Positions 1 to 29,367 of a stretch of 29,367 bases of DNA are shown here, one piece after another; positions within the stretch are counted from its first letter, which is position 1, and every line of letters starts with the position of its first letter. A program made the position numbers and the translations under genes. The notes under the pieces are model-generated. The model searched no databases. It saw only the letters and a program-made list of their open reading frames with translations, and was not told where the DNA came from. This DNA comes from a virus: IMG/VR virus record IMGVR_UViG_3300025112_000120, positions 1 to 29,367 of that record. The stretch is one strand, 5' to 3'.

Positions 1-1480
1 GCTCCGCGACATCATAATCAATGTCGGGGTAGTCCGTCGCATCCTTGCGCAGGAACCTCTCGAAGAGGAGCCCATACTTGATGGGATCGATCTGTGTGAT
101 GCCCAAGACATATGCTACCAGCGAACCGGCTGCTGAACCTCGTCCTGGTCCCGTCAGCTGGACCTCGTTTGCCTTGTCGGAGATAGCCTTCATAGTCAAG
201 AAGTATTTGCTAAACCCTCGTTCGTCAATAACATCAAGTTCTTGACGCAGACGATCTACATAGGTTTTGTCGGTGTGAAAATTGCGTTCCCGCAACCCCT
301 CCAACGCGTACTTCACCAAAGCCTCACTGTCGGTGCTGCCTGCAGGGACCACGAAGTCCGGAAGTTTAACCGCGGTGTTCGGCACAAAGGATTCAATTCT
401 ATTGAACGCAATGTTATGAGTCTCTGTGATTGAGTCCATTACCAACTGGTCATCATACTCAAACCCGCAAGTCTTTGAATAATACTTATAGGAATCCCAC
501 ATCTGGTTTCCGTTCTTGGGGTACAACTCGTAGCCGATCTCTTCAACCCCAACGGGGAGTCCTGCTTGATCGTCTGCATAGGCAGGGGCACCCTTACCTA
601 GCCAGCCAAGTCGCTTATACAACTCGCGATCCTTCCAGGCGTCGGGGTTGGGGTAATGACTGTCTGCGGTTGAGATCATGGTGACCCCAAATTCTTTACA
701 CACCTCAATAATATACTGGTTGAGTTCGTGCTGCTGGGGGATGCTGTTCCACTGGAGTTCACCATACCAACGATCCCCGAAAATCTCAACAAAGCGACGG
801 GTCGTCTCACGCATTGCTGCGCGGACGTCGTCTGGTTTGCTTCGGAGCCACACATCCTTGCCTGTCTCCTCATCCTCTTCATACTCACTGTTTGCCCAAA
901 AGTCGCCGGCGAGGGGTCCTCCCAGACAAGCAGACGAAGCAATAATACCTTCGTTATACCTTGATAACATCGCATAATCCATACGCGGATAGCGATAGAA
1001 GTTCTCTTCCTTGTAGGACTCGGATACCAGCTTGAATAGGTTGTTCAGTCCGGTCTGATTCTGTGCTAGAAGCACCAAGTGCCGGCGGCGGTTGAGGGCT
1101 GACTTGCCTGCTGTCTTGGTCGCGCCTTCATCCTCAACTGTGGCGCCGGAGGTGGCGCCCTGTTTGGCGAGGGTTCTGGCGAGCTTCTTGTCTTCCTTGG
1201 AGCGTTCATACTCTTCGCGCCACTCCTCGATGGACGGCACGAAGTATGCCTCCACCCCAAAGATAGGCTTAAATTCTTTCCCTTCGGACTTCATCTTCTG
1301 CCAGTGTAAAAACTGGTGCGAGAACCCATTCATGTTCCCATGGTCTGTGAGTGCGAGTGCTTCGCCCCCGTTCTCATAACAAAAATCCATATGCTCATCC
1401 GGATATCCGATGGCATCAAAAATAGAGCCCGCTACGCTATGCGCATGCAGCCCTACGAAAGGAATCTTTTTCTCGCTCAC
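1..1480 (-). CDS. dnaE: DNA polymerase III alpha subunit (family C), 3' end cut by window edge
   Basis: This is the replicative DNA polymerase catalytic subunit. The 493 codons present cover the N-terminal PHP domain (about residues 1-290) and the start of the palm. The palm shows [14 protein letters not shown] followed by PDIDYDV, where D486 and D488 match the catalytic aspartates of the DnaE family. The PHP domain appears to keep all nine metal ligands (H12, H14, D22, H47, E77, H134, C185, D273, H275), so it may be an active proofreading exonuclease, as in mycobacterial DnaE1. A charged insertion lies at about residues 85-130. The start is GTG at 1480: an in-frame TAG lies four codons upstream, AGGGAG provides the ribosome binding site, and the GTGA overlaps the preceding stop by 4 nt. 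The fingers, third aspartate and C-terminal domains lie outside the window. Confident on family; proofreading activity is inferred. Confidence 0.95.
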
Positions 1481-2328
1481 TTGTTTCTCCCTCTATACAT
1501 AGTGTTAGTGCTCGGACGCTTCGTTCGCTTACCAAGTTCCGATGATATAAATTTAACATATCCAGCCCATGTTGTCAAGTCATAAAAGTTTTTCATTTGC
1601 TGCAAAGTGCCGCCGGCGGAGCCCCCAAAAACATCCTCCAGACCATAAGCCAGGGAGACATGGCGTTCGCCTTTGGGTAAGGGCTCGGACGGCATTTGCC
1701 CTTCGGGAGGAGCACGATAGTATGCAGCATTAGTTGTAATTGTTCTTTTGGCCCGGCGCCATTCTTCTGGATCTATTACAAAACTCAAGGGCAACCCGTC
1801 CTTTACGGTTTTTCCATTATGTGAGAAATAAAAAGGGGCGCTCTTGCGTAGTAAAGAACGATACTCTAAAACTTCTTTGGGATCCATCATCCCCATTGGA
1901 AACGAAATATAATAACGATCGGGCTGTGTCCATCTCGAAAACTTTGTGTGTATCCAGTATGCGACGTTAGCTCCGTGTATGACCGACCACGCATAGTTGT
2001 CCACCTTGTCTCGGTGTTTGGGATGAATGGGCACATAGTAAATGGGAACTTCTAGATGTTTCGTTTGTCCAAACTTAACAAAGGTACCTCGTTGGATACT
2101 GTCTATGTCGGTGGCCATCTCCCCAAGCCGATGGCGTAGTAATGGGGCCACATCATCATTGGCTACGATCCAGATTGAAGTGCAGCCGGCATGGAGACAT
2201 TCATAAACTGTTGCCTCTATTGCTGTGTAGTTGGGGCCGACTGGGATCAGCGAAGCATCCCACTCCATACCAAAATCAGGGTTCATGCCTGCGACGGGGA
2301 TGATCGCAGGCATCGCGAGCTTACTCAT
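1477..2328 (-). CDS. nucleotidyltransferase-like (GT-A fold) protein
   Basis: A 283-aa protein whose N-terminus (AIIPVAGM, then [15 protein letters not shown] and [14 protein letters not shown]) resembles the nucleotide-binding first half of sugar-nucleotide pyrophosphorylases. In place of the usual glycine-rich GxGxR loop it has [14 protein letters not shown], so catalysis is uncertain. Other notable stretches are [14 protein letters not shown] and the aromatic [13 protein letters not shown]. It overlaps the upstream gene by 8 nt and the downstream DnaE start by 4 nt, so the three are almost certainly co-transcribed and translationally coupled. I recall similar proteins in marine phage contigs without a known role. 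Fold assignment is by pattern only; the substrate is unknown. A role near the replisome is suggested only by position. Confidence 0.6.
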
Positions 2329-3049
2329 GCAAGATTAATCTTTCGTCGAGCTCCCCCACCACGTTAAAATGAAAAGTATTCTTGACAGCATGACGGAAAG
2401 AGTGGTGGATAATCAAATTCCTGCCGTTAGGTTGCTTAATCTGCTGCTCCTTCAATTTGCGCTGCAAAAGAATGCGGATTACAGTCTCGGAACAATCAAA
2501 ACTCTTAATATCTGGTGCACTTATGATGCTGGTTGTAATAATGTCTTTAAAATCGCCCGTAATGTTTCTATCAATACGATTTGACGGAACAAATCGGACG
2601 GTCTTTACGAAACTGTTCTTAAGATTTAGGATAATATCACGCCCCAAGCGTGACCCCGCAGCCACATCAAACATATCGTGTACCACATAGTCGGAGATTA
2701 TCTCTTCCACCCCCAAGTGTCCGCAGTTATCTAGATCAAACACATGAAGTGTTTTGAAGGTAATTAAAACTTTGGTGTTCCCTTGAGTAACAACTTTTAA
2801 TTTATTCCCCGCAAGAGCGACGGTTTCCACTTCAAAGGGAATGGGTAAGAGGGCCCGTAGCCCCAGATCAAAAATGCCTTCATACCACTTGCTCTTGATA
2901 TCTTGGTATCCTACAAAGTGGTGGAAGGGGCGCTGGTCGCTATTCACAATTAGGTGATAGCCGTGCTCTCGCGCAAACGAAACCGCCTCCTCTCGCCACC
3001 CAAGGACTACGTTGTCGATGGTGTATTCAAGAGGAGGCAACTTCATCAT
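2321..3049 (-). CDS. conserved hypothetical protein, first gene of the DnaE operon
   Basis: A 242-aa protein that I do not recognise. It begins MMKLPPLEYTIDN and contains a His-rich patch (QRPFHHFVGYQDIK) and a C-terminal HHSFRHAVKNTFHF segment. There are no membrane helices and no clear catalytic motif. The composition is that of a soluble alpha/beta protein. It overlaps the nucleotidyltransferase-like gene by 8 nt, which suggests that the two act together. A near-consensus sigma70 promoter ends only 6 nt before the ATG, so the transcript would begin at or next to the start codon. No Shine-Dalgarno sequence is visible, which fits a leaderless mRNA. A second ATG follows directly, so the start may be one codon later. 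Confidence 0.8.
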   Translation of the reverse strand: MMKLPPLEYTIDNVVLGWREEAVSFAREHGYHLIVNSDQRPFHHFVGYQDIKSKWYEGIFDLGLRALLPIPFEVETVALAGNKLKVVTQGNTKVLITFKTLHVFDLDNCGHLGVEEIISDYVVHDMFDVAAGSRLGRDIILNLKNSFVKTVRFVPSNRIDRNITGDFKDIITTSIISAPDIKSFDCSETVIRILLQRKLKEQQIKQPNGRNLIIHHSFRHAVKNTFHFNVVGELDERLILHE

Positions 3050-3050
3050 A

Positions 3051-3065
3051 GTGCTAGTATAGCAC
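3051..3065. repeat. palindrome centred on the P1 -10 box
   Basis: GTGCTA-GTA-TAGCAC is a perfect 6-bp inverted repeat with a 3-nt centre that covers the TATACT box of P1. It could be an operator for a repressor or activator that works at the -10. The arms are short, so chance is possible, but a second early promoter (P2) is arranged the same way. Confidence 0.5.
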
Positions 3066-3084
3066 CGATGATTAGTTAGGTCAA
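3056..3084 (-). promoter_or_regulatory. sigma70-like promoter P1 (TTGACC-17-TATACT)
   Basis: On the minus strand TTGACC (3084-3079) and TATACT (3061-3056) are separated by exactly 17 bp, five of six matches to each consensus hexamer. It lies in the gap between the 199-aa gene and the 242-aa gene and should drive the hypothetical, nucleotidyltransferase-like and dnaE operon. The expected start site, about 7 nt after the -10, coincides with the A of the ATG at 3049. Confidence 0.8.
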
Positions 3085-3106
3085 GGGGTTATTTTAATTC
3101 AGAAGA

Positions 3107-3706
3107 CTAATACTGCGGCTCTTCTGCCTGCGCGGCCTGCGCGGCGCGAGCCGCGGCTTCGCTGTCGTCGAACTTCTTCATCGCGCGGCGCCAGTGCAAG
3201 ACAGCAGCCACGAATGAGGCGACGGCGACGGCGCCCCCCGCAGCATAACCCAAGGTCTGGGCGTACTCTGCTAGAGGTCCGGTACTCAAGGCTTTGATCA
3301 CTTGCTCCCCGGTGAGGGCGCCGAAGGGGAGTCCCCCGAGGCCGGTCCACATCATGCCCCAAAGATTCTCACCATTCAATATATATTTCTCTAGCCATTC
3401 CGGCGCCGGATCCGACAGGTCTTCCTGGAGTTCGCCCTCTGGTGCTGAAGGGGGAGGGGGGGCCGCGGCCAATACGGCGTCTATCTTAGCTAACACCTCC
3501 GGAGGAAGCTGGGCTAACAGTTCATCGGCGGCGGCGGTGGCACGCGGGTCGTCCAGGATCTGGACCACGTCCTCACCGGAAGGGACTACAACATCTTCCG
3601 GAGATGCTTCTGCGGCTTCGCCTTCTTCGCCGTTGTCCTCGTTTATGTAACGCCGCCAACTCTCTGTGATCAGCTGATGCTCTTTAAAACTTGAAAACTT
3701 ACTCAT
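3107..3706 (-). CDS. putative capsid-targeted internal virion protein with C-terminal membrane helix
   Basis: A 199-aa protein of unknown function. Residues 10-23 (HQLITESWRRYINE) match residues 10-23 of the protein at 9264-10145. Both carry [LI]-x-E at positions 13-15 and 21-23, the cleavage consensus of T4-type prohead protease gp21, so the first 15 or 23 residues may be a capsid-targeting propeptide. Next comes an acidic, Pro/Ala-rich linker (about 24-110), a weakly hydrophobic stretch near 113-133, and a likely membrane helix (about 152-172, YAAGGAVAVASFVAAVLHW) followed by an RRAMKK basic anchor and an Ala-rich tail. A membrane-interacting ejected protein is possible. A putative late motif lies 21 nt upstream, with GGAGAG as ribosome binding site. 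Its position among early genes is odd. The gene is clear; its packaging is inferred. Confidence 0.75.
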   Translation of the reverse strand: MSKFSSFKEHQLITESWRRYINEDNGEEGEAAEASPEDVVVPSGEDVVQILDDPRATAAADELLAQLPPEVLAKIDAVLAAAPPPPSAPEGELQEDLSDPAPEWLEKYILNGENLWGMMWTGLGGLPFGALTGEQVIKALSTGPLAEYAQTLGYAAGGAVAVASFVAAVLHWRRAMKKFDDSEAAARAAQAAQAEEPQY

Positions 3707-3727
3707 GATATCTCTCCGCGGGTATTA

Positions 3728-3735
3728 TAAATAGT
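3728..3735 (-). promoter_or_regulatory. ACTATTTA putative late promoter motif
   Basis: ACTATTTATAATA on the minus strand begins directly after the stop codon of the GroES-like gene and 21 nt before the ATG of the 199-aa gene. The same octamer precedes three other virion-type genes (10172, 24738, 26428). The opposite strand reads TATAAATA at 3726-3733, identical to the T4 late promoter core but pointing the other way. Confidence 0.55.
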
Positions 3736-4014
3736 CTAGCCCTCTGATAAAATCCCAATTACATGGTTTTCCTTGATGACCGTAAAGGTCTTGCCGTTGT
3801 GTTGAATGTCGCGGAGCATATGTGCTTCCACAACAATCTGCAATCCGGCGCCCCATAGGGTTCCGTTTTCCCCCGAGCAGCTGACTACTTCAACCACCGC
3901 AAATGGGCTCTCTACTGCACGGTAGTCCTGGGGTAGCAGGATGCCGCTATCTTCTGTGTCTGTACCCTCTACGGTTCGTACCGAGAGGTAGTTATTAACT
4001 GGTGCAAGATTCAT
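3736..4014 (-). CDS. groES: GroES-like co-chaperonin (Cpn10 / T4 gp31 type)
   Basis: A 92-aa protein close to the usual Cpn10 length. It has the Cpn10 layout: an N-terminal strand (NNYLSVRTVE), a mobile-loop segment with hydrophobic SGILLPQD that would dock on GroEL, a beta-barrel core (FAVVEVVSCSG, QIVVEAHMLRDI) and a C-terminal strand IKENHVIGIL. Viral Cpn10 proteins such as T4 gp31 replace host GroES to fold the major capsid protein; that role is inferred here. It follows the ribonucleotide reductase gene by 12 nt with an AAAGGA ribosome binding site, so it is probably in the same operon. The sequence is diverged from bacterial GroES, hence slight caution. Confidence 0.8.
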   Translation of the reverse strand: MNLAPVNNYLSVRTVEGTDTEDSGILLPQDYRAVESPFAVVEVVSCSGENGTLWGAGLQIVVEAHMLRDIQHNGKTFTVIKENHVIGILSEG

Positions 4015-4026
4015 TTGTTTTCCTTT

Positions 4027-6450
4027 CTATCCACACTTTGCAAAGCCGCAGTTCCTACAAGTCACACAGCCTTCAACATATATCAGCCCGTTGGTACCGC
4101 ATTCCCCACAGGTATGTTCCGTAGCCTCTTGGCCGTCCGGAATATAATTCTTCAAGATCCGAGCAATACATTTAGCGAAGCTAAACATATCACTGTCGCG
4201 ATCCTTCTGTAGTTGTTCCACCACATATTGAATATTAGCGCCATGGCGCATTCCAAGTGAGATCATGCGCGTAAAGGCGGAGTGATTGGGGTTGTCGAAA
4301 ACCTTAACCAAGTCTTTGATTATGACCATATCGCCATTCTTGCCAACCTTAAGATCGTAAATAGAATTCATTGTCTTTCGAGAATTCTTCACCAGAATAC
4401 CCTCTGCTTTATCGCGCGGGATTTCAATAAGAGTGGACAAGCCCCCCATTACCTCATAGGGCTTCTCGTCCATAAGACCAACCACAATAATCCACTTCTC
4501 TCCCTGAATGGTAGTGTGGTGGATGTTACACTCTAATTCAATGGGGCGCTTCGGTGCCGTGTGTTGAGGAAAAAGGGCGCCCTCTATGTCTGCCACAAGA
4601 ACGCCAGAACGAGATCCCTCTACATACACAGTAATCCCCTTGAGTCCTTGGCGCCAGCCTTCCATATAAAGTTCTCCCACCACCGTGGCAGGAGTGCCAG
4701 CGGGCAGATTAATTGTAGAACTAATGCTGTGATCGATACTCTGCTGAATGACAGATTGTAAAGCAACACGTCGGGTCCAATCAATACTGTCGGACTCTAC
4801 AAAGAAAGCAGGTAGGGGCCCCGGTTCTTCCAAGGGATGCCGGTCGAGCCACGCCTGAACATTGTGGTGGTGAACCGTGTATTCTAACCACCGATCACCC
4901 ATCTCATCAACATAGTCAGCCTCCGACTCCTGTTCATCATGTGATAATTTCCGGCGCCGGATATAACTATTTCGAAACACCGGCTCCACGCCCGAAGATG
5001 TTTGAGACATAATAGAAACCGATCCTGTGGGAGCATTTGTAAGAATAGCAATGTTACGGCGCCCATGCTCGGCAATCAACTCCTTGAGGGATGTCGGTAG
5101 CCGTTGAATAAACTCGTTGTTTTCCTCAACGCTCCAGTCAAAGGCCGGAAAGTGGCCACGCTCTTGGGCTAGGTAGGCGCTCTCTTCGTAGGCTGCGTCC
5201 CGTAAGGTGCGATAGATTTGCTCAACAATTACAAGAGCTTCGGTGCTATCGTAGGCCAAATTCAAAGATGCCAACGCATCTGCTAGTCCATGAGTGCCTA
5301 GACCGGTGCGACGGCCGTTGAATGCGGCACCATAAAGTTTAGTCCAAAGACTTTTTTCATCATCGGTGTCCGCACACTTGCGTATGTTTTGTAGCTTTTC
5401 TAACTCCAGTTCAACCAGGTCATCCGAAAGACGCATCCCAATCGCCGACACCTCTTTTAGCTTCCCAAAGTCAAACTCTGCATTTTTTTCAAAAGAATTT
5501 TTCACGAGGCTCTTTAAATTCAGGGATATGAGCCTACAGGAATCGTAAGCGGAAAGAGGAATCTCGCCGCACGGGTTGGTGGTCTTTGTTTTAAAATCCT
5601 TATATTCATGCGCTGGTAAATTGCGCGTAATATTGTCCCACATGAGCAGCCCGGGTTCCGCCGTCTGTGTGGCCGCATCAATGATAGCTCCCCACAGATA
5701 ACGCGCCCCTACATCACTCACATATTCGGGAGTATCTGATTCAACGGGAAACTGCAAAGCAAAGGACTCGTCGTTTTCGACTGCCCTCATGAAGTCGTCC
5801 GTTATCTTTACAGAGATATTGGCTCCCGTAACTTTGGTGAGGTCCTTTTTCATCTTTACAAACTTCTCAATATCGGGATGGCGAATATCCATGGAAATCA
5901 TGAGAGCCCCACGCCTCCCATTCTGCCCAATCATACGACAAATATATGAATAGAAATCAGCAAAACTCCAAGCCCCAGTAGTAGTGCGAGCAGAGTTGTT
6001 AACGGGAGCACCCTCGGGGCGCAAATCAGAAATATCAAGGCCAACCCCACACCGACGTTTAAACAAGTTAGCAAGGTCTTTGCCAGCGTCCACAATGGAC
6101 GAAACACTATCCTGTGGATTGTCGACAACCACACAGTTAGATAAAGATACATTAACATAATCATTTCCTATCCCCATCATGGGGGAGCCTTGGGGTACAA
6201 TATACTTGAAGTCTTTAAGGTGAGAATAGATCTCTTCCTCTGTAAGATGGTTTGATTTGCGAGTAATGAACTTGTCTTCCACTCTCGCGAACTCTTTGGC
6301 GAGGCGCTTGTGCATATCGTCAGGGGTCTTTTCCATAAAGTTCCCCTTCTTGTCGCGCAAACAATATTTTGTCATAAAAACATTAGTCGCTAATTCATCA
6401 CCACCAAAATATTCACGAGTCGCGACTCGTACTTCGTTTTCACCAAACAT
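4027..6450 (-). CDS. nrdJ: class II (adenosylcobalamin-dependent) ribonucleotide reductase
   Basis: This enzyme reduces ribonucleotides to deoxyribonucleotides with a cobalamin-generated thiyl radical, supplying dNTPs for phage replication. The protein has 807 aa. Three active-site cysteines are visible: C106 in SLSNC, the radical C294 in NPCGEIPL, and C305 in DSCRLISLNL; the 11-residue spacing of the last two matches the family. The C-terminus has CGECG and CVTCRNCGFAKCG, the zinc and redox CxxC tail typical of NrdJ. No separate small subunit gene is seen nearby, which fits class II. ATG at 6450 is chosen over the preceding GTG because GGAGG lies 7 nt before it. The gene starts right after the helicase stop. 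The host must make or take up B12. Confidence 0.93.
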   Translation of the reverse strand: MFGENEVRVATREYFGGDELATNVFMTKYCLRDKKGNFMEKTPDDMHKRLAKEFARVEDKFITRKSNHLTEEEIYSHLKDFKYIVPQGSPMMGIGNDYVNVSLSNCVVVDNPQDSVSSIVDAGKDLANLFKRRCGVGLDISDLRPEGAPVNNSARTTTGAWSFADFYSYICRMIGQNGRRGALMISMDIRHPDIEKFVKMKKDLTKVTGANISVKITDDFMRAVENDESFALQFPVESDTPEYVSDVGARYLWGAIIDAATQTAEPGLLMWDNITRNLPAHEYKDFKTKTTNPCGEIPLSAYDSCRLISLNLKSLVKNSFEKNAEFDFGKLKEVSAIGMRLSDDLVELELEKLQNIRKCADTDDEKSLWTKLYGAAFNGRRTGLGTHGLADALASLNLAYDSTEALVIVEQIYRTLRDAAYEESAYLAQERGHFPAFDWSVEENNEFIQRLPTSLKELIAEHGRRNIAILTNAPTGSVSIMSQTSSGVEPVFRNSYIRRRKLSHDEQESEADYVDEMGDRWLEYTVHHHNVQAWLDRHPLEEPGPLPAFFVESDSIDWTRRVALQSVIQQSIDHSISSTINLPAGTPATVVGELYMEGWRQGLKGITVYVEGSRSGVLVADIEGALFPQHTAPKRPIELECNIHHTTIQGEKWIIVVGLMDEKPYEVMGGLSTLIEIPRDKAEGILVKNSRKTMNSIYDLKVGKNGDMVIIKDLVKVFDNPNHSAFTRMISLGMRHGANIQYVVEQLQKDRDSDMFSFAKCIARILKNYIPDGQEATEHTCGECGTNGLIYVEGCVTCRNCGFAKCG

Positions 6451-6453
6451 CAC

Positions 6454-7821
6454 CTAGCCTCCGTTATTCTTTTTGAACTTCTTATATTTCTCAACCAAAT
6501 TCTCTTTTTGTTTTTTAGCACTTACTTCTACCAATTCATCTTCTGCGCAAGGTTCCAATACCTTAATACATACAGTGCCAGTATCCATAAATATGGGAAA
6601 GACAATGCCGTCCGGACCATTTCGATTCTTGGCTACGAACATCCTACCCCCGTTGGTTGCCTTGTCTTCAATGGTTCGAGAAATACTAAAGATAAAGTCA
6701 GCGACAAAACACTTATTGAAAGCTTCGGAAATTGATTCCATTGTGATGACTTCTGCATTTAACCCCGATCTATTGGTTTGGGATGCCGTCCACACCGGAC
6801 ATTTATATTCGGATGCAATAGCGCGTAGCTCTTCGTAAATAGATTCGAGTTCGTTCCTCTTCTCTTTAAGATATCGAACCGGACGCAACAGATCTCCATA
6901 GTCAATAATGATCATATCTACATCAATATTGCGCATGCGCAGCTTTTCTAAATGGTTGCGCACAGTTTGAGTAGAGGCCGTCTTGGTAGGGTATTCTTTT
7001 ACAATAAGTTTCCCTTTAATATCCTGTACTTCTTCATAAATTTTTTCTTTAAAGGTGCCGAGATTTTGCAGAGGGATGGAGGTAAGACAAGAATCATAGC
7101 GTGATGCCACTACCATATCTTGAAGCTCAAGTGTGTAGTGCACGACCGTCTTGCCGGCCTTGAGGGCCTGGGTGCCCAAGTGAACAAGTGCCATGGATTT
7201 ACCGGCGCCAGTGGGGGCAATCACAACCCCCAATTCTTTCTGGCCCAAACCTCCCTTGCAAATATTGTCAATGAGGGGCCACCCAGTTGTTAGCGGATTA
7301 CGGAATCGAGGCTTAAATCGTTCTTCAAAATCTTTTTTATAATCATAGCCTTCATCGTTGTTCATTCCTAATTTAAGAGAATCGTTAATAACTTGGGATA
7401 TCTCATCGAACGAAGAACTCTGAAGAAGTCCAATTGATTTAACCATCGCGGACTTGAGATTCTGCTTCTTGCAAAAATCCAAGGACGTGTCCTTGATATA
7501 CTCCACATCGGTGAGGTTGGTGATTTGACTGCGAACATAGAACTCGCGCGTTTGTTTGGCGGTCAGTTCGTTTTCATTCTCTAGCTCCGAACGCAGAATA
7601 GTCTTCATGATATCACGCGATGGATGAACCCCATATTTCTTACGATAAGAAAATACCTTATTTAAAAATAACTTAAGATAGTTGAGTTCCAAAAAATTTA
7701 CATCTAATACTTCTTCGATCTGATCTGCGAATGCACGATCATCCAAAATTACCATGCACAACTTTTCTTGAAAGGACTTCCCGTACTTTGAGAAGTTGAC
7801 GGGCTCACCGTTTAATTTCAT
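6454..7821 (-). CDS. replicative DNA helicase, DnaB/T4 gp41 type
   Basis: A RecA-fold hexameric helicase that unwinds DNA ahead of the replication fork. The C-terminal motor contains Walker A APTGAGKS (about residues 202-209), the HYTLELQ segment with the catalytic Glu, Walker B DMIIIDYGD (about 302-310) and the sensor SQTNR (about 347-351). The N-terminal 160 residues are helical and would be the collar and primase-interaction domain. Its length of 455 aa suits T4 gp41-like enzymes. ATG at 7821 is preferred to the ATG at 7833, because AGGGAAG sits just before 7821 while the upstream ATG has no well-placed Shine-Dalgarno sequence. No helicase loader or primase gene is seen in the window. Confidence 0.92.
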   Translation of the reverse strand: MKLNGEPVNFSKYGKSFQEKLCMVILDDRAFADQIEEVLDVNFLELNYLKLFLNKVFSYRKKYGVHPSRDIMKTILRSELENENELTAKQTREFYVRSQITNLTDVEYIKDTSLDFCKKQNLKSAMVKSIGLLQSSSFDEISQVINDSLKLGMNNDEGYDYKKDFEERFKPRFRNPLTTGWPLIDNICKGGLGQKELGVVIAPTGAGKSMALVHLGTQALKAGKTVVHYTLELQDMVVASRYDSCLTSIPLQNLGTFKEKIYEEVQDIKGKLIVKEYPTKTASTQTVRNHLEKLRMRNIDVDMIIIDYGDLLRPVRYLKEKRNELESIYEELRAIASEYKCPVWTASQTNRSGLNAEVITMESISEAFNKCFVADFIFSISRTIEDKATNGGRMFVAKNRNGPDGIVFPIFMDTGTVCIKVLEPCAEDELVEVSAKKQKENLVEKYKKFKKNNGG

Positions 7822-7838
7822 AGCTTCCCTCATGGCTA

Positions 7839-7867
7839 ATATTACTATCTCCTGAGTGCTTTGTCAA
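7839..7867 (-). promoter_or_regulatory. weak sigma70-like promoter P6 before the helicase
   Basis: TTGACA (7867-7862) is followed after 17 bp by TAATAT (7844-7839), four of six matches. The -35 lies in the end of the exonuclease gene and the -10 in the short gap. A transcript would start just before the helicase Shine-Dalgarno sequence. It could equally be a chance match. Confidence 0.35.
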
Positions 7868-8810
7868 CACAAATTCTATTCATTGTGGCATGTAAATCGT
7901 CCCAGTTGAACACCCCGAAGCCATCCTGATTCATCATACGAATAATCTCGGTTTTATTATACTCATATTCAAAATTATCCAATGAATAATGCACCTTCTC
8001 GCGACACTGCAACGAAAGCGCGGGGGCATACAGTTGCATCAATTTATAGTTCTCTATAATTACATCTCTATACTCCAAAACGTTGGTGAAAAATTTAGCT
8101 TTTGAATCGCTCTTCAGGCAAAAATCAAAAATCTCCTGCAAAGACGCGTCCTTATCTTCCCTAAGAAATTTCAAGTTTTTTGAAATACTTTTTAGGCCAG
8201 CGCGGGGAACTCCCTTGAGATTATCAGAGGGATCGCCGGCCATTGCTCTAGCCATAGCAAAATTGCGAGGATGAATATCAAAATCCTCCACTATATTCAG
8301 CTTAGTGTGAACCTTTTTTTGAATGGGACGAAACAAAACTGTTTCATCATCGCAGAGTTGGAGGAAATCTTTGTCGCTAGAGATAATAACCTTTTGCCAT
8401 CCCTTAAATTGTTCGACTTGGGTAGCATAGGCAATAACATCATCGGCCTCAACCTCATCGAATCGAAGTTGAACGACAGGCAATTCATTAAGATATTCCA
8501 TCAGACGCAGCTGCTGCCACGCCATGTTGGCGCGTTGCTGCTCGTCGGTGAGGTCGGTCTGTCGATTGACTCGGATGGGCTTTCGGCCCTCCTTATAGTT
8601 CTTGTTTTGCTCGCGTCTCTTACGGCTGCCGCCGGGGCCGTCCCAGATGATCATCACAGTGTCGGGCTTAATGTCGCGACAGAGCTTCTGTAAGATGCCT
8701 AGGAAGCCTTTTAAGCCACCGATGGGCTGTCCGTGGACCGAGAGGCTGGGGTTGACGATAAAGGCCCTGAAATAGGCGTTGAGCGCGTCGACAATCATTA
8801 CGCGTTTCAT
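7845..8810 (-). CDS. 5'-3' exonuclease / flap endonuclease (FEN, T4 RNase H-like)
   Basis: A 321-aa PIN/FEN-family nuclease, likely for removing RNA primers and flaps from Okazaki fragments. Metal-binding acidic residues follow the family order: D8 in MIVDALN, D57 in IIWDGPGG, E121/D123/D124 in EADDVIAY, D146/D148 in SSDKDFLQL and D193/D196 in AGDPSDNLKG. The helix-hairpin-helix-type segment GVPRAGLKSISK follows. The basic KRREQNKNYKEGRK stretch matches the arch region. The gene overlaps the deaminase stop by 4 nt (ATGA), so it is translationally coupled to it. In bacteria this activity is fused to DNA polymerase I; here it is encoded separately from the family A polymerase at 14091-15278. 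Confidence 0.9.
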   Translation of the reverse strand: MKRVMIVDALNAYFRAFIVNPSLSVHGQPIGGLKGFLGILQKLCRDIKPDTVMIIWDGPGGSRKRREQNKNYKEGRKPIRVNRQTDLTDEQQRANMAWQQLRLMEYLNELPVVQLRFDEVEADDVIAYATQVEQFKGWQKVIISSDKDFLQLCDDETVLFRPIQKKVHTKLNIVEDFDIHPRNFAMARAMAGDPSDNLKGVPRAGLKSISKNLKFLREDKDASLQEIFDFCLKSDSKAKFFTNVLEYRDVIIENYKLMQLYAPALSLQCREKVHYSLDNFEYEYNKTEIIRMMNQDGFGVFNWDDLHATMNRICVDKALRR

Positions 8811-9190
8811 AGACGCATGCTCTCAATCTTACCATGCTCGTTGGTATAGTAGACGCGACGCACACCCACATGACGCATGGCGGCTTCGCACATAGGACAG
8901 GGCTTGCTGATGCGAGCCTCTCCTTCTCTGTTGATACGGGCGACGTAAACGTCTGACCCCCGTGTAGTCGAGCGGGCCATCCCTAGAATGGCACCCAACT
9001 CTGCGTGGAGGGTAGCCTCGCCATGACCCTCTCGGCGAAATCTTGCACCGAAACTACAATGTCGGTGCTTATTGCAGGAAATACTACGAACGGAGCTACC
9101 CTTTACAAGGACGGCTCCGTGTCTAAACTTTCCATAATTCGATTGTTCCGCCACTCTCTTGGCGAACTCTATATATCTCTGGTTCTTCAC
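8807..9190 (-). CDS. dCMP/cytidine deaminase-family enzyme
   Basis: A 127-aa zinc-dependent deaminase, most likely converting dCMP to dUMP for dTMP synthesis. The zinc ligands and catalytic Glu are in HAELGAI (H62, E64), and the two cysteines are in PCPMC (C98, C101). It is shorter than T4 dCMP deaminase (about 190 aa), and it lacks an obvious allosteric region, so another cytosine-compound substrate is possible. The start is GTG at 9190 with GGGGAG five nt upstream. It is the first gene of the operon running through exonuclease, helicase, ribonucleotide reductase and co-chaperonin, and it follows promoter P2. Confidence 0.85.
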   Translation of the reverse strand: MKNQRYIEFAKRVAEQSNYGKFRHGAVLVKGSSVRSISCNKHRHCSFGARFRREGHGEATLHAELGAILGMARSTTRGSDVYVARINREGEARISKPCPMCEAAMRHVGVRRVYYTNEHGKIESMRL

Positions 9191-9207
9191 TGTCTCCCCT
9201 AATGTAT

Positions 9208-9240
9208 GAAGCTCCTATGAGTATACCTCACAGGAGCTTC
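9208..9240. repeat. 14-bp-arm palindrome overlapping promoter P2
   Basis: GAAGCTCCTATGAG, TATAC, CTCACAGGAGCTTC: arms of 14 bp pair at 13 positions around a 5-nt centre. It covers the -10 box of P2 and most of the spacer. As DNA it is a good candidate operator. As RNA read through from the upstream ParB-like gene it would be a stable hairpin at the end of that transcript. No U-run follows, so it is not a standard terminator. Confidence 0.75.
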
Positions 9241-9248
9241 GAAGTCAA
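9220..9248 (-). promoter_or_regulatory. sigma70-like promoter P2 (TTGACT-17-TATACT)
   Basis: TTGACT (9248-9243) and TATACT (9225-9220) are 17 bp apart on the minus strand. The predicted start near 9213 would leave a leader of about 22 nt containing the GGGGAG ribosome binding site of the deaminase. As in P1, the -35 is preceded by CCC and the -10 is TATACT. It should drive the deaminase to co-chaperonin operon. Confidence 0.82.
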
Positions 9249-9263
9249 GGGTTTAGTTTGAGC

Positions 9264-10145
9264 TTATGCCGTTTTGGTCTTGTTTCCGAGAGCATTGCCG
9301 ATGGCTGTCAAATATTGTAGTGTCCGGACGGCTCCGAGCTTTTTTAAATCGATCATGGCAAAAGTTCCGATTTGAGCCGTAGGGTTGTTTAACATAGTCG
9401 CGGCCCAGCGATGATGCCCATCCAATATATGACCCTCCATGGAGGCATAAGCGCCGAGCATGCCACCCGCGACGCCATTAATAGCCATCCCCAAAGCCTT
9501 GGGCAAAAGAATATTGGTCTGTGTGGGGATCCCCTTCGCCGCCGCGAACTGGCCCTGCCTTACAATTCCGAGATCATCGTCTTTAGGGTCCCCATCTTTC
9601 TCGGCATGGCCTCCTGTCATAAAGGCTTTGGCCTCCTCTGAGTCCATTCCTATAAAACTATTGGGGCCCGGTGCATCCGCGCGCTCTATCATATCGACGT
9701 TGTACTTGCCGCCGGGCTTTAACGCATCCTCCACATCTTTAACATCTCCAACCGCATCGTCGGGACCCGGAAGAAAAGGCATTTCGCTTTTGGGGAGACC
9801 CTTATCGGGAATTTTTGCACCAATGGCGGCGGCGCGCTTGGCAAACACTTCGGGGCCCCCGATAGAAGCGACCCATTTTTTCAGTTTTTCGAAGTCACTG
9901 GGGTAGTCTCCCTGTGCAGCCTGTAACTGTTTAAACAAATCGCCGCCTCGAAGTAGCTCATTTATTACTTGCAAGGCTAATTCTGGCTTTCCGTCAAATA
10001 CTTTAAAACTTGTTTGATCCGTTATCTGCAATCCTGATGCGGGCGACGCGGCCTGGTTGGAGGGGGGGTCCTCCTCTTCAGCTAGATACCTGCGCCAGTT
10101 CTCCATAATTAACTGGTGGCTGTTATAACGGGAATATTTGCTCAT
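9264..10145 (-). CDS. putative capsid-targeted protein with ParB-like DGHHR motif
   Basis: A 293-aa protein. Residues 10-23 (HQLIMENWRRYLAE) match the N-terminus of the 199-aa protein at 3107-3706 position for position, including [LI]-x-E at 13-15 and 21-23, the gp21-type prohead protease consensus. Near residues 238-246 it has HILDGHHRW, the signature of the ParB/sulfiredoxin-fold nucleotide-binding motif. The middle is Gly/Pro/Asp-rich. A ParB-like protein delivered in the capsid could act on host or phage DNA or nucleotides after ejection; this is inference. ATG at 10145 is chosen over the GTG one codon upstream because it aligns with the paralogous N-terminus. GAGGAG lies 8 nt upstream, and a late motif lies 26 nt upstream. 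Confidence 0.75.
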   Translation of the reverse strand: MSKYSRYNSHQLIMENWRRYLAEEEDPPSNQAASPASGLQITDQTSFKVFDGKPELALQVINELLRGGDLFKQLQAAQGDYPSDFEKLKKWVASIGGPEVFAKRAAAIGAKIPDKGLPKSEMPFLPGPDDAVGDVKDVEDALKPGGKYNVDMIERADAPGPNSFIGMDSEEAKAFMTGGHAEKDGDPKDDDLGIVRQGQFAAAKGIPTQTNILLPKALGMAINGVAGGMLGAYASMEGHILDGHHRWAATMLNNPTAQIGTFAMIDLKKLGAVRTLQYLTAIGNALGNKTKTA

Positions 10146-10171
10146 CACTGTTTCTCCTCGTGGACGTATAA

Positions 10172-10179
10172 TAAATAGT
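10172..10179 (-). promoter_or_regulatory. ACTATTTA putative late promoter motif
   Basis: GACTATTTATTATAC starts one base after the uvsX stop codon and 26 nt before the ATG of the ParB-like gene. It shares the GACTATTTAT core and following AT-rich bases with the site at 3728-3735, and lies in the same place relative to a gene with the same N-terminal motif. Confidence 0.55.
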
Positions 10180-10180
10180 C

Positions 10181-11302
10181 TTATTTGCTATCTACGTCGT
10201 AGAAATCTTCAGCGCTGCCCTCGCGCGTGTCGAACTTACGAATAATCTCTTCATCCATAATCTCAAGCACTCGGTTCTTAAACTTCTTGTCTTCCAATTT
10301 AGAAGTCCAATGAGCGCTCTGGAATTTCTCTTCAGTGCCGTCCTTGTAGACTAGGGAGAACCATGCGCCTGCTTGCTTGAGATTGTCGGAGCCCTTGATA
10401 GCTTCGAGCCAACTCTCTTGATCCTGAATGCCCACAGCGTCGGTGCCCCACAGAATCTTGAAGGCACAGTTGCGCCCCTGCGTTCCGAAGCGGGACTTCT
10501 CAAGTTTAACCTTAACCTCGGAGCCAATGCGGAAACCACTCTCATCCTCGATGAAAGCAGACTTCGCCTTGCGGCCGGTGAGCCACACCCGTAGAGAATA
10601 TACATAATGCATAGCCTTGCCGCCGGGGGTGATGAACGGAGTCGTCATTGCGACGATGCGTGCGTTCGGTCCCTGTGGGATATTAGTCTTCAACTGGTTG
10701 AGAACCAGGAAGGCAGACTTGGTATTCGCGATGGGGATAGTTAACTTAGACATTCCCTTTGACAGAATGCGTGCCTTCATAGCCATGGTGGACTGAGGAT
10801 TGAAGTCTCCTTCCACATCCGTAATGGTTGGGGTCATAGCCAGCGAGTCCCAGATGAACAAGGTTCTTTCGGCCCCGGACTTCAAAACGTTTTCAATGGT
10901 TTCCAACACATGCTCAACGGACTGGGCCTGAACATAGATAAGTTCATCTATGTCGCACCCGGCGCGCTCAAGAAAGCCCGGGTCAATTGCTGACTCGGAG
11001 TCCATATAGATAACGGTCATTCCCATCTTCTGGGCATTGCCGGCAATCTGTGCGGCCATGAACGATTTGCCAGTTGACTCCAGACCGGCAATCTCTGTGA
11101 ACTTACCGATGGGAATGCCGCCAAGCTGGCCCCTACAAACAATAGAATCCAGCCAGCGCGAGCCAGTTGGGATCCATTCTTTTACTTCTGTTGGGTTAGC
11201 TTTGTTTAAATTGTGGGCTACCTCCAGGCCCGAGGTCTTATTGATAAGAGTTCTTAAGCCGTCAATTGAAATCTTGCCGGCTTTTGATTTACTCTTCGCC
11301 AT
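10181..11302 (-). CDS. uvsX: RecA/UvsX-type recombinase
   Basis: A 373-aa ATP-dependent strand-exchange protein for recombination-dependent replication and repair. Walker A is GLESTGKS (residues 73-80). The catalytic Glu region is YMDSESAID (about 99-107), and Walker B is TLFIWDSLA near residue 150. The segment after QLKTNIPQG (about 205) matches the DNA-binding loop region. The Walker A sequence is closer to bacterial RecA (GPESSGKT) than to the GPSKSFKS that I recall for T4 UvsX, so it could be named RecA or UvsX. The start is ATG with AAAGGAAA as ribosome binding site. It lies with SSB in one block, as expected for functional partners. Confidence 0.93.
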   Translation of the reverse strand: MAKSKSKAGKISIDGLRTLINKTSGLEVAHNLNKANPTEVKEWIPTGSRWLDSIVCRGQLGGIPIGKFTEIAGLESTGKSFMAAQIAGNAQKMGMTVIYMDSESAIDPGFLERAGCDIDELIYVQAQSVEHVLETIENVLKSGAERTLFIWDSLAMTPTITDVEGDFNPQSTMAMKARILSKGMSKLTIPIANTKSAFLVLNQLKTNIPQGPNARIVAMTTPFITPGGKAMHYVYSLRVWLTGRKAKSAFIEDESGFRIGSEVKVKLEKSRFGTQGRNCAFKILWGTDAVGIQDQESWLEAIKGSDNLKQAGAWFSLVYKDGTEEKFQSAHWTSKLEDKKFKNRVLEIMDEEIIRKFDTREGSAEDFYDVDSK

Positions 11303-11327
11303 TGAATCCGTTTCCTTTCTGTATTCT

Positions 11328-11813
11328 TCAAGCTAGCGTAAGAGTGCCAGCGTTGGTCTGAATTACAATATCAAAGCCGGCAACGAAAGAATCAGCCGCA
11401 GTCCCGAGCTGATATAGCTCGCCCGCAAGAACCTTGACGTTTGAAGAAATCTCACAGGTGCCGCGCTTATGATCATGTCGCTCCGTAGAAATGGTGAGCA
11501 AATCATATTGATAAGCTTCCTGTTGAATCTTCTCGGCGAGATAGTCTTCAAACCAATCGGCTCGATCATAGTCCTCCAACAGTCCTTCGTCTCGCATTGT
11601 ACCCAGAATATCTTCTTCATAACGCGATAATACCGTGATACCCGGCGTGGCCAAAAGGGCCGCTAGCATTCCAACTGTGTCGGTGTCCCTCAGGGCACCC
11701 TCAATATAGTCGTCAGAAATGTGCCACACTTCTGCGCTATCTTCATAGTTGAGATACACATAATCATCCGATCCCACATTCAACTCTTTTAATGTTTCTA
11801 CAATGTTTTCCAC
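11328..11813 (-). CDS. conserved hypothetical acidic protein next to uvsX
   Basis: A 161-aa acidic, soluble protein with no recognised domain. Distinctive stretches are YVYLNYEDSAEVWHISDDYI near the N-terminus, a central DWFEDYLAEKIQQEAY, and a C-terminal strand-rich half ending IQTNAGTLTLA. I recall similar proteins beside uvsX in marine T4-like phages, without a function. It starts at GTG (11813) behind an AAGGA site. Its leader carries hairpin copy 1, and the gene follows the Hc1-like gene in the same direction. Location between SSB and UvsX suggests a replication or recombination accessory role, but nothing in the sequence shows it. Confidence 0.8.
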   Translation of the reverse strand: MENIVETLKELNVGSDDYVYLNYEDSAEVWHISDDYIEGALRDTDTVGMLAALLATPGITVLSRYEEDILGTMRDEGLLEDYDRADWFEDYLAEKIQQEAYQYDLLTISTERHDHKRGTCEISSNVKVLAGELYQLGTAADSFVAGFDIVIQTNAGTLTLA

Positions 11814-11831
11814 TTTTTTTCCTTTTTAATT

Positions 11832-11860
11832 TGAGACCCCTGTATCCCCGGGCCTCCCTG
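11832..11860 (-). ncRNA. conserved leader hairpin, copy 1
   Basis: On the minus strand the RNA reads CAGGGAGGCCC, then GGGGATACAG, then GGGTCTCA. GAGGCCC can pair with GGGUCUC (7 bp, one G-U). It lies 18 nt before the GTG of the 161-aa gene and matches copy 2 at nearly every base. No U-run follows, so it is not an intrinsic terminator. It may be a translational operator, a processing site or a protein-binding element. Confidence 0.6.
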
Positions 11861-11873
11861 CGGCTGTCAGAGT

Positions 11874-12062
11874 TTAACCCGAATTCTTGGTCTCTTGGAC
11901 CTCGGTACGGAGTTCCTGTGCTAACGTCTTTACTTCCTGCATTGCCTTACGAACACGGGTTCCAGCAGCATTGTTTCCGTTGCTGAAGAACTTGTCGTGA
12001 TCGTCCCGAGTTTCCTCAAGAATGGTAATCAGTTGTTCTAGACGGCTTGTATCAGTAGTCAT
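11874..12062 (-). CDS. small Hc1 (histone H1-like) family protein
   Basis: A 62-aa, almost entirely helical protein. Residues 24-57 (FFSNGNNAAGTRVRK, MQEVKTLAQELRTEVQE) match the helical core of the Hc1-type nucleoid proteins known from chlamydiae and Bacteroidetes, which have the KGNKAAGTRVRK pattern. The lysine-rich C-terminal tail that condenses DNA in chlamydial Hc1 is absent; the protein ends ETKNSG. It may therefore modulate or bind rather than compact DNA. The ATG at 12062 has an AAAGGAAG ribosome binding site. It lies directly downstream of the SSB gene, with a conserved RNA hairpin in the 59-nt gap. Confidence 0.7.
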   Translation of the reverse strand: MTTDTSRLEQLITILEETRDDHDKFFSNGNNAAGTRVRKAMQEVKTLAQELRTEVQETKNSG

Positions 12063-12080
12063 AACTCTTCCTTTCTATTG

Positions 12081-12110
12081 TGAGACCCCTGGTAACCCTA
12101 GGCCTCCCTG
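12081..12110 (-). ncRNA. conserved leader hairpin, copy 2
   Basis: On the minus strand the RNA reads CAGGGAGGCCTAGGG, TTACC, AGGGGTCTCA. GAGGCCU can pair with GGGGUCUC, using G-U pairs where copy 1 has G-C, so the fold is kept although bases differ. It lies between the SSB stop and the Hc1-like start, 18 nt before the ATG and just upstream of the AAAGGAAG site. Confidence 0.6.
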
Positions 12111-12121
12111 TGGGGGGGATA

Positions 12122-12892
12122 TTAAAGAGCGCCTAGCTCTGCGAAAGCCGCATCAACAGCGTTAGCTTCGCCATCTGTGGTCTTTCCATACTTCTCGGTT
12201 TCGCTACTAACCGTCTCGGGATCATCAACCTGTGCGTTAACGAAAGTGTCGAGAATAGTCTGGACATCACTGGTCGCCTTTCGCTCGAACAATCCAGTGA
12301 AATCTGGAATGCTGTCAAGAAGCTCTGCGCACTTCTCAGGCGTCAGGTCCTCGCAGAGCGGGGACGATCGGCGTCGAGGCACGAGCTTTGTCTGGGGGAA
12401 GGAAGCGCCCGGAGGCTTTCCGTAGGTCATCTGCAGGTCGGTACCCGTCTCGGTGTCGGTGATATCACCATACTCCGGATTAAGCACGAGCGTTAGGAGG
12501 TTCTCGTAGGCAGTCTTGCCGTAACCCCACACACGCACGCCCTTCTCTTCTTCACCGCGGACCATCACGGGGCTGAAGAAGCGCTGTCGCACGAAGAGAG
12601 ACTTTGCAGTCTTCTTGCTGTGGTCGTCGTTGTTGTCGACTCCCTCGCGCCACAGCTGTGAGGCGAACTCACATACAGGACACTCGTCGCTGTAGTTGCG
12701 CTTGGGACACAGAAAGCCGCCCTTCTCGATGTTGTAGTGAAACCACATCTCCTTGAAGGGATCGCCGTCTGCCGTCGGAACGATTCGAATAGTCTGGTCC
12801 CCGTCGTCGGGGCGCCAAAAAGTGTCATTTGAGTTACCGTCTCCACGTAGTGACGAGAGCTTTTCTCTCATCTTGTCTAAATTAATACCCAT
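12122..12892 (-). CDS. gp32: single-stranded DNA-binding protein, T4 gp32-like
   Basis: A 256-aa protein that would coat single-stranded DNA at the fork and coordinate UvsX and the polymerase. The N-terminal part (FWRPDDGDQTIRIVPTAD) begins the OB-fold. A zinc ribbon is formed by H52, C62, C71 and C74 (LCPKRNYSDECPVC), matching the H-C-C-C layout of T4 gp32. The conserved KSLFVRQRFFSPVMVRG core strand follows. The C-terminal 50 residues are acidic and probably disordered, as in SSBs that recruit partners by their tails. ATG is preceded by AAGGAG. Promoter P3 inside the upstream gene could give it extra transcription. Confidence 0.88.
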   Translation of the reverse strand: MGINLDKMREKLSSLRGDGNSNDTFWRPDDGDQTIRIVPTADGDPFKEMWFHYNIEKGGFLCPKRNYSDECPVCEFASQLWREGVDNNDDHSKKTAKSLFVRQRFFSPVMVRGEEEKGVRVWGYGKTAYENLLTLVLNPEYGDITDTETGTDLQMTYGKPPGASFPQTKLVPRRRSSPLCEDLTPEKCAELLDSIPDFTGLFERKATSDVQTILDTFVNAQVDDPETVSSETEKYGKTTDGEANAVDAAFAELGAL

Positions 12893-12925
12893 TTTTTATC
12901 TCCTTATAGTTGGGCTAAAGTACGA

Positions 12926-13777
12926 TCAGCCAATATCCTGATCGTCTAGTAGTTCTATGAACGATTGTACCATAGATGAATACTTAATGCAATAGCAATA
13001 TTTTTGGTCATAGCTTGTTTCAAAAACACCATATGAAATATTAACATCGTCGGCGACTTGCGCCTTAACATAGTCCGTAATTTTACGGAACAGGCTACCG
13101 TCTTGTTTCAAGTCCTCATCCCCAATACCATAATAGTATACCACATCCCTCGGCCGTGTCAAGCTATAAAACCATTTTTCTTTTTCTTCATCAACGTCAA
13201 GGATCCCCAATGTCGCAATGCGGCTAACGGAGGCAGGCTCAATAAAATTACCAATAACAGGGGCGCTGTTCATAAAAACATTAACCATGTGGAGGGTGTT
13301 AACAATAGCCTGATTGAGTATATTATAGTAACCACGAATCGGCACGTCGCCAATCCCCCTTTCCAAGAGGACATTATCTACCAAATAGATACGCTCTAAG
13401 AGCCCAGAGCGGGCATATTCCTGAAGCACGTTGCGCACTACACGCTCTTGTTTTTTCTGTACCTCGCTTGCTAGTGTCAGATCCGGCTGGATATAAAGAA
13501 CAGTGAGTCGGTTATTCTTAATTTGTTCTAATAATCTAAGCACCCCACCCGAGATTTGACTTACACCGCAGACCACTATGCACACCTCCTCATCCGCAAA
13601 GTTTAATTTGCGCTTGAGAGAAGGAAAATGTTTATCGTATTCCTCATGACTGTTTCTTTGTTTGATAGTAATATCTGCACTTTTATGGGTATCAATGCTA
13701 TAGGTGGTATACTGAGGGTATTTAGAAAACACCTGGGCTACATTGGTTCCGGGGGTGCCTAGGCCCAAAATTATCAT
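12926..13777 (-). CDS. FtsZ/tubulin-superfamily-like protein with degenerate GTP loop
   Basis: A 283-aa protein that follows the FtsZ layout. Strand 1 and loop 1 are MIILGLGTPGTNV (FtsZ: GVGGGGGNAV); YSIDTHKSAD stands where FtsZ has NTDAQAL. VCGVSQISGG (residues 70-78) replaces the tubulin signature GGGTGSG. Helix and strand LTVLYIQPDLTLASEVQKK and IYLVDNVLLE match FtsZ VGVVTKPF and VIPNDKLL. A C-terminal DDVNISYGVFE and YCYCIKYSS match FtsZ ANIIFGAVID and VTVIATG. The signature loop has lost its glycines, so GTP hydrolysis and polymerisation may be lost. ATG at 13777 is chosen over 13792 because it gives an ATGA overlap with the upstream stop and has AGAGGA just before it. Superfamily assignment is by pattern only. 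Confidence 0.62.
   Translation of the reverse strand: MIILGLGTPGTNVAQVFSKYPQYTTYSIDTHKSADITIKQRNSHEEYDKHFPSLKRKLNFADEEVCIVVCGVSQISGGVLRLLEQIKNNRLTVLYIQPDLTLASEVQKKQERVVRNVLQEYARSGLLERIYLVDNVLLERGIGDVPIRGYYNILNQAIVNTLHMVNVFMNSAPVIGNFIEPASVSRIATLGILDVDEEKEKWFYSLTRPRDVVYYYGIGDEDLKQDGSLFRKITDYVKAQVADDVNISYGVFETSYDQKYCYCIKYSSMVQSFIELLDDQDIG
13135..13162 (-). promoter_or_regulatory. sigma70-like promoter P3 (TTGACA-16-TATACT)
   Basis: TTGACA (13162-13157) and TATACT (13140-13135) are 16 bp apart inside the FtsZ-like coding region. A transcript starting near 13128 would have a leader of about 235 nt before the SSB ATG. The -10 is identical to those of P1 and P2, which makes chance less likely. Confidence 0.6.
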
Positions 13778-14094
13778 TCTTCCTCTACCCATCCCAAAAT
13801 CATGCCCATATCAAAGCCACCCCTGCTTACGCGCTTTGAGATGCGCGCGGCCTTAATGGCGCCCGGAGTAATCCCCTCACGGTCGCATATAAAAGTCAAA
13901 ACTTCAAGAATATCTGCGGCTTCTTCTGCCGAGGGGTTCTCCACAAATTCTTGGACCTCTTCCCGAAGCTTCATAAGTCCATATCCACGCAATTCACCGC
14001 CTGGGCTGGCGCGATAAACTTCGCACACTTTTCCGTCGGCTTCAATTATTTCCGGAATTCGATCTCGAACAAGTTTATAATAATGCTTTTTCAT
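13774..14094 (-). CDS. MazG-like / PRA-PH superfamily nucleotide pyrophosphohydrolase
   Basis: A 106-aa all-alpha pyrophosphohydrolase. The N-terminal YYKLVRDRIPEII is the signature of a phosphoribosyl-ATP pyrophosphohydrolase-like branch. The metal-binding pattern EExxE (E45, E46, E49) and ExxD (E58, D61) is in LREEVQEF and EEAADILE. Likely substrates are noncanonical or excess (d)NTPs, or an alarmone-like nucleotide; this cannot be told from sequence. It overlaps the polymerase gene upstream and the FtsZ-like gene downstream by 4 nt each (ATGA), so the three are translationally coupled. Confidence 0.82.
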   Translation of the reverse strand: MKKHYYKLVRDRIPEIIEADGKVCEVYRASPGGELRGYGLMKLREEVQEFVENPSAEEAADILEVLTFICDREGITPGAIKAARISKRVSRGGFDMGMILGWVEEE

Positions 14095-15278
14095 AACTTA
14101 AGAGCCTTCATTTCTCCCAGGGTTCTCCCCACCGAAACATTCACTTTGAATAGATCATAACGCGTTTTCTTAAAGGTGTCAAGTAAATTTAAGATTTCGT
14201 ACCGATCTTCCTCGGCCAGATCGATGTACACCGCATCGTGAATAAGAAATGAAATGTGGCTTTTCCTCCCCTTTAAAAGCTCGTAAACTTTATAAGCCTG
14301 TTCGTGCACCATATCAATGGTGGTGCTTTGAACGATGTAATTCAGCGCGTGGTGCTCATCTACATTCTCTATAATTCTACCATAATCTGTCTCAATTTTG
14401 AAGCCATTCCAATACTTATTTCGCACCAACTCCTTATTATAAAGACGCTGTAGGTCCTTGTTTTCCTTGGCAGAATACAACCATGCGAAGGTTTTTACTT
14501 TGGCCTCTTCGCGAGTCAACTTACCATCAAAAATGTTCTTTACATTCCAGTTATGGATATCGTTCTTTGGCTGCTCAACACCAGCAAGCGCCAACAGCAC
14601 CCGCAACTCTGCCGCGTTAAAATCTAGTTCCAGCAGCCAGTCGTTCGTTGGTTTTATACACGCGCGAAACTCCTTGTTCATTGTGAGGAGGGGGAAGCTG
14701 TTGGGATTTGTGGCCAAGCGACCGGTTACGGTCCCCCATGGGTTATAATCACACACATGTTTCACGCTTTGCAAAGTACGATAAAAATTCTTTCCCCGCA
14801 CGGAGCTGAGTAAGTGCTGGATCGGCCTTATATCGATCCTCATTTGGCGCGATCGGATGTCGGCGAGCATCTTCACCAAATTATACATAGAGTCATAATT
14901 TCGTGGCCGGGGGTGGGTATCCAATACGTGTTCCGTAATTTTATTCTTCACTGCCAAATACTGAAATAAAAAGTACTCTGGTAGTATGTCATAGAAGCAG
15001 TTTTCATCGCTTAGGATTCGAGCGGTTTGGAACGCCTTAAGATAGGCTCTCAATTCCTGCTTAATTTTTTCCCATTCAGGCTGCAACCGCGACGGGCATA
15101 CGTCTGTGAGAGTGGTGCCTTTCGCATACAAACGCGCCAACTCATACTGATTGCCCAACAAGTGAGGGGAAAAGTCCCACGTCTTTCCCGAGTATGGGAG
15201 AGGGTCCCTGGTATGTATGGCATTGTCGGTGTAGTATCCTATACAGTCTGTCTTCGAATCCAGTACTTGAAAAATCAA
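14091..15278 (-). CDS. polA: family A DNA polymerase, polymerase domain only
   Basis: A 395-aa DNA polymerase without a 5' nuclease domain and without a recognisable 3'-5' exonuclease. Motifs are TGRLATNPNSFPLL (185-198), motif A LELDFNAAELR with D219, motif B REEAKVKTF with R256, K260 and F264, VQSTTID (316-322, Pol I VQGTAAD) and motif C LIHDAVYID with H347 and D348. Pol I has HDE at motif C; here the Glu is Ala349. The segment between motif B and VQSTTID is shorter than in Pol I. The enzyme is probably active, but fidelity and role may differ. The start is TTG at 15278 behind AAGGAAG. It may fill gaps with the separate FEN while DnaE replicates. Confidence 0.88.
   Translation of the reverse strand: MIFQVLDSKTDCIGYYTDNAIHTRDPLPYSGKTWDFSPHLLGNQYELARLYAKGTTLTDVCPSRLQPEWEKIKQELRAYLKAFQTARILSDENCFYDILPEYFLFQYLAVKNKITEHVLDTHPRPRNYDSMYNLVKMLADIRSRQMRIDIRPIQHLLSSVRGKNFYRTLQSVKHVCDYNPWGTVTGRLATNPNSFPLLTMNKEFRACIKPTNDWLLELDFNAAELRVLLALAGVEQPKNDIHNWNVKNIFDGKLTREEAKVKTFAWLYSAKENKDLQRLYNKELVRNKYWNGFKIETDYGRIIENVDEHHALNYIVQSTTIDMVHEQAYKVYELLKGRKSHISFLIHDAVYIDLAEEDRYEILNLLDTFKKTRYDLFKVNVSVGRTLGEMKALKL
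14154..14182 (-). promoter_or_regulatory. sigma70-like promoter P4 (TTGACA-17-TATGAT)
   Basis: TTGACA (14182-14177) and TATGAT (14159-14154) are 17 bp apart, near the 3' end of the family A polymerase gene. The expected start near 14147 leaves about 53 nt before the MazG-like ATG. Eleven of twelve consensus positions match. Confidence 0.5.
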
Positions 15279-15290
15279 AGTGCTTCCTTT

Positions 15291-16682
15291 TTAATATGAG
15301 TCGTTACTGTCGCCGTTTCCCATAGGAGGCGCTAGAGTATCTTCAGTCTCCATTGTATCAGACTGATTCGTTTTGTCAAGCCCTTCTTCCATAAATCGCA
15401 AGCCTTCCATCGATGCATAAAAAGGATAGTTGTCAAAATAGATATAATCCCGAAACTGTTCTCCCACCCACCGCGCAGCATTTTGCAATTTAGAAAGACT
15501 TGCAATGCGAGGCGTTCGATATGCATCAGCTGCGTCATATCGAAACTTTTTACTAATCCGAAATGGCTTTTTAGTTTCTATACTACGCAAGTCAATATAA
15601 AGGTTAAGCAAATATTTGTCCGTCAAAATAGTATCTACCATTTTAAGGCCTTCTTCGCCGGGAGGGATCCCGGGGCGCTTGATCTTCGTCTGCGCTCTCA
15701 GGCAGGTCGGGTTAAGGGTGAAACTTAAATCTTTACGCCATGGCCGGTGTTGGTCGAACATATTGTAGGCATTAACTAAAAACTTTTTAAGTATCCCAAT
15801 GTCGGTGTTAGAGGTACGCTCGAAATAATAAGGGAAAAAATTCTTTTCATCAAGAAATTGGTAATCTTCGGTGTGCCAGTAGCCCATTCGCTCCAAAAAG
15901 GCAGTTGTAAACAGATCAGCCGTCAGGACCCATGGGGCATTTTTGTTTACCAGAAATCCATATTTTTTGGCACAACGCACATAAAAAGGAAAGTTAGGGT
16001 CTGCAAGAAATTCACGATATTTATATATATCTTCATCGGGTTTGCCCCTCGCAATGGCTATACTAAGACCACTCCCGAACCGGTTACAGAGTCGCGTCAG
16101 AACAAAAGCGCTTTGAGTAATGGGGGAGTGCTTTGCAACCGTAGATAAATACTGTGTAAATATAGGCACAAAAGAAGCAAAATCTACTATGCGATTTTCC
16201 TGCGCCGGAGAGACGGCTTGTTTAAACGACTCAAAAAGGTGTTTTATATAACTATCATATTGAGTGGAGGGATTAACATAGCCTTCATATGCCTTGGGAT
16301 CATAAATGTAGCTGTTGGCATCGTCCGTTTGAAGGACCCCCACCGCCTTGGCATTTTGCATATGTCTCACGAAGCCTATAAAATTATTCCCCACAATTTC
16401 ATTAATCCGCAAACCAAACGTGGCGGCGGCGCCCAGTGAAGACACATACTTTGTTTTAGGAATAATAATATTTTGTTGTGGATCTATGCGCCCATAATAT
16501 ATTTTGCCGTACCATGTATCCAAAGGTTCGGGTAACGATTCGGGGTATAGAAGTTGATTATATAATGAACGTTGGTGCCACTTGCCCCGGGGAGGGATCG
16601 AATTGCTCCCGTAAGGATTTTCTAGGTCGCTCTCCCCCACCTCTATCAGTGCGGCCGCGCGCTCGATCTTTTTAAAGGCCAT
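15291..16682 (-). CDS. uncharacterised protein, probable virion or tail-associated
   Basis: A 463-aa protein I do not recognise. It is rich in aromatic residues (many Tyr and Phe, as in NFIGFVRHMQNAK and FFPYYFERTSNTD) and has no signal peptide, membrane helix or enzyme motif. The C-terminal 35 residues are acidic and probably disordered (TMETEDTLAPPMGNGDS). It starts 3 nt after the stop of the 1384-aa tail gene, so it is likely co-transcribed with the tail block, which suggests a structural or assembly role. Its distal end holds promoter P5 for the polymerase gene. Function is unknown. Confidence 0.75.
   Translation of the reverse strand: MAFKKIERAAALIEVGESDLENPYGSNSIPPRGKWHQRSLYNQLLYPESLPEPLDTWYGKIYYGRIDPQQNIIIPKTKYVSSLGAAATFGLRINEIVGNNFIGFVRHMQNAKAVGVLQTDDANSYIYDPKAYEGYVNPSTQYDSYIKHLFESFKQAVSPAQENRIVDFASFVPIFTQYLSTVAKHSPITQSAFVLTRLCNRFGSGLSIAIARGKPDEDIYKYREFLADPNFPFYVRCAKKYGFLVNKNAPWVLTADLFTTAFLERMGYWHTEDYQFLDEKNFFPYYFERTSNTDIGILKKFLVNAYNMFDQHRPWRKDLSFTLNPTCLRAQTKIKRPGIPPGEEGLKMVDTILTDKYLLNLYIDLRSIETKKPFRISKKFRYDAADAYRTPRIASLSKLQNAARWVGEQFRDYIYFDNYPFYASMEGLRFMEEGLDKTNQSDTMETEDTLAPPMGNGDSNDSY
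15352..15379 (-). promoter_or_regulatory. sigma70-like promoter P5 (TTGACA-16-TACAAT)
   Basis: TTGACA (15379-15374) and TACAAT (15357-15352) are 16 bp apart in the last 90 nt of the 463-aa gene. A transcript from about 15345 would reach the TTG start of the family A polymerase with a leader of about 65 nt. It marks the border between the tail block and the first replication block. Confidence 0.5.
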
Positions 16683-16685
16683 AGC

Positions 16686-19600
16686 TTAGTTGCCGACGTC
16701 CTTGGCGAACCGGTCGAGCATGGTGACCAGCCCATGGCCCGGATCCTCTCGGGATCCGCCCCCTCCGCCGCCGCCCGAGGCGCCACCTCCAGTCGACCCA
16801 GGCGGATACCAGATCTCTTCTTCGGGTCTGATTCCGCCATAGGTTTCGGGGGCCATCAGCTTGGTGTCACAGAATTCGGTTCCCTCCAGGAGAGCCTTTA
16901 TAGATACATCAAACCCCGCTTCGCTTATCTTTGATTCAACCTTGGTTATACGATAATAACCATGAAGTCCTAGGGTAGTAAGTTGTTTCTGGGTTGCTCC
17001 CATTAACATGGGGTTAATATAAACAAAGTTACCATTCTTATACAGAGTATTACCATAAAGCTCTAATGTAGCTGAATAGAGTTCGCGGAGTTGTTCGGCG
17101 CCGAGGGCGCCCTTTTTTTGAATTTTAGCTTCCCGTAACATGGGCTGCTCTTCTCGATTAAATTTAATGCTTTTAACGAGCCCACAGGGGCTTCCAAGAT
17201 AGTGATGGTAAACCCCTTGCTGGATGTCGGTTGCATAGTCTCCTGTTAAGTCTTTGGGCCTCGAATCGGTAGAAAAGAGCACCACCCCCAAAGTTAGCTT
17301 CTTAGGAGAGGTGATCTCATCGGAGGCCTGTATAAGGGTGCTTAAGCCCGTCATTCCCGTAACGGGCATCAGACCTCCGGGAACGAGCGGAGCTGCTTCG
17401 AACCCCTTTCTAAGCGATATGGGCTGTGCATCAAAACGTTGAATAAACTGAACATCTGGTCCAAAACACTTTGACTTCAATGCTCCTGAAATAAGATCAG
17501 CGCACAAATCTTTGACAAAATGAAGGAAATAATAGTTATCAAGATCTTTTTTAATCACCTTATCCTTAAACCAAATCTGAAAGGCGTCTAGAGAAATGGG
17601 AATATCTCCGATATTCATAAGTTGTGTGACCCCCATGGTCTTTGAAAAGGCGGCGGGATCGGACGCCGCAAGAGCATCTAGGAACGCCATAGAGGAGAGT
17701 GATTGGCCCGAATTCAAAATATCATCCATATTTTTTATTTTCATCGCTTGAAGAGGGTCAATCATCTCAACTTCGGAAAGGAAGAACTGAAAGTCAAGAG
17801 GTTGGCCGTCTTGATTTGCTTTTATCTGTTCTAATACGTTGTCTAGTAAGTCTCCTAAATAAAAATAAGAGATGGTAGTAATCGCGCCGGGGTCTTTGGC
17901 CAGTAGGTCATATTTCGGGATGAGTGCTGTCGAAGTCGCGGACGCGGCGTCGGCGGTGGAGCCTTGAGTAGCAATCGCCTTGGCCACCGAATCCAATACG
18001 ACGGTATTCTCGGGCCCCCCTCCAGTCGTAACCTCTAGGGCAACCGCTTGTTTGCGCATGGCTCTCCGGGCGCGTTGTTTGCCTGTCAGTTGGGCCCATT
18101 GAGGAAGGGCAAACTCTTTTTTATCAATCGCTAAATTATAAATCTTTTTGCTAGCAAAAAGACCGCGCAAAAGCTTGCGATATTTTATCAATTTATCTTC
18201 CCCGCGCAGTCGCTTCAACTCATTGAGGGCAGCCTCCACTGCGCGTTGGCCACCTTTACTCTTGGCGGCGCGGTCGCCTAGCTCTTCGACCTCGGCTTCC
18301 TTTGCAGCGATGTCTTTTTTGATGCTCTCGGATGATGTAGCAAAAATGTTAGATGTGCGGCCGGTGAGCATCCCGGAGAGGCTAGCTTGATATTTAATAG
18401 AAAGACTCAGACTGCCGTCTTGATTAAAATCGAATTCGTGACGCGTCTGCTGGAGAAATAAAACTTTTTTACTTTTCGCGATGGCTCGGCCCAGGGCCTC
18501 GGCACGTTCTTTCCCCAATTGAACATAGAGGTCCTCCAGTCCGTCGGGAGCGCTCCATCCCGCTACTACTTTGATACGATAATTGGCGCCCGTGTAGTCC
18601 CGCGTAAGGTGCTGGTCTAAACAGCTTTTGCTCTTGGGCGCTTTTGCCTTCGGGTCGTCACCTTTAGGCTTCGCGTCGGCCAGAGACTGGGCGCTCGATC
18701 CTGGCGATGATATCACCAGATCCAAAAAGGACGTTCTTTTGCCGCCCGCCTGCATAGATCCTTGGAAAAAATCCGCTACCGACTGAAAATACATGTCGAG
18801 TGTAGCGCTAATATTGTTATCTACCTCAGCCGGTTGGATGCCGTCGAGGCTCCACGTAAACGATTTAATACCAGCACCCGGGACGCGGCCGCGATTCCCC
18901 TCCATAATTTGAGTTACATCGTTATCTAATATAAAATTAGGAATGCGAAATTCCTTCTCGTCCCCGATTATTTTTCCAAATTTATCATAGTCAACGCGGT
19001 AAAGCCTGAGATAAGGGACGATAGATCCTTGAAGATCGGGGCACATTTGAAGAAAAGCTTTTACCTCGTCGGGCTCCATCTTGTGTTCAAGCCTATTTTG
19101 AACCAGGGCGGGCTCTTTATTGGTGTCAAGCCGAATAAGGTGCTTGTACTGGGGGATGTGAGAAACCGATAAGGCACGGATGTGTTCGAGCAACAAACAC
19201 TGAACATCGGTGGGGGTTAGCGCATGGCGTGCCTTGTTCGCCGCGGTCTGGGCATCCTCAAAGATGTTTCTACCAGTTATCTCCTCTGATTTCTCGGCGG
19301 CTTCCGGATCTTGGATGTCTGCCACGAACGTGCTCGTTTTAGAATCACCAAAAAATGCAATAATATCGTTCAGACGGTCGTTGCGATTTTTGAGATACAT
19401 GTTGTAGGTGCCATACACCGACTTCTTTGTCGAGTATCCGCTGCTCGTCTTGGGGCCCAGCATGCCGACCACCGAATCTGTGGTCTCAACGTCGAGAATC
19501 CCGATCTCCGACTTAATGATGGCCATGATCTTGGCATGAATCTTGTTTACTTCATTGCCGCCTCCGGACAGGCTTCCGGCCGGGGGTTCTCCGTCAACAT

Positions 19601-20840
19601 ACTTTTTCATCCAGGTTTGAAGGGACGACGCGCTATTATTCAACCACCAGCCTCCAGGGAGCTTCCCCCAAATGGCAAACACAACTGTAGCTTTCTTGTA
19701 GTTTTCAATGCCGGGGATCCCGTTGCCACCCTGGTTGCGACCGGAGCCGCCCTCAAATAAGAATTCACACTCATACTTCTTCCGCATGTCACTGTCGAGC
19801 CACATGTAGGTCTTGCCGGCTGTTAACGCGTCGGGGTGACCTCTGGGATTGTCTAGGTGTGCGATCGTAGTCTTCGAATCCTTGACGAACATCGCTGCTT
19901 TATAATAGATATGATTATCCATGCCGTCTCGAAGCATCGCGCCGGTCTTGGGGTTCGCGGTGCCCCTGGTCCACCGGCTGTTCGTTCCGTCCAGCGGCGT
20001 TATAAAGCCTATATTATTTTTGCTGTCACTTTGCTTTGATTTGTTTGCCGTGAAGTCGGGATGCATTGTACACAAACTATACAACATCATCATTAGGTCG
20101 TAGTATAGGTCACAGAAACTCTGGCCGCGCTGGGTCAGTGACGAATTACCCTTTTCCTTGCCGATATCGCGCAGGAAGACTCCCTTGCGAGCGATAACAT
20201 TTAAGATATGAGGAGACACAAAATACATCCCATCCTTGCAGTGGAGATTTATGGCCTCATAATCTCCTCCGTCATAGTTATCGCTATAGACAAGACGAAC
20301 TCTGCCGTACCCCCCCGTCGTCCCCTCAAGCTTGACAGGGGGCGGATGGTTTTTGTCCCATGACTTTGAACTAGGAGCATTTTCCTGCAAATTCCAATAA
20401 ATCTTTTTATAAGCGTCCTTATTCCACTTCCAAGCGTCGCCGTCGAAAGGGTTGGACCAGCCAGTGGGCATCGGAATCTGATAAACAGAAAACCGGCGCG
20501 GGTTAAGGCACGAAATTAATCCAATTTTTTTGAATATGGTAAAAGTATGGCGCCAATAGCTACCACGGCCCGAGACGGGTGTCGCGTTGTCCCCGGAGCC
20601 CTCCACAGCAATCGTTCCCCCTCCGGGGCCAGGGCCGATTGCTAAGAGGGCGGCAGTAGGATCGGCCGACGAAATCTTGTTCTTCGTACCCGTCTTGACT
20701 GCCGCAGCGCCGAACTTGGCCCAATAGTCAGGCGAAAAAAACTGCTCATAAGCATCTTCAAAAGTCTGAATTTCATAATAGTTTCTCATCAGATCATATA
20801 ATAACTCAACGTCCCTGTCCAAATATGCTTGTGCACCCAT
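16686..20840 (-). CDS. large tail/baseplate structural protein (1384 aa)
   Basis: The largest gene in the window. The N-terminal third (YEIQTFEDAYEQFFSPDYW; repeated references to aromatic and Gly-rich segments) and middle are not matched to a known fold. Residues about 895-935 (AAKEAEVEELGDRAAKSKG) form a charged helical or coiled segment. The C-terminal part NGNFVYINPMLMGA and GYYRITKVESKISEAGFDVSIKALLEG resembles the closing strands of tail hub or phage-late-control-type proteins. The end is a Gly-rich linker (GGGASGGGGGGGS). It lies between the LysM-like baseplate gene and the 463-aa gene, so a baseplate hub or spike-associated part is likely. No lysozyme motif was seen. The start is ATG with GAGAGG upstream. 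Confidence 0.72.
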   Translation of the reverse strand: MGAQAYLDRDVELLYDLMRNYYEIQTFEDAYEQFFSPDYWAKFGAAAVKTGTKNKISSADPTAALLAIGPGPGGGTIAVEGSGDNATPVSGRGSYWRHTFTIFKKIGLISCLNPRRFSVYQIPMPTGWSNPFDGDAWKWNKDAYKKIYWNLQENAPSSKSWDKNHPPPVKLEGTTGGYGRVRLVYSDNYDGGDYEAINLHCKDGMYFVSPHILNVIARKGVFLRDIGKEKGNSSLTQRGQSFCDLYYDLMMMLYSLCTMHPDFTANKSKQSDSKNNIGFITPLDGTNSRWTRGTANPKTGAMLRDGMDNHIYYKAAMFVKDSKTTIAHLDNPRGHPDALTAGKTYMWLDSDMRKKYECEFLFEGGSGRNQGGNGIPGIENYKKATVVFAIWGKLPGGWWLNNSASSLQTWMKKYVDGEPPAGSLSGGGNEVNKIHAKIMAIIKSEIGILDVETTDSVVGMLGPKTSSGYSTKKSVYGTYNMYLKNRNDRLNDIIAFFGDSKTSTFVADIQDPEAAEKSEEITGRNIFEDAQTAANKARHALTPTDVQCLLLEHIRALSVSHIPQYKHLIRLDTNKEPALVQNRLEHKMEPDEVKAFLQMCPDLQGSIVPYLRLYRVDYDKFGKIIGDEKEFRIPNFILDNDVTQIMEGNRGRVPGAGIKSFTWSLDGIQPAEVDNNISATLDMYFQSVADFFQGSMQAGGKRTSFLDLVISSPGSSAQSLADAKPKGDDPKAKAPKSKSCLDQHLTRDYTGANYRIKVVAGWSAPDGLEDLYVQLGKERAEALGRAIAKSKKVLFLQQTRHEFDFNQDGSLSLSIKYQASLSGMLTGRTSNIFATSSESIKKDIAAKEAEVEELGDRAAKSKGGQRAVEAALNELKRLRGEDKLIKYRKLLRGLFASKKIYNLAIDKKEFALPQWAQLTGKQRARRAMRKQAVALEVTTGGGPENTVVLDSVAKAIATQGSTADAASATSTALIPKYDLLAKDPGAITTISYFYLGDLLDNVLEQIKANQDGQPLDFQFFLSEVEMIDPLQAMKIKNMDDILNSGQSLSSMAFLDALAASDPAAFSKTMGVTQLMNIGDIPISLDAFQIWFKDKVIKKDLDNYYFLHFVKDLCADLISGALKSKCFGPDVQFIQRFDAQPISLRKGFEAAPLVPGGLMPVTGMTGLSTLIQASDEITSPKKLTLGVVLFSTDSRPKDLTGDYATDIQQGVYHHYLGSPCGLVKSIKFNREEQPMLREAKIQKKGALGAEQLRELYSATLELYGNTLYKNGNFVYINPMLMGATQKQLTTLGLHGYYRITKVESKISEAGFDVSIKALLEGTEFCDTKLMAPETYGGIRPEEEIWYPPGSTGGGASGGGGGGGSREDPGHGLVTMLDRFAKDVGN

Positions 20841-20860
20841 CTTTTCATCCTCTCTTTTCT

Positions 20861-21199
20861 TTATCCATCATAAACTCTCAAAATAGCCTGTAGGGGCATC
20901 GGGATGGAAATACTCTGGCCGACTCTTAAGTGGGCCTCTGTGGGTTTTTTATTAAACAAAGCTATGACCCACCAATATTGAGCTTGCCCATAATATTGAA
21001 TGGCTAACTTATAATATCTATCTCCAGCCTTCCAGATATGCTGATTGCGCGTAATGGCGCGGAGGTCGGAGACAGTAGGATAGTAAAGGCGGCCGGTGCT
21101 CCATTGTCGAATGGAGGAAATATGGCGCCGTTTGAAAAATCTCTCATATTCTTCTTCTTGGTTGAGCAAGATACGACGATTACTAAAACGTACACTCAT
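20861..21199 (-). CDS. LysM-like baseplate protein (T4 gp53 / tail protein X type)
   Basis: A 112-aa protein. The C-terminal half has a LysM-like pattern: WKAGDRYYKLAIQYYGQAQYWWVIALFN, then LRVGQSISIP. In contractile tails, small LysM proteins (T4 gp53 C-terminal domain, P2 gpX) clamp the baseplate wedge or hub near the tube. The N-terminal half is basic (RFSNRRILLNQEEEYERFFKRRH). The gene overlaps the upstream stop by 4 nt (ATGA). A cell-wall role is unlikely, as it lacks a signal peptide or a lytic domain. Exact equivalence to gp53 is uncertain because T4 gp53 is longer. Confidence 0.75.
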   Translation of the reverse strand: MSVRFSNRRILLNQEEEYERFFKRRHISSIRQWSTGRLYYPTVSDLRAITRNQHIWKAGDRYYKLAIQYYGQAQYWWVIALFNKKPTEAHLRVGQSISIPMPLQAILRVYDG

Positions 21200-22101
21200 T
21201 CAGTTAGCCCCTCTAAAACGTCCGCTTGGTTCATCTCCTCGACCGAGCCACTTAAAATAGTTTGATTAACTAATTCACCCTCCGAGTTAACCTCTCTTTC
21301 TACATGCTGGCTCAAGAGCATGCTGGGCTGCAAACTCGCATTGGGGAACTTGCCATCAATGTCGTCGGAACCAAAAACATATCTGCCGTCCTTGTAAAAC
21401 CACCCGGGCAAGTGAGTATGCAGAACAGTAAAGTTAAATGAAATATTAAGTACTTTGGGAATATACTGATTCCTAACAACTCCTCTCGACCGCGTCGTCT
21501 GATACGTCCCTGTTTCGTCCCCTTCAATCGGCGCGCCATGGCCTACGCCCGATGCGCGGGCCTGGTCGCCCTGTTCGTCCGCGACTTCGCGGCCCTGGAT
21601 GGCCACGTAATCGCCCCGCAAAAAGCCGCCCATCTCCATATCGGGCGCATAACTAAATCCTTCAACATAGCCAACTAAAAATCGATTTGTATGAGGCGTT
21701 GCAATAAGGTTGGTCCATTTAAGTCCCCACAGGGGGGACGCTTTCAAAGTATTTTGAAGGTCACGAGTGTTCTCCGTTACTTCTCGTGCGTACACAGGAT
21801 AGAGAAATTCAATAAGGCGATTAACTTTGCCAAGATTACGCTCGGCGATCGCACTATTATCTGACACCACATCAAACGCCAAACTAATTTTTCGGCTCGT
21901 GTTTTGAAAAGTAGCAAGAGGATCCATGCGCCCATAAACGGTTTCAGCATTCCAGGTGGAAGTAAAATCATCACTGAACTCTGTAACCCACCCTTCGAAG
22001 GAAAGCGATTCATTCCCCTCTCCATGAGCGGTTGGCAAATGCGTGATTTCAATCTGAAAGAATCCTGCGTTTCTTAACGACGGAGCAAAAGTTAATGCCA
22101 T
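21196..22101 (-). CDS. putative baseplate / tail-tube initiator protein
   Basis: A 301-aa protein between the tape measure and the LysM-like gene, where baseplate hub or tube-initiator genes usually lie. Recognisable segments are LSFEGWVTEFSDDFTSTWN, then VYGRMDPLATFQNTSRKISL, a pattern I recall from tail proteins of marine myoviruses, and LIATPHTNRFLVGYVEGFSY. The C-terminus (residues 260-301) is polar and probably flexible. It starts at ATG 13 nt after the tape measure stop with only a weak GGAAA site. The specific T4 counterpart cannot be named. Confidence 0.7.
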   Translation of the reverse strand: MALTFAPSLRNAGFFQIEITHLPTAHGEGNESLSFEGWVTEFSDDFTSTWNAETVYGRMDPLATFQNTSRKISLAFDVVSDNSAIAERNLGKVNRLIEFLYPVYAREVTENTRDLQNTLKASPLWGLKWTNLIATPHTNRFLVGYVEGFSYAPDMEMGGFLRGDYVAIQGREVADEQGDQARASGVGHGAPIEGDETGTYQTTRSRGVVRNQYIPKVLNISFNFTVLHTHLPGWFYKDGRYVFGSDDIDGKFPNASLQPSMLLSQHVEREVNSEGELVNQTILSGSVEEMNQADVLEGLTE

Positions 22102-22114
22102 CTATCCATTTTCC

Positions 22115-24376
22115 CTATACATTCGCGTACGGCGACATCTGGTTCCGCGCCGTATCGGAGTTTAATGCTTTAACTACTATCTCATCTACTTTATCTTGGC
22201 CAATGTATACAGAAAGTTGAATTGGGCCGGTGGATCCAGCCCCTCCGCCACTCTCAAGTTTACGTGATAAAGTATTAATAGCATGAGTTAGTTGCTGAGT
22301 GGCCGGCGCAGACGTCACGCGGCTTCCGCCCGGAAGTTCAACCATTTCAGGACCAGCTTCGCCAACCATAGCGACTGTAGAGGCCTTGACGGTGCCTCCG
22401 TGTTGGAAGCGCGGCTCTTCGCTCTCCTCTTCTTCCTTTGCGGCGCCTTCGCCTACTGATGCGAGCTTTGCACCCGCGATCCGGCCGAGGACTGCGCCGC
22501 CGCCCCCAATTGCAGCCATGGTGGGCAAAATCGCACCCAGAATGCCGATCGCTGCGCTGCCGGCCGGGGCGCCCGCCACGGAAGCGATTGCAGCAGCAGC
22601 CATGGCCATAGCCATTCCTACAACGATGGCAATTCCTGCTCCCATAATGGCACCAACGGCCGTGAAGAAAGCCACCATCCCCTCTTTACTCTGTATAATA
22701 CCACTGAAGAGCTCCATCATGGTTCCCAAATACCCGATAAAGGGAACAACCTTCTCTTCGATGATGGGGCCCAGTTGAACATACAAGCCCTGGAAAGCGT
22801 TTGTAAGCTGATCTGTTAGAGATTGTGTTTGACGTGCTTGCTCTGCTAACTCCTCCTGTCTAATCCTTTGAATCTCTAGTTCTTCATTACTTTTACCCAG
22901 AAGGTTCGCAGTTTCTTCAGCAGACAGACCCAATGCATCTGCAAAGGCTAGTAATTCAGGACGCGATAAACTGTCGGCCGCAACCCCAGCTTGGTCAAAT
23001 CCTTCCTTAAGCATTTTAATACCTTCAATTGGATCCTCAAACGCAGCATTCATCATATCGATGGAGTTTAGGAATGGTCCGCCTAAAATTGAGTTAAGAC
23101 GCCCCACCGCTTGGCCCGCTTCGTCAAAGCTACTAAATTTATCCATGAGGCCCGTAAGCGTCGAGACTTCCATGCCTAAAGCCTTGGCTTGTTTGGCCAT
23201 GTCCTCGAAGACCTTACCCGCATCGTCGCCAAATCCCACAAGAAATTCTTTATTTTCTAAAAATTGAGAGCCAACCTCCTCAATGTCCATCCCCAACGAA
23301 CGTGCAGTGGAGGCCAAATCGATCATGAGCTGTTTAGATTCCGCCACACTCATATTCATGCTTTGGGTTGCAACCTGCATTACCTGGGCTTGTGACCCAA
23401 AGGAGAGGCCCATTTTTTCTAAATGAGTAGATGTTTCTATCAGATCTGCTTGAACGTCCTTACTCAAATATGTAAAATCAGTAAAGGTATTTTTCATTGC
23501 CGTGGTGGAACCGGCCACGTCCTCCATGGAAACACCGATCCGATAATTGGAGCGCTCCACTTTCCTCATCATATCATTATATTCAGTACCCGCGCCGGTT
23601 GCCTTGCGAAATTCAGCAATTGCATCGTGCTGGCCGATTGCAAAGTCAAGCTGGTATTTAATCATGTCCATACTTAAATCGACTAGCTTAAGGCCCATAT
23701 TCAAGTACAAGTCGCCGCTAGCCGCAGATTCCATGAGGCCCTCGGCCATTCCTGCGAGCCCCCCGGTACCCATCCTTAGGAGCGAACCGATTTCACCGAG
23801 GGGCCCCTCGACACTCAGGAGAGTATTCGAGAATTTACCGAAAGCCGCCGCTCCTTCTTCTACTTTCGATGTATACTCTCCAACGGCCTTGGCCCCTTCG
23901 GCCATCTTTTTCTTTGCGCCGGCCACATCGCCACTCTTGAGAAGTTCTAATGCCTCTGCATACGCAATTTGGGCGCCGGTCGCTTTCTTTAAGACACCCT
24001 CTTGCGCCGCCAAGACCTCTTCGAAGTCTTTAATACTATCAACACTATCTTTTACAAGCTTGTCGGTTTCCTCTTCTAGGGCGATTCGAGCTGCTTTGAT
24101 TTGGTTGTGACGCTCCGTGGCTTCGGTTGACTTATCGAGCGCTTTCTTCGCCTGTTTTTCGGCTTCAACCAGTTGCTGGAGGGCGACCTTGTTGGCGTCT
24201 ATTTTTTGCTTTTGTTCGACCAAAGTAGCCGAAGACTCAGCCATTCCTTGGCTAAATTTTTTCAGCTCTTCAAGCATCTTCCCCGCAGGAAAGGTAAGCT
24301 CTTTCAGCTCTTGCTGGAAGTCCTTAAATTGCTTCCGAAGTAGCTCAAGCTGTTGCTGGGTCATCGTCTCTGCCAT
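22115..24376 (-). CDS. tail tape measure protein
   Basis: A 753-aa protein that sets tail length. The N-terminal 150 residues are a long, Gln/Lys/Glu-rich coiled coil. A hydrophobic stretch of about 65 residues (about 570-635, rich in Ala, Gly, Met and Ile) is typical of tape measures and can insert into the host membrane. Near residues 660-700 is the signature HGGTV, VGEAGPEMVELPGGSRV found in many tape measure proteins. At about 1.5 angstrom per residue the tail would be about 110 nm, an inference from the general rule. ATG at 24376 has GGGGAAG upstream. The gene follows the small protein at 24387-24716 and the frameshifted chaperone gene, the usual order in tail operons. Confidence 0.92.
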   Translation of the reverse strand: MAETMTQQQLELLRKQFKDFQQELKELTFPAGKMLEELKKFSQGMAESSATLVEQKQKIDANKVALQQLVEAEKQAKKALDKSTEATERHNQIKAARIALEEETDKLVKDSVDSIKDFEEVLAAQEGVLKKATGAQIAYAEALELLKSGDVAGAKKKMAEGAKAVGEYTSKVEEGAAAFGKFSNTLLSVEGPLGEIGSLLRMGTGGLAGMAEGLMESAASGDLYLNMGLKLVDLSMDMIKYQLDFAIGQHDAIAEFRKATGAGTEYNDMMRKVERSNYRIGVSMEDVAGSTTAMKNTFTDFTYLSKDVQADLIETSTHLEKMGLSFGSQAQVMQVATQSMNMSVAESKQLMIDLASTARSLGMDIEEVGSQFLENKEFLVGFGDDAGKVFEDMAKQAKALGMEVSTLTGLMDKFSSFDEAGQAVGRLNSILGGPFLNSIDMMNAAFEDPIEGIKMLKEGFDQAGVAADSLSRPELLAFADALGLSAEETANLLGKSNEELEIQRIRQEELAEQARQTQSLTDQLTNAFQGLYVQLGPIIEEKVVPFIGYLGTMMELFSGIIQSKEGMVAFFTAVGAIMGAGIAIVVGMAMAMAAAAIASVAGAPAGSAAIGILGAILPTMAAIGGGGAVLGRIAGAKLASVGEGAAKEEEESEEPRFQHGGTVKASTVAMVGEAGPEMVELPGGSRVTSAPATQQLTHAINTLSRKLESGGGAGSTGPIQLSVYIGQDKVDEIVVKALNSDTARNQMSPYANV

Positions 24377-24386
24377 CTAACTTCCC

Positions 24387-24716
24387 CTAATTCTTAAAAG
24401 GCCATCTTAGGCCTGTCTCGGTTTCAAACTTTTTTACGGCGCCCCCGAGTTTGTGGCGGGAGCCCAAGGTACGTGTATCGGTAAGACCATGCTTCAAATA
24501 GGAGTCTAGATATCTCTTTTCGCCGGCTAAAGCTCTAGTAAATGCATCTATTTGAGAGGAAGTACCCGTGATATTAATAGGAACATCCATACCAGCTTGA
24601 TACAAAGAAAGCAAAAGCTGCTCCAGCTGTCCTGCGAATTTATTATAAAGTTTGAGTCGTTCTTCCAGGGGATGGTGGACCTGGTTTAAATTAATTTCGA
24701 GCGTAGCAGCGGGCAT
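24387..24716 (-). CDS. small tail-block protein of unknown function
   Basis: A 109-aa soluble protein with no recognised domain. It has a helical N-terminal half (LNQVHHPLEERLKLYNKFAG) and a C-terminus RHKLGGAVKKFETETGLRW. Position between the gp26-like chaperone gene and the tape measure suggests a tail assembly or tail structural role. ATG at 24716 is chosen over the TTG at 24722 because GAGGAG lies 9 nt before it and only 3 nt before the TTG. A late motif is 21 nt upstream of this ATG, the same spacing as for the 199-aa gene. Confidence 0.75.
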   Translation of the reverse strand: MPAATLEINLNQVHHPLEERLKLYNKFAGQLEQLLLSLYQAGMDVPINITGTSSQIDAFTRALAGEKRYLDSYLKHGLTDTRTLGSRHKLGGAVKKFETETGLRWPFKN

Positions 24717-24737
24717 CGTCAAGGGCTCCTCTAGTTA

Positions 24738-24745
24738 TAAATAGT
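24738..24745 (-). promoter_or_regulatory. ACTATTTA putative late promoter motif
   Basis: AACTATTTATAACTAG on the minus strand lies 21 nt before the ATG of the 109-aa gene and 17 nt after the stop of the frameshift product. The plus strand reads TATAAATA at 24736-24743. It shares the octamer with the sites at 3728, 10172 and 26428. Confidence 0.55.
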
Positions 24746-24762
24746 TTTAAACCCAAAATCGT

Positions 24763-24951
24763 CTATCTTTTACGCTGAACCTGTTTTTCATAGTGATCCG
24801 CCTCTTTCTTGTACTCTTTAACGAGGCGTTGCAAAAACCATCGTCTTAAGGCAATAGGAAGATTGTACATTTCGACGAACGACCATCCTCCATACTGTTT
24901 AAGGCTAAAAAACTCTTCGTAGATCCCTTTTTGATAATTACTGTCGAGGCC
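24763..24951 (-). CDS. frameshift extension of the gp26-like protein
   Basis: An open frame of 62 codons plus stop that lacks its own usable start. An in-frame TGA lies six codons before its first unique codon (GGC at 24951), no ATG, GTG or TTG follows until an ATG 28 codons in, and there is no ribosome binding site. Its sequence looks like a real protein: GLDSNYQKGIYEEFFSLKQY, SFVEMYNLPIALRRWFLQRL, then KEYKKEADHYEKQVQRKR. It is +1 (or -2) to the gp26-like frame and overlaps the end of it. Expressed by frameshift at the T7 run it would give a product of about 344 aa. It is the likely long form of a tail assembly chaperone pair. Confidence 0.75.
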   Translation of the reverse strand, partial: GLDSNYQKGIYEEFFSLKQYGGWSFVEMYNLPIALRRWFLQRLVKEYKKEADHYEKQVQRKR

Positions 24952-25798
24952 AAAAAAACTGCGCCGTCATCGGCATTACCACCCTCCCGATATGGCTACA
25001 CGAGCTACACTCGAAATCGAACTTAAGATCCATATCTGGTTTAAGTTGGTCATATTGGGTTCGTAAATAGTTGACATCTTTCAGCGGCATCATTTCTATA
25101 AATTTATGTACAGAGGAGGGGTCAGTGTGCTCCTCAACCCCCACAATAATAGACTTAAGTAGATCTGTGATGGTGGCTTCTACTTTTTGAAGCTTCTTTT
25201 TGGTCTCTAGCTTCTGGGCAAGCTCCGCTTCGTCGCGGCTGGTGAGCAATTTAACTGTGATTGTTACCTCTGAATTGGGAAGAATTACTACAAAACGACC
25301 GTCGTCACACACCTCAATGTCAGAGGGTAGCTCTTGGGCATAATTGGGGGCTACTTCTTCTAAATTAAAAACTGTTTCCTGTTGCTCTCTGCAGGCGGGG
25401 CAAGTCGCATTAACATTATAAAAGGGCCCGAAGCCACTAATGCGGGCAGCTATTAAGATCGCATTCTTGTCTCCCAAGAGTAGATCATCAGGGTTAATGT
25501 CTTTATTGACTAGAATCGAACTCACGAGCCGATTAATGGCTAATCCCTTTTTAAGCAATGTTTGAGAAGTTAAAATATCTTCTTCTTTTGCTGTCATGTG
25601 TTTAATTTCAACCGTTTCGCAACCACAAAGGGGATGCTCCTCGGCATAGAAGCGGCCGCGGCTCGGTAATTCCACAAACTCCGTAGGAGTTACGAAGGAA
25701 AAAAGACTTTCTGCGGATTGATTGGGGGTAGGGGTAGAAACTGGGGAGTCGGCTGCTGGAGGTCGGGTGCGCTCCAGATTATTTCTTCGTTTTGTCAC
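24938..25798 (-). CDS. gp26: T4 gp26-like baseplate hub / tail assembly chaperone, short form
   Basis: A 286-aa soluble protein matching the T4 baseplate gp26 family as I recall it: FVELPSRGRFYAEEHPL, EIKHMTAKEEDILTSQTLLK, LLLGDKNAILIAARISGFG, and a C-terminal FFWP. Two CxxC pairs (CPAC at 133-136 and CSSC at 264-267) could bind zinc. It ends with FFWPRQ just after a run of seven T, where a shift of frame leads into a further 62 codons. In T4 the protein is described as a hub assembly component; gene order upstream of the tape measure fits a tail assembly chaperone. The start is GTG at 25798, preceded directly by an in-frame TGA. Confidence 0.85.
   Translation of the reverse strand: MTKRRNNLERTRPPAADSPVSTPTPNQSAESLFSFVTPTEFVELPSRGRFYAEEHPLCGCETVEIKHMTAKEEDILTSQTLLKKGLAINRLVSSILVNKDINPDDLLLGDKNAILIAARISGFGPFYNVNATCPACREQQETVFNLEEVAPNYAQELPSDIEVCDDGRFVVILPNSEVTITVKLLTSRDEAELAQKLETKKKLQKVEATITDLLKSIIVGVEEHTDPSSVHKFIEMMPLKDVNYLRTQYDQLKPDMDLKFDFECSSCSHIGRVVMPMTAQFFWPRQ
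24950..24961 (-). other. putative programmed frameshift site (CAG TTT TTT TGG)
   Basis: In the gp26-like frame the codons are CAG TTT TTT TGG CCT CGA CAG TAA. A P-site Phe tRNA on the second TTT can re-pair perfectly after a +1 slip (next codon GGC) or a -2 slip (TTT then GGC). Both give the downstream open frame. A run of seven T could also allow slippage by RNA polymerase. Confidence 0.65.
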
Positions 25799-25823
25799 TC
25801 ATTACCTACTTTCTTGTTGTTAA

Positions 25824-26399
25824 TTAGGAAGCCTGGGCGGCGGCGATGGCCGGGCCAGGCGTATACTCAGCCCAATCATACCGCACTCCAATCTCAACAT
25901 TAAGGATTTCATCGCTAGAATAATCGAGATTACCAAAAGCCGCCTTCGTCAAAAAAGAATTCCACAAGGCCCACGTGCCCACCAAGCCGCCCTGGCCGTT
26001 AAGCTCTTCAATGACTAAATTGCCGAGAGCCTCAACAGAACTGGCCTTATTGACCGTACCGGGAGCCTGTGCAGGATTATTAAAAACATCCAACTGGGTA
26101 GGAGGCATCAGATAACCAGAATTAACGAGTGCGTCCATAAGGAGCTTGTTACCATCGGGACTAATCGCGTTAACAATAGTAATATCGATAGGCTGCCACT
26201 CCACACTTCCCGGATAGTAATAGCTGTTTCCTAAAAACTTATGGGTTATTTCGCTGATCTGATAACCGGGCTTTCCGGACAGTTTCGCCAGATACTGTTC
26301 ATACTGATATCCCTCGTTTTCGCTCTTTAGGCCGGGGATATGAAGCAAAAAACGATGGGCTCGTTTTGGCTCTGATAGTGCGCTGGTCCAGAATGGCAT
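25824..26399 (-). CDS. gp19: tail tube protein, T4 gp19-like
   Basis: A 191-aa protein that would form the inner tube of the contractile tail. It starts MPFWTSALSEPKRAHRF, has the strand-rich core HKFLGNSYYYPGSVEWQPIDITIV typical of gp19-type tube proteins, and is next to the sheath gene as in T4. T4 gp19 has 163 aa, so it is slightly longer. No signal peptide. ATG at 26399 has TAGGAG upstream. A putative late motif lies 28 nt before the start, in the 69-nt gap after the sheath gene. The C-terminus is Ala-rich and probably disordered. Confidence 0.85.
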   Translation of the reverse strand: MPFWTSALSEPKRAHRFLLHIPGLKSENEGYQYEQYLAKLSGKPGYQISEITHKFLGNSYYYPGSVEWQPIDITIVNAISPDGNKLLMDALVNSGYLMPPTQLDVFNNPAQAPGTVNKASSVEALGNLVIEELNGQGGLVGTWALWNSFLTKAAFGNLDYSSDEILNVEIGVRYDWAEYTPGPAIAAAQAS

Positions 26400-26427
26400 T
26401 GATATAATCTCCTAATACGATCTACTC

Positions 26428-26435
26428 TAAATAGT
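26428..26435 (-). promoter_or_regulatory. ACTATTTA putative late promoter motif
   Basis: CACTATTTAGAGTAGATCG on the minus strand, 28 nt before the tail tube ATG, in the gap between sheath and tube genes. It shares the octamer with the three other sites but not the following TAT. The rest of the gap (26436-26468) is AT-rich with only a 4-bp GGGC/GCCC pairing. Confidence 0.5.
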
Positions 26436-26468
26436 GGGCAATAATAAAACCGCCCTTCCCTTTAAGTT

Positions 26469-29336
26469 TTAATCAGCAAATGAGGCTCCAGTCCGCGTAA
26501 TGTTGAAATCAATAGCAATATATTCAATAGCACGTGTAGGCTTCAGATAAATCTGGGCATACAAAATGTTGCGATCAACAAGCTCCGGGGTAGTGGTAGT
26601 ATCATCCAAGATAACCTTATAGTCTGACAGTCCGAAATTGGTCCTTACATTGGCCAAGAAGGGATTGACTTGCGAAAGGAATCGCTGCCACGTCTGCTGT
26701 ACATTGGGATCAAACAACAGTTGCGATGCGATCTGCGAGATGCGCTTTTTAACAAAGATCATAAGGCGCCGCACATTAATACGATCAAGAGCGGATGCGC
26801 TCACTTGAAGCGTCTTCTGCCCAAAGATCACGATACCCTCATTGGGGAACTTCGCGATTGGATTAATATTGGCCGTATAGAGATCGTCCCGATCTTGTCG
26901 GCGCAACTGATGTGCTACGTCCACCACCGGGATTCCGGCGGCACCCTCGGTGAGGCCACCGCGATTGAACCCAGCCGGAGCAAACCATACCTGGGTCTTT
27001 CGCTGTGAACTGGAAAAGGTCCCAAGCGCAGCCACCGATGGTGGCAACCAGACGAAAGCTCCATTAATGGTGTCGCGGGCTCGGACCCATGGATAAAAAG
27101 TACACCCGTATGATGTGTTTAGTGCACGACTACGTAGAGCACTAATTAAAGTAGAAACCGTAGTAGCCGTATTGTTACGACTTAGAGAAGTACTTTCCGC
27201 GCGGGGCGTAAATGCATCCGGCAGATCGATGACCGCCAGCGCATCAGCGCGATCCTCGCACAGATTTATCAAATTGGTGGTCAACCCTTCCTGGGTAAGA
27301 CCCGGGACACAAGCCAGATTCATTTGAACCACTTCGGGATCGGCAATCGAATCAATCGCTTGGCGCAGGGAATTAAAGACATAGTTCGTCTTTTCAGTCG
27401 GAGTGCTCGCTATCGTCGTATTGGCAAACGGATCCATTTGAGTGATGTCGGTACCATCAAACCCTCCGTACATTGGTACTGTAAAGCGATCGTAGCCCGC
27501 ATCAAGAACGCCGGCAATGAGGCCATTCCGGCGAGTCAAAGACCCCTCGGTGGTAGACCTCGTGAACGATCCACTAATCCAACTCCCTTGTGAGCCAGAG
27601 ACGTCATCAAGAGTAAAGGTGATCGAGCGGTCCGAAATATTACTCACAGGACTAAACATACCAGAGCCTACCATTCCCCCTCGTGCGCGCAGCAAATCCA
27701 TGTTAGCCCGGGCAAAAACAGTTCCGCCGGCCGTCTCCGTCGTCTGATAGCCGAAATAGGCATCACTGGGAATAGCCAAGTTGCCATCCGAAGCAGAAAC
27801 GCGAAGTTCTGGTACAGGCATATAGACCGAAGCAGTCAGGGTTGCTCCGCGGACCTTGAAAAGATTACCACAGTAACCTGCGCCCGAGGCGCCGCCAAAA
27901 TTGACAGCACCCGTAAGCCACGTTCCCGCAACATCTGACTGATTTACTTCGCCTCCTAGTTCGGAGGTTACACCACGACCGCTCTGGTCCAGATACTTCA
28001 CCACCCCGACAAAGCCGAAGGGTAAAAGGTCCGCGGATGTAAGGGCCGCATTAACGTCTGAATTCATTACAATACGAACATATTGTGATCGGTTAGGCCA
28101 GTCACCAGAAATCTGATAACGGCGCTCGTCGTTGTTCCACGTACCTTCCAGGTCGCCGATTTTACGGGCAACATAATTAAGAGAATTAGGATTAAGATTA
28201 CAATTATTAAACTGCTCAATGATACGTACCACATTATCTGAATCACTCAGGTGACGTAAAACCACTGAGAACGTTCCGTAATCATCATCATCGGTGGTGG
28301 AACGCTTAATATCCTGAATTGAGATTTTGATATTTTTATTCGTCCAGTCGCCGGGCTTTCCAAGGGCCACAAACTTGAACAGAGCTTGGGATGTGGGGTC
28401 CGTACTCGTGCGGCACGCAATAATGTTGGGTGTCTCGGCTGCCGTCACAGAGGCCTGATGTAGGCCTGCACTACCGTTGGTGGTGTTGGTGAGACGCACG
28501 ATGCTTGCATATGTTTGCGTGGTGCTCGTCACAATGGCATCTACATGACGATCGAAGCTTTCTCCGAGCCAATAATTTTTAAGATTAGCCGTGTTGGTGA
28601 TAGCAGTATTGGTAAGTTGAGGATTTGTGCTAAAAACTTTACGAATATAGTTAGGACTCGATCGATCAAAGTTAAAGGTAATAGAGCTGGTACCTACGCC
28701 TGCGACGCCCGAACCGGTAAGAATCATTTTGAACTCTTTGCGCGTTCCCGTATCCGAAACAATCCAGCTGGCTCCTTGCTTACTGAGAGCCGAAGCGCCC
28801 GGGCTCCCCCCGGGAGTGGAGGCAGACAGAGCTAGGGCACCCGAAAGTTGGAAGTCTACAGTATCGGGACCATAAAAGACGGCGCCGAGTGCGCCTTCAA
28901 AGCGATCGCCGCCGCTGTCGGTACCTAGCGACGCGGAAGGCTCGAAAACAACAAGACCCCACGCGTTGGTTTGCGTCCAGCCGGCTTCGCCGGAACCAAC
29001 GGTATAATCGGCATCGGCCTGACCCAAAAGGCGCACATACGTCACAGGAGAACTATTGCGTAAATAAGCTTGGGCCGCATATGCCCCATAAGTCGGGGCC
29101 GTACTATCATTGCCGGTTCGCCAGACATCGCCACCGGTGGCGCCCGGGGAGGGGGCCCCAAAAACGTTGACAAATTCTTCAAAAGAATCTACAGTTACAG
29201 GACGGAGGGCTGGTCCTTTTGAGGATCGCCCAACAATAACAGGCCCTTGGCCTGCGGGAGAGGCAGGGAGTTGGGAATTGTCAATTTCATTAACAAACAC
29301 ACCCGGGGATACAAATCTATAGTTTTTAATTGACAT
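26469..29336 (-). CDS. gp18: contractile tail sheath protein, T4 gp18-like
   Basis: A 955-aa sheath protein. The N-terminus SPGVFVNEIDNS and GPVIVGRSSKGPALRPVTVDS is the sheath signature. The C-terminal part has the conserved motifs VDVAHQLRRQDRDDLYTANINP, FGQKTLQVSASALDRINVRRLMIFVKKRI and IEYIAIDFNITR, which form the inner core next to the tube and the interlocking strand. It is far longer than T4 gp18 (659 aa). The extra residues lie in the middle (about 130-560) as a surface-exposed beta-rich part with many Ser, Gly and Thr. ATG at 29336 is behind TAGGAG. The 31 bases upstream (29337-29367) hold only this ribosome binding site. Confidence 0.95.
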   Translation of the reverse strand: MSIKNYRFVSPGVFVNEIDNSQLPASPAGQGPVIVGRSSKGPALRPVTVDSFEEFVNVFGAPSPGATGGDVWRTGNDSTAPTYGAYAAQAYLRNSSPVTYVRLLGQADADYTVGSGEAGWTQTNAWGLVVFEPSASLGTDSGGDRFEGALGAVFYGPDTVDFQLSGALALSASTPGGSPGASALSKQGASWIVSDTGTRKEFKMILTGSGVAGVGTSSITFNFDRSSPNYIRKVFSTNPQLTNTAITNTANLKNYWLGESFDRHVDAIVTSTTQTYASIVRLTNTTNGSAGLHQASVTAAETPNIIACRTSTDPTSQALFKFVALGKPGDWTNKNIKISIQDIKRSTTDDDDYGTFSVVLRHLSDSDNVVRIIEQFNNCNLNPNSLNYVARKIGDLEGTWNNDERRYQISGDWPNRSQYVRIVMNSDVNAALTSADLLPFGFVGVVKYLDQSGRGVTSELGGEVNQSDVAGTWLTGAVNFGGASGAGYCGNLFKVRGATLTASVYMPVPELRVSASDGNLAIPSDAYFGYQTTETAGGTVFARANMDLLRARGGMVGSGMFSPVSNISDRSITFTLDDVSGSQGSWISGSFTRSTTEGSLTRRNGLIAGVLDAGYDRFTVPMYGGFDGTDITQMDPFANTTIASTPTEKTNYVFNSLRQAIDSIADPEVVQMNLACVPGLTQEGLTTNLINLCEDRADALAVIDLPDAFTPRAESTSLSRNNTATTVSTLISALRSRALNTSYGCTFYPWVRARDTINGAFVWLPPSVAALGTFSSSQRKTQVWFAPAGFNRGGLTEGAAGIPVVDVAHQLRRQDRDDLYTANINPIAKFPNEGIVIFGQKTLQVSASALDRINVRRLMIFVKKRISQIASQLLFDPNVQQTWQRFLSQVNPFLANVRTNFGLSDYKVILDDTTTTPELVDRNILYAQIYLKPTRAIEYIAIDFNITRTGASFAD

Positions 29337-29367
29337 TCGTTAAGTTCTCCTACGCACAAAAAACATT

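Follow-up and report, generated by a model that had tools for sequence, protein, structure and literature searches.

Putative cargo cassettes with N-terminal tags and a late-type promoter motif between the replication operons of a T4-like phage

The window, a 29.4-kb stretch of a T4-like phage record, carries nearly all of its genes on the minus strand. Two slots on that strand each hold one gene between replication operons (Table 1). Slot 2 lies between a RecA-like gene and an operon that is opened by dCMP deaminase, continues with exonuclease-like, helicase-like and RNR-like genes and ends with a Cpn10-like gene. The Cpn10-like gene is at the same time the border of slot 1, behind which follows an operon of two genes of unknown function and a DNA polymerase III alpha-like gene. 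No head genes were found within the window, and the head region is absent from this record.

Table 1. Coordinates of the two slots and their borders in the window
Feature	Position	Strand	Remarks
RecA-like gene	10181..11302	-	upstream border of slot 2
Slot 2 putative late-promoter motif ACTATTTA	10172..10179	-	1 nt past the RecA stop
Slot 2 putative cargo gene, 293 aa	9264..10145	-	tag A N-terminus, C-terminal DGHHRW motif
Tag A of putative cargo 2, MSKYSRYNSHQLIMENWRRYLAE	10077..10145	-	
Slot 2 sigma70-type promoter TTGACT-17-TATACT	9220..9248	-	belongs to the next operon; 16 nt past the cargo gene end
Slot 2 hairpin enclosing the -10 box	9208..9240	-	covarying; -26.0 kcal/mol, z -6.0 as RNA
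dCMP deaminase	8807..9190	-	opens the operon behind slot 2
Cpn10-like gene	3736..4014	-	upstream border of slot 1
Slot 1 putative late-promoter motif ACTATTTA	3728..3735	-	adjoins the Cpn10 stop, 0 nt between
Slot 1 putative cargo gene, 199 aa	3107..3706	-	tag A N-terminus, body without relatives
Tag A of putative cargo 1, MSKFSSFKEHQLITESWRRYINE	3638..3706	-	
Slot 1 sigma70-type promoter TTGACC-17-TATACT	3056..3084	-	belongs to the next operon; 23 nt past the cargo gene end
Slot 1 7-bp hairpin over the -10 box	3050..3066	-	beside the start codon; -7.1 kcal/mol, z -2.5 as RNA
242-aa gene, function unknown	2321..3049	-	opens the operon behind slot 1

Both slots are built alike. The late motif, the tagged gene and the TTGACY-17-TATACT promoter described in the initial annotation were all found in each of them, and both promoter regions fold as RNA with the -10 box in a stem-loop, in agreement with the palindrome noted there. 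All five copies of the motif ACTATTTA in the window are on its minus strand. The two proteins share the N-terminal form HQLI(M/T)ExWRRYxxE, with 14 identical residues among the first 24. Different codons are used at 10 of these 14 positions, and two of the four residues with the same codon (M and W) are single-codon amino acids. The claim that the pair is not a recent duplication is thus borne out for the tags; the bodies of the two proteins are unrelated anyway.

In a sample of four large related contigs (G001-G004, 583 kb), the form CTATTTA was more enriched than any other 7-mer in the region 18-50 nt ahead of genes, with 43 occurrences where 3.7 are expected, and it had a strong bias to the coding strand. 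The genes preceded by it include those for the tail sheath, the tail tube and the head-tail adaptor and also a PhoH-like gene. Judged from the sequence, CTATTTA is probably the late promoter of this phage group. The T4 late motif TATAAATA showed no coding-strand enrichment in the related contigs, and a search of five records for a gp55-like late sigma factor by Sigma70_r2 (PF04542) gave one match, in one of the five records, below the cut-off. If the late reading is true, late-only transcript 5' ends are expected about 5-8 nt past ACTATTTAT and early-only ends past TATACT.

The tag of the two window proteins, tag A, is an N-terminal peptide of about 23 residues with the core LI[MT]ENWRKFLxE. 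A second tag, tag B (MKITKQRLKEIIKEEL, MK[IL][TS]KxRLKxIIxEE), occupies the same slots. Together the two tags were found on 115 distinct proteins, which fall into 75 body clusters; matches to the tag A pattern include a few probable chance ones. No body cluster mixes tags A and B. At least 120 stretches in IMG/VR contain one exact form of tag A, and CTATTTA lies within 70 nt upstream of 35 of the 92 tag matches examined for both patterns. Queries with the tags by tblastn against phage records found nothing, the queries being too short to reach significance.

About 110 related loci, gathered via anchor genes and mutually related, were compared, and the number of tagged genes per slot in them varies from 0 to at least 4; the single gene per slot reported at first is therefore a feature of this genome only. 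Slot 1, anchored on the 242-aa gene, was measurable at 23 sites. It is filled at 17 of these, with a span of 266-2508 nt, and in all 17 CTATTTA adjoins the Cpn10 stop (+1) and tagged genes are present, including one at L012 whose tag was missed by the first pattern. The six empty sites span 31-69 nt and none has the late motif. In slot 2, anchored on RecA, the late motif is present at 37/37 sites that open with a tagged gene versus 2/34 untagged sites (Fisher 3.5e-18, a value that overstates independence because the sites are related). The two untagged sites with the motif have tag B genes further down.

The early promoter behaves differently from the late motif. Each of the 25 relatives checked for slot 1 has it ahead of the 242-aa gene, and it is present in 6/6 of the shortest empty slot 2 sites, which consist of 69-72 nt with the promoter alone. 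It stands in slots with cargo as well as in those without, which assigns it to the operon behind the slot and rules it out as a part of the cassette. A modular slot, as first proposed, for accessory proteins that share an N-terminal address, with a late-type promoter before the gene and an early-type promoter after it, is upheld by the filled and empty sites, by the four cargo families found in either slot and by the fit of the tag to a capsid-targeting sequence cut by a gp21-type protease; the idea of a cassette that restarts early transcription downstream of itself was not sustained, because the sigma70-type promoter is there without it and only the late motif tracks the cargo.

A third slot was found in G001, G002, G003 and L006, where a primase-like gene is followed by CTATTTA, 3-4 tagged genes and a gp46/47-like gene. 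A TTGAC-TATACT promoter stands just ahead of the gp46/47-like gene in G001-G003; the candidate in L006 is weaker and further away. These environmental T4-like phages appear to have several docking places per genome, at which the late promoter is gained or lost with the gene. Tagged genes also occur in clusters outside the slots, many of them beside structural genes, so the distribution of the tag is wider than the slots. The initial annotation had held that tagged proteins lacking the two flanking promoter types would speak against it; the many tagged genes elsewhere bear out this objection in part, and the tag is not tied to the architecture. In L175-L251 many genes outside the slots that begin with MKLIMENWR come after a gene ending in GYYYYPLRNRY, which suggests that this gene end is a further common insertion place.

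The hairpins around the two early promoters are not equally well supported. In slot 2 the promoter is contained in a 12-bp stem, with 98% of the cells paired over 34 sequences, two-sided changes in six pairs and a covariation of 0.319 versus 0.055-0.086 in slid controls. G-U pairs make up about 15% of the cells and mismatches about 2%; pairing as RNA is favoured because G-U pairs are frequent, and a double-stranded operator palindrome was rejected as the best reading on the same two figures. An intrinsic terminator was rejected as the sole reading, as no T run follows the hairpin. In slot 1 all 133 of 133 cells are paired and two-sided changes are absent, which makes the support weaker than for slot 2. 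The -10 box of slot 1 and the ATG at 3049 are 6 nt apart, so the early transcript of this operon is probably leaderless. RNA begun at the early promoter would lack the 5' arm, and the hairpin would form in read-through RNA only; it may in this way bar late read-through RNA from use for the early genes.

The ends of the tags point to a protease. Among 72 tag A ends, L or V stands third-last in 58 and a terminal E in 54, the search pattern having required neither; tag B ends in IIxEE, an end that its search pattern partly required. Both kinds of end agree with the [LI]xE site at which gp21-type proteases cut. Of ten related records, eight encode a gp21-type protease and seven encode gp23, and conserved sites near the N-termini of the relatives' major capsid proteins (ELLRE/[SA]S) and proteases (LLTE) are consistent with [LI]xE. 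By analogy, the two genes of the window most likely encode head cargo. They are quite probably exchangeable cargo cassettes, equipped with late promoters, of a T4-type capsid-targeting system whose products would be packaged, cleaved and injected, and the two tag families are best read as new for this system. A mode of action like that of the T4 internal proteins is well supported; packaging into the virion is a prediction. Tag A or B would be the address that brings unrelated proteins into the prohead core, a gp21-type prohead protease would remove it at the [LI]xE end, and the mature cargo would remain with the DNA and then be injected into the next host. The cassette would bring a late promoter of its own, ACTATTTA, abutting the stop codon of the early operon, and would sit ahead of the early promoter that belongs to the next operon. 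Cargo could therefore be gained, lost or exchanged between slots without harm to either early operon.

The tag might also address the host membrane, a phage compartment or the tail, the late promoter then reflecting late function only. The helical structure predicted for the tag at low confidence would agree with this, as would the many tagged genes elsewhere that adjoin structural genes. Such an address is nevertheless improbable, given the match of the tag ends to the [LI]xE cut site, the gp21 and gp23 genes of the relatives and the use of the same slots by two unrelated tags with the same kind of end.

The bodies behind the tags are diverse, and targeting of cargo to the capsid accounts for them more readily than descent of all the proteins from a single ancient family that kept its N-terminal domain while the bodies diverged very fast. 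The N-terminal peptide common to all would be expected of such a family, and short bodies limit the detection of homology; against it, the tagged proteins range from about 50 to 548 aa, a few members match different domains (HAD, HD, APP1) and most match no family, and two different tags share the slots. We regard a single family as very improbable. Four cargo families occur in both slots 1 and 2. The 199-aa protein has no relative in phage records or IMG/VR. The DGHHRW family of the 293-aa protein was found at seven loci of slot 2; an AlphaFold model from seven sequences failed (pLDDT 34), and a profile search of solved structures gave matches at E 0.29 and 0.98 only, the latter a weak match to 1vk1 that might point to a ParB/Srx-like fold. 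In the 19947 region of G001 (L136) a tagged 476-aa protein resembles, by eye, a protein kinase-like fold (IGRGSFRSVYKP) and is possibly an injected kinase.

That the DNA of the tag is kept as a recombination site or translation signal is hardly credible: in its favour are a codon bias at some residues (AAG alone for K, mostly AAC for N) and the aid that a uniform 5' end would give to cassette exchange, but the same codon is used in 45% of cases versus 36% expected under free synonymous drift, and the two window tags differ in codons as described above. The near-free drift of the codons indicates that the peptide is what is conserved, which favours the reading as a capsid-targeting tag.

In T4, propeptides of 10-19 residues carry internal proteins into the core and are cleaved after L/I-x-E (PMC9026906). 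T4 IPIII is active in the host cytoplasm, sets host range and is required on one host strain (PMC9391042). The cassettes resemble this system in that IPI, IPII, IPIII and Alt likewise have a short N-terminal propeptide with an L/I-x-E end and a gp21-type protease, and the internal proteins likewise have unrelated mature bodies and an accessory role (PMC9026906, PMC9391042). Compared with the T4 CTS, by its description only, the tags here are longer, of other sequence and of two families. The cargo is also far more diverse than the T4 internal proteins, and it sits between replication operons in slots of its own, whose late motif is present or absent along with it. In phiKZ and SPN3US a relative of gp21 (gp175/gp245-type) cuts many head ejection proteins after x-x-E (PMC9026906); the phiKZ cut motif is reported as S/A-x-E, unlike the [LI]xE found here.

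By gp23 the nearest named relatives are Immutovirus (Flavobacterium phage immuto, 42% identity) and Microcystis phage Mel-JY01 (44%). Phage immuto, whose host is Flavobacterium sp. LMO8, has tag-B-like N-termini and CTATTTA, as here; tag A was not found in the stretches of its genome that were read (150 of 160 kb). In Mel-JY01 a protein carries the DGHHRW motif of the window's slot 2 cargo family. The promoter early stem-loop (PeSL) cassettes of T4-type phage (Arbiol et al. 2010) reportedly consist of an early promoter and a stem-loop that border exchangeable modules. Like them, the early promoter described here overlaps a stem-loop, that of slot 2 being the covarying one. Unlike in PeSL, this promoter element is not the mobile part and stays with the core operon, also in empty slots, whereas the part gained or lost is the late motif with the cargo.

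The T4 internal proteins IPI and IPIII are early effectors or anti-defence factors. By analogy the tagged proteins are likely to have such roles, and most of them are orphans missed by family searches. The tags therefore offer a handle, readable from DNA, on proteins that environmental T4-like phages probably inject into their hosts, and tags A and B are candidate packaging signals. Filled and empty versions of one site make the gain and loss of cassettes directly observable. A wider scheme is put forward tentatively, as somewhat less probable than not: a shared code of tags A and B, at least three standard docking sites between core operons, each of which takes up a cassette with a late promoter, and early promoters embedded in hairpins that insulate the early genes from late read-through. 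If such a two-tag code is true, any gene that gains a tag and lands in a slot would become injected cargo.

Several minor features of the window were recorded. By eye, 2-1480 and 14091-15278 (both minus strand) seem to encode a DNA polymerase III alpha-like protein, truncated at the window end, and a polymerase-like protein of family A, respectively. The RNR-like protein at 4027-6453 (minus strand) has its nearest matches, at about 40-44% identity, in large uncultured phages and in crAss-like phages; the matching proteins carry an annotation as vitamin B12-dependent. A 288-aa protein at 12926-13792 (minus strand) has a weak TrkA_N match only and may, by eye, be related to the GGGGTGSS tubulin-like protein at 16843-17985 of L006. 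A pair of similar elements, each about 30 nt long (GGGAGGCC..GGG.TAC..GGGGTCTCA), lies at 11814-11873 and 12063-12121 (minus strand), where each immediately precedes the ribosome site of a small gene. The 215-nt gap at 24723-24937 (minus strand), ahead of the 24387 gene, contains an open codon stretch without a listed start, and a late motif lies at its end.
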